Source: Nitrosarchaeum koreense MY1 (GTDB taxonomy: Archaea > Thermoproteota > Nitrososphaeria > Nitrososphaerales > Nitrosopumilaceae). Taken from it: a stretch of 64,000 bases of DNA. The notes under the pieces were generated by a model that saw nothing but the letters and a program-made list of their open reading frames with translations, searched no databases and had not been told where the DNA came from. The position numbers were made by a program, and so were the translations under genes. Where the stretch lies: assembly GCF_000220175.1 (NCBI RefSeq), contig NZ_AFPU01000001.1, forward strand, positions 1,337,512 through 1,401,511, given 5' to 3'. Below are positions 1 to 64,000 of the stretch, one piece after another. The stretch's first letter is position 1, and each line of letters starts with the position of its first letter.

Positions 1-916
1 ATGCCACAATTGGGAAAAATAAAGAGTTTAGTTGAGATGATGCTTCTTCAATGTTAAACACAGAATTTGATACCGAAGTTACGCTTGCATCAATATTTGT
101 ACTAGCATCTTCCAAAGTAGAACCAAATCTTTCAATTTCTGATTTTAGTGTGTCTAATTCATCTGATGTTTCTTTTAAAACTGAATTTAGTTCTATTATT
201 TGATTTGAGATTCCACCCAAATCCTGGCTTAGAACATTAGTTGCAACAGAAGCGTGAGATATTGTTCCTTGATTAAAAGATACCACGTGAAAAACATATG
301 TTCCTTCTTCTTTTGGAGTATAATCTAGATAGTATAATCCCTGATGAAGTGTTGAAAACGCATTAGATATTGTTTCTACCTTTCCTGAAGGTAAGTGAAT
401 GTGAGTTGTTTGAAGTAATTCTTTTGGATCATCACCAATTAACAAACCATCACTTGTAGTTTGTACAAATATTCTAAATGGATTGTTAATTGCTGCGGTC
501 TCCGGAGCAAACACAGATGTGAGTACATGTCGTTCTATTGGTATTTCCATCAGATCTGTTGTAGACGTAAATTTTACATCTAGTTTTTGAGAGATTCCAT
601 TTTGCTCAGTACTAATTACTTCTATAGTATATGTACCAAATGGAAAGCTAGAAGTTGGTTTTGGCCATATTAGTAATACATGATTAAAAGAACCATCATC
701 AGTAGTAGTTAATTGATCAAATCCTACAATAGTATCATCTGGTGAAAATAATCTAATTATCAAGGTTTCATCGGGCTGACCTTTTCCATATACAAAAAGA
801 GGTTGTCCTTCGGAATAAACTTGGCTGGTAGTAGATATTTCTAATTCTGAAAATGCTTCATTGACAGGAATAATTAATAATAAAATAAAAGACAATAACA
901 AAATTTGTGATTTCAA
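1..916 (-). CDS. Secreted, probably membrane-anchored protein (C-terminus beyond window)
   Basis: About 305 residues are visible before the window edge cuts off the C-terminus. Residues 1-22 form a signal peptide (ILLLSFILLLIIP followed by an AFS site). Residues about 25-210 look like beta-sandwich surface domains. Residues about 215-290 become a Ser/Asp/Glu-rich coiled coil (SDELDTLKSEIERF), and a hydrophobic stretch (LFFPIVA) begins at the edge, probably a membrane anchor. TTG at 916 was chosen because an in-frame stop lies nine codons upstream and no ATG lies between. A GGAG stretch lies about 22 bases before it, too far to be a convincing ribosome site. The gene sits directly after the S-layer gene on the same strand, which suggests a cell-envelope role. 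The family is not recognised. Confidence 0.75.
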   Translation of the reverse strand, partial: MKSQILLLSFILLLIIPVNEAFSELEISTTSQVYSEGQPLFVYGKGQPDETLIIRLFSPDDTIVGFDQLTTTDDGSFNHVLLIWPKPTSSFPFGTYTIEVISTEQNGISQKLDVKFTSTTDLMEIPIERHVLTSVFAPETAAINNPFRIFVQTTSDGLLIGDDPKELLQTTHIHLPSGKVETISNAFSTLHQGLYYLDYTPKEEGTYVFHVVSFNQGTISHASVATNVLSQDLGGISNQIIELNSVLKETSDELDTLKSEIERFGSTLEDASTNIDASVTSVSNSVFNIEEASSQLNSLFFPIVA

Positions 917-992
917 TTTAAAATAATTGAATAATATCTCCTAGATATTGCTTCTGGAAAAATGATCTATAACTTACGTTAAGTGTTGATTC

Positions 993-1014
993 AAAAAAAA
1001 GAAAAAAAGGAAAA
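993..1014 (-). terminator. T-rich terminator after the S-layer gene
   Basis: On the minus strand the transcript of the S-layer gene runs, 15 bases after its stop, into three closely spaced T runs (4, 7 and 8 T) interrupted by single C or CC. Archaeal RNA polymerase terminates at such oligo-T tracts. No hairpin precedes it. Confidence 0.6.
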
Positions 1015-1028
1015 TGTGAACTAGTTTC

Positions 1029-4000
1029 TTACTGTACGATTATTGTCGTAGTTACTGGTGGTGATAATGCCGTTGGATTATCAACAGATTCCCAGACAAA
1101 TGCAGTGGCAGTATAAGTGCCAGCGTCAGTTGGGATCCATGATAAAGCAGGGCTGAATGATTGACCAGCGGATAATGAACCTGTAATCCATGCTAGTGAG
1201 ACTGTAACACCGTTACCATCCTGAATCTGTACCAAGTAGGCAAATGCTTGCTCTCTATCCTGACCATTTGCTAGGTCGGCAGTTATTTGCACCTGTTGAT
1301 CAACGTTAACAGTGCTTAAGCTGTTACCGAATGCGTCAACAACTCTCAAGTTAGCAGCTGGTGCTCTCTCAAGAGGTGGTACAACCGTACCGATTAGCGA
1401 AGTGGCAGTAATATCAAGTTCATCTGCTGTTGTGTATGGATTAGGCAATGTATTGTCTGAATATTCTGCAGTGACAGTGTCACCTTCTGCGACTCTGAGT
1501 CTGTGACCAGATGATTCGTCAGTAGTTGTGAAGAACACAGTACCTTCGAATATTCCGGTTGCCTCATTAGTCTCAGTTACAGTTAGATCAATACCTCCGG
1601 CATCGGAGTCAGACCACACGTCAGCGTTGAAATTATCAACTGCTTCTGGGTTTAAGTTCATATCTGGATCAATTACTCTTACAACACCTGTACCGCTTGC
1701 TGGGTAGCTTGCTTCAAGCCACTGAACCTCACCAATATTCCATCTGATTAATGCTGAGCCGACAATAGTCTCATCCTCTGAGAATTCAAAGGAGATAGTT
1801 ATGCCGTCATCATCATCAGCTGGCAACAGTCCATCTGTTGGACCAGTGCCAGAAGGAGAAGTGGTTGTTACATCATTACCATTTGTACCAGTTGTGGTAT
1901 CGCCATCAGCATTATGTGTAAAGCCGGTAAGAATTACCTCACCAGTGAAAATGCCTGTGTCAGTACCAGTTTCGACTAGTTTGTAGTTGTTGAGTTTGTT
2001 ACCTCTAGTTGAGACCTTTATTGGGTCTTCATTAGTGTCACCAATCTCATCGACTAGGTTGCTATCGAAGTTGTGATCTGGGGCTACAATAGTAATGTAT
2101 ACTTTATCAGTCCATGTGTAAACTTTTTGGTCAAGCTCTACAGTTGCTCCGAAGTTTGAAGTAAAGAGTGTCAAGTTGACATCTTCGTCTTCGTCACCTA
2201 CGTAGTCAGATCCGGATGGACCCCAATCGCTGTACTCGAGGACAATTTCTTCTCCTCTTTCTAGTTTGTCACCATCTAATTCTGAAGGAATTTCGACGAC
2301 AATCTGGAAGATTCCAGTGCTGTCACCTGTTTCTCTAAAGTTAGATGGTTCTGGGTCGAAGTTGGCTCCTTGTCCGTCAGCGTCACCCATGGTAACGGTT
2401 GCGGCATCAGAGTCCCATTCAATTAAGTCCAAGTCATATGTCTCAGCCTGGTCATTGTCCAAATCGAAGTCTGGCTCAATGAGGGTCAAGATCATGTCGG
2501 ATCCAATAATATACACTGATTTGTCAGATTGTAATACACCGTTTCTTAGGTCAAAGGTAGCAGAATCAGTTACAGTATTGATATCACCTGATGCATCAGC
2601 TGGATCAGTGTATTCTACTTGGAGAATATCTCCTTGTAAGATACAGTAATCACCAGTAGTTGCGGCAACATCAAATCTGTCTGTTTCGGCAGTACCTGAA
2701 CCATCAAGGTTAGTCCATACACTTGTTGTGCTTGGACAAACAGTACTTGCTGGACCATCGGTATATCTAATGACTATATCAGATTCAAATATTCCTGCAT
2801 CTGGTGCAATTTCGCCCATTGGACCAAATTGTCTGACATCTTTAAGATTAACATTATTGGTATCAATTGTACCTGCTAATGCTGCTGGACCACCAGCAAA
2901 ACCGAGTACGACTGCTGAAGAACCTCTTAATACAGAGATCTTAACAGGTCCGTTACCGGCTGTGCTGTTGGTTCCTATAATGTCTTCACCACTTGCGGAT
3001 GTATTGAAGTCTGGATCATTAACTCTGACGTGAATTGTTAGATCTCCGCTACCAATAAACTCACCAGATTGAAGTCCTGAACCAGAACGTGCTGTTCCAG
3101 CTGTATTCATTCCAGTTTGATGGATTGGGAATAAGGATCTTCCATCTGGGGTTGTATCAGTATCAGTACTAAAGTTGTCTGGGACACCAAATGGTACTGG
3201 GTAAACGGTTCGATCGAGACTGACGGATCCAGTGTTAGCGCGAACGCCTGCACCGTCACCTACTTCAATGACTTCACCAGATGCATCTCTAAAGTCAACA
3301 TAGTTGACTTCAATATCGAGACCGGTGACAGATTCAGTTGTAGTTGAACCTGATCTACACCATGCTCCTGGGATTTGGAAATCACCTACAAATATACCAG
3401 TTTCAGGTCCAGTTTCAACCAGAGTAAATCCAGTTGCAGCTAATCCTGTATCTGTTACACCTGCGTTAGATAATGCTGTTGCGCATGCACTAACTGTTGG
3501 TGTTGTCCATTTTTGATCATCAAAAGTGACATCTAATAATCTACCAAGATCATCGCCAGTAGATAGTATAGTTGATGTAGAGTTGCTTCCAACAACATCA
3601 CGTAAGCTACCTCCTGCGGAAATTGTAGTATAGATATCCACTAAGTCAGAATCGACGTTAAGATCTAAGTCTTGTAGTGTAATTATAACTGTGTCAGCAT
3701 TCTTGTATGATTCTGCATTGAAAGACACAACACCTGAGTGACTTGGAGCTGCTTGTTGATCAGCGACTTGAGTTGTAACACCATCTGCACCTAAGTCGTT
3801 ATAGTTGACTCTAGGTGAGTCTTCATCAGTTAGATCTTCAATGACGATGAAGTTTGGATCATCGGCAATTGGAGTTAGATCTGAGTAGGTGTTTACGTCA
3901 AGTATGTTTAGCTGATTAATCATGACAAATTCCAAACTACCTGCAAAGGTAGATGTATTATCGCCTGTTTCTTCTGCTTCGATTCTTACAATCTGGTTAG

Positions 4001-6128
4001 CTACTCTGTCTCCAGCTGCTAATCCATCATTCAAGTATCCAAAGGAGAAGAAATCTACTACAATAGCATCAGTTGTTTGTGTTGTTGTTATACCTCCTGT
4101 TACACTACTTACTATCAATAAACCGACTTGGTTAGTTCCAGTAGTACTATCGAATAGTTGAGCGTTAGTAGCGGTTGAATTGAGTAATGTCAAGCTTTGT
4201 GGGTTGACGTTATCTGCAATCAATAAACTGCTAACGTGCGCAGTAGTTGTAATATTATTAGTTGCTGTGTTGATTATGTTACCTGTACTGTTCAATAGAT
4301 AAACATCGAATGTACCTGTAGTATTCAAACTCCTAAGATCTAAGTTAAGGAAGTTGAAACCATGGAAAGTACCTCCAATTGGATTTCTAATTGAATTTCT
4401 AAGTTCATCAATCGTTGTTCGCAAATCGATAACAAGTCCATTAGATGTACCAGAACCTGTTTGAGTGAGGATTGCTCTTTCACTAAACTTGTCAACACTT
4501 ATAGTTGTTGCAATTCCTGTTGCTGGGACATTTAATGTTGTTGTCGTATTTGCGGAAGTACCGTTGAATGATTGCCATGTTCCCCAAATAGCTTTTGGTG
4601 CTGTTAAACCTGCTTCACCCAATGTAAATGGATCACCAGTTTGAAGTGCTGGAATCAATGTTACATTAGTATCAAACAAGTCTAGATCTTCATCAGCTCG
4701 GCTATTTTTGTTAGCATCATTGTCAACGATGACTACTGGAATCTCTTCACCAGAGGTCCATTCAGCATCTGTTGGTTGTATATCGACGGTTGCAAAGCCA
4801 AATCCTACAAGAACTGTTACTGGGGACGCATTATAATCAACAGTTGCAGAGGTTCCCCTTGCTGCATTGCTGGTTATTTTTAGAACAGAGTTATCTGATT
4901 CATCATATGTACCAAATATACCACTGTTTGGTCCTTGTTCAGTAATTGTTACTGGTACTGTATTAATACCTAAGAATGTGTGACCTGGACCACCAGCGTT
5001 TGTGGAGTCTGTATTATTTACTTGGAATTTAGATGCAAGATTTGCATCTGTTCCGTTAAGTAATAATACGGTATCACCGTTATCTTGGAGAGTTAATACT
5101 GGGTTAGTAGCACCTTGTTTGTTAACATTAACTAACAGTCTACAGTTATCCTCACACATGAGGTTACCTAAGGCTGAGTCAATGTTAATTACACCAAGTG
5201 CTTCTTGATCACCATCTGAACCTCCATTTTCATTGAATACTTGGTAGTACGTACCCTTTTCAGAGTTTGTACTATTTGCACCAAATGTCCAGGAGTCTTC
5301 ATCAGTTGGATCAATGTTTAACCATAGATCTGTAATCGTTGCATGAACTTGGGCTTTTTGCGGATAAGTTGTTCTATCTAAAGATACACCGGAAAATTGG
5401 TCAACGGTATCAAAAGTAAGTGTTGTTGTTTGAACACCACCACCTTTGTTATATTGAATTACAACGTTTCCACCTGTAGTTAGAGTATAGAGTTGTATAA
5501 ATGGCCATACATCTGCATCGATACCAATTTGTCCAACTCTTGCTGATGTTGGAAATCCATTAGCTGCCTTTTGTTCACGGATGACATTTTGAGTGTCACC
5601 AGCAGTGAAAGTTGTGCATGCTGTAAATGGAGATGTTGTACCTTGTGTACCACCTGTAACACCTGCACCGACTGCGATACCTACGGTCTCGGAGACGGTT
5701 ACGTTTAGGTTAGATGGATCAAGTAATGTAGCTGAACTACAGAATGTACCAAAGTCAAGACCTTCACCTGTGGTTTTACCCACAACTGTTTGGTCTGCTG
5801 TTGTTGCCATTGTCTTATCTGCAAAGTAACCATACCAGTTACCGTCTACTGCTTGAACCATTCTAAGTTTCTTGCCGTTTACGGTAACGTCTGGTTCACC
5901 TTTTGCCTCATCAGTATCATTGATATCAGAATCTATTACCACGACCTCAATTACTTGAGGTCCTGACATGTAGTTATTGAACTGCGAGTTTTCTGCGGAA
6001 ACAAATAGGTTAGCGTTGGCTGCATGTGCTACTGGCATCATAGATGGAGCAGCAAATGTCAAACCACCGGCTAACATAATTGTCATTAATGTAAGACTAG
6101 TTATTTTTCGTCCTATTTCGTTATTCAT
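1029..6128 (-). CDS. S-layer protein, giant acidic secreted surface protein
   Basis: At 1699 residues this is the longest gene in the window. Residues 1-36 form a Sec signal peptide ending in AHA, so the mature protein starts near ANANLFVSAEN. The rest is a chain of beta-sandwich repeats, very rich in Asp, Thr, Gly and Asn and poor in Lys. Recurring elements are a D-x-D-x-N-type loop (for example VNDPDFNTS, EPDFDLDND, DPDMNLNPE), likely calcium-binding, followed by a TGIF-x-G edge strand (ETGPETGIF, ETGTDTGIF). A C-terminal domain from about residue 1590 ends in TTTIIVQ without a membrane helix. Size, signal peptide and repeat style match the main S-layer protein of Nitrosopumilus (Nmar_1547 from memory). 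In ammonia oxidisers such negatively charged lattices are proposed to concentrate ammonium. Its GC is visibly higher than its neighbours, as expected for a very highly expressed gene. Confidence 0.88.
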   Translation of the reverse strand: MNNEIGRKITSLTLMTIMLAGGLTFAAPSMMPVAHAANANLFVSAENSQFNNYMSGPQVIEVVVIDSDINDTDEAKGEPDVTVNGKKLRMVQAVDGNWYGYFADKTMATTADQTVVGKTTGEGLDFGTFCSSATLLDPSNLNVTVSETVGIAVGAGVTGGTQGTTSPFTACTTFTAGDTQNVIREQKAANGFPTSARVGQIGIDADVWPFIQLYTLTTGGNVVIQYNKGGGVQTTTLTFDTVDQFSGVSLDRTTYPQKAQVHATITDLWLNIDPTDEDSWTFGANSTNSEKGTYYQVFNENGGSDGDQEALGVINIDSALGNLMCEDNCRLLVNVNKQGATNPVLTLQDNGDTVLLLNGTDANLASKFQVNNTDSTNAGGPGHTFLGINTVPVTITEQGPNSGIFGTYDESDNSVLKITSNAARGTSATVDYNASPVTVLVGFGFATVDIQPTDAEWTSGEEIPVVIVDNDANKNSRADEDLDLFDTNVTLIPALQTGDPFTLGEAGLTAPKAIWGTWQSFNGTSANTTTTLNVPATGIATTISVDKFSERAILTQTGSGTSNGLVIDLRTTIDELRNSIRNPIGGTFHGFNFLNLDLRSLNTTGTFDVYLLNSTGNIINTATNNITTTAHVSSLLIADNVNPQSLTLLNSTATNAQLFDSTTGTNQVGLLIVSSVTGGITTTQTTDAIVVDFFSFGYLNDGLAAGDRVANQIVRIEAEETGDNTSTFAGSLEFVMINQLNILDVNTYSDLTPIADDPNFIVIEDLTDEDSPRVNYNDLGADGVTTQVADQQAAPSHSGVVSFNAESYKNADTVIITLQDLDLNVDSDLVDIYTTISAGGSLRDVVGSNSTSTILSTGDDLGRLLDVTFDDQKWTTPTVSACATALSNAGVTDTGLAATGFTLVETGPETGIFVGDFQIPGAWCRSGSTTTESVTGLDIEVNYVDFRDASGEVIEVGDGAGVRANTGSVSLDRTVYPVPFGVPDNFSTDTDTTPDGRSLFPIHQTGMNTAGTARSGSGLQSGEFIGSGDLTIHVRVNDPDFNTSASGEDIIGTNSTAGNGPVKISVLRGSSAVVLGFAGGPAALAGTIDTNNVNLKDVRQFGPMGEIAPDAGIFESDIVIRYTDGPASTVCPSTTSVWTNLDGSGTAETDRFDVAATTGDYCILQGDILQVEYTDPADASGDINTVTDSATFDLRNGVLQSDKSVYIIGSDMILTLIEPDFDLDNDQAETYDLDLIEWDSDAATVTMGDADGQGANFDPEPSNFRETGDSTGIFQIVVEIPSELDGDKLERGEEIVLEYSDWGPSGSDYVGDEDEDVNLTLFTSNFGATVELDQKVYTWTDKVYITIVAPDHNFDSNLVDEIGDTNEDPIKVSTRGNKLNNYKLVETGTDTGIFTGEVILTGFTHNADGDTTTGTNGNDVTTTSPSGTGPTDGLLPADDDDGITISFEFSEDETIVGSALIRWNIGEVQWLEASYPASGTGVVRVIDPDMNLNPEAVDNFNADVWSDSDAGGIDLTVTETNEATGIFEGTVFFTTTDESSGHRLRVAEGDTVTAEYSDNTLPNPYTTADELDITATSLIGTVVPPLERAPAANLRVVDAFGNSLSTVNVDQQVQITADLANGQDREQAFAYLVQIQDGNGVTVSLAWITGSLSAGQSFSPALSWIPTDAGTYTATAFVWESVDNPTALSPPVTTTIIVQ

Positions 6129-6153
6129 GTTATTGGTTTTTCTCTTTAAAATT

Positions 6154-6163
6154 TGTATATAAG
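6154..6163 (-). promoter_or_regulatory. TATA box of the S-layer gene
   Basis: Read on the minus strand the element is CTTATATAC, centred 30 bases before the ATG at 6128. Transcription would begin a few bases before the ATG, giving a nearly leaderless mRNA. No Shine-Dalgarno sequence is present. Confidence 0.65.
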
Positions 6164-6174
6164 GCTAATGGACG

Positions 6175-6196
6175 AATTGTCCACAATTAGACAATT
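6175..6196. promoter_or_regulatory. Operator-like triple half-site upstream of the S-layer TATA box
   Basis: AATTGT (6175-6180) is followed after two bases by its reverse complement ACAATT (6183-6188). A second ACAATT follows at 6191-6196, preceded by G to make GACAATT, the partner of AATTGTC at 6175-6181. The cluster lies 12-33 bases upstream of the TATA box, where an archaeal activator or repressor would bind. No regulator is identified. Confidence 0.4.
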
Positions 6197-6331
6197 TTTT
6201 AAGATTTTTTTATCATGTTATATGATTTTATAAAAATATCATATATTTTAGATATAAAAATTACACTTTTGATTTCTTTCCATAATATGATCGATGTATT
6301 TTGTATTTTTTTAGTATAATTTATGAAATTT

Positions 6332-7675
6332 TTATAGGCTAGTTTTTGCACTTAATTCCCTACCAAGTAGACTTTTGTATAATGATACGGCATCATCTTC
6401 GTCTTTTGATCCAACAATTACTGCTGAACCTTTTTTCATAAAACTTACGGAGAGATCATTTGTCCGCAATGATATTCCCAAATCTCCAAGATTTTCTACT
6501 ATAAATCCTTGTTTTTTTGCGATGTTAGAAACTATAGTAGTATCGATATTAAATATATCAGTAGGAGTAATGGAGTATGTTCGCTTTCCACGATTTCTTC
6601 CACATAGTTCTTCTAAGATAAATTCTTCCTTTACTGTTTCTTCTTTTTTTCCAGTTCCACATACAGGACATTCCTCAGCTCGAAATGTTTTGGTACTTGT
6701 AAAATCAAGATGTTCTAAATCAATGTGAAGAATTCTTTGTGACAGGCTTGGCTTTTTTCCAATAATGATTTTTACAGCTTCTGATACTTCAACTCCTCCA
6801 ACAATGGAAAGTATTGACGGATGAACTCCATCAATACTGCAAGTCGGCATTGCATCTTCGTTTAGCTCAGGAAACATGCAATAGTAACATGCGGATTCTT
6901 TTGGTAAAATTGTAAATGCTTGACCCGATACTCCGACTGCAGCACCAGTAACAAAAGGAATTCCAAATTTTACACATGCATTATTTAGAGCATATCTTGC
7001 ATTGACACTGTCAAGTGCATCAATTACAACATCACAACCCTCTACAACTTCAAGTGCAGTGTAATCATTTACTGAAACAGCTAATGCTTCTATCTTGCAA
7101 TCAGGATTTAGTTTCTGTAATTTCTTTGCTGCAACTTCCACTTTTACTTGGCCAACGTCTGATTCATCAAACATTGTTTGCCTATGTAAATTAGATAATT
7201 CTATTACATCCCTATCAACAATTCTCAAAGTACCAACACCCATTGCAGCTAGTCTTGATGTGATTGGATTTCCCAACCCACCAACACCTACAACACATAC
7301 TTTGGAATTTTTTAATTTCAGCTGTCCAGTGTAACCAATGTCTTCTAGCATCACTTGTCTTGAAAATCTATCAAGCTCTTTTGCAGACAACTCGTCAGAA
7401 CCTCCAGCCACTGCAGGCAGAATATACACCTCATCTCCGTTATTTAGTGTGGTATTCATCCCATCAGAGAATTTTGCATTTTTTCCATTAATGTAAATAT
7501 TAATCAAAGAACGCGGAGTTCCATCACTTTCCAAAACTCGTCTCTTAAAGTCATCACCCATAATTTCAGATATCTTTACAAATGCGTCAGTAATGGAGTC
7601 AGCTGAAATATCTGTTTTTTTCTCTCCACCACCATAATTTAGCACCGATGGAATTGTAAATGTGATATTTGCCAT
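6332..7675 (-). CDS. Ubiquitin-like (MoaD/ThiS) - E1-like (MoeB/ThiF) fusion protein
   Basis: Residues 1-92 are a MoaD-type beta-grasp domain ending in PAVAGG (Gly91-Gly92). It runs straight into an E1-like adenylyltransferase: nucleotide loop GVGGLGN at 130-136, later MPTCSIDGV with the likely catalytic cysteine, and two CxxC pairs (CYYC, CPVC) that bind structural zinc. About 85 further C-terminal residues are of unknown fold. Families of this type activate the C-terminal glycine of a sulfur-carrier protein for molybdopterin, thiamine or tRNA thiolation. Here the diglycine is internal, so the built-in carrier cannot be adenylated unless it is cleaved; the domain may instead be structural or regulatory. 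The gene starts one base after the threonine synthase stop and is co-transcribed with it. Confidence 0.85.
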   Translation of the reverse strand: MANITFTIPSVLNYGGGEKKTDISADSITDAFVKISEIMGDDFKRRVLESDGTPRSLINIYINGKNAKFSDGMNTTLNNGDEVYILPAVAGGSDELSAKELDRFSRQVMLEDIGYTGQLKLKNSKVCVVGVGGLGNPITSRLAAMGVGTLRIVDRDVIELSNLHRQTMFDESDVGQVKVEVAAKKLQKLNPDCKIEALAVSVNDYTALEVVEGCDVVIDALDSVNARYALNNACVKFGIPFVTGAAVGVSGQAFTILPKESACYYCMFPELNEDAMPTCSIDGVHPSILSIVGGVEVSEAVKIIIGKKPSLSQRILHIDLEHLDFTSTKTFRAEECPVCGTGKKEETVKEEFILEELCGRNRGKRTYSITPTDIFNIDTTIVSNIAKKQGFIVENLGDLGISLRTNDLSVSFMKKGSAVIVGSKDEDDAVSLYKSLLGRELSAKTSL

Positions 7676-7676
7676 T

Positions 7677-8915
7677 CTAGTTTACTACCGCCGATATTTC
7701 TGCAATGTTTGTCTTCATCACTTTTGGTTTTTGTAAAACTTCCATTATTGCCTCAGTTGCCTTTAGTCCGTTTCCAGTGACATAACACACTATAGAATCG
7801 TTTTTGTCGATTTTTCCCTGTTCAATCATCTTTTGAAGTACGGCAACAGATACACCACCTGCAGGTTCTGTAAAGATTCCTTCTGTCCTTGCCAAAAGCA
7901 ATATTGCATCTAAAATTTCCTTGTTGTTACATTCTTCTGCAAATCCATTGTACTGGACTAATCGTTTCAAAACATATCTACCATCTCCAGGATCACCTAT
8001 TGCCAAACTCTTTGCAATAGTGTCAGGATTCTCTACGGGAATTACTTCTTTATTGTTTTTCTTAAATGCATCAACGATAGGTGCACACCCATGTGGCTGT
8101 GCTGCTATCATGTGCATGTTTGATACATTATTTAACAATGAAACTATCTGCAATTCTTCAAATCCTTTGCAGATAGCATTTAGCATTGCACCACTTCCTA
8201 CTGGAACTATGAGTTGATCAGGAACTTGCCAGTCAAGTTGTTCTGCAACTTCGTATGCAAGTGTTTTAGAGCCTTCTACATAATGAGAGCGCATGTTAAT
8301 ATTTACAATTCCTATTCCTTTACTGTCACCAATTTGTGCAGCTATTCTATTTGCATCATCATATGTTCCATCTACAGCAATGTAATTTGCTCCATAAGAT
8401 AATGCCTGTGCAATTTTTGCCATCTCAATATTACTTGGTGCAAATACATGGCATGGTAACCCAGCTTTTGCTGCATGTGCTGCAGTTGCAGATGCCAAAT
8501 TGCCAGTAGATGCACATCCAACAGCTGATAGTCCAAACTCCTTTGCTTTTGATATTGCAACTCCTGCAGGTCTGTCTTTAAATGAAAATGTCGGATTTAC
8601 AGAGTCATTTTTGATGTATAGATTGTTTAGTCCTAATTTTTTTCCAAGATTGTCAGCTTTGATAAGTGGTGTCATTCCTGCACCAATACTAATAATGTTA
8701 GATTTGTTTTCTATTGGTAGTAATTCAAAATATCTCCAATAGTTATGCTCACGATTTGTAAAGGTATTTTTTGTGACTGCAGGAAAGTCATATTTTACAT
8801 CTAGTGGTCCAAAGCAGTCATCACAGATATACTTGAAAGCAGTATCGTACTGTTTTTTGCATTCTCTGCACTGCAGTGATGTTCTAGCCAAGATCAGTTT
8901 CTCCTTTGAAACCAT
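7677..8915 (-). CDS. thrC: Threonine synthase
   Basis: Converts O-phosphohomoserine to threonine with PLP. The 412 residues begin with a zinc-ribbon-like segment (Cys16, Cys19, Cys31, Cys34), seen in many archaeal threonine synthases. The PLP lysine is Lys113 in PTFSFKDRPAG. The glycine-rich phosphate-binding loop (PVGSGAMLNA) and a C-terminal TEPAGGV motif are present. The usual family motif is SFKDRG, with Pro here in place of Gly, so a related PLP lyase is a minor alternative. It heads a two-gene operon with the Ubl-E1 fusion. Its promoter carries a perfect inverted repeat across the predicted transcription start. Confidence 0.9.
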   Translation of the reverse strand: MVSKEKLILARTSLQCRECKKQYDTAFKYICDDCFGPLDVKYDFPAVTKNTFTNREHNYWRYFELLPIENKSNIISIGAGMTPLIKADNLGKKLGLNNLYIKNDSVNPTFSFKDRPAGVAISKAKEFGLSAVGCASTGNLASATAAHAAKAGLPCHVFAPSNIEMAKIAQALSYGANYIAVDGTYDDANRIAAQIGDSKGIGIVNINMRSHYVEGSKTLAYEVAEQLDWQVPDQLIVPVGSGAMLNAICKGFEELQIVSLLNNVSNMHMIAAQPHGCAPIVDAFKKNNKEVIPVENPDTIAKSLAIGDPGDGRYVLKRLVQYNGFAEECNNKEILDAILLLARTEGIFTEPAGGVSVAVLQKMIEQGKIDKNDSIVCYVTGNGLKATEAIMEVLQKPKVMKTNIAEISAVVN

Positions 8916-8935
8916 ACATAAAAAATCCTAATATC

Positions 8936-8956
8936 AAGTTAAGCAATACTTAACTT
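8936..8956. promoter_or_regulatory. Perfect inverted repeat over the threonine synthase transcription start
   Basis: AAGTTAAG (8936-8943) and CTTAACTT (8949-8956) are perfect 8-base arms around a 5-base spacer. The minus-strand TATA box (ATTATATT, about 8969-8976) predicts a start near 8946, exactly the centre of the repeat. That is the geometry of a repressor operator. Confidence 0.5.
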
Positions 8957-8968
8957 TACTGAGTAAAA

Positions 8969-8976
8969 AATATAAT
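8969..8976 (-). promoter_or_regulatory. TATA box of the threonine synthase operon
   Basis: ATTATATT on the minus strand, about 57 bases before the ATG at 8915, implies a leader of roughly 30 bases that contains half of the inverted repeat at 8936-8956. Confidence 0.45.
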
Positions 8977-9088
8977 GAAAACACAATCATATTTTAAAAA
9001 TTTAGTAAAGTTTTGAAGATTTGCAAAAAAGATGAATGAATTAACAATTATGAGGAAGGTTTTTAGATATTTTTAGAAAGGAAAAACC

Positions 9089-9661
9089 ATGAAAAAAGGA
9101 CTAATTATAGGAGGTATACTTGGTGTAAGTGTTGCAATAATTATTTTAGCTATAAGTTTGGATTCTGAATTAAAATCAGATTCAATAGAAGTTGAAGATA
9201 CATTAGATAAAGAAGTTATTGCAGAAACTGAAACTCCAGAGATTGAAGAAAAGATAGACGATGTAGAAAAAATCAATTTAGAAAATGAATATTCACCTAA
9301 ACCAAGAGAATGGATAACTTCTGGACCATTTCAGATTGACCGAAGCAAGTATGCTATAGGTGAAAAAATTTTCCTAGTAATTGGAGGAATAACTGGAAAT
9401 GAAAAAGGACAGATTGTATTTATGAGACCATTAAACGATACACATTATTCCGTATACATGACAATACCATTTGATGGTATGAAAAAAGATGTGTTCAACT
9501 ATTATGTAGAACCACAAATTTCAAAAACCAGAGAAATATGTTCAATAGATGACTTGATGGGAAAATGGGCAGTAGTTTTTAGAGGAACAGACTATCCAAA
9601 TCTATATTTTGAAATTACAGATGAAGTTGTTCCAGGAACAAACATAGAACCTGTATGCTAA
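9089..9661 (+). CDS. Membrane-anchored extracellular protein, unknown function
   Basis: The protein has 190 residues. Residues 3-25 are a single hydrophobic helix (GLIIGGILGVSVAIIILAI) with lysines before it, so the protein is probably anchored by its N-terminus with the rest outside. Residues 28-70 are an acidic Glu-rich linker. The remaining ~115 residues form a compact domain with two cysteines (EICSIDD and the final VC) that may form a disulfide. A GAAAGG stretch just before the ATG could act as a weak ribosome site. It is convergent with hisI (one base between stops). The family is not recognised. The layout (TM, linker, small beta domain) resembles other small surface proteins in this window (17086 and 26038). 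Confidence 0.7.
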   Translation: MKKGLIIGGILGVSVAIIILAISLDSELKSDSIEVEDTLDKEVIAETETPEIEEKIDDVEKINLENEYSPKPREWITSGPFQIDRSKYAIGEKIFLVIGGITGNEKGQIVFMRPLNDTHYSVYMTIPFDGMKKDVFNYYVEPQISKTREICSIDDLMGKWAVVFRGTDYPNLYFEITDEVVPGTNIEPVC

Positions 9662-9662
9662 A

Positions 9663-9995
9663 TTATTTTTCTAATCTGGTGTGAAAACAAACTTTCTCAC
9701 CAGTATGACATGCTGGTCCTGATGGTTCTACAAGATAGATTACTGCATCAGAATCACAATCGACAAGAATTTCTTTGACTTTTTGTGTATTGCCAGATTC
9801 TTCACCTTTCATCCAGAGTTTATTTCTAGAACGACTCCAAAACCAAGAGTTACCAGTTTTTTTAGTTAGTTCCAATGATTCTTTATTTGAGTAAGCTAAT
9901 GTCAGTACATCTTTTGTATTTGCATCCTGAACAATGACTGGAATTAACCCATCACTTTTTGTGAAATCAATATCTTCAATAGATTTTTTCATCAT
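9663..9995 (-). CDS. hisI: Phosphoribosyl-AMP cyclohydrolase
   Basis: Opens the purine ring of phosphoribosyl-AMP in histidine synthesis. At 110 residues it is a stand-alone HisI, without the HisE pyrophosphohydrolase often fused to it. Visible signatures are WMKGEESGNTQKV, the metal-binding D-x-D-x-D in VDCDSDAV, and the zinc cysteines in ACHTGEKVCFH. It is the last gene of the his operon, 20 bases after hisF. Two consecutive ATGs (9995 and 9992) are possible starts. Confidence 0.95.
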   Translation of the reverse strand: MMKKSIEDIDFTKSDGLIPVIVQDANTKDVLTLAYSNKESLELTKKTGNSWFWSRSRNKLWMKGEESGNTQKVKEILVDCDSDAVIYLVEPSGPACHTGEKVCFHTRLEK

Positions 9996-10015
9996 TTAAA
10001 ATCACAAAGTATTGT

Positions 10016-10819
10016 TTATAATCTTACAGGAATTTGTTTGTCTTTGAGATATTTTTTTACACCATTTACACCATGTGTTTGATAATGAAATATTGAAGCC
10101 GCTAATGCAGCATCAGCGTTTGATTCCTTGAATACATTTACCATATCATCAGGCTTACCACATCCACCAGAGGCTATTATTGGGATAGATACAGAGTTTA
10201 CAATCTCCCTAGTTAGAACGAGATCATAGCCGTCTTTGGTTCCATCCTTATCAATACTAGTTAGAAGTATTTCTCCTGCACCCAGTTTTTCTACTTTTTT
10301 TGCCCATTCAACAACATCAATACTAGTTGCTTCTTTTCCACCATAAATGAAGACTTCAAACCAGAATTTTTTTCCATTTTCGGAAAAAATATTCTTATCT
10401 TTTTTAAGATCATAGTTTCTTTTAGCATCGATTGCAACTACAACACACTGTCGTCCAAATAGTTTCATTAGTTCAGAAATAACATTAGGATTTTTTATTG
10501 CACCAGTGTTTATGCCAACTTTATCGGCACCATTTAGTAAAATATTTCTTGCATCCTCTAATGATTTTACCCCACCTCCAACTGTAAATGGAATGTCAAT
10601 TACAGAAGCAACTTTTCTTACCAAATCCTTGATTGTTTTTCTTTGTTCGTCAGATGCAGTAATATCTAAAAAAACTAATTCATCAGCACCCTCATTACTA
10701 TATTTTTCAGCTAGTTCAACAGGATCTCCAGCATCTTTGATAGATTCGAAATGAAGGCCTTTTACAACTCGTCCATTTTTTACATCAAGACAGGGAATGA
10801 TTCTTTTTGTTAAAGTCAT
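10016..10819 (-). CDS. hisF: Imidazole glycerol phosphate synthase, cyclase subunit
   Basis: A TIM barrel of 267 residues that uses ammonia from HisH to make imidazole glycerol phosphate and AICAR. The two catalytic aspartates are in [14 protein letters not shown] near the N-terminus and VVAIDAKRN near residue 130. Both half-barrel phosphate motifs (TVGGGVKS and IASGGCGKP) are present. The start overlaps the hisA stop by 4 bases. Confidence 0.96.
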
Positions 10820-11523
10820 ACTATTTGTTTTGCCTCTTGAATTGATATTTTATTCTCATAAAGTGCTTTACCTAGAATTACACCAAAAGCATTTTGTTGT
10901 TTTACATTTTGAACGTCCTTAATATTTGAGATTCCACCGCTTGCAATTACATGTGCATTATTTAATTGACATGCTTGAGATAAAAATTCTAAATCAGGAC
11001 CTTCAAGTGTTCCATCTTTACTAATATTTGTTAGTAAAAATTCAGAGAACCCAATAGATAAAAATTCTTTCATAGCATCAATTAATTTTATTTTTGTTTG
11101 GTTTTGCCATCCATGTGTCACTATTTCACCATCAAGATGATCAACGGAAATCACAATTTTTTTAGAACCCAAATTTACCAATAATTTTTGCAGTATTGAT
11201 TTATCTTTGAAGGCCAATGTACCTAAAACAATTCTGTGACAAATTTTTGAGACGTCAGTAATAGTAGATTCATCTCGTAATCCGCCAGCAACTTGAATTG
11301 GAATTGAAATCTGATCAAGAATCTTCTTAATTATTGGCAGATTTGAACCAATACCAAGTGTTGCATCAAGGTCTACCAAATGAAGCATATCAGCTCCGTT
11401 TGCTTCCCATTTTTTTGCTACTTCTACAGGATTGTCACTGTATACGGTTTTCTGTTTAGGATCGCCTTTGTAGAGTCGTACTACTTGGCCATTCATTAGA
11501 TCAATTGCAGGAATAACTTTCAT
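10816..11523 (-). CDS. hisA: ProFAR isomerase (phosphoribosylformimino-AICAR-P isomerase)
   Basis: A TIM barrel of 235 residues paralogous to HisF, catalysing the Amadori rearrangement of ProFAR. The N-terminal acid is in IPAIDLMNGQVVRL and the second catalytic acid is in VISVDHLDG. The phosphate-binding strands VAGGLRD and ASGGISN are intact. It overlaps hisH and hisF by 4 bases on either side, implying translational coupling with both synthase subunits. Confidence 0.95.
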   Translation of the reverse strand: MKVIPAIDLMNGQVVRLYKGDPKQKTVYSDNPVEVAKKWEANGADMLHLVDLDATLGIGSNLPIIKKILDQISIPIQVAGGLRDESTITDVSKICHRIVLGTLAFKDKSILQKLLVNLGSKKIVISVDHLDGEIVTHGWQNQTKIKLIDAMKEFLSIGFSEFLLTNISKDGTLEGPDLEFLSQACQLNNAHVIASGGISNIKDVQNVKQQNAFGVILGKALYENKISIQEAKQIV

Positions 11524-12125
11524 TTTTTACACACATTTAAAAAATTTTGAATCATAATTTTTCCTACATTACCAGATTTTTCTGGATGAAACTGTGTCCC
11601 AAAAAAATTATCTTGTTCAATAACTGCAGGTACCTTAATTCCATAATCAGATTCTGCAGTAATAGCATCACAATTAATTGGGTTTACTCTATACGAGTGT
11701 ACAAAATAAACCCAAGATTCATTTTTTACTCCTTCAAGAATTTTTCCAGATTTTTTAATTTCCAAATTGTTCCATCCCATATGAGGAACTTTCATAGATT
11801 GTGGAAGTACTATTACATCTCCTTCAATTACACCTAATCCTTTCTCGTTTCCTTCTTCACTTTTTTCAAAAAACATTTCCATGCCAAGACAAATTCCTAA
11901 AACAGGAGTATTATCCTTGACATACTCATGAAAATTTGTTTTTGATTTAGATATGCTTTTTATTGCAGGATCAAAATTTCCTACCCCTGGAAGTAATAAT
12001 CCAGAGTAAATATTGGGCTTGTCAAAATTTGTGATAACATCTACTGTAGCTCCTGCTTTTTCAAGTGAATTTTTCAGACTGAAAATATTTCCAGCTCCGT
12101 AATCAAATATTGCTAGATTGACCAT
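11520..12125 (-). CDS. hisH: Imidazole glycerol phosphate synthase, glutaminase subunit
   Basis: A class I glutamine amidotransferase of 201 residues that feeds ammonia to HisF. The nucleophile is Cys79 in LGICLGMEM; the His/Glu pair is His180 and Glu182 in QFHPEKS. The oxyanion strand (LPGVGNF) is present. It starts directly after the hisB stop with no gap. Confidence 0.95.
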   Translation of the reverse strand: MVNLAIFDYGAGNIFSLKNSLEKAGATVDVITNFDKPNIYSGLLLPGVGNFDPAIKSISKSKTNFHEYVKDNTPVLGICLGMEMFFEKSEEGNEKGLGVIEGDVIVLPQSMKVPHMGWNNLEIKKSGKILEGVKNESWVYFVHSYRVNPINCDAITAESDYGIKVPAVIEQDNFFGTQFHPEKSGNVGKIMIQNFLNVCKK

Positions 12126-12713
12126 CTACATTGAACCTTTAGTGCTTGGAATACCTTTTTGTTTTTTGTCATATGAAGAAGCTTCTCTGAATGCAACTGC
12201 CAATGATTTGATGGCAGCTTCCACTTTGTGATGATCATTATCACCATACTTTACAGTAAGGTGAACACAGATGTTTAGATTTTGAAGGAGTGATTGGAAA
12301 AAGTGTTCTAAATCCTCTTTTGAGATACCTTCAATTGTGTTTCGTTTAACTGATAGTACGAGTTTCCAAAATGGTCTTTTTACTAGATCAATTGAAGTCT
12401 CAGCTAGTGACTCATCCATCGGTACTGATGCATAGCTAAATCTAGTAATTCCACTCCTTGTACCCAAGGCTTTGTCAATAGCCAAACCCATGGTAATTGC
12501 AGTATCTTCAATCAAGTGGTGCTCGATTTTGTCATTTGATTTTGCATTAACCTTAAGATCCATCATTCCATGTTTTCCAAAGGCCGTAATCAAATGATCA
12601 AGAAAGCTAATCCCAGTGTGAATAGTAGTTTTTCCGGTTCCATCTAAATTAATAGATACAGATACTGTGGTTTCTTTTGTACTACGATTTACGGAACTTT
12701 TTCGGGGCTTCAT
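12126..12713 (-). CDS. hisB: Imidazoleglycerol-phosphate dehydratase
   Basis: Dehydrates imidazole glycerol phosphate to imidazole acetol phosphate. The two manganese-binding repeats are visible as HHLIEDTAI and [13 protein letters not shown]. The protein is the plain dehydratase with no fused phosphatase. The ATG at 12713 is preferred; an in-frame GTG at 12722 would add three residues. There is no clear ribosome site for either. It follows the HAD phosphatase gene by 17-26 bases. Confidence 0.95.
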
Positions 12714-12739
12714 ATTTTTCACAGGAGATGTACTTTGTA

Positions 12740-13714
12740 TTATTCTAAATTTAACATCTTCGGAATCAGATTAATAGATTTCAAGACTAATTTAGCACCA
12801 TTATGCTGAAATAATTCCAGTTTTGCTTGAGGATTTTTGCTGGTTCCTATAATCCCACAAAAAATAACTTTACAGCCATGTTCTGTTGCCTTTTTAGCCA
12901 TTATAAAATCCTCCATAGAGTCTCCAACATAGATACAGTATTTAGAATTCATTCCATTAATTGAACGGATTAAGGATTCAGGGTTTGGTTTTGCAAGTTC
13001 TCTTGGCTCATCTTCTAAAAATGCAGAATTTTTCAGATCAAATTCGTCTAAGAGAGATTCCAGTGAATAACGAATTGATTCTAGTCCTCTTCCAGAAACA
13101 ATAGCAACATTTTTTCCAAATTTTGATTTCAGTTTTTGAATTAGTTGTAGATTTAAAATTACAATATCATTGTCTATCAAACCATTTTCGGAAAACTGAG
13201 ACTTTTGTTTGAATAATTTACTGTAAAGTTCCGACCCATAAAATATTTGATCAAATATTTTGTATAATGGATTATTATTACGGATTCCAGGATACGATAA
13301 TTTGTTTTTAATGTCACTTATATCAACAAGGCTTTCAAGATATTTTTCTACGGATAAAATTCCAGAAGAATCAGCATTAGATATTACATCAAAGATAAAT
13401 TTATGCTGATCCTTATCTAATTTTTTAGCAGCAGTTAGAGAAAGAATTGCTGCATATGTCAGATCAACTTCGTCATTGAATCCTCCACTAGATTTGAATC
13501 CGTCAATAATTTTGGAGTCAATTCTAATTTTATCTTTAATTTGAAAAAAATTTTCTAAAACATATTGTACAGTTTTGTCTATTGCAAGGTTATATGATTT
13601 TGTAATATCGATTAAAACTCCATCACAGTCAAATATTATTCCATCTGTAGAAACAAGATCATCTAAAACAGAATCATCCATGTATATTCCTGATTGTTTT
13701 TTCGTTAAAGTCAT
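12740..13714 (-). CDS. HAD-superfamily phosphatase in the his operon, probable histidinol-phosphate phosphatase
   Basis: The 324-residue protein has the HAD signature [10 protein letters not shown] (nucleophile Asp29, acid Asp31), a motif II serine in IVSGRG, a lysine region AKPNPES and motif [11 protein letters not shown] helical cap is inserted between residues about 40 and 200. It lies between hisC and hisB and overlaps hisC by 4 bases. No other histidinol phosphatase (HisN, PHP type or HisB-N type) is seen in the operon. The position and chemistry argue that it dephosphorylates histidinol phosphate; this is inference. A related HAD family that travels with his genes is known (TIGR01548 from memory). 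Confidence 0.75.
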
Positions 13715-14781
13715 CCTAACAGATCACGAATTGCAAGTAAAAATTTAGAGTTCATTTCCTTAGTTCCAATTGTAACCCTAAGACATCCATCATGTTTTCC
13801 AATTTTTCCTAATGTTCTAATTGATATGCCTTGTTCTGCAAGAGCATTATAGACTCTTTTGTGAGAACCATGAGCGTCAAATAATACGAAATTAGCCTTG
13901 GAATCAAAGACCTCAAACGCCTCATATTTTTTGAGGTTTTCAATTATTCTTTTTCTCTCTTCTTTGATTATTTGCACTGCATCTTTCATTTGCGTGTATT
14001 GGTCTAACGCTACAATTGCAGATTCAATGGTTAGCGTACTTACTGGATATGGGTATTGCAAAACACGGTTAAAGACATCGGTGAATTTTTTGTTTGCTAT
14101 AAAGTAGCCCAATCTCAAACCAGCTAAACCAAATGACTTGGATAGTGTTTGCACGACAATCAGATTTTCTTGTGATTTTACCATACCAGATAATGAAAAA
14201 TCACCAAACTCTCCATAAGCTTCATCGATTATTATTAATCCGTTAAATGATTTTACTAATTTTTGTAGATCATTTTTTTGAAATTGAAATCCTGTTGGAT
14301 TGTTTGGAGAATCAAGATATAGTATATCAGCACTTTTGGATAATTTAAGAAAATCATTAATGTCTAGCGTCATAGTACTGGAAAAAGGGATTGCGGTAAC
14401 TGGAATAGAATATAATTTGCATCGTTCTTCAAAAAATCCAAATGTCGGATTAGATGTAATAACTTTGGTTTGCTTTGATGCAAAATTTGAAAGAATCAAA
14501 TCAAGTATTTGATCAGAGCCGTTTCCAACGCCGATCATAGATGAGGGTACTTTAAGAAATTTTGATAGTTGATTAATCAAACGTTCCACACCTCCTAAAG
14601 GATATTCTCTAACATCGCAATTTTTTTTGGCGTTATTAATTAGATCTTGTTGAAATTGTTTTGATATAACATAGTTTTCATTAGAATCAAGTTTTAGTGC
14701 ATCAGGATGCATCTCAGGTTTTTGGTATCCGCCAATAGAATCTAATTCATTAATCTTTTTTTTAATCCAGTCTTGTTTCAT
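13711..14781 (-). CDS. hisC: Histidinol-phosphate aminotransferase
   Basis: A fold-type I PLP aminotransferase of 356 residues, making histidinol phosphate from imidazole acetol phosphate and glutamate. The PLP lysine is in QTLSKSFGLAGLRLGY. Also visible are LDSPNNPTG and the C-terminal arginine motif LRVTIGT. It overlaps hisD and the HAD gene by 4 bases each. A paralogue with a different role, cobD, is at 41127. Confidence 0.95.
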   Translation of the reverse strand: MKQDWIKKKINELDSIGGYQKPEMHPDALKLDSNENYVISKQFQQDLINNAKKNCDVREYPLGGVERLINQLSKFLKVPSSMIGVGNGSDQILDLILSNFASKQTKVITSNPTFGFFEERCKLYSIPVTAIPFSSTMTLDINDFLKLSKSADILYLDSPNNPTGFQFQKNDLQKLVKSFNGLIIIDEAYGEFGDFSLSGMVKSQENLIVVQTLSKSFGLAGLRLGYFIANKKFTDVFNRVLQYPYPVSTLTIESAIVALDQYTQMKDAVQIIKEERKRIIENLKKYEAFEVFDSKANFVLFDAHGSHKRVYNALAEQGISIRTLGKIGKHDGCLRVTIGTKEMNSKFLLAIRDLLG

Positions 14782-16052
14782 TTTATTCTACCCCGTACTG
14801 CCTCGTAGTGATTTGGTAGTCCTTCTGCTTCTGTAAATATTTCCAAATGTTTTGAAATTTTGGATAAAATTGATTTTGATGTAGAAACTTGGGTGTTAAT
14901 CTTGAGAAAGTCTAAAACGGATAGAGATCCCCTAGTTTTGCCAAATCTATTTGTGGGCAAGATGTGATTTGAGCCTAAAAGATAGTCACTTGCAGATGAA
15001 GGAGTGTCGTGTCCTAGCAACACTAGTCCAGCCGAAGTGATTTTAGTTCCAAAAGCATCAGGATTTCTTGTCATAATTTGCAAGTGTTCAGGAGCCAATT
15101 CATTTGCAAGTTTTATCATATCAGAATTATTTTTACATATGGCAATAAAGCCATTTTCTTTAAGACTAGTTTTAACAAAGTCACTTCGGTTAATTTTATT
15201 GACCATATCGGTGATGATTTTATCTACAGATTTTGCAAGTTTTTCTGAATTTGTTATCAAGTAACAAAGAGTATCGTTGCTGTGTTCTGATTGGGATATC
15301 AGATCCAGTGCAATGTATTTTGGATTTGCAGTTACATCTGCAATGATTCCTAATTCAGTAGGACCTGCAAGCATATCGATTGACGTTATTTCACTAATCA
15401 TAAACTTTGCAAGTGTTACAAATGCTCCACCAGGTCCAATTATTTTATCAACTTTTGGAATTGATTTTGTGCCAAATGATAAAGCAGCAATTGCTTGTGC
15501 ACCTCCAACACGATAAATTTCAGTCGCACCACAAATATTTGCAGCTACAATAGTAAGTGGATCAATTTTCCCATCAGAATTTGGAGGAGATACAACTACA
15601 ATTCTTTTGACTCCAGCAATTTTTGCAGGAATAACAGACATTATGACAGAACTTGGATATCTCGCTAGACCACCTGGGATATAACATCCAACGCTTTGTA
15701 TTGGTGTAAATTTCTTTGAAATTTTAATTCCATCGGTATTGATAGTTTTATTTTTTAGGATTGATTTTACAATAGATTCAGTTTTTTCTAATCTCAATTT
15801 AGCTAGTTGTATTGCATCTATTTTATTTTTAGATACTTTGGAAAATGCATCTTTTATTTCATTTTGAGATAAGCGTAGTGAAGTAACTTTGGCACCACTA
15901 AATTGTTTCTCATATTTTCTTATTGCAGAATCTCCATTTTTTTGTACATTTTTTAATATAGATTCAACTATGGATTTGTTTTTTTGAGGCTGTTTTGGCA
16001 ATATTTGAGCTGAAAATTTTTCAACATTAGTTACTCGAATTATTTTCATCAA
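14778..16052 (-). CDS. hisD: Histidinol dehydrogenase
   Basis: Oxidises histidinol to histidine in two NAD-dependent steps. The 424 residues show the GPGGAFVTLAK and MLAGPTELG motifs, the zinc and catalytic region SQSEHSNDT, the catalytic LAPEHLQIM and the C-terminal SDYLLGSNHILPT segment. It overlaps hisG and hisC by 4 bases. Either of two adjacent ATGs may start it. Confidence 0.96.
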   Translation of the reverse strand: MMKIIRVTNVEKFSAQILPKQPQKNKSIVESILKNVQKNGDSAIRKYEKQFSGAKVTSLRLSQNEIKDAFSKVSKNKIDAIQLAKLRLEKTESIVKSILKNKTINTDGIKISKKFTPIQSVGCYIPGGLARYPSSVIMSVIPAKIAGVKRIVVVSPPNSDGKIDPLTIVAANICGATEIYRVGGAQAIAALSFGTKSIPKVDKIIGPGGAFVTLAKFMISEITSIDMLAGPTELGIIADVTANPKYIALDLISQSEHSNDTLCYLITNSEKLAKSVDKIITDMVNKINRSDFVKTSLKENGFIAICKNNSDMIKLANELAPEHLQIMTRNPDAFGTKITSAGLVLLGHDTPSSASDYLLGSNHILPTNRFGKTRGSLSVLDFLKINTQVSTSKSILSKISKHLEIFTEAEGLPNHYEAVRGRIK

Positions 16053-17026
16053 TTTTCTTCATCACGCTTAATCTCCTCTAGCTCTAGAATTTGTCGCGGT
16101 TCATGAACAACTAGTCCTTGGGCAATTTTTCGTAGTTTTGGAATTAATTTGTGAAAATCTTCTTTAAGAATCACTGTGTTAATGCCAAACCATCCTTCTT
16201 CACTAAGTGGACTTATTGTTGGTTTTTTAAGAGAAGGTATTTGTTGCAAGAGTTTTTTGAGATTCTGTTCTTCTACGTTGAGATAGATGTGTAAATATTT
16301 TCTCCCATGTACTGCACCACGCATAAGAGTTACAATGTCAAATATTTTTTCACGTTTTTGTGGATCTCGTAAAGATTTTTTGTTAACGATCAAGTGTGCC
16401 GTAGATGTTAGAACTTCATCAACAATTTTTAATTTATTTTGTTTTAGTGTAGTTCCAGTCTCAGTAACATCCATGATTGCATCAACGTCTTCAGGTGGTT
16501 TTGCTTCTGTTGCACCAAACGATAAATGAATTTGAACATTTTTGTTTGTGCCAAGTCGAAGCCACGGAGTAACAATTAACGGATCTTTTGAGCCATAATA
16601 TTTTTTATAGGATTTACATTGTTTTAGAAATTTGGATGCAGTCGTTAGATATTCAGAGGATATACGAAGTGTTTTTTTCTTTTTTGCATAATCAGCAATC
16701 ATTTCATCAAGATTTTTGTACTTGTATTTATCAGGAAATGCAACAACCAGTCGTATTTTTCCATATTCTAAATCCAAAATAGCTTCAACGTCAGCACTAG
16801 TTTCACCTACCCAATCCTTTCCGGTGATACCAACATCATACAGTCCTTCAGATACAAGTGTAGGTATTTCTTGTGGTCTTAGCATCTTTACTATAATATT
16901 TGGATCATCAAGATATACTCGATAAGTCCTATCTTTTCTATTTACTTTGGTCCAAGACCTTTCAAGAAGTTTGAAAGTAGCTTCTTCAAGGCTACCTTTT
17001 GGTATAGCAAAACGAATTGGAGACAT
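16049..17026 (-). CDS. hisG: ATP phosphoribosyltransferase, long form
   Basis: First enzyme of the pathway, joining ATP and PRPP. The N-terminus RFAIPKGSLEEATFKLLE is typical. The PRPP loop region is MDVTETGTTLKQNKLKI. At 325 residues it is the long form with a C-terminal ACT-like regulatory domain (about 225-310), so feedback inhibition by histidine without HisZ is expected. It heads the operon. The TATA box at about 17049-17058 lies 27 bases before the ATG, so the mRNA is leaderless. Confidence 0.94.
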   Translation of the reverse strand: MSPIRFAIPKGSLEEATFKLLERSWTKVNRKDRTYRVYLDDPNIIVKMLRPQEIPTLVSEGLYDVGITGKDWVGETSADVEAILDLEYGKIRLVVAFPDKYKYKNLDEMIADYAKKKKTLRISSEYLTTASKFLKQCKSYKKYYGSKDPLIVTPWLRLGTNKNVQIHLSFGATEAKPPEDVDAIMDVTETGTTLKQNKLKIVDEVLTSTAHLIVNKKSLRDPQKREKIFDIVTLMRGAVHGRKYLHIYLNVEEQNLKKLLQQIPSLKKPTISPLSEEGWFGINTVILKEDFHKLIPKLRKIAQGLVVHEPRQILELEEIKRDEEN

Positions 17027-17048
17027 TTCTTATATGTCTCTAAACTTA

Positions 17049-17058
17049 GTATATAATA
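17049..17058. promoter_or_regulatory. Shared TATA region between hisG and the divergent gene at 17086
   Basis: Only 59 bases separate the two start codons. One AT element, TATATAATA (17050-17058), sits 27 bases from the hisG ATG on one side and about 31 bases from the 17086 ATG on the other. A single near-symmetric TATA box could serve both directions. A second AT run (17066-17080) could serve the plus gene instead. Confidence 0.45.
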
Positions 17059-17085
17059 ACTTCATTTATTTTTAAAATTATATCT

Positions 17086-17958
17086 ATGAAATTTGTAAAA
17101 CCAGTCATTTTAGGTTCAATAGCATTATCAGTTATTGTATTAGTATTTTATTTTGGATTTAACATTCAAGACATACCAAAGCAGGACATACCGATGCAAA
17201 ATAACTCCGATCCTATAGATTCAGAATTAATAAAATGGAGTGATGGAATCTTGTTTGATGTTTTTGTATATCCAAAAGATATTGTAAACATAGATGGAAG
17301 ACAAATACCATTAAAAGGTACTTTCAAATTAAAACCAAATTTATCAGAAACTTATTCTGAAATTGGAGTTTATGATGAAAAAAATAAACCTCTAGTCATT
17401 ATACCAGTATATACTGCAAGTGCATATTCAAAAAATGGTTTTTATGATTTTTACAGTGGTTATTGTAATACTTGTCTAACAACAAAAATTGTATCAATTG
17501 ATGAGTTGAGAGAACAATCAAGTGCAAATGCTGTTAAAATTTTAGAATTATTGGGATATGATTCAATTACAGATATTGAATTGGATAAAAATCCAGATAT
17601 ATTAAAAAAATATGATAAGATCATATTGTTACATAATGAATATGTAACAAAAAATATGTTTGATTCTATAACATCACATCCAAATGTTATTTATCTATAT
17701 CCTAATGCGTTATATGCTGAGATATCAACAAATTTTGAAGATAATACAATTTCGTTAATTAGAGGTCATAATTATCCAGATGAAGATATCAAGAACGGTT
17801 TTGATTGGGAATTTGAAAATACAGATCCATATGAATATGACAAAGAATGTAAAAATTGGGAATTTTACAATATTACAAATGGTAAGATGCTAAATTGTTA
17901 TCCAGAGCAGGTTATTTGGAAAGATGAGAAATTTTTAAAAGTTTTAAAAGAATTATAA
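17086..17958 (+). CDS. Membrane-anchored extracellular protein, unknown function
   Basis: The protein has 290 residues. A single N-terminal hydrophobic helix (residues 7-26, VILGSIALSVIVLVFYFGF) would anchor an external domain. The region after about residue 50 carries many Tyr, Asp and Asn residues and a CNTC pair (residues about 126-129) that could form a disulfide or bind metal. Two more cysteines (DKECKNW and LNCYPEQ) are near the C-terminus. Phrases like NAVKILELLGYDSITDIELDKNPDILKKYDKI suggest an alpha/beta core. No family is recognised. It is convergent with the HMG-CoA reductase gene. Confidence 0.75.
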   Translation: MKFVKPVILGSIALSVIVLVFYFGFNIQDIPKQDIPMQNNSDPIDSELIKWSDGILFDVFVYPKDIVNIDGRQIPLKGTFKLKPNLSETYSEIGVYDEKNKPLVIIPVYTASAYSKNGFYDFYSGYCNTCLTTKIVSIDELREQSSANAVKILELLGYDSITDIELDKNPDILKKYDKIILLHNEYVTKNMFDSITSHPNVIYLYPNALYAEISTNFEDNTISLIRGHNYPDEDIKNGFDWEFENTDPYEYDKECKNWEFYNITNGKMLNCYPEQVIWKDEKFLKVLKEL

Positions 17959-17959
17959 T

Positions 17960-19219
17960 CTAATTCAGACTTTGTAGTATTTCTTTGGCTTTATCAAGTG
18001 AGATTTGTTTTTGTTCAATCATTTTCTGAACAATTTCGTCTATTTGATCAGGTTTTGCACCTGCAGCAGATGCCAAGTTTCTTGCATGCAATCTCATATG
18101 TCCCTTTTGGATTCCTTCTGTTGATAATGCTCTAATTGCACTATAATTTTGGGAAAGCCCAGTTGCAGCCATTATGCATGCAAGCTCCTGTGCTGATTTA
18201 ACTTTGAGAATCTTCATGCAAATTTTTGCAATAGGATGAACATTTGCAATACCACCAACAGTTCCAACAGATAAAGGCAATTCTAAAGAGCCAACAAGAT
18301 TTCCATCATTATCTTTAGTCCAATTACTAAGAGAGCGGTATGAGCCTGATCGTGCAGCGTATGCATTAGCAGCTGCCTCAATTGCTCTACTGTCTTGGCC
18401 AGTCGCATTTGCGACAGCTATGATACCATTCATTATTCCTTTGTTATGAGTTACAGCTCGGTAAACATCATTGTTGGCAAACTGATATGCCAAAACAATA
18501 TCATCGACCACATCTTCCCCACCAATTTCATTTTTGTCAAATATTGCCGTAGCCTTTGCAATTCTACGAGTAGAATAATTCGATAAAATACGAAGTAGTG
18601 TTCTACCTCCAGTTATTTTGTCTAATAATGGTGAAACAGCTTCGCACATTGTATTTGTAACGTTTGCACCCATTGCATCACCTACATCAATTAACAGCTC
18701 GACAATCAACATTTTTCCAAAATCAGTATCAATTATTTTACAAGAAACTTCCTTTGTGCCTTTATTCATTTTAGATAATGTGGTACTCTTTGAATTTGCA
18801 AGAGATATGATCTCTTCAGAAGTCTCTTGTATTTTTTTAATTGCTAAGTCAATATCAACATCCAATACTTGGATTTGACCTATACTGTAAGACTCATCAG
18901 ATGTTGCTTTAAATCCTCCCTTTATTCTTGCAATTTTTGCACCCTTTGAAGCTGCAGCAATCACGGATGGCTCTTCAATAACCATCGGAATAAGATAGTC
19001 TTTGCCATTAATTTTAAAACTAGTTGCTATTCCCAACGGCAATGAAAAAATACCAATGGCATTTTCAATCATTTTATCAGCTTTTTCAAAAGAGATACCG
19101 CCGTCATTGTTTTGTAAAATTTCCAACTCTTCAGAAGATAAATCAGCAAAATTACCAACAATATCCAATCTTTCTTTTCGTGTTTTTTCAAAAAATTTTG
19201 AAATTGATGAATCGCTCAT
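17960..19219 (-). CDS. HMG-CoA reductase, class II type
   Basis: Reduces HMG-CoA to mevalonate, the committed step to archaeal ether lipids. The 419 residues carry the catalytic glutamate in IEEPSVIAAAS, the lysine in HNKGIMNG, the aspartate in GQDSRAIEAAANA and the histidine in KGHMRLHARN. The phrases EEPSVIAAAS, GSLELPLSVGTVGG and MRLHARNLA are those of the class II (Pseudomonas mevalonii, Streptococcus) enzymes rather than the class I enzyme of most archaea and eukaryotes. It overlaps the sugar dehydrogenase gene upstream by 4 bases. Cofactor preference (NADH or NADPH) cannot be told by eye. Confidence 0.92.
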   Translation of the reverse strand: MSDSSISKFFEKTRKERLDIVGNFADLSSEELEILQNNDGGISFEKADKMIENAIGIFSLPLGIATSFKINGKDYLIPMVIEEPSVIAAASKGAKIARIKGGFKATSDESYSIGQIQVLDVDIDLAIKKIQETSEEIISLANSKSTTLSKMNKGTKEVSCKIIDTDFGKMLIVELLIDVGDAMGANVTNTMCEAVSPLLDKITGGRTLLRILSNYSTRRIAKATAIFDKNEIGGEDVVDDIVLAYQFANNDVYRAVTHNKGIMNGIIAVANATGQDSRAIEAAANAYAARSGSYRSLSNWTKDNDGNLVGSLELPLSVGTVGGIANVHPIAKICMKILKVKSAQELACIMAATGLSQNYSAIRALSTEGIQKGHMRLHARNLASAAGAKPDQIDEIVQKMIEQKQISLDKAKEILQSLN

Positions 19220-20310
19220 TTTTTTATCCTCAATAACTTATCATCCATACTATCTGGAAAACCTTTACCATCAGTATTTGAAGTAATTACATAAAGACTA
19301 CCATCTGGGCTTTGCACGACATCACGTATACGTCCAACCCCACTTAGTATAGTTTTTTGAGATGAAAGACCTTCAGAAAAATCTAGTTGGTATAGATTGG
19401 TTGCACGTAGGGAAGCCATGACAAAATCAGCCTCTAGAGATATCTTATCGCCAGAATAATACAATATACCACCAGGTTCAATGCTAGGGTCATAACACAT
19501 TATTGCATTTTCATATTTACCATTACCTGAACACTGTTGCTCAGGCCAACCATAATTTTTTCCGGGTTTAATGAGATTAATTTCGTCATTTTTTTCGGGG
19601 CCAAGTTCTGACAAATACATTTGGCCCTTATCATCCCAGGTCATCCCCTGTGGATTTCTATGACCTAAAGAATAGATTGAGGAATTTGGAAATGGGTTAT
19701 CTGTAGGAATTGTACCATCATCGTTTAATCGTAAAATTTTTCCCGATAAAGAATCTAGATTTTGGGGCATATGTGAAGATTCAGAAACTGTTCCGGTACC
19801 TACATACAATTTTTTATCAGGACCAAATTTTAAAAAGCCACCGTTTGTAAACACAGAACCAGGTATTTTATCAAAGATAGTTTTTGCATCAACTAGTTTG
19901 TTTTCAGATTCAGTAATTTGCAGTATTTTATTCCACAGTTCGCCATTTTCTTCATATGTCAAAAAAACATAGATTAGATGATTGTTTGAAAAATCAGGAT
20001 GTAGTGCAATCCCCAGTAATCCGCCATCAAATACTTTTGCGGGACGCAATGCAGCAAGTGGTTCATCAAGCAGAGTGTTATTTTGAATAACTCTAATGAG
20101 TCCATCTTTTTCTGTCACAAAAATTCTATCATCAGATATTGCAATGGAACGTGGTTCATCAAGATTTTCTGCCAAAATATCTACAGAATTGTTTTCAGGA
20201 ACTGGTGAAAGTGGTTCTGGAATCGGTAATGAATTAGAAGAGAATGTCAAATAAAATATTGAAAATGATAATGCAGCTATAATTCCTGCGATTCTTAGTT
20301 TTTTGTCCAT
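19216..20310 (-). CDS. PQQ-type sugar (aldose/sorbosone) dehydrogenase, membrane-anchored
   Basis: A six-bladed beta-propeller of the soluble glucose dehydrogenase/YliI family, 364 residues. Residues 5-26 form a signal anchor, so it acts outside the membrane. The quinone site is suggested by LLGIALHPDF (catalytic His), LGHRNPQGM and ELGPEKNDEINL. It also has the GKNYGWP motif and a disulfide candidate (QQCSGNG, IMCYDPS). Family members oxidise aldoses with PQQ; whether this host makes PQQ is not shown here. Head of a two-gene unit with HMG-CoA reductase, though a functional link is not obvious. Confidence 0.82.
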   Translation of the reverse strand: MDKKLRIAGIIAALSFSIFYLTFSSNSLPIPEPLSPVPENNSVDILAENLDEPRSIAISDDRIFVTEKDGLIRVIQNNTLLDEPLAALRPAKVFDGGLLGIALHPDFSNNHLIYVFLTYEENGELWNKILQITESENKLVDAKTIFDKIPGSVFTNGGFLKFGPDKKLYVGTGTVSESSHMPQNLDSLSGKILRLNDDGTIPTDNPFPNSSIYSLGHRNPQGMTWDDKGQMYLSELGPEKNDEINLIKPGKNYGWPEQQCSGNGKYENAIMCYDPSIEPGGILYYSGDKISLEADFVMASLRATNLYQLDFSEGLSSQKTILSGVGRIRDVVQSPDGSLYVITSNTDGKGFPDSMDDKLLRIKK

Positions 20311-20364
20311 AAAAAATCATTCAATTGAAATCCTATTAATTACTTTCAAGAATTTGATAAAGCG

Positions 20365-20370
20365 TATATA
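20365..20370 (+). promoter_or_regulatory. TATA box of the initiator tRNA gene
   Basis: TATATA centred 26-27 bases before the first base of the mature tRNA, so transcription would start at or next to the mature 5' end and leave little or no leader for RNase P to remove. Confidence 0.6.
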
Positions 20371-20393
20371 CGGCTCGTGCTCATTCATGTATC

Positions 20394-20483
20394 AGCGGGG
20401 TGGGGAAGCCAGACTCTTTAGGGCTAGGTCATCCCGGCGGGCTCATAACCCGCAGTTCAGTAGTTCAAATCTACTCCCCGCTA
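20394..20483 (+). tRNA. Initiator tRNA-Met (CAU) with a 15-base intron in the D-loop
   Basis: Without the intron (best placed at 20411-20425) the sequence folds into a perfect 75-base cloverleaf: acceptor AGCGGGG/CCCCGCT, D-stem GGGA/TCCC with loop AGCCAGGTCA, anticodon arm GCGGG-CTCATAA-CCCGC, T-arm AGTAG-TTCAAAT-CTACT, discriminator A. The A1-U72 pair and three G:C pairs under the anticodon loop mark it as initiator. CCA is not encoded. With the intron left in, the D-arm cannot form. The splice point can shift by up to two bases. With the cut after CC, the intron's GACT pairs with GGTC of the second exon as the 4-bp central helix of a relaxed bulge-helix-bulge, the target of archaeal splicing endonuclease. 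Confidence 0.93.
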
Positions 20484-20484
20484 C

Positions 20485-21813
20485 TTAGTTATCATATACA
20501 CAAAACCATGAAGATGATTCATCAAATTTTGATTCCTTGTTAATTCTTCCAATTCTTTGTACTGGTCTACTAAGATGTCTATGTGCAGAAACTATTGGAA
20601 CATACAGTTGCTTTTTGATTTTTCTAGGAATTTCTCTAGATACTTTATTTTCAGATTTTTTACCACATTTTATACATTGAAAACCTTGATTGTTTCCTTT
20701 TGATTTCATCTTTTTATTACATTTTTTACAATTTGGATTAGATTTTATCATATTTTTTTTAAGTTCGATTATATCAATAAATTCAAGATTTAGAATCCGT
20801 GGGTGATTTTTTGATGCTTTTCTAATACCACCGCCAACACAAACTTTGTCTCCTTTGATCAAACTCGATGCCACAGATGTTATTCCAGTAGGTTTGTACA
20901 CAGCACAACATAATTCAAATCCATCTGAATTAATAGAGAAAAAAACATGACCACCTTTTACTATCGTTGGTTCATCAGATATAATACCAGTAATTTTTCC
21001 GGAAGCATAAGGTTTAATATTTTTTGGATTTAGTTCATTTTTTAAATGGTCTCCAGTGCCTTGATTAGATTTGAATATCATATAACCAGATAATTTTTCA
21101 CTTGTTTTCAAAATTTTAGTTGCACGTAATAGTGAATCTATATTTTCGCCACGTACGCCGTAAAAAACAGGATCAGGACCATGAGGAGTAATTAAAACTC
21201 GCTCTTTTTTATTATCGAAGCTGTTAAATGTAAACGGTAATGTTTTTTCCTGCATTATCTTTACACTTTTAGCAGAAAGATTTCGTTTTTTTCCAAATTT
21301 AGAATTTTTTCTATAGCTTAATAGCTCCAATGTATGATCTTTAAAATCATAACCAATTGCACCGATAGCACCTACAAGACCTTGACCATTTCCTTGATAA
21401 AAAAATTCCATGTTATTTTTTCGGGCAAATTTTTTTGCATGATTTCTGTTTATCAATTGCCATAAAGCTAATTTACTAAATTTAGAAAACTGATCTGGAA
21501 TTTCTTTATTCTCATAAAAAACTAATCCAGGGTTTGCACCATTTTTGATGTCAGAGTATTTTTCTACAAGTTTTTTAATATGATTTTTAATTTTAGATGA
21601 ATTTTTTGTTCTTATTTTCATTGAAACTGCACCATTTCCTCGTGTTTTCCAAGGAATGTTTGGATTAAATCGAATTAATTTTGGGAAATCTAGAAATTCA
21701 ATATCTTGTTTTTTTAGTGAATCAACAATTTTGTAAGCAAGAAAAGTTGTGCACATTCCTTTTGGAGAATCTGTATCATCAAAACCGATATTGAGTATTT
21801 GTGAATTAGCCAT
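20485..21813 (-). CDS. tiaS: tRNA(Ile2) 2-agmatinylcytidine synthetase
   Basis: Attaches agmatine to C34 of tRNA-Ile (CAU) so that it reads AUA instead of AUG. The N-terminus LNIGFDDTDSPKGMCTT is the family's hallmark. A central catalytic region (residues about 90-250) is followed by an OB-fold domain (GKITGIISDEPTIVKGGHV) and a C-terminal zinc ribbon (CKKCNKK, CIKCGKK). ATG at 21813 is preferred over a TTG two codons upstream. It is tail-to-tail with the initiator tRNA, one base apart; that tRNA shares the CAU anticodon but must not be modified. Confidence 0.92.
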   Translation of the reverse strand: MANSQILNIGFDDTDSPKGMCTTFLAYKIVDSLKKQDIEFLDFPKLIRFNPNIPWKTRGNGAVSMKIRTKNSSKIKNHIKKLVEKYSDIKNGANPGLVFYENKEIPDQFSKFSKLALWQLINRNHAKKFARKNNMEFFYQGNGQGLVGAIGAIGYDFKDHTLELLSYRKNSKFGKKRNLSAKSVKIMQEKTLPFTFNSFDNKKERVLITPHGPDPVFYGVRGENIDSLLRATKILKTSEKLSGYMIFKSNQGTGDHLKNELNPKNIKPYASGKITGIISDEPTIVKGGHVFFSINSDGFELCCAVYKPTGITSVASSLIKGDKVCVGGGIRKASKNHPRILNLEFIDIIELKKNMIKSNPNCKKCNKKMKSKGNNQGFQCIKCGKKSENKVSREIPRKIKKQLYVPIVSAHRHLSRPVQRIGRINKESKFDESSSWFCVYDN

Positions 21814-21897
21814 AAACAAATTATAGAATTTCAGACATTTTTAGTTGTTGGAAGGTACAGTTGGTTTAAATTAATAACACCATATTTTTAGCTGGAA

Positions 21898-22893
21898 TTG
21901 ATAGTAATAGATGAAGAACGCATATTCAAAGAAATTGAAATAAAGAAACCTGCTTCAGTATCACTAAACGGGCCAGATGGAATTCTACCTCAAGTACAAG
22001 AAACTGCAATGAATATCACTAGGCGATTTGGTATTCCTGCATACGTATTAGCTGATACGACCTGGGGAACGTGTGATCTTAATTCAAATGGTTCCAAAGT
22101 ATTAGGAGCTGAAATTCAATTTAATATTGGACATACAATAAATACAGAGTCATTTGAAAAAAATCTAATTCTAATTAATGCATTTGACGATGTTGAATTT
22201 GATAGCGTTGCCAAAAAATGTGTTGACATTCTTAAGGGAAAGCAAATATCGTTGGTCACTGATAGTCAGCATTTACATCAAATGGATAAAGTAAATGAGA
22301 TTTTGACTAACGGAGGAGTTTATGTGAAAATTGGAAAAGGTAAAGGACAATTAAATGATGGACAAGTGTTTGGTTGCGAATTTTATCCAGCCACAGAGCT
22401 TAAAGACAAAGTCGATGCATATGTTTTCTTAGGACAAAGTAATTTTCATGCAGCTGGAATTGCTCTATCAACTAACAAGCTAACGTATGTTTTAGATCCA
22501 TATTTTAACGAAGTACGTGAAGTGACAGAATTTGCTCAAAAATTAAAAAAGAAAGCTACACTTGCAATATACAAAGCAGCTGATGCTCAATCATTTGGAA
22601 TAATCATAGGACTTAAAGAAGGACAGTTATCCAAAGTATTTGCTTTAAAATTTAAAAAAGAATTAGAAAAAGAAGGAAAAACTGTTCAATTATTTGCATT
22701 AACAGATATCACAAATGAGAGATTAAAAAATCTAAAAGGTATTGATGCATTTATTCAAGTAGCATGTCCTAGAATTTCTACAGATAACCAATTTGATAAG
22801 CCTGTTCTTTCAACACCACAAGCAAACGCACTTTTAAAAATATTAAGACATGAAAGCATTGATGAATATCTAGAAATTCCTCATTGGCTTTAA
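21898..22893 (+). CDS. dph2: Diphthamide biosynthesis enzyme Dph2 (2-(3-amino-3-carboxypropyl)histidine synthase)
   Basis: A radical enzyme that transfers the aminocarboxypropyl group of SAM to a histidine of elongation factor 2. The three cysteines that hold the unusual 4Fe-4S cluster are visible in TTWGTCDLN, VFGCEFYPA and QVACPRIS, one per domain. Length (331) is normal for the archaeal homodimeric enzyme. The start is TTG: the conserved N-terminus begins at once, the next in-frame ATG is about 38 codons in, and an AT element near 21866 fits a leaderless start. Confidence 0.93.
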   Translation: MIVIDEERIFKEIEIKKPASVSLNGPDGILPQVQETAMNITRRFGIPAYVLADTTWGTCDLNSNGSKVLGAEIQFNIGHTINTESFEKNLILINAFDDVEFDSVAKKCVDILKGKQISLVTDSQHLHQMDKVNEILTNGGVYVKIGKGKGQLNDGQVFGCEFYPATELKDKVDAYVFLGQSNFHAAGIALSTNKLTYVLDPYFNEVREVTEFAQKLKKKATLAIYKAADAQSFGIIIGLKEGQLSKVFALKFKKELEKEGKTVQLFALTDITNERLKNLKGIDAFIQVACPRISTDNQFDKPVLSTPQANALLKILRHESIDEYLEIPHWL

Positions 22894-22895
22894 AA

Positions 22896-23498
22896 TTAAG
22901 ATATTAGTTTTTGAAATTTTTGATTTCCAATTAGTTTTTCAAAAGATTTAGTTTTTTTTGCTTTGATTTTATATTGAATTCCTTGTGAAATTGCTTTTTC
23001 AAGTGTATCAAGTGAATCATCGAACCTAGAAAGCATTGCAAAATTACAAGATTTGTCAAAAAGAACATCACCGTTATTAGGATAATCCTCTAAAATAATA
23101 TCACAACAATGAATTGATTCTTCAAAACTATTCAACGAAAACAAAATTCTTTCTTTATGATATAAAACAATGTTGTATTTGGGATTGTTTTTTAAAATAG
23201 CATTACAGTAAATTAATGCGTCAGTAAATGCACCTTTTTTTCTCAGCGAAGATATTTTATTTACTAAAACAGACAGATCGTTAGGATCTAATTTTAATGC
23301 AATATCATAGCATTGAATTGCACCATCATAATTTTTTAACTTATTTAATGCATATCCTTTGTTGTTAAGCGAAGCAATATGATTTGAATCATCATCTAAA
23401 ATTTTATCATAATAAGTAATTGCGTCTTGCAATTTTCCTTTTAAAAACAATCTATTTGCTTCATCAAGAAGTGAATCAATTTTTGGATTACCAGCCAT
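22896..23498 (-). CDS. TPR repeat protein
   Basis: The 200 residues consist of about five tetratricopeptide repeats (for example residues 8-41, 42-75 and 76-110, with ALNKLKNYDGAIQCYDIALKLDPND). They form a protein-binding helical solenoid, with a short Lys-rich C-terminal helix. There is no signal peptide, so it is probably cytoplasmic. It resembles the incomplete TPR protein at the right edge of the window (63373), suggesting a local family. The gene starts 13 bases after the dehydrogenase gene upstream. Partner unknown. Confidence 0.8.
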   Translation of the reverse strand: MAGNPKIDSLLDEANRLFLKGKLQDAITYYDKILDDDSNHIASLNNKGYALNKLKNYDGAIQCYDIALKLDPNDLSVLVNKISSLRKKGAFTDALIYCNAILKNNPKYNIVLYHKERILFSLNSFEESIHCCDIILEDYPNNGDVLFDKSCNFAMLSRFDDSLDTLEKAISQGIQYKIKAKKTKSFEKLIGNQKFQKLIS

Positions 23499-23511
23499 AA
23501 TTGATTCTAAA

Positions 23512-24582
23512 TTATGGTTTCATTAAGATTTTACCAAAGAGACCTTTGCCAGTTAACATTTTAGTATGAGCTTCTACTGCTTGTTCAAATGTATAAACAG
23601 AATCAATAATAGATCTTATTTTTCCCTGAGACATCCAATATAGAGCATGTTCTAATTCAGATCTAGTTCCCTGAGTTGAGCCTAAAATATTAATTCCTTT
23701 GAAAAAAATGTGGCGCAAATCTGTTTTAGCGTCATAGCCAGTTGTTGCTCCAGTAGTAACAATTGTTGCACCATACTTTAACAAAGTTAATTCTTTATTC
23801 CAATGGGAACCACCAATGTGCTCAAAAATTACATCTATCCCTGGAGAATCACCAAATGGTTTGATAATTTTTTTAGCAATATCACGAATTTCTTTATGCC
23901 AATCTTCTTTTCTATGATCTACTGCATAATCAGCACCTAGTTCTAATAATTGATTTAACTTATCAGGACTAGCTGTTGCAATTACGGTACAGCCAAATAA
24001 TTTAGCTATCTGAATTCCATAATTTCCTACACCAGAACTGCCACCCATAACCAATACCAATTGTCCAGGTTGAATCTTTGCTCTACCAACTAACATATGC
24101 CATGAGGTAAGCAGAGTCATAGAAGCTGCAGCTGCGGATTCATATGTTACATTATCAGGTATTTTTACAACATTTACTTCTGGTAAATGTGTAACTTCAC
24201 AATATCCTCCCCAAAGTGGACCAGTTTCAAATCCCCAAATTTTTCTCTTTTTGCAATCATATTCTCTTCCACTTGTACATAATTTACAAACTCGACATGA
24301 CATATTTCCATGAGATACAACTCTATCACCAATTTTGATATTTTTTACATCTTCACCTACTGCAATTACTTCTCCTGCAGCATCAGTACCAGAAATATGA
24401 GGTAAAGGTACAGCTAAAGGTTTTCCTCTCATTCCCCAAATATCATCATAATTCAAAGAGGCATATTTTACTTTGAAAACAACTTCATTTGGTTTTGGAA
24501 TAGGTTCAGGAATATCTTTAATTTTTAAAATTTTTGAAAAATCATCATCCGTAGTATAATTATCATATACTAGGGCTTTCAT
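23512..24582 (-). CDS. Zinc-containing medium-chain dehydrogenase/reductase
   Basis: MDR (alcohol dehydrogenase/quinone reductase) family, 356 residues: GroES-like fold with HISGTDAAGEV, the four-cysteine structural zinc lobe CRVCKLCTSGREYDC, then a Rossmann domain with VMGGSSGVGNYGIQIAKLFG. The substrate cannot be read from sequence. Acryloyl-CoA reductase, a step of the thaumarchaeal 3-hydroxypropionate/4-hydroxybutyrate cycle, belongs to this superfamily in Sulfolobales, so it is one candidate among several. It has its own leaderless promoter (TATA about 24603-24609), divergent from csl4. Confidence 0.85.
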   Translation of the reverse strand: MKALVYDNYTTDDDFSKILKIKDIPEPIPKPNEVVFKVKYASLNYDDIWGMRGKPLAVPLPHISGTDAAGEVIAVGEDVKNIKIGDRVVSHGNMSCRVCKLCTSGREYDCKKRKIWGFETGPLWGGYCEVTHLPEVNVVKIPDNVTYESAAAASMTLLTSWHMLVGRAKIQPGQLVLVMGGSSGVGNYGIQIAKLFGCTVIATASPDKLNQLLELGADYAVDHRKEDWHKEIRDIAKKIIKPFGDSPGIDVIFEHIGGSHWNKELTLLKYGATIVTTGATTGYDAKTDLRHIFFKGINILGSTQGTRSELEHALYWMSQGKIRSIIDSVYTFEQAVEAHTKMLTGKGLFGKILMKP

Positions 24583-24642
24583 GATTATTTCAAACTTTTT
24601 CCGGTTATATGATTTGTCAAATTAGGCTCAAACCACAAACAA

Positions 24643-24649
24643 TTATAAT
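24643..24649 (+). promoter_or_regulatory. TATA box of csl4
   Basis: TTATAAT centred 25 bases before the csl4 ATG at 24671, giving a leaderless mRNA. A separate AT element at 24603-24609 serves the divergent dehydrogenase gene. Confidence 0.55.
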
Positions 24650-24670
24650 CATAACTCCAAAAAATACAAC

Positions 24671-25222
24671 ATGTCTGAAATTGCTGCACTTCCAGGAGAC
24701 AAAATAGCATCTATTGAAGAATATGAAACAGGCTACAATACTTTTGATGACGGAGATATGGTCCGTGCATCAACTGTAGGTAAGACAGAACTGGACAAAG
24801 AAGCTAGAGTTGCAAACATAAAACATCCAAAAATGATATCAATTCCTAAAGTAGGAGACATCATAATAGGAACTGTAGCAGCAGTAATGTCTTCTATGAT
24901 CGCAGTATCAATCGATTACATTAATGGTAAACCAACCACTTCTAAAGTTGAATGTATTTGCTCAACAAGAAATCTTAGAAAAAAGAATGTTGCTTTGGTA
25001 AACGATATTGTTACACTAAAAATTTTGAATCACCTAAACGGTACAATTCATGCAACAATTGAGGAACCACATTTGGGGGTATTATTTACAAAATGTAGAA
25101 AATGTGGTAAAAAAGTAGTCCAGATGCGCGATGCCATAAAATGTACAGAATGTTCTTGGATTGATGAAAGAAAACTTTCAACGAATTATGGCAATAGTGA
25201 TTTCGTAAAGCTGAGAGAGTAA
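24671..25222 (+). CDS. csl4: Exosome RNA-binding subunit Csl4
   Basis: Cap subunit of the archaeal exosome. The 183 residues show an N-terminal beta domain (LPGDKIASIEEYETGYNTF), a central S1 RNA-binding domain (VGDIIIGTVAAVMSSMIAVSI) and a C-terminal zinc ribbon (CRKCGKK, CTECSW). Length and domain order are standard. Three bases separate it from prephenate dehydratase, with which it is probably co-transcribed. Confidence 0.95.
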   Translation: MSEIAALPGDKIASIEEYETGYNTFDDGDMVRASTVGKTELDKEARVANIKHPKMISIPKVGDIIIGTVAAVMSSMIAVSIDYINGKPTTSKVECICSTRNLRKKNVALVNDIVTLKILNHLNGTIHATIEEPHLGVLFTKCRKCGKKVVQMRDAIKCTECSWIDERKLSTNYGNSDFVKLRE

Positions 25223-25225
25223 GAA

Positions 25226-26041
25226 ATGACAAGTGTTTCGTTCCAAGGTGAACGAGGGGCATATAGTGAAGCAGCAGCTAAGGCATTTTTCAACATAGAG
25301 ATTAATGTAGTACCCCATCCAACCTTTGCAAAAGTTTTAGAAAATACAATACAAGACAAAACAGAGTATTCTATTTTACCAGTAGAAAACTCATTGGAAG
25401 GAAGTATTGGAGAAAGTTATGATTTGTTGTATTCAACATCACTTAATGCCATTGGTGAAATTTATCATAGAATTGAACATTGCTTGATAGGAAGTGGTTT
25501 GTTAGAAGAGATAGATACTGTTTACTCTCATCCACAAGCATTGGGGCAGTGCAGGAATTTTATCGAAAAACACAACATGAAGACAGTACCGTCGTATGAT
25601 ACTGCAGGAAGTGTAAAGATAATCAAAGAATTGAATAAAAAAAACATAGCCTGTATTGCAAGCAAAGATGCATCTAAAATTTACAATATGCCTGTAATAT
25701 CAGAAAACATTGCAAATAATTTGAATAATTATACTAGATTTCTGATATTATCAAAAAACAATAAGGAAGAAACTGGAAAAGACAAGACATCAATAATTTT
25801 TTCAATAAAACATGAACCCGGATCATTACACAGAATTATAGAAAAATTTTACAATTACAATGTTAATTTAACAAAAATTGAATCACGACCTACCAAAGCA
25901 AATACATGGGAATATAATTTCTACGTGGATTTTGAAGGACATGCAAAAAATCCAAAGATTGCAGAGATGTTAGTAAAAATCAAAGATGAAACATTATTTA
26001 TGAAAATACTTGGATCTTATCCTTCGGCAAAGTTAAACTAG
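25226..26041 (+). CDS. pheA: Prephenate dehydratase
   Basis: Converts prephenate to phenylpyruvate for phenylalanine synthesis. It is monofunctional (271 residues) with no chorismate mutase. The catalytic domain starts SFQGERGAYSEAAA and includes PVENSLEGSIGESYDLL and the active-site threonine in NNYTRFLIL. The C-terminal ACT domain (about 190-265) contains HEPGSLHRI and IESRP, the phenylalanine-sensing motifs, so feedback inhibition is expected. It is tail-to-tail (4-base overlap) with the next gene. Confidence 0.95.
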   Translation: MTSVSFQGERGAYSEAAAKAFFNIEINVVPHPTFAKVLENTIQDKTEYSILPVENSLEGSIGESYDLLYSTSLNAIGEIYHRIEHCLIGSGLLEEIDTVYSHPQALGQCRNFIEKHNMKTVPSYDTAGSVKIIKELNKKNIACIASKDASKIYNMPVISENIANNLNNYTRFLILSKNNKEETGKDKTSIIFSIKHEPGSLHRIIEKFYNYNVNLTKIESRPTKANTWEYNFYVDFEGHAKNPKIAEMLVKIKDETLFMKILGSYPSAKLN

Positions 26042-26505
26042 AATCCTTTTGGCTTTCTTAAAGTAAAACCCATGCTAAATCCAATAATTACCATTCCAGA
26101 AGTAATAACAATAATGTGGTATGTAAACAAAATAGGATCTGTTGTTATTTCTAACGTTGCTTCTACTTTTAATTCAGAAGAACCTGTATTTTGAAGATGT
26201 ATTTCAGTTACGCCATCTTCAAGATGGACCCAATCTAAAGTAACTTCTTTAGTGTGAGATGTTTTTGGAATCTGAAGACCTAAACCAGGACTAGCTAAAG
26301 AAATATCAAATTTATCTCCCATAATCTTCATATGTTGTTTGGCATGATCACTTGCACGAATTTGGTATGAAGTAGTTTCGCCGACTCCAAATGTTTCGTT
26401 AATCTCAATTGTTTTCAATCCAATATCAGAAATTAAGGAATAAATCCCAATTCCGATAATAGCACTTCCGACAATAATTCCAATGATAGTTCTTTTGGAT
26501 AACAC
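26038..26505 (-). CDS. Two-helix membrane protein with an external domain, unknown
   Basis: The 155 residues have one hydrophobic helix at 7-25 (IIGIIVGSAIIGIGIYSLI) and another at about 128-148 (IIVITSGMVIIGFSMGFTL), with roughly 100 residues between them predicted outside. That loop reads like a beta-sandwich (TEIHLQNTGSSELKVEATLEI). Basic residues at both termini fit a cytoplasmic location. No family is assigned. It lies 35 bases after the guaB promoter-side gene order changes strand neighbours; no operon partner is clear. Confidence 0.7.
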   Translation of the reverse strand: MLSKRTIIGIIVGSAIIGIGIYSLISDIGLKTIEINETFGVGETTSYQIRASDHAKQHMKIMGDKFDISLASPGLGLQIPKTSHTKEVTLDWVHLEDGVTEIHLQNTGSSELKVEATLEITTDPILFTYHIIVITSGMVIIGFSMGFTLRKPKGF

Positions 26506-26540
26506 AAAAGTATGAGTTGTAATGCCGTTTAAAAAATTAA

Positions 26541-27974
26541 CTACATCAAAGATACATCATGCGGTTGACTTTCAGCAAACCCTGCCCTAGACATTTTGAT
26601 AAATTCTGCATTTGCTTGCATTTGTGGAATGGTGTGTGCACCGCAGTAGCTCAGACCAGAACGAACGCCACCAGTTAATTGTTTTAAAATATCGGTCACT
26701 GTTCCTTTGTATGGAACCATTGCTTCAACTCCTTCTGCAACATAATCATTAAGATCTTCATCAAGTGAAATTGAACCTGTTTCTTTTGATTTTCTTCCTA
26801 ATGAAGCTCCAAGTGAGGCCATTCCACGATATATTTTGAATCGTTTACCATTTTTAGTCAATACAGTACCAGGGGATTCATCAGTACCTCCTAACATACT
26901 GCCTACCATTACAGAAGATGCACCTGCAGCTAATGCTTTTGTGGCATCACCAGATGTTCTAGTTCCACCATCAGAAATAATTGGAATGCCATAATCTTTT
27001 CCAATCTTTGCACAATCCATTACTGCAGTTAATTGTGGTACTCCAGAACCTGTAATTACTCTAGTAATACAAATTGAGCCAGACCCTACACCAACCTTTA
27101 CTGCATCTACTCCAGCCTTAATTAGATCCTCAGCACCTTGTGCAGTTGCAATATTACCAGCAATTAATTCACATTTAGGAAATGCCTTTTTGATGTTACG
27201 AATTGTGCTTATTGCGTTTTCACTATGACCATGGGCAATATCAACAACTAGTACATCTGCACCTGCATCTAGTAGAGATTCTGATCTTTCCATAAAATCT
27301 CCTTTTACACCTACTGCAGCACCAACAAGAGGCCTTCCTTTCTTGTCTTTTGATGCAGAAGGATAATCTTCAATATTTGTAATGTCTTTGCTTGTAATTA
27401 GACCTTTAATAGAGCCATTATCGTCAATTATTGGTAATTTTTCAATTCTATGTTGATGTAAAATTTTCTTTGCTTCATCCAAGCTTACACCTAGTTTAGC
27501 AGTTACAACATCTTTTGTCATAACATCTTTGATAAGATGAGTAGTATCAGTTTCAAACAAAAGATCTCTATCAGTAACTATTCCAACCAATTTGGAATTT
27601 GAGTCAATAACTAAAAGACCAGAAATTTCTTTTTCTTCAGCATAATTTATTGCATCTTGAATAGTTTTATCAAGATTAATCACATATGGATTTTCAATCA
27701 TTACGCTTCCTGAACGCTTTACTTTTAGAACTTCATTTGCCTGTTCTTTAATTGTCAAAAACCTATGAATGATTCCTATTCCTCCAGCCCGAGCCATTGC
27801 TACTGCCATAGCAGATTCAGTTACCGTATCCATATTTGCACTAACAAATGGAATGTTAATTGAAATATTACGGGATAATTTTGTTTTTAAATCTGTTTGA
27901 GATCTGCTAGTGATGTCTGAATATTTGGGTACGAGAAGAACATCATCAAAAGTTAATCCTTCTTTGAATTCCAA
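26541..27974 (-). CDS. guaB: Inosine-5'-monophosphate dehydrogenase
   Basis: Oxidises IMP to XMP, the first step toward GMP. The 477 residues form a TIM barrel with the catalytic cysteine in [16 protein letters not shown] pair of CBS domains is inserted at about residues 93-205 ([25 protein letters not shown] and [20 protein letters not shown]). The mobile flap YRGMASLGA is present. GuaA, the next enzyme, is encoded 2.3 kb away. Confidence 0.96.
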
Positions 27975-28019
27975 TGAAACCTTGTAAAGATGGTCTAAGA
28001 TGGATTATAAGCCTTTGTG

Positions 28020-28880
28020 TCACCTAGACAGTTTTGATGCAATAGTAATGGCATCTTTTGTTTCTGCTACATTATGAGTACGAATGATATCAGCACCATT
28101 AAGAACAGATACAACTTCGGCTGCAAGAGATCCAAATAATCGATCTGAAACATTTTCCTTACCTAAAAGTTTTCCAATAAATGATTTGTTTGAAACTGAG
28201 ATCAAAATTGGATACCTCATCTTAATAGATTTTAAATTTTGAATAATAAAAAGATCTCTATCTATCCAATTAGATTTAATTTTTGTAAAAAAAGATCCAC
28301 TTTCAGATTTTCTAAAAAATCCAATAGCAGGATCTAAAACAATCTTGCTTGACGGAATACCAGCAGTTTTTGCAAGTGAAATACTATCTTTTAAGAGATT
28401 TTTAGTCGATTTGGGATCTCCAGATACAGTTTTTGAATCAAAGGCACATAAAACAAGTGACGGAGAATAATCTTCGATCACATTAATCATTTGATCATCA
28501 TATTTTAAACCAGAAATATCATTAATTATTTCAATTCCATATTCTAAAACAGATTTTGCAACATTGGCCCTACATGTATCAACTGATATTGGTAGATTAG
28601 ATACATTTTGAATAATCTTTATTGCATCAAGAACTCTTTTTGTTTCTAATTTTTCAGATATTAATGTCGAAAGATATGGTGCAGTGGACATTCCTCCAAC
28701 ATCAATAAAATCTGCACCATCAATTTCCATCTGTTTTATTGTATTTGTAATCTGTTGTTTTGTTATTTTAATTGATTTTTTGTAAAATGACTCAGGACTA
28801 GTGTTTAAAATTGCCATTATTCGGATCGGGTTCTTTCCTCCTACGCCTATATTTCCAAGCTTAGTCACATGATTTATCAT
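28020..28880 (-). CDS. Dihydropteroate synthase-like enzyme
   Basis: TIM-barrel pterin enzyme of about 286 residues. The N-terminal signature IRIMAILNTSPESF corresponds to the family's GILNVTPDSF. DGADFIDVGGMSTAP matches the IDIGGESTRP loop, and PISVDTCRANVAK and NDISGL follow. Archaeal members sit in tetrahydromethanopterin/folate synthesis. Beside mptE this points to the step joining a pterin to an aromatic amine. ATG at 28880 is preferred; a TTG at 28892 would add four residues. Only 22 bases separate it from the divergent mptE start. Confidence 0.85.
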   Translation of the reverse strand: MINHVTKLGNIGVGGKNPIRIMAILNTSPESFYKKSIKITKQQITNTIKQMEIDGADFIDVGGMSTAPYLSTLISEKLETKRVLDAIKIIQNVSNLPISVDTCRANVAKSVLEYGIEIINDISGLKYDDQMINVIEDYSPSLVLCAFDSKTVSGDPKSTKNLLKDSISLAKTAGIPSSKIVLDPAIGFFRKSESGSFFTKIKSNWIDRDLFIIQNLKSIKMRYPILISVSNKSFIGKLLGKENVSDRLFGSLAAEVVSVLNGADIIRTHNVAETKDAITIASKLSR

Positions 28881-28902
28881 AAACCATGTCAATTTGAGTC
28901 AT

Positions 28903-29640
28903 ATGGTGATTGCAGGTTGGAATAAAAAATATGCAATGATTCGAAAAGAATTCAAATATAGCAAAGAACAAGATAAAGAATCAGCAATAATTTTAGATTC
29001 AATTTTAAGGAAAAATATTTCTAATAAAAAAATCAGAGATGAAATATCCGGTAAGACAGTGTTTGTAATAGGCGCGGGACCTTCATTGTCATTAGCCATA
29101 CCAAAATTGAAAAAATTTAAAAAAGTTGTAAAAATTGTAGCCGATAGCGCAGTAAAGCCATTGATAGAGAATGGAATCAAACCAAACATTGTTGTAACAG
29201 ACTTGGATGGAGATGAGCATTCTTTGAAAAAAATTGGTAAAACAGATTCAATTTTTGTGGTTCATGCACATGGCGATAATATTAGTAAATTACAACTTGC
29301 TGAAAATTTTAAAAATTGTATTGGAACAACACAAACAAACCCATTTAAAAAAATACAAAATTTTGGCGGCTTTACAGACGGAGATAGAAGTGTTTTTCTT
29401 GCAAATCATTTTGAGGCAAAGAAAATTATTTTATTTGGAATGGATTTTGGAAAAAGAATTGGAAAATATTCCCAAACAAAAGCATCCGAAAGACAAATCA
29501 AATTAAAGAAATTGAAAAGAGCTAAATTGCTTTTGGAATGGCTATCAGAAAATTCAAGATCGCAGTTATTTACAACATCAAGCCAAATCAATGGATTTGA
29601 AAAAATATCATATAATGAACTTGATATTATAATTACCTAG
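28903..29640 (+). CDS. mptE: 6-hydroxymethyl-7,8-dihydropterin pyrophosphokinase, MptE type (DUF115)
   Basis: Archaeal enzyme that activates the pterin with ATP before condensation; it is unrelated to bacterial FolK. The DUF115 hallmarks are VFVIGAGPSLSLAIPKLKKF, IVADSAVKPLIENGIKPNIVVTDLDGD and FVVHAHGDN, with FGGFTDGDR later. Length (about 245) is normal. ATG at 28903 is preferred to an in-frame TTG at 28894. Head-to-head placement with the dihydropteroate synthase pairs consecutive pathway steps. Confidence 0.9.
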   Translation: MVIAGWNKKYAMIRKEFKYSKEQDKESAIILDSILRKNISNKKIRDEISGKTVFVIGAGPSLSLAIPKLKKFKKVVKIVADSAVKPLIENGIKPNIVVTDLDGDEHSLKKIGKTDSIFVVHAHGDNISKLQLAENFKNCIGTTQTNPFKKIQNFGGFTDGDRSVFLANHFEAKKIILFGMDFGKRIGKYSQTKASERQIKLKKLKRAKLLLEWLSENSRSQLFTTSSQINGFEKISYNELDIIIT

Positions 29641-29676
29641 AATGCATTTAATACCCATATACATATCAAAGAAATT

Positions 29677-30258
29677 ATGAAGTTTTCAGACGAGCAAATA
29701 CAAGATATTATTGCCATGAGAGACAACATTGTCAAACAAATGGATAAGCATCAAAATGCTATTGAGACATTACAGAAAAATTTGGCAATTTTAGATTCAA
29801 TATTAAAAGAATCTAGTTTTACAAAAGCTTCTGCCATTAAACAAGTAAAAACATCAGAATCATCAAAAAATATCCCTATTGAGCCTACTGAAAAATTAGA
29901 AAAAAGCACAATCCCAATTACTAGTGGAAGTGATGGTAAGATTATTGCGAATGCTTACATCACACCTGATCAAGTTTCAATAATTTTAGCAGAAAATATG
30001 GAGATAAATGCAGATACTCCACCCTTCAAATCATTCTTTATTGATAGAATCATTGGAGAGATGAAACGAAAAGATTCTGCGGAAGCTGAAAATGGTAAAA
30101 TTCAGAAAGAATCAGTTATTGATTATATTATTAACAAAAATGGTTCAGATATACGAGAAATAATCATTAAAAATTACAGACAAAAAGAAAGAGTAAATGA
30201 AATAATCAACACCGCAGGATGGTCACTTACACGAATGCTAGAAAAAATCAAAAAGTGA
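29677..30258 (+). CDS. Conserved-looking protein with N-terminal coiled coil, unknown
   Basis: The 193 residues split in three. Residues 1-50 are a coiled coil (MDKHQNAIETLQKNLAILDSI). Residues 50-90 are a flexible Ser/Thr/Pro linker. Residues about 90-193 are a folded helical domain (DTPPFKSFFIDRIIGEMKR, then DIREIIIKNYRQKERVNEIINTAGWSLTRML) with a winged-helix feel, although no DNA-binding motif is certain. It starts about 26 bases after an AT promoter element and ends four bases before guaA, so the two may be co-transcribed. Confidence 0.7.
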   Translation: MKFSDEQIQDIIAMRDNIVKQMDKHQNAIETLQKNLAILDSILKESSFTKASAIKQVKTSESSKNIPIEPTEKLEKSTIPITSGSDGKIIANAYITPDQVSIILAENMEINADTPPFKSFFIDRIIGEMKRKDSAEAENGKIQKESVIDYIINKNGSDIREIIIKNYRQKERVNEIINTAGWSLTRMLEKIKK

Positions 30259-30262
30259 TTTT

Positions 30263-31786
30263 ATGGATAAGATAGTAGTTTTAGATTTTGGATCTCAGTA
30301 TAGTCATTTGATCTGCAGAAGAATAAGAGAATTTTCAGTGTATGCAGAACTAGTTCCCTTTGATATCAGTCATGAAGAATTACAAAAGCACAATCCTAAA
30401 GGAATAATTTTTTCCGGAGGTCCATCAAGTGTCTATAACTCCGATGCTCCTGTTCCTGAAAATAAAATTTTTGACATGAATTTACCGTTACTAGGAATCT
30501 GTTATGGACATCAATTAATTGTAAATAAGTTTGGAGGAAAGGTAAAAAGGGCTAACAAAGAATATGGTTCATCACTACTAACAATTGATAACGATAAGAA
30601 TCTGTTAAGCGGGATTGGAGGTTCAGTTAGAGCATGGATGAGTCATGGTGATGAAGCAGAACAAATACCACCAGGATTCAAAGTAATAGGACACACTGAA
30701 AGTGCAAAGGCTGCGGCAATTGCTTCAGATGAAAGATCAATCTATGGAATTCAATTTCATCCAGAGGTGGTTCATACAGAGCAAGGAACTGAAATTCTCA
30801 AAAATTTTGTTTTGAAAGTTTGCCGAGCTAAACAAGATTGGACAATGGAGGGATTCATAGATTCTGCAGTGAATAAAATTTCAAAAATTGAAGGAGATGT
30901 TTTATGCGGTGTTAGTGGCGGAATAGATTCAACAGTAGCTGCTTTACTTATTCACAAGGCAATTGGTAATAGACTAAAATGTGTTTTTGTAAATAATGGC
31001 CTATTACGATTAAACGAAGAGATAGAAATCAAAGAGATGTTTGAAAAAAACTTTAATGTGAATTTTACAATGGTTGATGCTGTTCAAGATTTTTTAAGTA
31101 AATTAAAAGGCATTGAAGATCCTGAGAGAAAAAGAAAGATCATAGGTGAAGAATTTATCAATGTTTTTACAGATTTTGCAAAAAATAAAGGACCTTTCAA
31201 ATGGCTGGCACAAGGTACGTTGTATCCAGATGTAATAGAGAGTGGAGTTTCAAAAGGTCCTGCGGCAGTGATAAAATCCCATCATAATGTTGGGGGACTA
31301 CCAGATTGGCTCGATTTGGAAATTTTAGAACCTTTACGTGAGTTATACAAAGACGAAGTTAGAAAAATTGCTAAAATTTTAGGTGTTCCAGAAAAACTTT
31401 TCATGCGACATCCATTTCCAGGACCTGGACTTGCTGTAAGAATTATTGGTGAAGTAACTCCAAAAAAGCTGCAAATATCAAAAGTAGCAAGTAAAATTGT
31501 TGAAGATGAATTGATAGCATCTGGATTTTACGGTAAAGTCTGGCAAGCATATGCAGCAGTAGGCGACGATAAAGCAGTAGGCGTAGTTGGCGATGAGAGA
31601 AAATACGGGAATATTGTAATGATTAGAGTAGTAGACTCTATTGATGCAATGACAGCTGATTGGACAAGATTACCGCATGAATTACTAGAAAAAATCAGTA
31701 ATAGAATCACAAATGAGGTTGAAGATGTAACATGGGTAACATATGCTATTTCAAGTAAACCTCCTGCAACGATTGAGCCACAATAA
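30263..31786 (+). CDS. guaA: GMP synthase (glutamine-hydrolysing)
   Basis: Single-chain enzyme of 507 residues, aminating XMP to GMP. The N-terminal class I glutaminase has its nucleophile in LGICYGHQL and the His/Glu pair in IQFHPEVVHTEQG. The ATP-pyrophosphatase domain has the P-loop GVSGGIDSTVAAL. The C-terminal dimerisation domain ends in YAISSKPPATIEPQ. Many archaea split this enzyme into two subunits; here it is fused as in bacteria and eukaryotes. Confidence 0.97.
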   Translation: MDKIVVLDFGSQYSHLICRRIREFSVYAELVPFDISHEELQKHNPKGIIFSGGPSSVYNSDAPVPENKIFDMNLPLLGICYGHQLIVNKFGGKVKRANKEYGSSLLTIDNDKNLLSGIGGSVRAWMSHGDEAEQIPPGFKVIGHTESAKAAAIASDERSIYGIQFHPEVVHTEQGTEILKNFVLKVCRAKQDWTMEGFIDSAVNKISKIEGDVLCGVSGGIDSTVAALLIHKAIGNRLKCVFVNNGLLRLNEEIEIKEMFEKNFNVNFTMVDAVQDFLSKLKGIEDPERKRKIIGEEFINVFTDFAKNKGPFKWLAQGTLYPDVIESGVSKGPAAVIKSHHNVGGLPDWLDLEILEPLRELYKDEVRKIAKILGVPEKLFMRHPFPGPGLAVRIIGEVTPKKLQISKVASKIVEDELIASGFYGKVWQAYAAVGDDKAVGVVGDERKYGNIVMIRVVDSIDAMTADWTRLPHELLEKISNRITNEVEDVTWVTYAISSKPPATIEPQ

Positions 31787-31870
31787 AACAATTACATTCA
31801 AACAACTCAGATTGCTCTCAAGTTTGATGTTCAAAAGACCTTTTTAATATAAAATAATTATAATAAATTC

Positions 31871-32341
31871 ATGATAACAATTCCTAGAGAAATTAAAGAG
31901 TTTATTGAGTTACAAGGAATTTTTGCAGTAGGAACTACTGGAGTAAATAATATACCAAATATATCTCCAAGAATTTTTTTTAGGGTTGATGAAAATGTTA
32001 TCTATTGGTTAGATTTTTTTAAACATAAATCTTACAAGAATATACAAGCAAATCCATGGGTAACTATCTCTGTTTTTAATAAAGATGATTTGAAAGGATT
32101 TCAATTTAGAGGAATTGTAAATTTTATAACAGATGAGCCAACAAAATTAGAAATAAAAGAATCAATTATCAAAAAAACATTAGAAAAAAATTCATCAGAG
32201 AAAATAAAAAAATTGAGTGAAAAAATAGAAGTTCAAGTCATACGGTTTGAGCCAAAAGTATGTTATTCATTAAATCCAGATGAATTTAGTGATATGTGCA
32301 TAGGATCTGACGTAGATTCAACTCAATTGTTTCAAAAGTAA
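31871..32341 (+). CDS. Pyridoxamine 5'-phosphate oxidase-like flavin-binding protein
   Basis: The 156 residues form a split-barrel fold: IFAVGTTGVNNIPNISPRIFFRVDENVIYWLDFFKHKSYKNI in the order typical of PNPOx-like proteins (quoted phrases run over residues 15-57), followed by NPWVTISVFNKDDLKGFQFRG. Such proteins bind FMN, F420 or heme; none of the true PdxH catalytic residues can be assigned, so the substrate is open. It begins about 26 bases after an AT-rich promoter element. Confidence 0.72.
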   Translation: MITIPREIKEFIELQGIFAVGTTGVNNIPNISPRIFFRVDENVIYWLDFFKHKSYKNIQANPWVTISVFNKDDLKGFQFRGIVNFITDEPTKLEIKESIIKKTLEKNSSEKIKKLSEKIEVQVIRFEPKVCYSLNPDEFSDMCIGSDVDSTQLFQK

Positions 32342-32373
32342 TCCATTAATATTCAAATTTTTTTGAGATTGGT

Positions 32374-32634
32374 ATGGGTTTTCATGTATTTGATACATAT
32401 GTCAAAGCTAAAGATGGTCATACTATGCATTTTGATGTAATAACTGACAAAAATAATATAGAAAACGCAATCATGTTTGCAAAAGAGTGGCTAAATAGTA
32501 TTGGAGAGAAAGACGCTGTAGTTACAACAAAAGAGTGTAGATTTTGCCATACACAATCAGTATCTGAAGAAATAGAAATTGAGATAATGACAAATGGTTA
32601 TTTTATTGCAAAAATGGAAGGTTGCCCTAATTAA
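32374..32634 (+). CDS. DUF2024-like small protein
   Basis: The 86 residues begin HVFDTYVKAKDGHTMHFDV, which matches my memory of the DUF2024 family. A CRFC pair at about residues 55-58 and CP near the end could bind a metal. The family has no established function. It lies 32 bases after the flavoprotein gene and 13 bases before the 2H phosphoesterase gene, so the three may form one unit. Confidence 0.7.
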   Translation: MGFHVFDTYVKAKDGHTMHFDVITDKNNIENAIMFAKEWLNSIGEKDAVVTTKECRFCHTQSVSEEIEIEIMTNGYFIAKMEGCPN

Positions 32635-32647
32635 AATATGAAAAATT

Positions 32648-33154
32648 ATGTATGCTATTTGGTTTACATTTTCGAAAAGCGATAGAGAGTATCTAAAAAA
32701 TACAATTGATGAAATTTCAGAAAAATATCATGCTCCAAAATTTGAACCACATATTACAGTTTATGGATTAATAGATACAGAAATTAATGAAATTGATAAA
32801 ATCATGAAAGAAATAATTTTAAATCAAAATTCATTTTTAGTTAAAAAATCAGAAATTTTGCAGTCTGAGGAATTATGGAAGACAGTATTCATTGAATTAA
32901 AATCAAATGATCAGATGGAGTTAATTCATAAAAATTTTAAAAAATATTTTGACAGAGTATCAAAATATAAGTTCAAACCACACATAAGTCTAATTTATAA
33001 AATCTTACCAATTAAAGAAAAAATGAAAATAATAAATAATTTAGATATTAAAAATGAATTTCAGGTAAGTAAACTAGCAATACAAAAATTTTCTCCAAAT
33101 ATAAAAAAATGGAAAATTGTAAAAGAATATAATTTAAAAAATAATCAAACGTAA
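32648..33154 (+). CDS. 2H phosphoesterase (cyclic phosphodiesterase/RNA ligase-like)
   Basis: The 168 residues carry two H-x-T/S motifs about 80 residues apart: PHITVYG (about residue 37) and KPHISLIYK (about 118), the catalytic pair of the 2H family. Members open 2',3'-cyclic phosphates or act in tRNA repair. The layout most resembles the cyclic phosphodiesterase-like branch. There is no signal peptide. Codons are strongly A-rich, like the other genes here. Confidence 0.82.
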   Translation: MYAIWFTFSKSDREYLKNTIDEISEKYHAPKFEPHITVYGLIDTEINEIDKIMKEIILNQNSFLVKKSEILQSEELWKTVFIELKSNDQMELIHKNFKKYFDRVSKYKFKPHISLIYKILPIKEKMKIINNLDIKNEFQVSKLAIQKFSPNIKKWKIVKEYNLKNNQT

Positions 33155-33179
33155 AATGAAAAAAATCTATTATAAAATT

Positions 33180-34040
33180 TTATAATAATGCTGCACCAAA
33201 GACTCCAGCAGAATCACCCAACTTGTTTTGTAAAATGGGCGTATCAACTAAATCTGAAAAAACTTTCTGATATACTGATTCTTTTCCTTCAGTATATAAA
33301 AAATCAATATTAGATAAACCTCCTCCTAAGACAATTACATCAGGATCTAAGATATCAATAACATTTGCCAATCCAAATCCAAAATTTTCCAAAAACTCAT
33401 CTTTCCATTGTTTAGAATTATCGATATTTTGTAAAATTTCAGGCATGTTTTGTGATTTTCCAGTAAGTTCTTTCCATCGTTTTTCTAATGCTGGACCACT
33501 AATGTATGTCTCAACACAACCTTTCTTTCCACAATAACAATTATTTCCATTTTGATGTAATGTATGATGTCCCCATTCTCCTGCAATATTTGTCCTACCT
33601 TGGTGAATCTTTCCATTGATAACTATTCCTCCGCCCACACCAGTCCCCATAATGATACCAAAAACTACATCAAATCCTTTTGCAACACCTAATGTAGATT
33701 CAGCCATTGCAAAACAATTTGCATCGTTCTCCATAGATATTTTTTGACCTAATTTTTGTTCTAAATCCTCTTTAAGTGATTTCCCAATAAGACATTGAGT
33801 ATTACTGTTTTTTATCAAACCAGTTTTTTTTGAGATTGCACCAGGAGAGCATAATCCTATAGAATAATTTTTCATATTTGCTAAAAGTTCAGAACTCAGT
33901 GAAGTAATTGTATCTAGTATTTTGAAATAATCATTTCTGGGGGTTGTAACTCTTTTTCTTTGAATAATGTTTAGATTTTCATCGAGTAGAATTGCCTCTG
34001 TTTTAGAACCGCCTAGATCTATTCCTAGTTTGTACAACAA
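33180..34040 (-). CDS. ROK-family sugar kinase
   Basis: The 286 residues begin with the ATP-phosphate motif GIDLGGSKTEAILL. The ROK zinc site is GHHTLHQNGNNCYCGKKGC, followed by VETYISGPAL. A catalytic aspartate is likely in SMENDANCFA. Members phosphorylate glucose, N-acetylglucosamine or N-acetylmannosamine; the substrate is not decided by sequence alone. In an autotroph it may recycle surface-glycan sugars. Confidence 0.88.
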   Translation of the reverse strand: MLYKLGIDLGGSKTEAILLDENLNIIQRKRVTTPRNDYFKILDTITSLSSELLANMKNYSIGLCSPGAISKKTGLIKNSNTQCLIGKSLKEDLEQKLGQKISMENDANCFAMAESTLGVAKGFDVVFGIIMGTGVGGGIVINGKIHQGRTNIAGEWGHHTLHQNGNNCYCGKKGCVETYISGPALEKRWKELTGKSQNMPEILQNIDNSKQWKDEFLENFGFGLANVIDILDPDVIVLGGGLSNIDFLYTEGKESVYQKVFSDLVDTPILQNKLGDSAGVFGAALL

Positions 34041-34093
34041 TAATTCAATATAGTTAGGATTGCTTAAGTTTTAGCTAAATTTGTTAAATTATT

Positions 34094-35689
34094 TTATCGT
34101 GCGCCAGAAACAGAAATTACATCATCGATTCTGAGAATCATGCAAGCTGCTTCTGTTGCTGATTTAATTATTTGTTCTTTTACTGCTAGCGGTTCTACAA
34201 CATCTATAGAGAGCATATCAGCAATTCTTGTATTTCGTGCATCAATTCCAGTCCATTTCCGACCTTGGTTTTGTTTTGCTCTTAATGTAGCCATTGTATC
34301 AATTGGATCCATTCCAGCATTTTCTGCTATTGTAAGAGGAATAATTTCAAGTGCCTCAGCATATTTTTTGATTGCAAGTTGTTCCCTACCATCAAAACTA
34401 TCTGCCCATTCTTTAAGTTGGGATGCTGCGTATGATTCTGGGGCTCCGCCACCTGCAACAATTTCTGGTTTTTCAATTACATCTTTTACTACCATTAAGG
34501 AGTCATGTATGGAACGATCAACTTCATCAATTACTCTTTGTGAACCACCCCTGATAAGCAAGGTAACAGATTGTGGATTTTTACAACCTTCAACAAATAC
34601 CCATTTATCAGATTCAACTTTCTTCTGATGAGCAATATCTGCAATACCAAGATCTTTTTCTGTAAGATCATCGAGGTTAGAAATAACACGTCCACCGGTT
34701 GCTTTACCAAGTTTTATCATATCACTTTCTTTAACACGTCTAACTGCCATGATACCATATTTTGCTAAATAGTGCTGTGCAATATCATCAATTCCTTTTT
34801 GACAAATTAATACATTAACACCAACATTGTGAAGTTTGTCAACCATTGTTTTGAGCATTCTATTTTCTTCTTCCAAAAACATTTGCATTTGTGTTGGATC
34901 TGTGATTCTAATCTCTGAACTCATCTCAGTCTTTTCAATTTCTAAGGCGGAATTCAACAATGCAATCTTTGCTTTCTCAACTTTTGTTGGCATTCCACTA
35001 TGGACAACTTCTTTGTCTAAAACAATGCCTTTGATAATTTGAGTATCTGTAATAGAACCACCGGCTTTCTTTTCAACTTTAATATTTTCAAGATCAACTG
35101 AATATGTCTCTGCCTTCTTTGTTGCAACTTTTAAGATTGCATCAACTACAACTTTAGAGAGTACATCACTATCTTCTGAGATTAATTTAGACTGCATACT
35201 GGTTGTGGCAATTTTGAGAAGTGTTTCTCTATCATCAGGTAAGATTTTTTTTGCCATTTGAGAATAGATCTCCAATGTTTTTTCAGCTGCTGCTTGATAG
35301 CCTTCAATAATTACAGAAGGATGGACATCTTTTTTGAGAAGATCTTCTGCTTTAGCTAAAAGAGCACCACCAAAAACTACTGATGATGTGGTTCCATCTC
35401 CTACTTCATTATCAACTGTTTTTGAAATTTCCACCATCATTTTGGCAGCTGGATGTTGAACATCAATTTCTTTTAAGATGGTTGCACCATCATTAGTAAT
35501 AGTAACATCGCCTAAGGAATCAACTAGCATTTTATCTAATCCTCGTGGTCCTAAACTACTTCTAACTAATTCAGCAACTAGTTTAGCAGCAGCAATATTG
35601 TTATGTTGAGCGTCCTTACCTTTTTGTTGTAACGCACTCTCTTTTAGAACTAAAACTGGTCCATTTGGAGTTTGTTGAATTGATGCCAT
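34094..35689 (-). CDS. Thermosome subunit (group II chaperonin)
   Basis: ATP-driven folding chamber subunit of 531 residues. The ATP site is [20 protein letters not shown] with the conserved GDGTTS. The apical domain has the built-in lid typical of group II ([16 protein letters not shown] onward). VAGGGAPE in the C-terminal equatorial domain is also diagnostic. It ends ISVSGAR without the flexible Gly-Gly-Met tail some subunits have. It is transcribed alone; its promoter must lie in or next to the 43-base gap to the adenine deaminase gene. Confidence 0.97.
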
Positions 35690-35732
35690 TTAGATAAACT
35701 ACAATCCTCGTGATCCCCCTTTTTAACATTAC

Positions 35733-37517
35733 TTAGCAGATTGGGTTAATGTAAGATCGTTTTTTTACATCGACAATCCCTCCAGAAAGTATTCGAATGG
35801 AGGGAAGAGCAAGAAAAGGTAAGAAAAGCGGGATCAAATGAGGTCGTGAAAACTTGCATCCAGAATCTACAATTGAACTATTTATTTGCTGAAAATTAGT
35901 TAAAACTTTTTCAAACGATTCAGTAGAAATAATTCCTGCCAATTGTAATGGTAATGATGCAATAATTTTTCCAGATTTTACTACGACGAGTCCTCCTTGA
36001 TTTTTGATAAGAATATTTGCAGCTATAGACATGTCAGAATCATTAGATCCAATTACAATCATGTCATTTTCATGAAAACACCAAGTAGATGCAAATGCAC
36101 CTATATCTGCTCCAAAATTTTCAAGAAATCCTATAACATGTTTGTTAGTTCCATGAATTCTATCAAAAGAAGCTACTTTCCACACGTCCTGATCCAAAGA
36201 AGTTAAAACGTTTCCATTTTCAGTAAATAATTCAACAGAACCGAGTTTTGTTATAATTTCAGTTTGCATAAAAATAGTATTTGCAAGAACACTTTTCTTT
36301 TTTGACTTGATAACAAAATCTTTGGGAGAGAGTTTTTTTAATTTGATAGTTTTTTTAATCCATGGAGGAATTGCTTTTTTCTTTACCGAAGTAATAATAC
36401 TACCGTTAGATACAACTAATTTTCCACCAACAAAGACTTTGTTAGGTTTTACAGATTTTAAATCATCAAAAATTAAGATATCAGCAAGCTTTCCTGGAGC
36501 AATGCCACCTAGGTCTTTATTCATGTTGTAATAATCAAAGCAGTTTTTTGAAGCCATTGAAATAGCATCAATTGGGTTTAGACCAAGTTTGATAGATTCC
36601 CTTACACAATGATCAATATGACCATACTGTATCAAGTCTGTAGGATCAAGTCCATCAGAACAAAACATCAGTCTATCCAGATTAATCCCATGAGACAAAA
36701 CACGTGGAATAATTTCTTTTAAGTCACGCCTAATTGATCCTTCTCTAATCATAATCCACATTCCTAGACGTAATCTTTCTAAAACCTGATCAAAATTGAT
36801 AGGTTCATGACAAGATAGAATTCCAGATGCAACGTATGCATTAAGTTTTTTTTCACTTGCTCCAGCAGTATGTCCATTAATTATGCAATCTCCTTCCAAC
36901 ATAGCACTCAAAGATTTCATCGTTTTAGGATCTCGTAAAGTTACTTTGGTCCATGAAAAAACTTCTCCCAGTCCTAAAACATGAGGATGTTTTACTGCTA
37001 ATTTTTCCTGTGATAACGATAAAGATTTGCTATTACTAAATTTTCTATCTACTGGTAGACCTCCTGGAACAACTTGAAATATTCTAATTGGTAAATTTTC
37101 GCCTAGTTTTAGAAATTCTTGAAATCCTTTGTATCCAGATACACTAACAATATCTATTGGATCTGAGAAAAGAGATGTTACACCACATAGTAGTGATTTT
37201 TTTGCAAGTTCAGACGGTAAAACAAATTGATCTATGTGTAAATGCGGATCAGCAAAACCTGGGCCTACATATTTTTCTTCAATATCAATAATAGTTGTTT
37301 TTGATCCAACTGCATGTTCAGCATCTGGTCCAACATATGCTATACGATCATCTATTATTGCGATCTGTATTTTTGGAATAATTTCTTTAGTATAAACAGA
37401 CACCAATGAACAGTTTTTTAACACAAGATCTGCTTTTTTGTCACCCATAGCTACTGAATTTAATGAAGAAATCGAATTTGCTAGGCTCGAAGTCACAAAT
37501 TTTCTTAGATTATGCAC
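35733..37517 (-). CDS. ade: Adenine deaminase
   Basis: Amidohydrolase family, 594 residues, converting adenine to hypoxanthine for purine salvage. The metal motif is FADPHLHIDQFV. Family signatures are SLFSDPIDIV, GHTAGASEKKLNAY, MFCSDGLDP and the C-terminal adenine-deaminase domain from about residue 420 (GSNDSDMSIAANILI). The assigned start is GTG. A Met at codon 24 (MGDKKADL), just before the conserved region, is an alternative. It fits the nearby guaA and guaB as part of purine balance. Confidence 0.92.
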   Translation of the reverse strand: MHNLRKFVTSSLANSISSLNSVAMGDKKADLVLKNCSLVSVYTKEIIPKIQIAIIDDRIAYVGPDAEHAVGSKTTIIDIEEKYVGPGFADPHLHIDQFVLPSELAKKSLLCGVTSLFSDPIDIVSVSGYKGFQEFLKLGENLPIRIFQVVPGGLPVDRKFSNSKSLSLSQEKLAVKHPHVLGLGEVFSWTKVTLRDPKTMKSLSAMLEGDCIINGHTAGASEKKLNAYVASGILSCHEPINFDQVLERLRLGMWIMIREGSIRRDLKEIIPRVLSHGINLDRLMFCSDGLDPTDLIQYGHIDHCVRESIKLGLNPIDAISMASKNCFDYYNMNKDLGGIAPGKLADILIFDDLKSVKPNKVFVGGKLVVSNGSIITSVKKKAIPPWIKKTIKLKKLSPKDFVIKSKKKSVLANTIFMQTEIITKLGSVELFTENGNVLTSLDQDVWKVASFDRIHGTNKHVIGFLENFGADIGAFASTWCFHENDMIVIGSNDSDMSIAANILIKNQGGLVVVKSGKIIASLPLQLAGIISTESFEKVLTNFQQINSSIVDSGCKFSRPHLIPLFLPFLALPSIRILSGGIVDVKKRSYINPIC

Positions 37518-37565
37518 CTATTATAGATTCAATGCTTAAATTACCGTTGAGGCGGTTTTTTTCAT

Positions 37566-37847
37566 ATGAACATACCCAAGGTTATGCGAAAGTATTGTGC
37601 AAAATGTAAAACACATACTGAGCAAAAGGTCTCCATATACAAGGCTGGAAAAAGAAGGGGTTCAGCAAGAGGAGAACGTAGACATGCTGAGCGTAAACGA
37701 GGGTATGGTGGACAAAAATTCCCAAAACTTGCAAAACCTGCAAAAACTACAAAGAAAGTGACTCCTATAATGACATGCACAGTATGCAAAAAGAAATATA
37801 ATAAAATAGGTATTAGAATTAGAAAATTTGAGTTGGTGGCAGCATGA
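37566..37847 (+). CDS. rpl44e: Ribosomal protein L44e
   Basis: Large-subunit protein of 93 residues. The zinc pairs are CAKC and CTVC, flanking the highly basic core RRGSARGERRHAERKRGYGG. An AT element at about 37533-37540 places transcription start at the ATG (leaderless). Its stop overlaps the S27e start by 4 bases. Confidence 0.97.
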   Translation: MNIPKVMRKYCAKCKTHTEQKVSIYKAGKRRGSARGERRHAERKRGYGGQKFPKLAKPAKTTKKVTPIMTCTVCKKKYNKIGIRIRKFELVAA

Positions 37848-38041
37848 AAAAAGATCACGTTGAAATTCCAAAGCCATCAAGTAAATTCCAGAAAGTTAAT
37901 TGTAATGAATGCGGTGAATTACAAGTGGTATATTCTCATGCTTCACAAGTTGTTGTATGCAATTCTTGTGGGAACAACATTGCAGAACCAACAGGTTCTA
38001 AAGCAAAAATTAATGGTAAGATCTCAGGCAGTGCCGAGTAA
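37844..38041 (+). CDS. rps27e: Ribosomal protein S27e
   Basis: Small-subunit zinc protein of 65 residues with CNECGELQVVYSHA and VVVCNSCGN, the classic C4 zinc ribbon. The L44e-S27e pair is a conserved archaeal and eukaryotic gene couple. The last 18 bases overlap, on the opposite strand, the end of cobY. Confidence 0.97.
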   Translation: MKKDHVEIPKPSSKFQKVNCNECGELQVVYSHASQVVVCNSCGNNIAEPTGSKAKINGKISGSAE

Positions 38042-38608
38042 ATCATAATCTTGTTTTGTATTTAGATTAAAAGCAATTCTTTTGTCATCAATTATTATAA
38101 ATTTTTCAGATATATTTTCCATAGTTAAAATTTTTTCTGCATTTACTAATGAAATTCCAGAATAACAGCATTGTTGATTCTCAAACTCAAACCAATAATC
38201 AGATGAAAGATGTAAAGAATCAAGAAATTTTTTTGTAATAATGATTGTCGTCCAAACATTTTCTAAATTACATTGAGTTATAATTTTTTTAATAATATCA
38301 CCATCTAAAAAAGGTAAATCAGCTGATGCAATCAAAACAAAATCATTTAATGATTTAAGAACTAAATTAAGATCATTTACATAACCATCACCAGGAGTAT
38401 TAAAAAGTTCAATACTATTTTCTTCTAAAAATTTCTTTGTTTGTGGGGAGTTAGAACTAGTGATTGCCAATATTTTTGAAAAGCAATTAGAATCTCTTAA
38501 AGCATCAAGTACATGAAGTATTACAGGCTTTTTATATTTTAGAAGGAGTTTTTCTCCAGTTAAACTCATTCGACTTCCTTTGCCACCTGCCATCACAATG
38601 CCAATCAT
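38024..38608 (-). CDS. cobY: Adenosylcobinamide-phosphate guanylyltransferase
   Basis: Archaeal replacement for bacterial CobU. The 194 residues form a nucleotidyltransferase fold with the GTP loop MAGGKGSRMSLTGEKLLL, a second motif GDGYVNDLN and SADLPFLDGD. It activates adenosylcobinamide phosphate with GTP before CobS adds the lower ligand. It is last in the cobalamin operon and overlaps cobS by 4 bases. Confidence 0.9.
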   Translation of the reverse strand: MIGIVMAGGKGSRMSLTGEKLLLKYKKPVILHVLDALRDSNCFSKILAITSSNSPQTKKFLEENSIELFNTPGDGYVNDLNLVLKSLNDFVLIASADLPFLDGDIIKKIITQCNLENVWTTIIITKKFLDSLHLSSDYWFEFENQQCCYSGISLVNAEKILTMENISEKFIIIDDKRIAFNLNTKQDYDLLGTA

Positions 38609-39330
38609 ACTGAAATAAAAACCAAAAGAGATACTAGTCGTGTCAATTCATTAGTAGCCCCAAAAACATCACCGGTGATTCCTCCAAAGCTACGAGTACT
38701 CAAAATAACTAGGAACATAGTTAAAGTCACGCCTATTCCAAATACAAGTAAACCTATGTGGCTACCAAGCAAAATCATAGGGATTAAAGTAATAATGGCA
38801 GATAGTAATAACTTATTTTTATTTTTCATCATCTCGATAAAAGGAGAATTGGAACCTAGAGAGGCAGATTTTCCGATACTTGCCATTAAAACCATTGAAA
38901 ATTTTGCAATTATTTCACTTAGTAAAATTGCTAAAAATAATTGATATCCAGTAGATAATGATATCACAATTAACAATCCCACAATATGCAAAACTATTGT
39001 TACCATTCCTGCAGAACCAGTAGAGAGATCTTTCATTGCTGCAAGTTTTTGTTCTTTTGTACCTTTTACCATTAAACCATCAGCAAAATCTGCTAAACCG
39101 TCAGTATGATGTATACCTGTAAGTATTGCAAATGAAGTAACAACTAGTAAACTTACTATCAATGGATCTAAAAATAATGAGAGCCCAAATCCTATTGATC
39201 CAACAATTAAACCAATTACAATCCCTACAACTGGAAAAATATACATGTATTTTGCAATTGTTTCAAGATTTGAATTGCCAATTGGAATGATAGTCAAAAA
39301 TGAAAAAACAGAGCCAATTTCCTTAAGCAT
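38605..39330 (-). CDS. cobS: Adenosylcobinamide-GDP ribazoletransferase (cobalamin synthase)
   Basis: Membrane enzyme of 241 residues with six or so hydrophobic helices. The signature GIHHTDGLADFADGLMVKGT marks the active site between helices, and KDLSTGSAGM follows. It joins the lower-ligand riboside to activated cobinamide. It overlaps cbiB by 8 bases and cobY by 4. Confidence 0.94.
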   Translation of the reverse strand: MLKEIGSVFSFLTIIPIGNSNLETIAKYMYIFPVVGIVIGLIVGSIGFGLSLFLDPLIVSLLVVTSFAILTGIHHTDGLADFADGLMVKGTKEQKLAAMKDLSTGSAGMVTIVLHIVGLLIVISLSTGYQLFLAILLSEIIAKFSMVLMASIGKSASLGSNSPFIEMMKNKNKLLLSAIITLIPMILLGSHIGLLVFGIGVTLTMFLVILSTRSFGGITGDVFGATNELTRLVSLLVFISV

Positions 39331-40294
39331 GAATCCACCAACCTAAATATGATAAAAATAAAAGAAGTGGAACTACAACCATTCCACAAAATAATATCGA
39401 TGTAACTTTCATTATTAAAATTGCTGACTTGACATGATCTTTAGTAAATGAAATATTTCCATCACCTAATGAATAGTGATCCAGTTTTTCAAATTTTGTT
39501 CCTAATGCTCCTGCGATAGCTGCCATGGGATATCCGGCATTAGGACTTTGAGTTTTCTTTCCATCACGAATCATTATTTCAAAAGATTTTTTCCAATTAT
39601 TTCCTAGAATCATAGCACTGATTACCATGATAAATCCAGTAAGTCTTGATGGAATGTAATTCAAAATTGTATCACATTTTGCTCCAAACCACCCAATATT
39701 TCTGAAAATATCTGTTTTGTATCCAATCATAGAATCAGCGGTATTAACCACCCGATAAACAAAGGCACCAGGTAAACCAAAAAATGCAAAATAGAAAAGA
39801 GGTCCAGTTACACCATCAACCGTATTTTCACTAATACTTTCTAGTACGCCTGAATATACGTGATTTTTATCAAGATTTTTAGTATTTCGCTTTACGATCA
39901 TCGATAAATTGTCTCTAGCAGAAGAAATGTTGTCCTGCTCTAGTGCAGTAACAACTGCTATTGCATGTTTTTCCATTCCTTTTATTGCAATAGTTGATTT
40001 TAACAATACACTTCCTACGATTATTGAAATAATTATGTAGATGTAATCTATGGAAATTAAGTTAATTCCAATTTCCAAAAAAATAACTAATGATATAACT
40101 ATTCCAATAGAAATTAAAATGATCAAAATACCTCCAAGTTTTTCCAAAGTTTCTGATGAATTTTTTGTATGAGGGGTCAATTTTGCAATTAAGGATCCAA
40201 TCCAAGCAGTAGGGTGAAATTTATTTCTTGGATCACCAACTGTGAAATCTAATACGAGCGCAAAAAATACAATTAGAATTGATTCAATTATCAA
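39323..40294 (-). CDS. cbiB: Adenosylcobinamide-phosphate synthase, membrane protein
   Basis: The 323 residues form several transmembrane helices. The opening LDFTVGDPRNKFHPTAWIGSLI is diagnostic. It has ENTVDGVTGPLFYFAFFGLPGA and QSPNAGYPMAAIAGALG. It attaches (R)-1-amino-2-propanol phosphate, made by the neighbouring cobD product, to cobyric acid. The start overlaps the cobQ stop by 4 bases. Confidence 0.94.
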   Translation of the reverse strand: MIIESILIVFFALVLDFTVGDPRNKFHPTAWIGSLIAKLTPHTKNSSETLEKLGGILIILISIGIVISLVIFLEIGINLISIDYIYIIISIIVGSVLLKSTIAIKGMEKHAIAVVTALEQDNISSARDNLSMIVKRNTKNLDKNHVYSGVLESISENTVDGVTGPLFYFAFFGLPGAFVYRVVNTADSMIGYKTDIFRNIGWFGAKCDTILNYIPSRLTGFIMVISAMILGNNWKKSFEIMIRDGKKTQSPNAGYPMAAIAGALGTKFEKLDHYSLGDGNISFTKDHVKSAILIMKVTSILFCGMVVVPLLLFLSYLGWWIHA

Positions 40295-41130
40295 CTAATC
40301 ATCCTCTCTATTTCGGCAATATTCAAATTTGATTTTACTAATTTACTTAGTTTATCAATTTCATTTTCTATTTTAACAAGATTTTTTTTATTCCAAGTCA
40401 AATTCTTGGCATTAACATTCAAAGAATCTTCCTCAGGTAAATCTAAGTTAATCATAGGTATAGTACCTATTATTGGTCGATTTGTTATTTCTTTAATTTT
40501 TTTAAAACCTGGTTTTAGTATATTGATATCACCTCGAAATTTATTAATTACATAACCTTTGACTAACTTTTGATATTTTTTCTCTAAAAGAGCCATGGTA
40601 CCTACGATACTGGCAAATGAACCACCTCTATCAATATCCGAAATCAATAATACTGAAGAATTTGATATTTCTGCCATTTTCATATTTGCAATATCAAATT
40701 TTTGCAAATTAATTTCAGCAGGAGAACCAGCTCCTTCCAGAATAATCAAATCGTAATTTTTTTGAAGATGTTTAAATGATTTAGTAGCAATCGTTAGTCC
40801 TTTAGTTGTTACAAATTTTTTATAATATTCTGAAGCATGCATTTTTTTAAACAGTTTTCCATTGAGGTATACATCACTATAGTAATTTCCTTGAGGTTTC
40901 AATAAAATTGGATTTAGATCTGAGGTAATTTCACATCTAGCTGCTATTGCTTGGATTGCTTGTGCACGAGATATTTCAAAATCATTTGTTTTATACGCAT
41001 AATTTGACATATTTTGAGACTTGAAAGGTGCTACTGAAAATCCCTTATCTGAAAAAATTCTACATAGAGATGTAACAAGAGTAGTTTTTCCAGATCCAGA
41101 TGATGTACCCTGTATCATTAATGATTTCAT
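40291..41130 (-). CDS. cobQ: Cobyric acid synthase, synthetase domain only
   Basis: The family amidates four side chains of the corrin ring with ATP and glutamine. The N-terminal dethiobiotin-synthetase-like domain is complete: P-loop GTSSGSGKTTL, PFKSQNMSNYAY, LEGAGSPAEINL, DIDRGGSFA and INKFRGDI. The usual enzyme is about 480-510 residues; this one stops at 279, in a short helical tail, without any glutaminase domain (no nucleophile-elbow cysteine, no catalytic His). The stop overlaps the cbiB start by 4 bases, so the end is genuine. It may use free ammonia or a separate glutaminase. Confidence 0.85.
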   Translation of the reverse strand: MKSLMIQGTSSGSGKTTLVTSLCRIFSDKGFSVAPFKSQNMSNYAYKTNDFEISRAQAIQAIAARCEITSDLNPILLKPQGNYYSDVYLNGKLFKKMHASEYYKKFVTTKGLTIATKSFKHLQKNYDLIILEGAGSPAEINLQKFDIANMKMAEISNSSVLLISDIDRGGSFASIVGTMALLEKKYQKLVKGYVINKFRGDINILKPGFKKIKEITNRPIIGTIPMINLDLPEEDSLNVNAKNLTWNKKNLVKIENEIDKLSKLVKSNLNIAEIERMIS

Positions 41131-42200
41131 AATCTCTCCAAAGCATTGATTAATTTTTGATTTTCTTGTCTTGTCTTTACAGCAATTCGGATATAATTAT
41201 TATTTAATCCCCGAATTGTTTTACAATCACGAACTAAAATTTTTTTTTCAAGTAGTTTTTTTTGTAATACGTTTGATTTTATTTTTGTTTTTATTAAAAT
41301 AAAATTTGTAGAGGTATCAATACATTGAAAATTTTTAAGTTTAGAAATGCTATTTATGAGATATATAGATTCTTTTTTGATTAGTTTTTTAACTTTGTCT
41401 AAATAAAATCTATCCGAAAGAGCAACAGATGCTGCTTGTTGTGCCAATCCAGAAATATTCCAAGGAATGTTAATTTTATTTAAAACTATAGCCATTTGTT
41501 TTGAACCTATTCCATAACCAATTCTTAATCCAGCTAATGCAAATGATTTTGTCAAAGATCTTAAAATAAATAAATTGTTATATTTTCTAATTAGATTAAT
41601 AATGGATTCATCATAATCTGGCACTAATTCAATAAAACATTCATCTACAAACACTAAAGTTTTGTGTTTATTTGCTAATATGATTATTTTTTGTAATGTT
41701 TTTTTTGAGAGTAAATTTCCAGTGGGATTATTTGGATTGCAGATGAAGATGCATCCATTATTTGGAATTTTAGAAATAAATTCATCAGTATTTTTTTCTA
41801 GATTCATTGTTTTAAAAAATGTAATTTTTGCCCCACATAGTTTTGCTGCAGATTCATATTCACCAAATGTTGGAATCGGAATTAAAACAGGTGTTTTATT
41901 GGATAGAAAAGTTCTACAGAAATTATAGATTATTTCTGTAGCCCCATTTCCTACAACAATTTGAGAAGATGGTATTTTGGTATAATGTTCTAGATTTTTT
42001 CTAAGTTGGCTAGAATCTGAATCAGGATAGATTTGTATTGAATCTATCTGATTTTTTATTGTTTTACGAACAATAGAAGAAATTCCAAGAGGGCTAATAT
42101 TTGAGCTAAAATCCACAATATCTGAATTAGGATTATTTATTGAAAATGGGCCCCCATGATGAATTCGTTTATGTTCAGATATGTAGGGATTAATTCTCAT
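41127..42200 (-). CDS. cobD: Threonine-phosphate decarboxylase (cobalamin aminopropanol arm)
   Basis: PLP enzyme of the histidinol-phosphate aminotransferase fold, 357 residues. The N-terminus HKRIHHGGPFSI and DFSSNISPLG is the family's own opening, which separates it from hisC at 13711. FICNPNNPTGNLL and the PLP lysine in LRSLTKSFALAGLRIGYG are clear. It makes aminopropanol phosphate for CbiB. It heads the cobalamin operon, with a TATA box 25 bases before the ATG. Confidence 0.88.
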   Translation of the reverse strand: MRINPYISEHKRIHHGGPFSINNPNSDIVDFSSNISPLGISSIVRKTIKNQIDSIQIYPDSDSSQLRKNLEHYTKIPSSQIVVGNGATEIIYNFCRTFLSNKTPVLIPIPTFGEYESAAKLCGAKITFFKTMNLEKNTDEFISKIPNNGCIFICNPNNPTGNLLSKKTLQKIIILANKHKTLVFVDECFIELVPDYDESIINLIRKYNNLFILRSLTKSFALAGLRIGYGIGSKQMAIVLNKINIPWNISGLAQQAASVALSDRFYLDKVKKLIKKESIYLINSISKLKNFQCIDTSTNFILIKTKIKSNVLQKKLLEKKILVRDCKTIRGLNNNYIRIAVKTRQENQKLINALERL

Positions 42201-42219
42201 AGTTTGAAATATTCTGTGC

Positions 42220-42229
42220 TAATATAGTA
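42220..42229 (-). promoter_or_regulatory. TATA box of the cobalamin operon
   Basis: On the minus strand ACTATATT is centred 25 bases before the cobD ATG at 42200, so the operon mRNA is leaderless. The divergent asd gene has its own AT element near 42255, also about 26-29 bases before its ATG. No riboswitch-like structure fits in the 84-base gap. Confidence 0.55.
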
Positions 42230-42284
42230 TGTTTTGGTTAAATTCAGAAAACGATTATTAATTGTATGAATGGATTTTTAGATC

Positions 42285-43367
42285 ATGGATAAGAAAAGAG
42301 TTGCAATTGTAGGAGTTACAGGTTCAGTAGGTCAAGAATTTGTATTATCATTAAATAATCATCCTTGGTTTCAAGTTACACAGATAGCAGCATCTGAGCG
42401 ATCTGCTGGAAAAAAATATCTTGAAGCAATCAGAGATCCTAATAGTGGAATAATTTCATGGGAAGTAGATGGACAAATTCCTGAATACATAAAAGAAATG
42501 ACTGTGAAAAATATTAGTGAATTAGATTTAACTCAATTAGACTTGGTATTTTCAGCAGTTGAATCAAAGGCAGCTAGAGATATTGAAACTCAGATAGCAG
42601 CAGAGTTACCAGTTATTTCAACTAGTTCAGCTTATCGTTATGAAGAGGATGTACCAATTCTAATTCCTGGAATTAATGATGAACAATCAGAGTTATTAGA
42701 AATACAAAAAAAGAATAGAAATTGGAAGGGTTGGGTTGCACCTCTTCCAAATTGTACCACTACAGGTTTAGCAATTACTTTAAAACCACTTTATGAAAAA
42801 TATGGTGCAAAAAAAGTGATGATGACTTCAATGCAAGCAATATCTGGTGCAGGTCGTGCTCCTGGTGTATCTGCAATGAACATCACAGATAACATCATAC
42901 CATTCATTGCAAAAGAAGAAGAAAAAGTAAGAATTGAAACTAGAAAAATTCTAGGTAAATTGATAAACGGAAAAATTCAAGATGCTAACATTAAAGTCAG
43001 TTGTACATGTACTAGAGTTCCAGTAATTGATGGTCATACAGAATCAGTGTTTGTGGAAACTGAAAAGGAGATTGACTCACAAAGAGCCAAACAAGTTTAC
43101 GATGATGCTAATAATGAGAGTACTGTAGTAGGACTTCCTTCATCTCCTGAAAAGTATTATGCATTTCATGAAGATCCAACACGACCTCAACCAAGAATGG
43201 AACGCAGCGTGGGTGATGGTATGACGACAACAATTGGAAGAGTTGAAAAAGAAGAATTATTTGATCATGGATTAAAGTATGTGTTATTCTCACATAATAA
43301 AAAAATGGGTTCTGCAAAAGGAGCTGTTTTGTTAGCAGAGATGCTTTACAAAAAAGGTAAAATTTAG
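42285..43367 (+). CDS. asd: Aspartate-semialdehyde dehydrogenase
   Basis: Makes aspartate semialdehyde for threonine, methionine and lysine. The 360 residues open with VAIVGVTGSVGQEFV (NADP loop). The catalytic cysteine is in PLPNCTTTGLAI. SGAGRAPG and the C-terminal HNKKMGSAKGAVL follow, all of the archaeal/fungal type. In Sulfolobales a paralogue of this family is malonyl-CoA reductase, so a carbon-fixation role cannot be excluded by sequence alone, but the primary biosynthetic role is more likely. It supplies the route ending at thrC (7677). Confidence 0.93.
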   Translation: MDKKRVAIVGVTGSVGQEFVLSLNNHPWFQVTQIAASERSAGKKYLEAIRDPNSGIISWEVDGQIPEYIKEMTVKNISELDLTQLDLVFSAVESKAARDIETQIAAELPVISTSSAYRYEEDVPILIPGINDEQSELLEIQKKNRNWKGWVAPLPNCTTTGLAITLKPLYEKYGAKKVMMTSMQAISGAGRAPGVSAMNITDNIIPFIAKEEEKVRIETRKILGKLINGKIQDANIKVSCTCTRVPVIDGHTESVFVETEKEIDSQRAKQVYDDANNESTVVGLPSSPEKYYAFHEDPTRPQPRMERSVGDGMTTTIGRVEKEELFDHGLKYVLFSHNKKMGSAKGAVLLAEMLYKKGKI

Positions 43368-43438
43368 AGTATTTTTTGAAATTTTTACAATAATAACTTT
43401 ATAAGAACCAGAAATCTAGATCGTTTCGAGAGTTTTAA

Positions 43439-43906
43439 ATGGTAAAAGTTGATGAGCTAGATTTACAAATTTTATCTGAGCTGTCTAATGATGCTTCAAT
43501 TTCAATTCCAAGATTATCAAAAAAAATCAATGTAAATTCATCAGTAGTCTACTCTAGAATTAAACGGCTGATAAAACGTAAATTAATTGAACGTTTCACA
43601 ATTGTCGTAAATGATACAGAACTCGGATATAATGTGAAGGCATTAACTGGGATAAATATGGATACAAAAAAACGAGACCATATAATTGAAGAATTGTTCA
43701 AAATAGAAGGTGTTAGAGAAGTTGCCGAAGTTACAGGAAGATTTGATATTTTGGTAACTATGTATGCAAAATCATTAGATCAAATGCATAAGATGGTATC
43801 AGAAAAAATTGGACGTATTGAAGGAATACAGTCATCAGAATCATTTATAGAAATGAAGTCACGTTCAAAAGCAATGCCATATAAATCATCAAAGGATAGC
43901 GACTAA
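43439..43906 (+). CDS. Lrp/AsnC-family transcription regulator
   Basis: The 155 residues have an N-terminal helix-turn-helix (ELDLQILSELSNDASISIPRL then INVNSSVVYSRIKRLI, residues about 5-50). A C-terminal ligand-binding RAM domain follows (VREVAEVTGRFDILVTMYA, about 75-140). Members bind amino acids and regulate metabolic genes. Two bases separate it from the heme o synthase gene, so it may be co-transcribed with and control it. Confidence 0.9.
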   Translation: MVKVDELDLQILSELSNDASISIPRLSKKINVNSSVVYSRIKRLIKRKLIERFTIVVNDTELGYNVKALTGINMDTKKRDHIIEELFKIEGVREVAEVTGRFDILVTMYAKSLDQMHKMVSEKIGRIEGIQSSESFIEMKSRSKAMPYKSSKDSD

Positions 43907-43908
43907 CA

Positions 43909-44838
43909 TTGCAAAAGCAAAAATCTGAATCTCGTGTTGCAGTATATTATGAATTAACTAAACCAAAAATTTGGTATCTGTTAGTTTTTACAGCATTTGG
44001 AGCTACTTTAACAGCATCCAATATTTACGGAATTGAAATTTCTTTACCCACATGGGCATTAATGCTATTTTCTGTTGCTGCTGGTTCTGCTGCAGCCAAT
44101 ACGCTAACTAACTATCATGATAGAGATATAGATGCAATTATGGAGAGAACAAAAAATAGACCTCTTCCTTCAAAAAGAATTCATCCAGCAGAGAAAGCAA
44201 GAAATTTCGGACTTGCATTAGCAGGAATCTCTCTTGTATTAGCATTTGGAATTTCATTTACAACAACTTTAGAGCAAGGAATTTGGGCAACAATCTTTAT
44301 TGCATTTGGTTTGGTAAACAATATTCTTGTATATTCATACATGTTAAAACGAAATTCTAGAACAAATATTATTTTAGGAGGTTTATGTGGTGGCTCCCCA
44401 CCAATGATTGGTTGGGTAGCAGTGACTATGACAGATTTATGGACAATGGGTTTAGCAATGGCAGGCCTTGTGTTTATTTGGATTCCAATGCATATTTGGG
44501 CTTTGACTTTGCATTTCAAAGAAGATTACAACAAAGTTAATGTTCCAATGTTAACTGCTGTACAATCTGAAAAGACATCGGCAAGAGCAATTGCGGGTTC
44601 AACTTTTGTTATGGTACTTTTTTCAATTGCACCATTCTTTTTAACAACAGAAAATGGAGAACCTATGGTGGGTCCAGTTTATCTTTGGACTGCTATAGCT
44701 TCAGGTGCTTTAATGATAATATTATCAGCATGGGTAATTGCAAAACCAATGGAAAAAGCATCGTGGACTTTGTTTAAGTTTTCTAGTCCATATTTGGCAG
44801 TTTTGTTTATTGCATTAATGGTAGATTCAGCACTATAA
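43909..44838 (+). CDS. cyoE: Protoheme IX farnesyltransferase (heme o synthase)
   Basis: UbiA-family prenyltransferase of 309 residues with about eight membrane helices. The metal-diphosphate motif NYHDRDIDAIMERTKNRPLP is diagnostic, and a second polar loop follows at HFKEDYNKVNVPMLT. It makes heme o, the precursor of heme a for a terminal oxidase, which suits an aerobic ammonia oxidiser. TTG is the only start compatible with the conserved N-terminus. Confidence 0.93.
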   Translation: MQKQKSESRVAVYYELTKPKIWYLLVFTAFGATLTASNIYGIEISLPTWALMLFSVAAGSAAANTLTNYHDRDIDAIMERTKNRPLPSKRIHPAEKARNFGLALAGISLVLAFGISFTTTLEQGIWATIFIAFGLVNNILVYSYMLKRNSRTNIILGGLCGGSPPMIGWVAVTMTDLWTMGLAMAGLVFIWIPMHIWALTLHFKEDYNKVNVPMLTAVQSEKTSARAIAGSTFVMVLFSIAPFFLTTENGEPMVGPVYLWTAIASGALMIILSAWVIAKPMEKASWTLFKFSSPYLAVLFIALMVDSAL

Positions 44839-45042
44839 AATACTGTTATTGATATCTAAACTGTTTAGCTCTTTTGTAATTTCAGAATGAGATTCAACAA
44901 GTAATTCAATTTCATGTTGTAATTGAGATGAATTCCAGTCAGATTTAATCAACATAGTTAATTTTGTAACAATACTCCATTGAAGATTATTTTGTTGATC
45001 AATTAACTCAAGAAATCTTTTCCCTTTTTCATCTTCAGACAT
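44833..45042 (-). CDS. Small helical protein, unknown
   Basis: 69 residues, predicted almost wholly helical with heptad-like leucines (LQHEIELLVESHSEITKELNSL) and no cysteine, signal peptide or membrane helix. It overlaps the end of cyoE by 6 bases, tail-to-tail. Composition and an ATG with AT-rich upstream sequence support a real gene, but nothing identifies its role. Confidence 0.55.
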   Translation of the reverse strand: MSEDEKGKRFLELIDQQNNLQWSIVTKLTMLIKSDWNSSQLQHEIELLVESHSEITKELNSLDINNSIL

Positions 45043-45196
45043 AATTTTTTGATATTATACAATCATAAAAAGTTAACATGAATATCTTGAGATCAAATGA
45101 ACACAACTCGTTTTTTAAAAATAAATTTACAATTTTGCTTCAATGGTAATTATATAATTTTATAATTTTATTAGTGAATATGAGCAGTAAAAGACA
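45043..45196. other. AT-rich non-coding stretch before the microprotein gene
   Basis: Part of a 387-base gap. This part holds TATATAA (45151-45157) and TATAATT (45161-45167), either of which could direct transcription of the microprotein starting at 45197. Nothing else is visible here. Confidence 0.5.
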
Positions 45197-45367
45197 TTGA
45201 AATGCAGCATAACAGAATGCAAGAGTAAAGCTGAACAACCAGTCAAAATAGGACTAAAAGAAACCAGAAATTTATGTAAATATCACTATAATTTATTCAA
45301 AAATAGGGACGAAAAATACCCACCAAACTTTAGCAAGGCATCAGAATTTAAAGAAAAAATAAACTAG
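45197..45367 (+). CDS. Zinc-finger-like microprotein (56 residues)
   Basis: A short frame from TTG to TAG in the gap between the small helical protein and the repeat protein at 45430. It encodes Cys3-x4-Cys8, then Cys27-x2-His30 (ITEC ... NLCKYHYNLF), a spacing typical of tiny C3H zinc modules. A basic tail containing YPPNF follows. The amino-acid make-up is protein-like, unlike the other two frames, which hit stops quickly. A TATA-like element 25-45 bases upstream fits a short leader. The start codon is TTG; no ATG lies in frame. A DNA- or RNA-binding role is a guess. Confidence 0.6.
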   Translation: MKCSITECKSKAEQPVKIGLKETRNLCKYHYNLFKNRDEKYPPNFSKASEFKEKIN

Positions 45368-45429
45368 GTATAATTTCGGCGTTAAAGAATAATTGAAAAC
45401 TTTAACATCTACTATTTTTAATACATTTT

Positions 45430-45903
45430 ATGGCTACAAGTAAAAAAACCAAGTCAAAAAATAAACCAGCAAAAAAAGCAACTTCTAAACCAATCAAGCA
45501 AACAAAAACTACATCAAATAAGCCAGAATTTGAAAAAGCTTGGAAAGAATACAATTCAGCATTAAGTGTATGGAAAGAATCACTTGCCCAATGGCAAAAA
45601 GCTACAAACGATACATTAATGACATATCATGATGCCTGCCAAAGAGCATTAGAGTCAGATACAGAATTATTAAAAAAAGTCAGTTCCAGTTGGGAAAATA
45701 CATGGCAAGAAATAGGTCCAGAATACATTAAGCAACAAACCAAAATGATTGAAAATATCTTTAAAGAAACGAATATCGAGTCAATTAAAAAATTCAATGA
45801 GCAATGGGAAAAATTTCTAAAAACATCTGGCGACGATTCAATTAAAGCATATCAAGAAGCCATAAAACAATTCAATCAAGCTTGGCAAAATACTCATACA
45901 TAA
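45430..45903 (+). CDS. Helical repeat protein with basic N-terminal tail (paralogue of 47567)
   Basis: 157 residues. Residues 1-32 are a Lys/Thr tail (SKKTKSKNKPAKKATSK). The rest is amphipathic helix rich in Trp, Gln and Lys. The segment WKEYNSALSVWKESLAQWQKATN matches WQEYSKSLENWKTVFEQIQKATN of the protein at 47567. Near the end two 19-residue units (IKKFNEQWEKFLKTSGDDS, then IKAYQEAIKQFNQAWQ) match that protein's repeats. The style recalls phasins, which coat polyhydroxyalkanoate granules, but no family motif proves this. It could also bind nucleic acid through its tail. Confidence 0.72.
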   Translation: MATSKKTKSKNKPAKKATSKPIKQTKTTSNKPEFEKAWKEYNSALSVWKESLAQWQKATNDTLMTYHDACQRALESDTELLKKVSSSWENTWQEIGPEYIKQQTKMIENIFKETNIESIKKFNEQWEKFLKTSGDDSIKAYQEAIKQFNQAWQNTHT

Positions 45904-45940
45904 TTTTAATATTTTTTAATTCAAATTAATTATTTTTTTA

Positions 45941-46315
45941 TTATTTCATTAATGTAATTTCATTTGAAAAATAAATGATGTCTAACACATCATTTAGATT
46001 AAATGGTTTTACAAGAAATGCAAGTACTCCTAACTTAGTGCATTCATTAAAAATATCCTGATCATCATTTCCAGTTATTACAATAATTTTTGAGGAATGA
46101 TCTTGAGATCTAATTTTTTTTAGCACACTTAATCCATCAAGGTTAGGCATTACTAGATCTAAGAAAATAAGTTCAGGTTTACTAGAGTAATATTTTTCAA
46201 TTGCTTCAATACCATCACTAGCCTCAGCTACAACATTATGATTATGAGCTAAAAGAAAATCTTTAAGGAGTGAACGGGATTCCTCAGAATCATCAACTAT
46301 CATAACTCTAGTCAT
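45941..46315 (-). CDS. Stand-alone response regulator receiver (CheY-like)
   Basis: 124 residues, a receiver domain only. Acidic pocket Asp8-Asp9, phospho-acceptor Asp53 (LIFLDLVMPNLDG), switch Thr81 (VITGN) and Lys103 (LVKPF) are all present. There is no output domain and no histidine kinase in the window. It is therefore a signalling shuttle whose partners are elsewhere. Two-component receivers in archaea are generally of bacterial origin. Confidence 0.92.
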   Translation of the reverse strand: MTRVMIVDDSEESRSLLKDFLLAHNHNVVAEASDGIEAIEKYYSSKPELIFLDLVMPNLDGLSVLKKIRSQDHSSKIIVITGNDDQDIFNECTKLGVLAFLVKPFNLNDVLDIIYFSNEITLMK

Positions 46316-46429
46316 ACATTATAAACAGCATTGATGAATTTAGGGGTATGAGTGTATAAGATAATGACTTACACTTATGATAGCCACAAAAAATAGGATT
46401 ATAATTGGTCTAATTGAATTTGATTTCAA

Positions 46430-46807
46430 ATGGATATTTCAATAGAACCATGGAAGAAATTGGTAATTCATGAGGTTATTGAATATAAATTCGATGACTG
46501 GGTAAAGCAAATAGCATTTAGCACCAGATCATCAGGAGGTGCAATACCAACAATGCAATGGACAAACGGAATTGTTTTTTCTCCTGCTAATTTTCCAACA
46601 ACAAATGTTACAGTTGAAGAACAATTAAAGGGAATTCTTCATTGGTCATCTGTATCTTTTGCAATTAAAGAAAAATTTGAAAAACAGATAGTAATTGAAA
46701 ACGCAACGATTAATCTTGTGGATGTTAGCGTAAATGAAATCTTTAAAGAACTTGCACTAAATCTTAAAAAACAATCAAAATTTGCAATTAATTCTGGCAA
46801 AATATAA
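46430..46807 (+). CDS. Unknown protein, first of a coupled pair
   Basis: 125 residues, soluble and mixed alpha/beta. It contains WVKQIAFSTRSSGGAIPTMQW and NGIVFSPANFPTTNVTVEEQLKGI, with no cysteine and no recognised motif. Its stop overlaps the next start by one base (TAATG), so the two products are probably made together. An imperfect repeat (AGTGTA at 46351, TACACT at 46370) lies upstream. Confidence 0.65.
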   Translation: MDISIEPWKKLVIHEVIEYKFDDWVKQIAFSTRSSGGAIPTMQWTNGIVFSPANFPTTNVTVEEQLKGILHWSSVSFAIKEKFEKQIVIENATINLVDVSVNEIFKELALNLKKQSKFAINSGKI

Positions 46808-47487
46808 TGAATATAGAAAAAGAAATCGAAGAGTTGGAATCCATTCTAAAAAAGATTAAACAATTTGAACCAGATCCATACTATGTAAATTATTATTTTA
46901 ATTCATATCTTTTTTCAGTAAATAATGCATATCATGGAATTTTTGAAGAGGCAAATAGAGATTTTGGATTATTCATAAGGGAATATACTAAAGATGTCTT
47001 TTTAGAAAAAGCAACTGAAAAAAATGATCAAAAAGCATTTAGTTTTGGCATATGGTTTGAAAAAAAGTATGATGAATATCATCAAAGCGATTATCCAAAT
47101 TTTATTAAAAAATGCTGTAAGTTTCAAAATGACGGTAAAAGACTTCCGAAAGTCAAGATAATGATTAGTGCAAAGAAAAGATACGTCAATGATCCTAATC
47201 AAGAAATTATATGTAATATGAAAGATGGAAAAATAGGATCAAAGGAAGAGATACAGATAGAAATTAGAAAGCAATTACCAATATTTTTAGAAATAATTAA
47301 TTACAAAAGAAATAATTTCAATGAACCAATTATAAATAAAAATCAAGTTTCTGTTTCAACATTTTTAGATATTGATGGAAATGAAAATGTGGATATTTTA
47401 GAGGCATCTAAAAATTACTTATCTGTTTTGAAAAAGATTGTATTTGAGGTTAGAGAGAAAATTAAAGAATTAACTAGATGGTCATAA
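46807..47487 (+). CDS. Unknown protein, second of a coupled pair
   Basis: 226 residues, mostly helical and charged. The N-terminus is a coiled coil (IEKEIEELESILKKIKQF). The middle has many aromatics (YYVNYYFNSYLFSVNNAYHGIFEEA). The C-terminal third contains a Ca-loop-like DIDGNENVDILEA. No nuclease, methylase or toxin motif is convincing. Translation is coupled to the 46430 gene. Confidence 0.65.
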   Translation: MNIEKEIEELESILKKIKQFEPDPYYVNYYFNSYLFSVNNAYHGIFEEANRDFGLFIREYTKDVFLEKATEKNDQKAFSFGIWFEKKYDEYHQSDYPNFIKKCCKFQNDGKRLPKVKIMISAKKRYVNDPNQEIICNMKDGKIGSKEEIQIEIRKQLPIFLEIINYKRNNFNEPIINKNQVSVSTFLDIDGNENVDILEASKNYLSVLKKIVFEVREKIKELTRWS

Positions 47488-47566
47488 TTATTAAAATCGC
47501 AGTGATAAAAATTTGTTAGATATTTTTTCTAATAAATAAAATAAGATTAACTCTTAATTCATAGGA

Positions 47567-47980
47567 TTATTTGTATTTGGGCCACATAGTATTCCAGGTT
47601 TCTGCAAATTTTTTCATCATCTCGCCATAAGCTTTCATACTTTCCATCCCAGATGAATTTAGAGTTTGTTGCCAATTTTCTGCAACTTGTTTGAATGTAG
47701 ATGCATTAGCTTCATTGAGTGATTTTTGCCAAGCTTCTCCAAATTCTTTGAAAGATTTTATTCCAGCTTCATTGAGTGATTTTTGCCAATTTTCACCAAA
47801 CGCCTTCATAGTATCTACGCTAGATTCTTTGGCTGCTTTTTCCCAAACCTCATTAAATTTGGCTTGCATTTCATTTGTTGCTTTTTGTATTTGTTCAAAT
47901 ACGGTTTTCCAATTTTCAAGAGATTTTGAATATTCTTGCCAAAGAGAATCCCAATGATTTGATTTTTCTTCAGAGGTCAT
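47567..47980 (-). CDS. Protein with four 19-residue helical repeats (paralogue of 45430)
   Basis: 137 residues. After an N-terminal helix shared with the 45430 protein, four units of exactly 19 residues follow at 58-76, 77-95, 96-114 and 115-133. They have the pattern x-K-x-(F/Y/V)-(G/A)-E-x-W-Q-K-S-L-N-x; the last, degenerate copy ends ETWNTMW. At DNA level a 25-base identity (47708-47732 and 47765-47789, exactly 57 bases apart) shows recent duplication. It is amphipathic and phasin-like. There is no signal peptide. Function unknown. Confidence 0.75.
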   Translation of the reverse strand: MTSEEKSNHWDSLWQEYSKSLENWKTVFEQIQKATNEMQAKFNEVWEKAAKESSVDTMKAFGENWQKSLNEAGIKSFKEFGEAWQKSLNEANASTFKQVAENWQQTLNSSGMESMKAYGEMMKKFAETWNTMWPKYK

Positions 47981-48023
47981 AAACTATATTTGTTCTTGAG
48001 ACACTTAAACTGTTCCCTAAAAA

Positions 48024-48527
48024 TTATTTGCTAGATTTTTTACGATTTTTTAATCTCTCTTCCATTCTAATTTTCCCTTCTGCAAATTTTTGCCTATCTT
48101 CATCAGTTTTAAGTAAAAGTTTTGGAGCGTGGGTAGGTTTTCCATTTTTATCTAATGCAACAAAAGTTACAAAAGCTGTACCAGTAATAGTCTTAATTCC
48201 AGTTACAATATCTTCTGCTTCTGCTTTTACTTCAATTTCCATTGATGAGTTATGAACATAATTTATTCTTGCATTTAATTTTAAAACATTGCCAACAAAA
48301 ACAGGTTTTATGAAATTTACACTATCCATACTTACAGTTACTGCATTTGATTGAGCATGTCTTTGTGCTACAATACCTGCAACCATATCAATATGTTTGA
48401 GAATTTCACCCCCGAATACGTTTCCGGCTGGATTGGCATCTGAAGGAAACATTCTAACAATTACATGTGCACTAGATTCTTCAGGGCTTTTTTCTTTTTT
48501 GGGTAAATTTTTAGGGTTATTTTGCAA
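48024..48527 (-). CDS. Acyl-CoA thioesterase, hotdog fold
   Basis: 167 residues of the YciA/acyl-CoA hydrolase type. VRMFPSDANPAGNVFGGEILKHID supplies the catalytic Asn/Asp region and helix (quoted over residues about 24-48, broken here as PSDANPAGNVFGGEIL). AVTVSMDSVNFIKPVFVGN forms the central strand pair. A basic Lys/Arg tail follows. It cleaves acyl-CoA esters in the cytoplasm; the substrate chain is not predictable by eye. Confidence 0.88.
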   Translation of the reverse strand: MQNNPKNLPKKEKSPEESSAHVIVRMFPSDANPAGNVFGGEILKHIDMVAGIVAQRHAQSNAVTVSMDSVNFIKPVFVGNVLKLNARINYVHNSSMEIEVKAEAEDIVTGIKTITGTAFVTFVALDKNGKPTHAPKLLLKTDEDRQKFAEGKIRMEERLKNRKKSSK

Positions 48528-48577
48528 TAAGACAGTTTAGATTTCATCTAATTTAATTTAATCAGTTATACGAATTA

Positions 48578-49909
48578 CTATTTGAAATAATTATCTAGTT
48601 TAATTTTATTTATTTTTGGAATTTTTGCTAATTCAAATCCCTCTTGACGTTTTGAAAGGGATTTAGTGGCATCTATACCCATTTTTGCAGTCTTTAAGTT
48701 CTTTTGATCACTAGAAGGATCTAAACTGGATCCTCGTACATTTTTTATTATCAATAGATCTGTGTCAGCTTGAAATCTTGTTGCCATTGCATATTCAACA
48801 GATTCGGCATTATTAGGATTAATGTCCTCATCTACAACTGTTACTTGTTTTAATGAACGATGAGATTCAAATGTTTTTTTAATTATTTTTTTAGGATCAG
48901 AATCTTTTTTCTTTTTTATTTGGACTACTGCATGTAACCAGTTACATCCTCCATTTGTCATAGATACTTGTTTAGTTTGAGGAAATGATTTTTTTAGTTC
49001 TCCATTTAATTTTGATTCAATTGGCATTCCCATCAGTAATCGATGTTCAGAGAAGCCTGAAAGAACATCATGAAAAATAGGATTATTTCTATAGTATAAA
49101 GATTCTAACTCAAAAATTGGTTGAGATCTATGGTGGTCATAAGTTTGTAGCATTTCTACCATCCACTCTTGATGAGTTTTATCTTGTAGAATTTTTCCCT
49201 CCATTACAATTTCAGTTCCTGAAGGAACATGTAATCCAGTGTAAGGAAGTTTAGATAATGTAAGTTTTCCACCTAAAAGTGAATTTGCAATATCGATTTC
49301 ATCTTTACCCCATTCAGCTTGATATGCGCCTGCAATAGATATTGCGGGATGTACACCAATAGTTACTGCAACTTTTAGATCTTCATTATGTTCCTTAGCA
49401 TCAATAAAACATCTATGTAGATGTCTTCCTTCTACCATTCTAATCGAAAAATGAGTTTTATCAATCGGCATCAATCTATGAAAAGATGAATTTTGCTCAC
49501 CAGTTTCAGGATTCTTAACATATGCAATAGAAGAAGTGATGAAAGGTCCTGATTCTTTTTCAAAATGCGTAACAATAGGCATGATAGAGATGGTTTTGGA
49601 TTTATTTTCCATGAATTTTCCTGAAGAAATAACTTTTGGTTTTTTTGCTTTTTTAATTGCAGAAATCATATTTTCATGAATTTTTTCTTCAGTACTTCCA
49701 ATTGCTTGAGCAAATCTTTTCCTGGTACCAACAAGATTGGCAACTAAATTAAAGTCACTTTCCGCAATATTTTCAAATAAAATAGCAGTAGAGCCATCAA
49801 CTTTTGCAGTAATTCCTGCAATTTCATATTTTGTTGATACCTTTTTTTTAATAATTTTTAGTTCACCGCTTTTCTTTATCAAGGAAAGATAATTACGTAA
49901 ATCTGTCAA
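48578..49909 (-). CDS. UbiD-family decarboxylase
   Basis: The family uses prenylated FMN to decarboxylate unsaturated acids. The 443 residues show SSFHRLMPIDKTHFSIRM, the acidic/arginine core GRHLHRCF and EHNEDLKVAVTIGVHPA, and KLPYTGLHVPSGTEIVMEG. In archaea one branch is the anhydromevalonate-phosphate decarboxylase of the modified mevalonate pathway. With HMG-CoA reductase elsewhere in the window that is a reasonable assignment, but another aromatic acid decarboxylase is possible. Four-base overlap with the small gene upstream. Confidence 0.87.
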   Translation of the reverse strand: MTDLRNYLSLIKKSGELKIIKKKVSTKYEIAGITAKVDGSTAILFENIAESDFNLVANLVGTRKRFAQAIGSTEEKIHENMISAIKKAKKPKVISSGKFMENKSKTISIMPIVTHFEKESGPFITSSIAYVKNPETGEQNSSFHRLMPIDKTHFSIRMVEGRHLHRCFIDAKEHNEDLKVAVTIGVHPAISIAGAYQAEWGKDEIDIANSLLGGKLTLSKLPYTGLHVPSGTEIVMEGKILQDKTHQEWMVEMLQTYDHHRSQPIFELESLYYRNNPIFHDVLSGFSEHRLLMGMPIESKLNGELKKSFPQTKQVSMTNGGCNWLHAVVQIKKKKDSDPKKIIKKTFESHRSLKQVTVVDEDINPNNAESVEYAMATRFQADTDLLIIKNVRGSSLDPSSDQKNLKTAKMGIDATKSLSKRQEGFELAKIPKINKIKLDNYFK

Positions 49910-50244
49910 TTCTGAATCATCTCCATAATTTCAGTCATTATAGTTTTTGCAGTATTAGGATCTAATTCTTTTTGAATAAATGCTGAAACAATTGCAATAC
50001 CTTTCATTCTAGTACTGATTCTTTCTGCAGTTAATTTGAGAAATAAAGATTCAGTTCTGGAGGGTATTACAGTTGTAGTAACAGGTGTTGGACCAGTAGC
50101 TAATGAGACGACCATTGAACCTATTTTATCAGATCTTTCTGATATAGAAACAAAATAGCCATTTTCAAACTTTATTATTTTTAAAAAAAAGCTACGACCC
50201 TCCAAATCAATGGTTTTTTGTAAAAACCCATTTGGAGAGTTCAA
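49906..50244 (-). CDS. Small protein coupled to the UbiD gene, resembling a proteasome-assembly-chaperone fold
   Basis: 112 residues with a strand-rich N-terminus (GRSFFLKIIKFENGYFVSI), a threonine-rich loop (TPVTTTVIPSR) and two helices (ESLFLKLTAERISTRMKGIAI, then the C-terminal KTIMTEIMEMI). The order resembles the PAC3/PAC4 type of chaperone by eye; this is tentative. It overlaps the UbiD start by 4 bases and so is co-translated with it. Confidence 0.6.
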   Translation of the reverse strand: MNSPNGFLQKTIDLEGRSFFLKIIKFENGYFVSISERSDKIGSMVVSLATGPTPVTTTVIPSRTESLFLKLTAERISTRMKGIAIVSAFIQKELDPNTAKTIMTEIMEMIQN

Positions 50245-50261
50245 TGTGCTATGAACAAATC

Positions 50262-50753
50262 TTATGCTTTTATTGCTATTGATTCAGTTTTTGGGATTGA
50301 TTCCAATTTTATTTTAGCAACTTTTGGTGCTTTAGCAACTTTTGGTGCTTTAGCAACTTTTGGTGCTTTAGCAACTTTTGGTGCTTTAGCAACTTTTGGT
50401 GCTTTAGCAACTTTTGGTGCTTTAGCAACTTTTGGTGCTTTAGCAACTTTTGGTGCTTTAGCAACTTTTGCTTTTGGTTTAGCTTTGATTACTATTTCCT
50501 CTTCAATTTCTGGTTGAGATTTTGCAATTGTTTTTGCTTCAATAGAATCAGCTTCTACTCTAGCACGAAGTTTTGCTTTGTATTTCAGGTTTCGTGGTTT
50601 TGTTCTTAATCTGTATCCACAACATGGACACCAAAGACCTTCCCATTTGATGAATATTTCACAAATTTGACATCGACGTTGTCCAGAAGCATATCTTCCG
50701 GTTCCGACAGGCTTTTGAGCCTTGTATCTAACGCAAATTCCTTTACAAGTCAT
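50262..50753 (-). CDS. Zinc-ribbon protein with an Ala-Lys-Pro repeat tail
   Basis: 163 residues. Residues 1-50 hold a zinc ribbon (CQIC ... CPCCGYRL, with a further CKGIC at the N-terminus). Residues 50-95 are basic and then acidic (PEIEEEIVIKAK). Residues about 97-150 consist of eight tandem copies of the hexamer AKAPKV, a histone-H1-like tail, and the protein ends KTESIAIKA. A nucleic-acid-binding or chromatin role is likely. The TATA box (CTTATATAG, about 50791-50799) implies a 16-base leader. The opposite-strand open frame is an artefact of the repeat. Confidence 0.8.
   Translation of the reverse strand: MTCKGICVRYKAQKPVGTGRYASGQRRCQICEIFIKWEGLWCPCCGYRLRTKPRNLKYKAKLRARVEADSIEAKTIAKSQPEIEEEIVIKAKPKAKVAKAPKVAKAPKVAKAPKVAKAPKVAKAPKVAKAPKVAKAPKVAKAPKVAKIKLESIPKTESIAIKA
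50317..50469. repeat. Perfect 18-base tandem repeat, 8.5 copies
   Basis: Unit GCAACTTTTGGTGCTTTA on the plus strand, eight full copies (50317-50460) plus half a unit, without a single substitution. It encodes the AKAPKV repeats of the zinc-ribbon protein. Such perfect identity indicates recent slippage and probable length variation between strains. Confidence 0.95.
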
Positions 50754-50989
50754 CTTAGTAATTTATTATAGAATTCATAACTATATAAGGATGGATAGAT
50801 AATTTTTTCAAAATATTAATAAGAAATATGAAATAATTTTAAGTTATAATGCGATCAATGTTATTTGTTTGCAAGAAAAACACAAAATCTTCAATAAATA
50901 TGTATAGCTAATTTGAGATTAATTTTTTCAAAAATTATTCGTATCTATAATTAAAAAATGGAGATAAAGATCGAATTTTCATTAAAAAA
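50754..50989. other. AT-rich intergenic region without a visible gene
   Basis: 236 bases holding the promoter of the zinc-ribbon gene and a 13-base direct repeat (AATTTTTTCAAAA at 50801 and 50921). No tRNA, open frame of interest or hairpin is seen. Confidence 0.5.
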
Positions 50990-51655
50990 TCATCCGGTTA
51001 TTGAAAGTGGCAAAATTGAATAACGAAATCCTTCTCTTTGAGAGATATATTTTGCAGAGAGCATATCACGTTTTCCTCTTTGATTAAAATTTTTAATTTT
51101 TAAACTGGTTTTATGTTCATCAACAAACTCTAATTCAAAAGAAGAACAAAATTTTAGATTCAGCATATTTACTATTTCTTTTGCAATGTTCATGTTGCCA
51201 TTGCCTATTTTGATTATTTTTCGTCTGGCTCGTAGACCTCCTAAAATTTTGATAATATGTATTACTAATCCTTCAACAGATGAATTAAAAGAGCTTTCAA
51301 TTTCTCTTCCATAATAAAATATAGAGAGACCAATAATTTGACCAGGATCAATTCCAATGATTAGATCTTGTTCATAACCCATGGATAATTTTTGAATCAT
51401 TAATCCACGAATTACTGTGGGATGTTCTTCGAGTATATCCTCATGTAACATAGGTTTTTCACATTCCAATGGAGCTTCTTTTCTAGTAGTCAAAACTAAA
51501 TCTCCATCATAATTTAGGATGTCTTCTGGGAGTATAGAATCAAATGATATGTTCAGAGCCTTCAAGGAAATGGAAAATCTATAATATGGTTTACCGTATG
51601 TAGTAGCAATTCCAATACGAGAGTTCAGTAATGGATCGATGTTAGAGTTTAACAA
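50990..51655 (-). CDS. RuvC/RNase H-fold protein, possible nuclease
   Basis: 221 residues. Residues about 97-115 read LIIGIDPGQIIGLSIFYYG, the first strand of a RuvC-like RNase H fold with its metal-binding Asp. About 110 residues later KRDMLSAKYISQREGF supplies a possible second acid, and KIGNGNMNIAKEIV plus FVDEHKTS lie between. The N-terminal 95 residues are a separate alpha/beta domain. Members of this fold include Holliday junction resolvases. The gene stands 15 bases downstream of the ATPase-stalk-like gene at 51671. Confidence 0.7.
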   Translation of the reverse strand: MLNSNIDPLLNSRIGIATTYGKPYYRFSISLKALNISFDSILPEDILNYDGDLVLTTRKEAPLECEKPMLHEDILEEHPTVIRGLMIQKLSMGYEQDLIIGIDPGQIIGLSIFYYGREIESSFNSSVEGLVIHIIKILGGLRARRKIIKIGNGNMNIAKEIVNMLNLKFCSSFELEFVDEHKTSLKIKNFNQRGKRDMLSAKYISQREGFRYSILPLSITG

Positions 51656-51670
51656 ATATCTGATTTAGGT

Positions 51671-52006
51671 TTATGCCTTCAAAACAGTTGACACGACATG
51701 TTTCACTGCTTCATCAAAATGAGCATCAATATTTGATTGGATTTCAGATAGTTTAGATTTACCTTCTTTAGTAATTTTTTCAGATTCTACAGCAGCTTTG
51801 GATTTTGAAGCGTTGATTATATTTTCAGCCTCTTTTGTAGCCATTTCTCGTGTTTTTTCTAAAAGTTTATCAATTTCATTTATTGCTTTTACTGAGAGCT
51901 GTTTTTTCATATCAGCAACTTTACCGTTAAGTGAGTCTAGATTATCCTCTAAGCCATTTAATGACTGAATAATTCCAGTTACTTTAGATTCGGCCATACT
52001 ACTCAT
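51671..52006 (-). CDS. Coiled-coil protein like the ATP synthase H (peripheral stalk) subunit
   Basis: 111 residues, almost entirely heptad helix: LNGLEDNLDSLNGKVADMKK, then TREMATKEAENIINASKSKAAVESEK, a pattern of the AhaH/V-ATPase G-type stalk subunit (quoted phrases are under 20 residues each where continuous). It ends with a short capping helix (DEAVKHVVSTVLKA). No other ATPase subunit is in the window, so the assignment rests on pattern alone. Confidence 0.65.
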   Translation of the reverse strand: MSSMAESKVTGIIQSLNGLEDNLDSLNGKVADMKKQLSVKAINEIDKLLEKTREMATKEAENIINASKSKAAVESEKITKEGKSKLSEIQSNIDAHFDEAVKHVVSTVLKA

Positions 52007-52081
52007 AATGTTATTTTTTCAAATCCATTACTTAAATCATTCATTTTATGGACATTTTTAGGCATAAATAAGAATGAGATA

Positions 52082-52423
52082 TCATCCAGAAGTCAAAAGA
52101 AGTATTGCTCTGGCCAGATCGCCTTTGGCTTCTTCTAGAGCAGTTTTAGCCTTTTCTTCATCCACACCGGCTTGCTGACTTACTAGTTGAATATCTTCTT
52201 CAGAAAATATTGGGACTTCTAATTCTCGTTCTTCATAACTATCAGCAGTAACTGTGAAAATAGAATTATCCTTAGCCTTCATTTCTGTTACAGATGGTTT
52301 TGAAACAATGATCTCTTTTTTATCAGTCTTAATTATTACCTCTTGAACATTTGGGATCTCTTTCATATCAAGACCCATCTTATCCATCATTCTTCGCATT
52401 TCACGATTTCCACCGCGCATCAT
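52082..52423 (-). CDS. nac: Nascent polypeptide-associated complex alpha
   Basis: Ribosome-bound chaperone of 113 residues. The NAC domain (about 25-75, VQEVIIKTDKKEIIVSKPSV) is followed by a C-terminal UBA domain (EEDIQLVSQQAGVDEEKAKTAL). The basic MMRGGNREMRRMMDKMG start is typical of archaeal aNAC. It overlaps the PUA gene by 4 bases. Confidence 0.96.
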   Translation of the reverse strand: MMRGGNREMRRMMDKMGLDMKEIPNVQEVIIKTDKKEIIVSKPSVTEMKAKDNSIFTVTADSYEERELEVPIFSEEDIQLVSQQAGVDEEKAKTALEEAKGDLARAILLLTSG

Positions 52424-52893
52424 GATGTTGATTCTCCTCTATGACTTTTTAAACTATCTCTAACCCTAACAGCCATTCCTCTATTAAAATCAGAAATCAT
52501 TTCAGAAGACAATACTGCTTTTCCTACTGCAATTACTTTATTTTTATAAAGTACTGGAGTATCAGATGCAATTCGTATATTTTTGCCACACCATACAACA
52601 TGTTTACAGAAAACGGATTTTCCATCTTGAACAAATGGTGCTGCTTCTTGATTAACTTCTAAACAATTTTCTTTGAATTTTTTACTTTTTAACAAAATCT
52701 GAGCAAAATAGGGACTAATAGCCAAGCCCCCATCAATTCTTAATGTACATAGTAATTTGCCTTTTTCAGATACAGTTTTAATTCTACCAGTTTTTCTTGA
52801 GAATACAATTTCAATATTTTTAGGTAGGTACTTTGAAACTCCACTTCCAAATAATGCATCAAGTGTGTGTTTTAATTTCAGAGTTTGATCCAC
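52420..52893 (-). CDS. PUA-domain RNA-binding protein
   Basis: 157 residues. The N-terminal half is a small alpha/beta domain (LPKNIEIVFSRKTGRIKTV, TLRIDGGLAISPYFA). The C-terminal half is a PUA domain (EAAPFVQDGKSVFCKHVV, then TPVLYKNKVIAVGKAVLS), as in MCT-1/Tma20 relatives of translation initiation factors. The start is GTG. Coupling to NAC suggests a job at the ribosome. Confidence 0.85.
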   Translation of the reverse strand: MDQTLKLKHTLDALFGSGVSKYLPKNIEIVFSRKTGRIKTVSEKGKLLCTLRIDGGLAISPYFAQILLKSKKFKENCLEVNQEAAPFVQDGKSVFCKHVVWCGKNIRIASDTPVLYKNKVIAVGKAVLSSEMISDFNRGMAVRVRDSLKSHRGESTS

Positions 52894-52955
52894 TTATACC
52901 ATAGATAAATTTCGGAATATTAGTTCAATGCAAGTATATATTGTTAGGGATAAAC

Positions 52956-52961
52956 TATATA
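52956..52961 (+). promoter_or_regulatory. TATA box of the PhoU-type regulator gene
   Basis: TATATA centred 26 bases before the ATG at 52985, giving a leaderless mRNA. Confidence 0.6.
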
Positions 52962-52984
52962 GATTGTAATCTTTAACATAGTTT

Positions 52985-54028
52985 ATGGATGAAAAAGAAG
53001 AAACAAGAAAAATTCAATTTACAGGTAAATCATCATACATAGTTTCATTACCAAAACAATGGGTCATGGATCTTGGTCTTAAACAAGGAGACCAAATTAG
53101 AATGGTAAGAAAAGATTCATCAACATTAGAAATTTATCCACCAAAATTTGAAACTAGATCTCAAAAGAAAGAAGATGCCACAATTGAGATAGAAAATGAA
53201 GAAACATTTGCAATTGTAAGAAAATTAATTTCATTGTATTTTTTAGGGTATAAAACAATCAACATCAAACCAAAAAGTGGAAGGCTTAATCCCAATCAAA
53301 GAAATGCTGTAAAAGAAGCTGTAAAAAGAATGTTGATGGGTTCTGAAATAATATCAGATTCTAGTAGTGGAATTACAATTCAAGTTCTTGTTAATTTACT
53401 AGAACTCAGTGTCGATGGTGCTATCAAACGTATGATTCATCTAGCAAAATCAATGTCAAATGATGCAATTTTAGCAATGAGTGAAAATAATTTAGAATTA
53501 GCCCATGAAGTAATCAATACCGATGATGAGGTAGACAGATTTGGATTTTATATTATTAGACAGTTAAAAATTGCAATTCAAAATGAACATATGTTAAAAG
53601 AAATGGGATTTAAAAATGCTAGAGATTGTCTAGGATATAGATTAGTAGTAAAAAATATTGAAAGAACTGGAGATCATGCAGTGCTTATAGCAAATGATAT
53701 AATAGAATTTAAAAAACCAGTAAAGAAAGATATCGTAGAAAAAATTCAGGATATGAACGAATTTGCATTATCGGTTTTAGATGATTCATGTTTAGCATTA
53801 TTCAAAGAAGATTATGTCCAAGCTGAAAAAACAATTGAGAAGACAAGTGAGATTGTAAAATATGAGAAAAAAGTAAGAGATGCGTCAAAATCGCTTAAAG
53901 ATGATGAAGAAATCTATAGAATTCGACGAATGACTGAAAATATAAGGCGAATATCAGAGTATGCTAGTGACATAGCAGAAATTGTTCTCAATATGAATAT
54001 AGAAAAATCATTAAAAAAGACTACATAA
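52985..54028 (+). CDS. Phosphate-uptake regulator-like protein (AbrB domain + PhoU repeats)
   Basis: 347 residues. Residues 8-55 are a SpoVT/AbrB DNA-binding domain (KIQFTGKSSYIVSLPKQWV, LGLKQGDQIRMV). Residues about 120-340 are two PhoU three-helix bundles with metal-ligand-style motifs (NTDDEVDRFGFYIIRQL and NIERTGDHAVLIANDI in the first, RRMTENIRRISEYASDIAEI in the second). This fused architecture is common in archaea. It probably senses phosphate status and binds DNA; target genes are not visible here. Confidence 0.9.
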   Translation: MDEKEETRKIQFTGKSSYIVSLPKQWVMDLGLKQGDQIRMVRKDSSTLEIYPPKFETRSQKKEDATIEIENEETFAIVRKLISLYFLGYKTINIKPKSGRLNPNQRNAVKEAVKRMLMGSEIISDSSSGITIQVLVNLLELSVDGAIKRMIHLAKSMSNDAILAMSENNLELAHEVINTDDEVDRFGFYIIRQLKIAIQNEHMLKEMGFKNARDCLGYRLVVKNIERTGDHAVLIANDIIEFKKPVKKDIVEKIQDMNEFALSVLDDSCLALFKEDYVQAEKTIEKTSEIVKYEKKVRDASKSLKDDEEIYRIRRMTENIRRISEYASDIAEIVLNMNIEKSLKKTT

Positions 54029-54124
54029 TTATGCCTAAAATAGACAGAAAAAAGCAATGATTTTCGTATTAAAATAATTAGTGAAGCTTTAACTTGAGCA
54101 ACTCGTGGCAGTATAATAAATAAA

Positions 54125-55246
54125 ATGAATTCTGCAATACTAATCACATATGATAAAGAAGATGCAGTTACTGAAGCTATTGGATTATGTGATGCAGCAG
54201 GAATACGAGTAATTCATACAATAAAACAGCATTTTCTAAAAAAACCAAAATACGGAATAGGCGGAGGTGTATTAGAAAAATTAATAGAAATTGCAGATAA
54301 ACTCAAACCAGATGTTATTGTTTTTGATGAAATATTAAAGCCAAGTCAAAATTATAATCTAGCTTCAGCATTGCATAGAGAAATTCTAGATAGAGAAGCG
54401 CTTATTTTAGAAATTTTTGAAACTAGAGCATCAAGTGCCGAATCTAAATTGCAAGTTAAATTAGCTCAACTTCGATATGAATTGGTTAGAGCTAAAGAAA
54501 AAGTACGGCTTTCTAGCATGGGAGAGCAACCAGGGTTTATGGGAATAGGAAAATTTGAGATTGATGTTTATCATGACGATATTAAACATAGAATGCAATC
54601 AATAAAATCAAAACTTGAAAAAGCTGGAAAACAAAGAGAGCTTCACAGACAAGGAAGAAAAAGACTTGGATTTAAGACCATTTCACTTGCAGGATATACT
54701 TCATCTGGAAAAACGACATTATTTAATAAAATTACAGGTGAATCAAAAGAACAAAGTAAAAGTCTATTCACTACTCTCTCTACAACTACAAGGAGATTTT
54801 CTATAGAACAAGAACCATTTTTAATTGCAGATACAGTTGGGTTCATCAGTAAATTACCTGCATATATGATTGATGCATTCAAATCAACCTTAGAGGAATT
54901 AATTCATACAGATATCATAATAGTTGTAATTGACATTAATGATTCTTTGTTAGAATTACGAAAAAAATTTGCAAGTTGTATGAGAACTTTAAGTGAATTA
55001 GGTGTTGAAATGGATAGAATAATTTTTGCTTTAAATAAATCAGATTTATTGACATCTGAAGAAATTGAAGAAAAAATAGAAATTCTGAATTTAAAAGATT
55101 ATAAAAAACGAATTACAATATCATCTAAAACAGGACATAATCTTATAGAGTTAAAAAATTTAATCAAAGCAATTATTCAAAATCAAAAATCGCCAGAATA
55201 TAAAAAAGATACATCAATTGGATTTGATAATACATATGGTAATTGA
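54125..55246 (+). CDS. hflX: HflX-type GTPase
   Basis: Ribosome-associated GTPase of 373 residues. The N-terminal HflX domain includes [18 protein letters not shown] coiled coil follows (about 105-175) with AQLRYEL and [13 protein letters not shown]. The G-domain has P-loop [13 protein letters not shown]3 DTVGF and G4 NKSD. The family splits stalled or stressed ribosomes in bacteria. The last 11 bases overlap the Trm56 gene. Confidence 0.94.
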
Positions 55247-55766
55247 AGTTGTAAGAATAGGACAACGATTGGTAAGAGATGATAGAGTTACTACACATGT
55301 AGCTTTAGTTGCTAGAGCTTTTGGTTGTAGTAAAATATTCATGACTGAAGTTAATCCAGAAATTAAAGATACATTAGAAAAAATAAACAATACGTGGGGC
55401 GGAGATTTTGTTGTTGAATTTATTGATAATTGGAAATCAATTGTAAAAATGAAGAAAAAAGATAGTAAAATAGTTCATCTCACGATGTATGGAGAAAGCA
55501 TTAATGAGGTAGATATGCAACTTAGAAAAGAAGAAAATTTACTAATAGTTGTAGGTGCTGAAAAAGTTCCAAGAGAAATCTATGAACTTGCAGATTATAA
55601 TGTAGGAATTGGAAACCAACCCCATTCTGAGATTAGTGCATTGGCAATTATTCTTGATCGCATTCAAAAAGGGGAACAATTTAAGAATAGTTTTCCCGGG
55701 GCTAAAAGAAAGATCATACCCACGAGAAATGGCAAAAATGTACTTGTAAGAGGAACAAGGGATTAA
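55236..55766 (+). CDS. tRNA (cytidine-56-2'-O)-methyltransferase Trm56
   Basis: Archaea-specific SPOUT methylase that methylates C56 in the T-loop. About 176 residues: [29 protein letters not shown] at the start, the SAM-knot region [34 protein letters not shown] (each quoted phrase is split over residues 7-30 and 110-145), and AKRKIIPTR at the end. ATG at 55236 is preferred over an upstream TTG. Confidence 0.93.
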
Positions 55767-55792
55767 TAATAGAAAATTATCAATCAATAAAG

Positions 55793-56308
55793 TTGGTAGA
55801 CAAATACGAAGACCCTTTTGTTAGAATTGCATCCATGATAGGAGGAGATGAATATCTCAAAGTCGCTAGATCACTTTTGAAGGCAGAGGATGCTACGGAT
55901 GAAGAAATTGCAAGTTCTACAGGTTTGAGGATAAACATGGTAAGAAAGGTTTTGTATGATCTCTTTGGAAAATCACTAATCACAGGAATTAGAGTTAAAG
56001 ATGAGCGTAAAGGATGGTTTGTTTATCGATGGAGAACTCGTAGAGAAGAAGTAGAACATTTCATAGAAAGTCAAAAAAAGAAAATTACAGAAAGATTGCA
56101 ACAAAGATTTGATTATGAAAATTATTCAGATTTTTATCATTGTGGAAATGAAGATTGCCACAGAGTTACTTTTGAGGATGCTTTAGAAGGAATGTTCAAG
56201 TGTCCATCATGTGGGAATGTATTGAACTTAAAAAAGAATGATAAATCAAAAAAAGCATATTCTAAAAAAATTGATGAAATTAAAAAAGATATGCAACAGA
56301 CGTTCTAG
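55793..56308 (+). CDS. tfe: Transcription initiation factor E, alpha subunit
   Basis: Helps RNA polymerase open promoters. 171 residues: an N-terminal winged helix (residues about 15-85, DEEIASSTGLRINMVRKVLY and KGWFVYRWR), a coiled linker and a C-terminal zinc ribbon (CGNEDCHRVTFEDALE then CPSCGN). The start is TTG; the conserved winged-helix region begins soon after it. The stop codon is embedded in a 20-base palindrome. Confidence 0.94.
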   Translation: MVDKYEDPFVRIASMIGGDEYLKVARSLLKAEDATDEEIASSTGLRINMVRKVLYDLFGKSLITGIRVKDERKGWFVYRWRTRREEVEHFIESQKKKITERLQQRFDYENYSDFYHCGNEDCHRVTFEDALEGMFKCPSCGNVLNLKKNDKSKKAYSKKIDEIKKDMQQTF

Positions 56309-56322
56309 CATTAATGCTAGAA
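56303..56322. promoter_or_regulatory. Perfect 20-base palindrome between tfe and the aldehyde dehydrogenase
   Basis: Half-site TTCTAGCATT followed by its exact reverse complement, with no spacer. It contains the tfe stop codon. It lies just upstream of the likely TATA element (TTTTTAAAAA, 56331-56340) of the aldehyde dehydrogenase. It could be an operator for that gene or, as RNA, a hairpin ending tfe. Confidence 0.5.
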
Positions 56323-56377
56323 AATATTAGTTTTTAAAAATTTGGGATCTAAGTTACTAAATTAAATAGGAGAATTG

Positions 56378-57781
56378 GTGAGATACATCCTGAATCAAAT
56401 AACTACAATAAATCCAGCAACTGGTGAAGAAATTTCTAAATTTAATCCAATGGATAAAGATCAAGTATTTCAGCTAGTTGGAAAGGCAAGAAGAGCTTTT
56501 CCTGAGTGGAAAAAAGATTATGAAAAACGTCGTAGTTACATCTACAATTTAGTTGAATATTTAAAAAAGAACAAAATGGAATTGGCAAAAGTTGCAACAT
56601 CTGAAATGGGAAAAACAATCAAAGAATCAATTGGTGAAGTTGAAAAATGTGCTTGGGCTTTAGAGTATTATGCTGACAATGGAGATAGTTTACTTGCTGA
56701 TGAAGTATTAAATACGGATGCAAGAAAAAGCTTTCTTACTTTTGAACCACTTGGAGTGATTGGTTCGATCATGCCATGGAATTTTCCTTATTGGCAAGCT
56801 CTGAGATTTGCTGCGCCTTGTTTAATGGCAGGAAATGTAATCGTAATGAAACCTTCTAGAGTAACCATGCAATCAGGTCTTGAGATTGAAAAAGCATTTA
56901 CAGAATCGGGAGTACCAGATGGAATATTTCAAACAGTAGTAGGAAGTGTAGAATCTGCCAATCACTTAATTGATTCTGATGTCAACGCAGTGACATTTAC
57001 AGGAAGCACTGATGCTGGTGCAAAAGTAGGTCAACGAGCTGCTATGAATTTAAAAAAATGCGTTTTAGAACTTGGAGGAAGTGATCCATTTATTGTATTA
57101 GATGATGCAATTATTGAAAAAGCTGCTGAAGGTGCTGTTAAAGGTAGATTCATCAATTGTGGACAAAGCTGTGTTGCATCTAAAAGATTTTTTGTTGGAA
57201 AAAATATTGCTAAAGATTTTATTGAATCATTTATTAAAAAAGCTTCACAACTAAAAGTTGGAGATCCTACTTTAATTGAAACTGACATAGGACCTTTATC
57301 AAGTAAAGGTGGATTAGAAACAATTTCAGGAATTGTAGAAGATGCTAAAGAGAAAGGAGCTGAGATTCTTTTAGGTGGTTCACAAATTGATGGAAAGGGA
57401 TACTTCTATCAACCTACAATTCTTACCAATGTTAAACCAAATATGAGAATTGCTAAGGAGGAAACGTTTGGGCCAGTTGCACCCATAACTATAGTTGAAA
57501 ATGAAAGTGAAGCAGTGAAATTGGCAAACAATACAGAGTTTGGATTAGGAGCAAGTATTTGGACCAAAGACTTGGCAAAAGCTGAAAAAATGTCAAGAAG
57601 AATAGAATCAGGGATAGTTAGTGTAAATAATGTGGTTATTTCAGATCCAAGAATTCCTTTTGGAGGAATAAAACATAGTGGATTTGGAAGAGAATTATCA
57701 AGATATGGGATTCTAGAATTTGTAAATATTAAATCTGTTAGATTCTATGATAATTTGAGTCATCATCATTACGTAGAATAA
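56378..57781 (+). CDS. NAD(P)-dependent aldehyde dehydrogenase, possible succinyl-CoA reductase
   Basis: ALDH superfamily, about 467 residues. NAD site PWNFPYWQALRFAAPCLMAG, VTFTGSTDAGAKVG, general base Glu in LELGGSDPF and nucleophile Cys in NCGQSCVASKRFF. ETFGPVAPI and a C-terminal GGIKHSGFGREL are typical. From memory a close Nitrosopumilus ALDH (Nmar_1608) was characterised as succinyl-CoA reductase of the 3-hydroxypropionate/4-hydroxybutyrate cycle; orthology here is inferred from length, type and neighbourhood. AGGAGA at 56368-56373 is one of few good ribosome sites in the window and selects GTG at 56378 over TTG at 56375. Confidence 0.88.
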   Translation: MRYILNQITTINPATGEEISKFNPMDKDQVFQLVGKARRAFPEWKKDYEKRRSYIYNLVEYLKKNKMELAKVATSEMGKTIKESIGEVEKCAWALEYYADNGDSLLADEVLNTDARKSFLTFEPLGVIGSIMPWNFPYWQALRFAAPCLMAGNVIVMKPSRVTMQSGLEIEKAFTESGVPDGIFQTVVGSVESANHLIDSDVNAVTFTGSTDAGAKVGQRAAMNLKKCVLELGGSDPFIVLDDAIIEKAAEGAVKGRFINCGQSCVASKRFFVGKNIAKDFIESFIKKASQLKVGDPTLIETDIGPLSSKGGLETISGIVEDAKEKGAEILLGGSQIDGKGYFYQPTILTNVKPNMRIAKEETFGPVAPITIVENESEAVKLANNTEFGLGASIWTKDLAKAEKMSRRIESGIVSVNNVVISDPRIPFGGIKHSGFGRELSRYGILEFVNIKSVRFYDNLSHHHYVE

Positions 57782-57788
57782 GTTATCA

Positions 57789-58055
57789 TTAATCATCATC
57801 TTCATCATAATCACATTCTTCTAACTCGATATGAGTTGGATTACGATTATCATCAAAGTAGATTTCTACACATATGTCAGATGCTAAAGTTGAGGCTAAA
57901 GTTTCAGCTAGATCCTTTGGAAAATTACTATCTAGACTAGAATTTGATGAATATTTGTACTCAGTAATTTCATCTTCATGATAGAAATCTATCTCCATAT
58001 TGCCATTTACATATTTTCTGACTCCAACAACCTGACCAAATATGCTGTAAGCCAA
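57789..58055 (-). CDS. Small acidic protein, unknown
   Basis: 88 residues. The N-terminal part reads as a curved beta-sheet (YSIFGQVVGVRKYVNGNMEIDF) and the C-terminus is very acidic (ELEECDYDEDDD). No motif is recognised. It begins two bases after the hemerythrin gene stop and is presumably co-transcribed with it. It is tail-to-tail with the aldehyde dehydrogenase. Confidence 0.65.
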   Translation of the reverse strand: MAYSIFGQVVGVRKYVNGNMEIDFYHEDEITEYKYSSNSSLDSNFPKDLAETLASTLASDICVEIYFDDNRNPTHIELEECDYDEDDD

Positions 58056-58057
58056 AT

Positions 58058-58615
58058 CTAACTTCCTTGTTTTAAAACATCGCTAGTGAGAGTTTCAGCT
58101 AATTGTTCATAGTGTTCTCTAGTTTTTCCAGTTTCTTTTAATTTTGATTCTTCAATTTCATTGAGTTCCTTATCGACCTTTTTTGAAACATATTGTAAGC
58201 GTGCTTCAGCCATCATGAATAATTTATTATTTTCTTTCCATAAATGTTCTGTTATGTGTTCTACATATTGTTGCATATCAGTAATCAATTTTGTAGAATC
58301 TCCTGTTAAAATATAATTTTTGGCAGAGATTTCCATTTCTTTTCCAATTTCTCTAGAACGCTCGTGATCTATCAACATCATTGCTATAGGGCCCATATGA
58401 CGTGGCATTCCCGCTTGTTCTAATGCAGGAAATAAAGAATTTTCTTCCTTACTATGATGACAAACATCTGTAAAATTTTTAGAGAAATCGATAACAGGCA
58501 ACAATATAGATTCAGGGATTTGTTTACCATCATTTAGAAGTTGAATTGTTGATTCCATTGCTTTGATAACTTTTTCAATTAGCTCATGATCTCGTCTTAA
58601 TGATGCAGTTGACAC
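58058..58615 (-). CDS. Hemerythrin-like diiron protein
   Basis: 185 residues forming a four-helix bundle. The metal-ligand pattern is visible in RRDHELIEKV, DVCHHSKEENSLFPALE, MLIDHERSREIG and VEHITEHLWKENNKLF, with the H-x3-E spacing of the family. Members bind O2, NO or iron for storage, sensing or defence. A C-terminal extension (about 150-185) is helical and charged. Its TATA element (about 58637-58646) lies 27 bases before the ATG. Confidence 0.9.
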   Translation of the reverse strand: MSTASLRRDHELIEKVIKAMESTIQLLNDGKQIPESILLPVIDFSKNFTDVCHHSKEENSLFPALEQAGMPRHMGPIAMMLIDHERSREIGKEMEISAKNYILTGDSTKLITDMQQYVEHITEHLWKENNKLFMMAEARLQYVSKKVDKELNEIEESKLKETGKTREHYEQLAETLTSDVLKQGS

Positions 58616-58684
58616 AACTTTTACAAATAAAATCCAATATCTATATCTTATTCAGATTTTAAATAATTAAAAGATAGGAAATTA

Positions 58685-58705
58685 GTTAACGAATTATTCG
58701 TTAAC
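58685..58705. promoter_or_regulatory. Perfect 21-base palindrome upstream of the hemerythrin gene
   Basis: Arms of ten bases (GTTAACGAAT and ATTCGTTAAC) around one central T. A third half-site (TTAACGA) begins at 58718. The palindrome lies 70-90 bases upstream of the hemerythrin start and, on the same strand, 12 bases after the stop of the SWIB-like gene. An operator or a terminator hairpin is possible. Confidence 0.5.
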
Positions 58706-58717
58706 AATTTTGTGTCT

Positions 58718-58960
58718 TTAACGATTAGAGAGGCTTTTTGCTTTAACAAATGCCCAAATCTTTTTTGTCATTTCACTTGGTGCAATAGGTTTGTTACCAA
58801 AAACTTGTTCTACAGTTTCTTTACGACCTGCAAAACTAATTGCATAACCACCAAATGCTGGTTTTTTGGACTTGTTTGATGATTTTGCTGCAGTTTTTGA
58901 TTTTTTACTAGTGCTTTTAGTTGTAGTTTTCTTTTTTGTAGCTTTCTTTTTTGCTGCCAA
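58718..58960 (-). CDS. Basic protein with a SWIB-like C-terminus
   Basis: 80 residues. Residues 1-33 are almost only Lys, Ser, Thr and Ala (KKKATKKKTTTKSTSKKSK), a histone-tail-like segment. Residues about 36-80 include VFGNKPIAPSEMTKKIWAFVKAKSL, which resembles the first half of SWIB/MDM2 domains (pattern V-x-G-x-x-x-x-x-R/S-x-E-x-x-K-K-x-W-x-Y/F-I/V-K). The second half of the domain is missing. A DNA-binding chromatin protein is a reasonable guess. Confidence 0.75.
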   Translation of the reverse strand: MAAKKKATKKKTTTKSTSKKSKTAAKSSNKSKKPAFGGYAISFAGRKETVEQVFGNKPIAPSEMTKKIWAFVKAKSLSNR

Positions 58961-58993
58961 TTTCTTATTATATTTTAAATTAAGTATAAGAAC

Positions 58994-59650
58994 TTACACT
59001 TTTGTATAATGCAAAATCAGGTAATTTTCTAGTTTTTTTATTGTATTTAATCTGAGTCTAGGGGATTTTTTGATTTTATCAAAACCTTTTCCTTGAACAA
59101 ATGTGATTGCATCAATTCCTCCAATAATAAATGGAGAGATAGCAATCAAAATTTCATCAAATAGATCATTATGAATAAATTGCCAGTTAACAGTACCGCC
59201 TCCTTCCACCAAAATATTTTTAATTTTTCTTTTACTTAGATGATTCATTAGAGATTTTATGTTCACTGAGTTTTCACCAGTCATTATAATTTCAACTGGA
59301 AATTTTTTTAATTTTTTTAAATTTGATTTACTAATTTTTTTTGAAACAGCAATAATAGTTGGAATTTTATTAGATGTTTGTAAAATTTTTGAATCAATGT
59401 TAATTGTTCCTCTTGAATCTAAAATTATTCTTATAGGATTTTTTCCCTTTACGTATCTTACTGTAAGCAGTGGATCATCCCTTTGAACTGTGTTTTTTCC
59501 TACAAGAATTGCATCAACTTTTGAACGAAGTTTATGAATTCTTATTTTATCTTTTTTTGAAGATAGTTTTGAATCTCCTAAACGTGTAGCAATTTTTCCA
59601 TCAATAGAAATGGCTGCACTTAAAATTACATGTGGTCTAGATTTTTCCAT
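58994..59650 (-). CDS. arfC: 2,5-diamino-6-(ribosylamino)pyrimidinone 5'-phosphate reductase
   Basis: RibD C-terminal/RIB7-type reductase of 218 residues, reducing the ribosyl side chain to ribityl in riboflavin synthesis. It has AAISIDGKIATRLGDSKLSS, KVDAILVGKNTVQRDDPLLTVR and VEGGGTVNWQFI. It is the last gene of the riboflavin operon and overlaps the amidohydrolase upstream by 14 bases. Confidence 0.93.
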   Translation of the reverse strand: MEKSRPHVILSAAISIDGKIATRLGDSKLSSKKDKIRIHKLRSKVDAILVGKNTVQRDDPLLTVRYVKGKNPIRIILDSRGTINIDSKILQTSNKIPTIIAVSKKISKSNLKKLKKFPVEIIMTGENSVNIKSLMNHLSKRKIKNILVEGGGTVNWQFIHNDLFDEILIAISPFIIGGIDAITFVQGKGFDKIKKSPRLRLNTIKKLENYLILHYTKV

Positions 59651-60827
59651 GAACTATTTTACCTCCAATCATCACAGCACGAATATTAGATTCTGATGCT
59701 CTATGAACTATAGATGCGTGAATATTATGCATTGGCTCTAAGTCTAATGCATGTTTGTTGATAAAAATACCATCTGCAAGTTTACCAATTTCAATTACTC
59801 CAATATCTTTATTCAAAATTTTTCCACCATTCACAGTAGCCATTTTTAAAATTTCTTTTGGCTCTATTCTTTTTTTATGAATACCCATTGTTACTTTCCA
59901 CAAATAATCCATCTCTCTAAACATATCTGGTGAATTAATCATCACATTATCAGTACCTAATCCTATAGTGCAACCAACTTTTTTCATTAACTCAATATCA
60001 GGAATTCCTTCAGCAAGTGCAGCGTTTGCTCTTGGGCAAATTACTATTCCAGAAGTTTTTTTTGATGCAGAACGCAGATCATTTAATGATGCATGTGTCA
60101 TATGTACCAAAAAATGGGGTTTCATTGTAAGTGCACGTGTGGTTTCAGATATTCCGGTAATCTTTTTGGATTTAGAAACACTTTGTTTTGTTTCAGATGA
60201 ATGAATAGCACGAAGTTTAGGCGTGGAAGAGTAGTAATTTAGTACAGACAAGCTGTTTTCATTTGCTCCACTTACTCCAATTCCATCACATTTTTTTAAT
60301 AATTCTACAAGTTCATTCATTTTAGTTTTAGGCATAGGTTTGTTTTTTTTTATTTCAGATGTTCCTTGATAGAATTCTAATCTACCAAGAATAATTCCAC
60401 GTATTTGTAATTTAGATAGAATTTGTTTTAGTAGTAAAACACCTTCAAATCCACCTTCTCGAAAATCTACAAAAGTTGTAATTCCTTTATTTATCATAGA
60501 CTGGCAGGAATATTTCATAAAACTTGCTAGATGATTTTTTTCAGTATTTTTTAGAATTAATGGTTTTACACCAGACACAGGATGAATTCTTTTATCAACA
60601 GAACTATTTAGAACAACATCTTTTCCAATAGAATCGCCTATATGAGTATGACAATTTACAAATCCTGGAATTAACAATAAACCTTCACAATCAAAGAATT
60701 CATCTTTTGTATTTGTTCCAATACTGGATTTTATTTGTTTGAATCTTGAATCTTGGATTTTTATATCAGTTTTTGGAACAAAATCTAATTCTTTACCTAA
60801 TAGAACACTAACATTTTTGATTAGCAT
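59637..60827 (-). CDS. Amidohydrolase in the riboflavin operon, candidate pyrimidine deaminase
   Basis: 396 residues of the guanine/cytosine deaminase-like (TrzA/AtzB) amidohydrolase group. Metal motif HTHIGDS (residues about 61-67) in GFVNCHTHIGDSIG, further His in IHSSETKQ and VHMTHASL, and the catalytic Asp in LGTDNVMINSPDMF. It overlaps arfC by 14 bases and ArfA by 7, inside the riboflavin operon. Guanine deaminase chemistry (removing a 2-amino group from a pyrimidinone ring) is what the operon otherwise lacks, so it is a good candidate for that step; a salvage deaminase is the alternative. Confidence 0.8.
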   Translation of the reverse strand: MLIKNVSVLLGKELDFVPKTDIKIQDSRFKQIKSSIGTNTKDEFFDCEGLLLIPGFVNCHTHIGDSIGKDVVLNSSVDKRIHPVSGVKPLILKNTEKNHLASFMKYSCQSMINKGITTFVDFREGGFEGVLLLKQILSKLQIRGIILGRLEFYQGTSEIKKNKPMPKTKMNELVELLKKCDGIGVSGANENSLSVLNYYSSTPKLRAIHSSETKQSVSKSKKITGISETTRALTMKPHFLVHMTHASLNDLRSASKKTSGIVICPRANAALAEGIPDIELMKKVGCTIGLGTDNVMINSPDMFREMDYLWKVTMGIHKKRIEPKEILKMATVNGGKILNKDIGVIEIGKLADGIFINKHALDLEPMHNIHASIVHRASESNIRAVMIGGKIVHGKI

Positions 60828-61573
60828 GATAATTCATACACTGTTGGTTTTTCTTTTCCTGAATCTCTAATTTCTCTTATTGTATCAAGAGATTTTGTTG
60901 CAAGTTTTACAGCATCTCTAGCATTTTTGGCATTACCTATTCCACAATTCAAAGTAATATCATCTTCATTTTGAATTAATTTAATGAAATCTTTAACAGA
61001 TTGTTTAGCTTCATCGTTTGCAACAACCATAAAATTGTCTCCACCCATAAAAAATGTAAGAGAGTTTTTTTGTAAGAAAAATTTTGACATTTTAGCATAT
61101 AGATTAAAAATTATGGAAGTAATTTCATAGGGAGAAATTATTTTTCTTCTTGATGTAAGATTCTCCACATCAAAATGCATTATGGATACTTTGTTGTCAG
61201 AACGACCATTAATAAATCCAAAAATTGAAAAATCCTTGTTTAGAAAGATCTCATTTTTTTTACCTTCATATGCTTTCAGATTTGCAGCAAAGGGGGAATC
61301 AGCATAGCCAATAGACATGGATAATCGCATATCAAAAGATTTTTCAAGATTTTTCTGAATTTCAATATGATCCTCCAGTGTTAATCCATTAGAAACTACA
61401 AAAAATTCATCTGCTCTATTTAAAAAAACAAGACAGTTTTTTTCTGAGAACAATTTTTGAATTTCTTGATATAATGATGCCTGAAGCATTTGAAGTGCAT
61501 GCTCCCTGTCACTACCAAGAGTTAGAGTCCATGGACCATATCCACTAATCTTCAAAATGCTAAGCTGAATCAT
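60821..61573 (-). CDS. arfA: GTP cyclohydrolase III (IIa)
   Basis: First archaeal step of riboflavin synthesis, forming the formamidopyrimidine from GTP. The 250 residues consist of two nucleotide-cyclase-like halves: LSILKISGYGPWTLTLGSDREH, FLNRADEFFVVSNG and SIGYADSPFAANLKAYEG in the first, and MHFDVENLT, FFMGGDNFMVV and GIGNAKNARDAVKLATK in the second, with metal acids near the strands. Overlaps ribH by 4 bases. Confidence 0.93.
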   Translation of the reverse strand: MIQLSILKISGYGPWTLTLGSDREHALQMLQASLYQEIQKLFSEKNCLVFLNRADEFFVVSNGLTLEDHIEIQKNLEKSFDMRLSMSIGYADSPFAANLKAYEGKKNEIFLNKDFSIFGFINGRSDNKVSIMHFDVENLTSRRKIISPYEITSIIFNLYAKMSKFFLQKNSLTFFMGGDNFMVVANDEAKQSVKDFIKLIQNEDDITLNCGIGNAKNARDAVKLATKSLDTIREIRDSGKEKPTVYELSC

Positions 61574-61986
61574 TTTTGAATCCTTTCTAATTCATTGAAG
61601 ATTTTTACAACTGATTCCACTGCACGTTCTGCTACTGGTCGTATTCTGGCATATGCGTGTCTATCCTGCATTCCAGGCCCAGTTATTCCTAAAGATACAG
61701 GTTTTTTATATTTAATAGATAATGCTGTAAGCGCATTTGCCGTAGAATGGGCAATTACTTCATCATGTTTAGTTTGTCCTTTAATTATTGCACCAAGAGT
61801 AACTACTCCATCAACATCATTTTTTTGTAACAATGCATCAATAATTATAGGCATATCAAATGCACCCGGGACTTTACAGGTATAGTTTATTTTTAATTTC
61901 ATTTTTTTTGCTTTTTCCTCTGCAACAGCAAGCATTCTAAACGTCACCTCTTCATTGAATTCCGAAACCACTATAGCAATATTCAA
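61570..61986 (-). CDS. ribH: Lumazine synthase
   Basis: Joins the ribitylaminouracil with dihydroxybutanone phosphate. 138 residues: VVSEFNEEVTFRML near the start, the VPGAFDMPIII motif and the catalytic-loop GAIIKGQTKHDEVIAHSTANAL. Two bases after ribB. Confidence 0.95.
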   Translation of the reverse strand: MNIAIVVSEFNEEVTFRMLAVAEEKAKKMKLKINYTCKVPGAFDMPIIIDALLQKNDVDGVVTLGAIIKGQTKHDEVIAHSTANALTALSIKYKKPVSLGITGPGMQDRHAYARIRPVAERAVESVVKIFNELERIQK

Positions 61987-61988
61987 AA

Positions 61989-62660
61989 TTAATGCACCTT
62001 AGCAAATTCTAATAATTCTTTTCCATCAATTAATGGAATTGCATTTTGTTTTGCATACTTTTCTGCCTTATCAATAGATAAAGCAGTATAAGTTTGAGCA
62101 TCCATCATTTCACAAATTGCAGTAACTGGAGTCAATCCTGCAATTTTACTAAGATATACAGACATTTCGGTATGACCTTGTCTTTTTGATAATAATCCTT
62201 CTGAGGCAATTAATAATGGAACATGACCAGGTGTTTTAAAAGAAGAAACAAATTTTTTCTTTTTGTTTTCTACCTTGAAAATATTGGCCATTTCTCTTAT
62301 TGTTAATGATCTGTCTTTATCTGTTATACCAGTATAAGTTTGATAATGATTAACTGAAATTGAAAATGTTGGATGATCACCATATGGGGCAAGTCCCATG
62401 ATCATCTCTTTATTAGAAATTGGGGAGTCTGCTAAAATTTCATGCATGTACCGTAATTCTAGAGAATTTGCAAAATTATGTTCAATTGCAATACACAAAA
62501 GTCCACCTGCATGTTGTCGCATTCTTGCAACATGTTCTGGAGTTACAAATTCTGCAGCAACTACCATGTCTATCTCATTTTCTCTTCCTGCAGAATCAAA
62601 TAATAATACAAACTCACCGCGTTTTAATGATTCAATCCCAGATTCAAGAGACATATGCAA
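61989..62660 (-). CDS. ribB: 3,4-dihydroxy-2-butanone 4-phosphate synthase
   Basis: 223 residues, the monofunctional enzyme (no GTP cyclohydrolase II fusion). DSAGRENEIDMVVAAEF gives the metal-binding Arg-Glu, ISVNHYQTYTGITDKDRS the substrate loop, and GHVPLLIASEGLLSKRQGHTEMS the His-x-x-Glu region (quoted across residues about 140-165). A 12-base palindrome lies upstream (62700-62711). Confidence 0.95.
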   Translation of the reverse strand: MHMSLESGIESLKRGEFVLLFDSAGRENEIDMVVAAEFVTPEHVARMRQHAGGLLCIAIEHNFANSLELRYMHEILADSPISNKEMIMGLAPYGDHPTFSISVNHYQTYTGITDKDRSLTIREMANIFKVENKKKKFVSSFKTPGHVPLLIASEGLLSKRQGHTEMSVYLSKIAGLTPVTAICEMMDAQTYTALSIDKAEKYAKQNAIPLIDGKELLEFAKVH

Positions 62661-62699
62661 AAATCAGCAATAAACTAATTATAAAGTTTACTAAAAAAT

Positions 62700-62711
62700 T
62701 GGTAATTACCA
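62700..62711. promoter_or_regulatory. 12-base palindrome upstream of ribB
   Basis: TGGTAATTACCA is a perfect palindrome in the 73-base gap between ribB and the riboflavin synthase gene, 40 bases before the ribB ATG. It could be an internal operator; it is short enough to arise by chance. Confidence 0.3.
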
Positions 62712-62733
62712 CAAAAATGGTACTATAATAATT

Positions 62734-63321
62734 TTATTTTAAAATGTATTTACCTAGTATATCAGTCTCAATGTTAATCTTATCACCAACATTTTTGATT
62801 TTAAAATTGGTCTTTTCCATTGTATGAGGAATTAGACATACTGAAGCAAGATTATTTTTAATATCTACTACGGTTAGACTAATTCCATCTATTGCAATTG
62901 AACCTTTTTTGACAACATATTTTGTCAAGTTTTTTGGAAGTTCAAACCAAACTTGAACTTCTTTAGGTTTAGTTTCTATTTTTTTAATGGTGCCAACACC
63001 ATCTACATGACCTAAAACAAAATGTCCTTCTAATCGAGCGCCAGCTTTTAGACTTCTTTCAATGTTAACAATATCGCCAGGTTTTAGATTCCCTAGATCA
63101 GTTTTACTGGTAGTTTCCTCGATCATTTCAAAAATGCATTTAGAGTTCGAAAGTTTGGTAGCTGTAAGACAAACTCCATTCAAAGATACACTTTGTCCTA
63201 TTTTCAAACCTTTTGCATGTTTTCCTAAATTTACTGTCATTTGAATAGAACTTCTAGTTTTTGTGTTTTTGGAAATTTTCTCGATTTTTCCTATTCCCTC
63301 AACTATTCCAGTAAACATCAT
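62734..63321 (-). CDS. ribE: Riboflavin synthase, bacterial (alpha-chain) type
   Basis: 195 residues with two homologous beta-barrels: FTGIVEGIGKIEKI / SVSLNGVCLTATKL in the first and FVLGHVDGVGTIKKIE / SIAIDGISLTVVDI in the second. A C-terminal helix follows. This is the trimeric RibE of bacteria and eukaryotes, not the lumazine-synthase-like RibC of many euryarchaea. It heads the riboflavin operon, with a TATA box at about 63342-63348 and a leaderless start. Confidence 0.94.
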   Translation of the reverse strand: MMFTGIVEGIGKIEKISKNTKTRSSIQMTVNLGKHAKGLKIGQSVSLNGVCLTATKLSNSKCIFEMIEETTSKTDLGNLKPGDIVNIERSLKAGARLEGHFVLGHVDGVGTIKKIETKPKEVQVWFELPKNLTKYVVKKGSIAIDGISLTVVDIKNNLASVCLIPHTMEKTNFKIKNVGDKINIETDILGKYILK

Positions 63322-63341
63322 TTATGTTGTAAAATTTCTTT

Positions 63342-63348
63342 GTATAAA
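63342..63348 (-). promoter_or_regulatory. TATA box of the riboflavin operon
   Basis: On the minus strand TTTATAC is centred about 25 bases before the first ATG at 63321, so the mRNA would start at the start codon. Confidence 0.5.
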
Positions 63349-63372
63349 TTGATTTTCTTGTTAATGTGAATT

Positions 63373-64000
63373 TTATTTTTTATTGGACAATTCATCAAAT
63401 TCGTTTTGACAGAATTGATGAAAAACAGTACATTTATTTTTTTTGGCATCAGCAATGATTTTTGTCATATCTTTGACTAAAACACCCTGTGCGGCTAAAA
63501 AAGCCTCATCAGTCATATCTAATTTTTCAAACGCTTTAGATTTAGCAATTGATGCTTCGTTTAAGCTAGGATCTTCAATTTGTGCTTTATCATAAAACTC
63601 AATAGATTCTTTATAATTTTTTAAATGGTTTAAGGAAATAGCCTTATTCATCAATGCAGTAATGTCGTTACTATCAATTTTTAGTGTTTTATCATAAAAT
63701 TCTATAGCTTCTGTATGTCGATCTAATTCATTTAGTGACAGACCTAAACTATTGAATGTCCAAGTATCTGTAGAATCGTGTTCAAGAATAATGTTACAGC
63801 AAATTATAACATCATTATATCGTTTTAATTTTTCAAGGGAGTAAATTTTATTTTTTAAAGCATAGTTATCATAATTTTTTATTTTTAATACTTTATCACA
63901 ATAGATGATTGCATCCTCATATCTTGCTAAGTGTATTAAAGCCAATGCAGAATTTTGAAGTGCCACCATATCATTTTGATCATTAGAAAGTAACTTTTGA
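63373..64000 (-). CDS. TPR repeat protein (N-terminus beyond window)
   Basis: At least 208 residues are visible and the frame stays open to the window edge; the Met at 63969 is inside a repeat, so it is not taken as the start. Five or so TPR units (for example DVIICCNIILEHDSTDTWTF and AIEFYDKTLKIDSNDITAL) end in a Lys/Asp/Phe-rich tail. Similar in style to the complete protein at 22896. Confidence 0.8.
   Translation of the reverse strand, partial: QKLLSNDQNDMVALQNSALALIHLARYEDAIIYCDKVLKIKNYDNYALKNKIYSLEKLKRYNDVIICCNIILEHDSTDTWTFNSLGLSLNELDRHTEAIEFYDKTLKIDSNDITALMNKAISLNHLKNYKESIEFYDKAQIEDPSLNEASIAKSKAFEKLDMTDEAFLAAQGVLVKDMTKIIADAKKNKCTVFHQFCQNEFDELSNKK

Follow-up and report, generated by a model that had tools for sequence, protein, structure and literature searches.

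The closest described system to the protein studied here is cobyric acid synthase, CobQ/CbiP (TIGR00313, NF001989). The likeness covers an orthologous synthetase, the cob cluster, the C-terminal tail, the P-loop and the motifs, whereas full-length CobQ/CbiP carries a glutaminase with a catalytic Cys and His (108 of 155 aligned proteins), which the short CobQ lacks. In vitro, ammonia can also serve CobQ/CbiP as a substrate, although the Km is poor. CobB shares the two-domain plan and the pathway with CobQ, but CobB keeps its glutaminase in the ammonia-oxidizing archaea (AOA). In the lipid II amidotransferase MurT/GatD, the amidoligase and a CobQ-like glutaminase are on separate chains, which is a precedent for splitting; however, MurT is a Mur ligase homologue, and the short CobQ has no GATase_3 partner in its genome. 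Dethiobiotin synthetase (1dbs, 1dts) is the closest solved fold to the predicted model of the short CobQ, and Galperin and Grishin are said to have placed it in the same P-loop amidoligase superfamily in 2000. It uses CO2, not ammonia, and has no glutaminase. The short NadE, an ammonia-dependent NAD synthetase, works with free ammonia and no glutaminase, but its fold and substrate are unrelated to those of CobQ; a NadE of matching size was found in the same genomes as the short CobQ. Archaeal ammonia oxidizers have been described as major marine cobalamin producers (PMC4303638, PMC6908642). Our literature search, with most subscription journals outside its reach, found no description of a glutaminase-less CobQ in AOA. 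The short CobQ is a variant of a known enzyme and not a new kind of system.

The short CobQ and its gene cluster

The window is a stretch of 64,000 nucleotides from Nitrosarchaeum koreense MY1, the genome of which is one contig of 1,607,695 bases (99.68% complete). The short cobQ is on the minus strand and is read from 41130 to 40291; the preliminary description gave no strand. It is the second gene of a tight minus-strand cluster running from 42200 to 38024 in the order cobC/hisC-like, cobQ, cbiB, cobS and cobY-like (Table 1). The first gene belongs to the L-threonine-phosphate decarboxylase / histidinol-phosphate transaminase family, and its stop overlaps the cobQ start. The cobQ TGA (40293-40291) overlaps the TTG start of cbiB (40294-40292), as had been described when the next gene was said to begin inside the cobQ stop codon. 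The order cobC-cobQ-cbiB-cobS was found in 36 of 36 synteny loci (L205-L231, L233-L241), and no extra gene was found inside the AOA cob cluster in these loci. AmoA-negative relatives with full-length CobQ share the order (L229, and L230 with a wider gap).

Table 1. Features of the cob cluster in the window
Feature	Position	Strand	Evidence
CobC/HisC-like PLP enzyme, upstream	41127..42200	-	TIGR01140 287 bits, TIGR01141 283 bits
Short CobQ, glutaminase-less cobyric acid synthase	40291..41130	-	279 aa, ATG start; ORF and translation
Amidoligase (synthetase) domain, residues 1-245	40396..41130	-	CbiA/AAA_26; P-loop GTSSGSGKT at residues 8-16
C-terminal helical tail, residues 248-278	40297..40389	-	Homologous to post-glutaminase tail of full-length CobQ
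CbiB, adenosylcobinamide-phosphate synthase	39323..40294	-	NF002281 322 bits, TIGR00380 274 bits
CobS	38605..39330	-	TIGR00317 168 bits
CobY-like nucleotidyltransferase	38024..38608	-	TIGR00454 88 bits, NF045495 78 bits, both under cut-off

Residues 2-247 of the protein matched positions 1-245 of the 480 positions of NF001989 (NCBIfam cobyric acid synthase) with 338 bits, over the cut-off of 273, and the match to the older model TIGR00313 covered positions 1-251 with 299 bits, slightly under the cut-off of 310. The CobB models scored at most 37 bits, so the protein is CobQ rather than CobB by profile score. The N-terminal CobQ-type amidoligase domain is present with its P-loop and EGAGSPAEIN motif. 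The Pfam search found the CbiA/AAA_26 nucleotide-binding domain and no GATase_3, and the C-terminal class-I glutaminase (GATase_3) with catalytic Cys and His was absent from the protein by Pfam, NCBIfam, genome search and alignment. The statement that the synthetase half is intact and the glutaminase half missing was confirmed by the NF001989 match, which stops at position 245 of 480, and by the lack of GATase_3. The AlphaFold model of the short CobQ was a compact and confident fold (mean pLDDT 92.3, pTM 0.92), for which Foldseek gave dethiobiotin synthetases as the best solved matches. By the cob cluster, the clade shared with CobQ and the profile score, the window cobQ is an orthologue of CobQ/CbiP.

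The short CobQ is under strong purifying selection. Compared with eight relatives in the genus, the dN/dS of the window cobQ was 0.09-0.14 for the synthetase and 0.03-0.27 for the short tail. In the synthetase, 61 positions were at least 95% conserved in 72 non-AOA CobQs, and 53 of these were at least 90% kept in 63 AOA CobQs; in the control, which compared 57 rows of the bacterial scan with 15 archaeal non-AOA proteins, 57 of 61 were kept. These synthetase comparisons left out families f19 and f22 as well as bacterial rows that were fused or cut by a contig end. No AOA-specific fixed replacement was found in the synthetase among residues conserved in at least 90% of non-AOA proteins and kept in at most 15% of AOA proteins. 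At looser thresholds (at least 75% and at most 10%, respectively), four positions appeared, namely 43 (L to N/S), 54 (G to S/A), 86 (Q to others) and 171 (V to S/C).

Distribution of the short form and decay of the glutaminase

We used a genus set of 18 genomes, a phylum sample of 299 and an order sample of 300, the last of which was searched for TIGR00313 and archaeal AmoA. In the genus, 16 of 18 genomes had a strong CobQ match, in 14 of them the short frame was intact, and in two (G001, G003) it was split by a frameshift; the two genomes without a strong match were 84% and 77% complete. The split positions differed between G003 (L018/L023) and G001 (L019/L022), and the flanking cob genes looked intact. 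The split cobQ in these two genomes is either a sequencing error or a recent loss. In the phylum sample, 96 genomes matched, and the 65 within the order all had open frames of 273-329 aa. Outside the order, 29 of 31 matching genomes reached at least position 447 of the 480 profile positions, and the remaining two (G136, G160) were weak matches under the cut-off.

In the order sample, TIGR00313 matched 247 genomes, and the 23 over the cut-off comprised 16 full-length CobQs, one intermediate (G340) and six short ones. Matches beyond those listed scored below 289 bits and therefore cannot be complete full-length CobQ. Archaeal AmoA was found in 215 of the 300 genomes. Fourteen full-length CobQs (families f56, f57, f58, f61 and f62) came from genomes without an AmoA match, and AmoA was present with the other two (G311 and G322, family f54) and with the intermediate G340. 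Among the matches listed from the 300 order genomes, short or decayed CobQ was confined to families with AmoA-carrying members. When CobQ lengths were compared across other AOA, a check that had been suggested for this locus, the short form proved common to three large families, throughout which it was found in the genomes examined; it was also seen in named records of Nitrosocaldus schleperae (L096) and Nitrosopumilus (L097, L098, L100, L103, L104). These results support that CobQ glutaminase loss goes with ammonia oxidation, and because the AOA are one clade, this link counts as one origin and one event.

We aligned 155 CobQ proteins, including 43 AOA rows and leaving out the frameshifted pieces L018, L019, L022 and L023. 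The 108 full-length CobQs with both catalytic residues came from bacteria, methanogens, other Thermoproteota and all 14 AmoA-negative order members. Forty rows were short, namely 39 from AOA and the bacterial L168, which was cut at a contig end; the aligned L130 and L136 were also CobQs cut by contig ends. In the three f54 rows, the Cys was retained, the His was replaced by Tyr and the YEIHMG motif was lost; two of these rows are distinct, as L079 and L095 look identical. In G340 (L080), the Cys was replaced by Asp and the His region was deleted. In agreement with this series, PF07685 scored 162-203 bits on the CobQ glutaminase of the six AmoA-negative genomes tested, 78 and 76 bits in two f54 (Nitrosomirales) genomes and 45 bits in G340, and no match to a CobQ glutaminase was found in the remaining genomes of the 34 order genomes searched. 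Thus, AOA keep surviving intermediates, from the change of His to Tyr, through the change of Cys to Asp with partial deletion, to full excision, and they are a rare record of a two-domain amidotransferase losing a domain. One bacterial protein, the CobQ of a Tissierellia MAG (L143), had Gly at the catalytic Cys position and a retained His, which is possibly an independent loss of glutaminase activity.

The CobQ-like glutaminase GatD of S. aureus is reported to use a Cys94/His189 pair, and mutants in key residues wholly lacked glutaminase activity (PMC5871853). Because GatD with the same dyad loses activity on mutation, the glutaminase domain of the Nitrosomirales (f54) CobQ would be inactive by analogy. 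Relaxed selection on this domain was not detectable in the one pair compared, L078/L079, in which the identity gap between synthetase and glutaminase was 24 points (194 non-AOA CobQ control pairs, mean 19, SD 8.5), which counts against the ammonia-fed reading discussed below. In the pair L078/L080, the gap of 29.1 points was larger than in all 2218 control pairs (maximum 28.7).

The short proteins keep the end of the full-length enzyme. A tail HMM was built from 109 non-AOA full-length CobQ tails, leaving out the contig-cut L130, L136 and L168. With this HMM, the highest of 975 shuffles reached 8.6 bits, a score exceeded by 37 of 39 short AOA C-termini, and all 39 exceeded the 95th percentile of the shuffles, although L089 and L153 were weak (3.2 and 2.6 bits, respectively). 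The tail helices were at 248-268 and 271-278 in the short model and at 467-485 and 488-494 in the full-length f54 model (mean pLDDT 91.5). Since the post-glutaminase tail is retained in the short CobQ, the glutaminase was cut from the middle of the protein. The tails of family f3 vary, and long low-complexity inserts were seen at the excision junction in L205, L206, L208 and L215.

We take family f1 to be Nitrosopumilaceae (with N. maritimus and Cenarchaeum) and f3 to be Nitrososphaeraceae (with N. gargensis), and f2 presumably includes a Nitrosocaldus genome. G340 is in family f2, yet in a different genus from Nitrosocaldus. As for the identity of INTERMEDIATES, L095 (Thaumarchaeota archaeon SAT137) matches the L079 of G322 in CobQ length, motifs and tail. 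SAT137 has been assigned to Ca. Nitrosomirales, sister to Ca. Nitrosocaldales (PMC10811736). In the CobQ tree, from which the mis-trimmed fusion protein L101 and some other rows were left out, the AOA formed one clade (100/99.6; 37 rows, f54 and G340 among them), and the AOA CobQs nested with the CobQ of order relatives. G340 joined f2 weakly (65/77), and a single short-form clade was not rejected (AU p = 0.37). Judging from the taxonomy of the genomes that carry each form, complete excision may have occurred at least two times, in Nitrosocaldus after the split from G340 and on one or more branches towards f3 and f1; this count rests on genome taxonomy because the gene tree does not reject one short-form clade.

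Ammonia source of the short CobQ

We consider it fairly probable, from the sequences compared, that the short CobQ is an ammonia-fed enzyme whose glutaminase was inactivated first and excised later, and AOA CobQ now probably takes ammonia from another source than its own glutaminase. Using ATP, the amidoligase half would phosphorylate four carboxylates (b, d, e and g) of adenosylcobyrinic acid a,c-diamide, and cytosolic ammonia, not glutamine-channelled ammonia, would attack the phosphorylated carboxylates. In the AOA ancestor or in very early AOA, the fused glutaminase would have lost its catalytic residues, the His first and the Cys later if the two intermediates mirror the order, and the dead domain, which lay between the synthetase core and the C-terminal helix, would later have been excised at least two times. 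At the level of sequence, the domain absence, the intermediates, the tail retention, the synteny and the purifying selection are established. We infer that cobyric acid is made in vivo by the short CobQ with free ammonia as the donor; free ammonia is the simplest donor and fits the earlier death of the glutaminase.

The genome G099, which we take to be N. maritimus SCM1, carries a short CobQ (L090). Studies have reported that the N. maritimus exometabolome contains cobalamin (PMC8281238), cobalamin production is stated for all known thaumarchaeotal cultures (PMC6908642), and the amides installed by CobQ are described as carried by cobalamin (PMC7242693). Because AOA cultures are reported to make cobalamin, which bears the amides of CobQ, the short enzyme presumably works.

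The feature picked out by the preliminary description is real, and the context that it guessed was right; it had suggested that free ammonia in an ammonia oxidizer makes the glutaminase dispensable. The loss is real and tracks the AmoA families, but this explanation is too simple, since CobB was found in 27 of the 28 AOA genomes searched and retained both catalytic residues, Cys and His, in every one of them. A general ammonia surplus is therefore insufficient to explain the loss by itself, and from the supply of ammonia alone one could not tell which enzyme would lose its glutaminase. NadE was an open frame of 265-287 aa in the eight genomes tested (8/8), AmoA-positive or not. This size is typical of ammonia-dependent NadE, so direct ammonia use by CobQ would not be unique in these cells. 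Should CobQ use free ammonia, this defined enzymatic step would link B12 production to the supply of ammonia. We offer only tentatively, and with more doubt than belief, the wider view that the free ammonium pool of AOA directly feeds the final corrin amidations (four for each vitamin molecule), that B12 output is tied to the supply of the energy substrate and that the glutaminase was lost stepwise after ammonia oxidation was acquired.

The main rival to an ammonia-fed CobQ is a glutaminase acting in trans, with the short CobQ complexed with the glutaminase domain of CobB or with an AOA-wide orphan glutaminase and the ammonia tunnelled, as GatD feeds MurT; we regard this as rather unlikely. 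In the genome, GATase_3 (PF07685) gave three matches at E <= 0.001, one of which was a full-length CobB of 450 aa, and the other two were presumably PdxT-like and PurQ-like proteins. At E <= 0.01, a HisH-sized protein of the window was added. This 201 aa glutaminase (11520-12125, minus strand), which we take to be HisH-like, is a weak GATase_3 match among closely spaced same-strand genes. CobB was the sole match over 100 bits in the genome, in which no lone CobQ-type (GATase_3) glutaminase was found, and the GATase_3 matches over 100 bits in 34 order genomes were only CobB or intact CobQ. The separate CobQ-type subunit that the preliminary description had raised as an alternative was thus not found by the PF07685 genome search. 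The catalytic residues kept in CobB suit a trans supply, and so does the split MurT/GatD with its CobQ-like glutaminase (PMC6085368, PMC5871853), but the distance between CobB and cobQ is about 248 kb, taking the single contig as circular.

The orphan class-I glutaminase (about 180-190 aa; G000:C1:10174-10713, L256:5175-5717) is GuaA-like, far under the family cut-offs, and has conserved Cys, His and Glu motifs. It was present in each of the first 10 AOA genomes inspected and in nearly every AOA genome of the order sample of 300, which counts for a trans role. On the other side, the orphan adjoins a UPF0182 gene and not a cob gene, and the cob cluster has no inserted gene. The orphan is rare in AmoA-negative order members, where it was found in G317, G327 and G386, which have no CobQ match, and in G324, which has an intact full-length CobQ. 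Its occurrence beside an intact CobQ, or with none, lends no support to a CobQ-specific role and weakens the orphan as an obligate CobQ partner. A second lone glutaminase, of 227 aa and PRK07053-like, was seen at L257:933-1616, about 430 bases from a gene that, by its motifs, is presumably glutamate-dehydrogenase-like.

A role of the short CobQ outside de novo cobyric acid synthesis, either amidating another substrate or persisting as a vestige beside corrinoid salvage, is very unlikely. The reading frame split in two of 18 genus genomes would fit a vestige, but the dN/dS of about 0.1 and the conserved synthetase residues and cob cluster speak for a working enzyme. The genes around CobB, which we take to be corrinoid-adenosyltransferase-like, CbiC-like and CbiX-like, also argue against this explanation, as does the cobalamin production reported for AOA cultures (PMC8281238, PMC6908642). 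A frameshift or a sequencing or assembly break in a normal CobQ, which the preliminary description listed as a thing to exclude and held not to be the case, is rejected with hardly any doubt, because the short form is shared by most AOA, its length being the same across three AOA families, both in independent genomes and in named records (65 of 65 matching order genomes in the phylum sample with open frames), cbiB overlaps the cobQ stop, and the CobQ glutaminase half is nowhere else in the genome.

The short length of AOA CobQ also bears on how the gene is counted. A metagenome survey has used TIGR00313 as one of its markers for cobalamin genes (PMC4303638). Owing to this short length, only 23 of the 247 matching order genomes exceeded the curated cut-off of this model, and surveys applying that cut-off can miss AOA CobQ.
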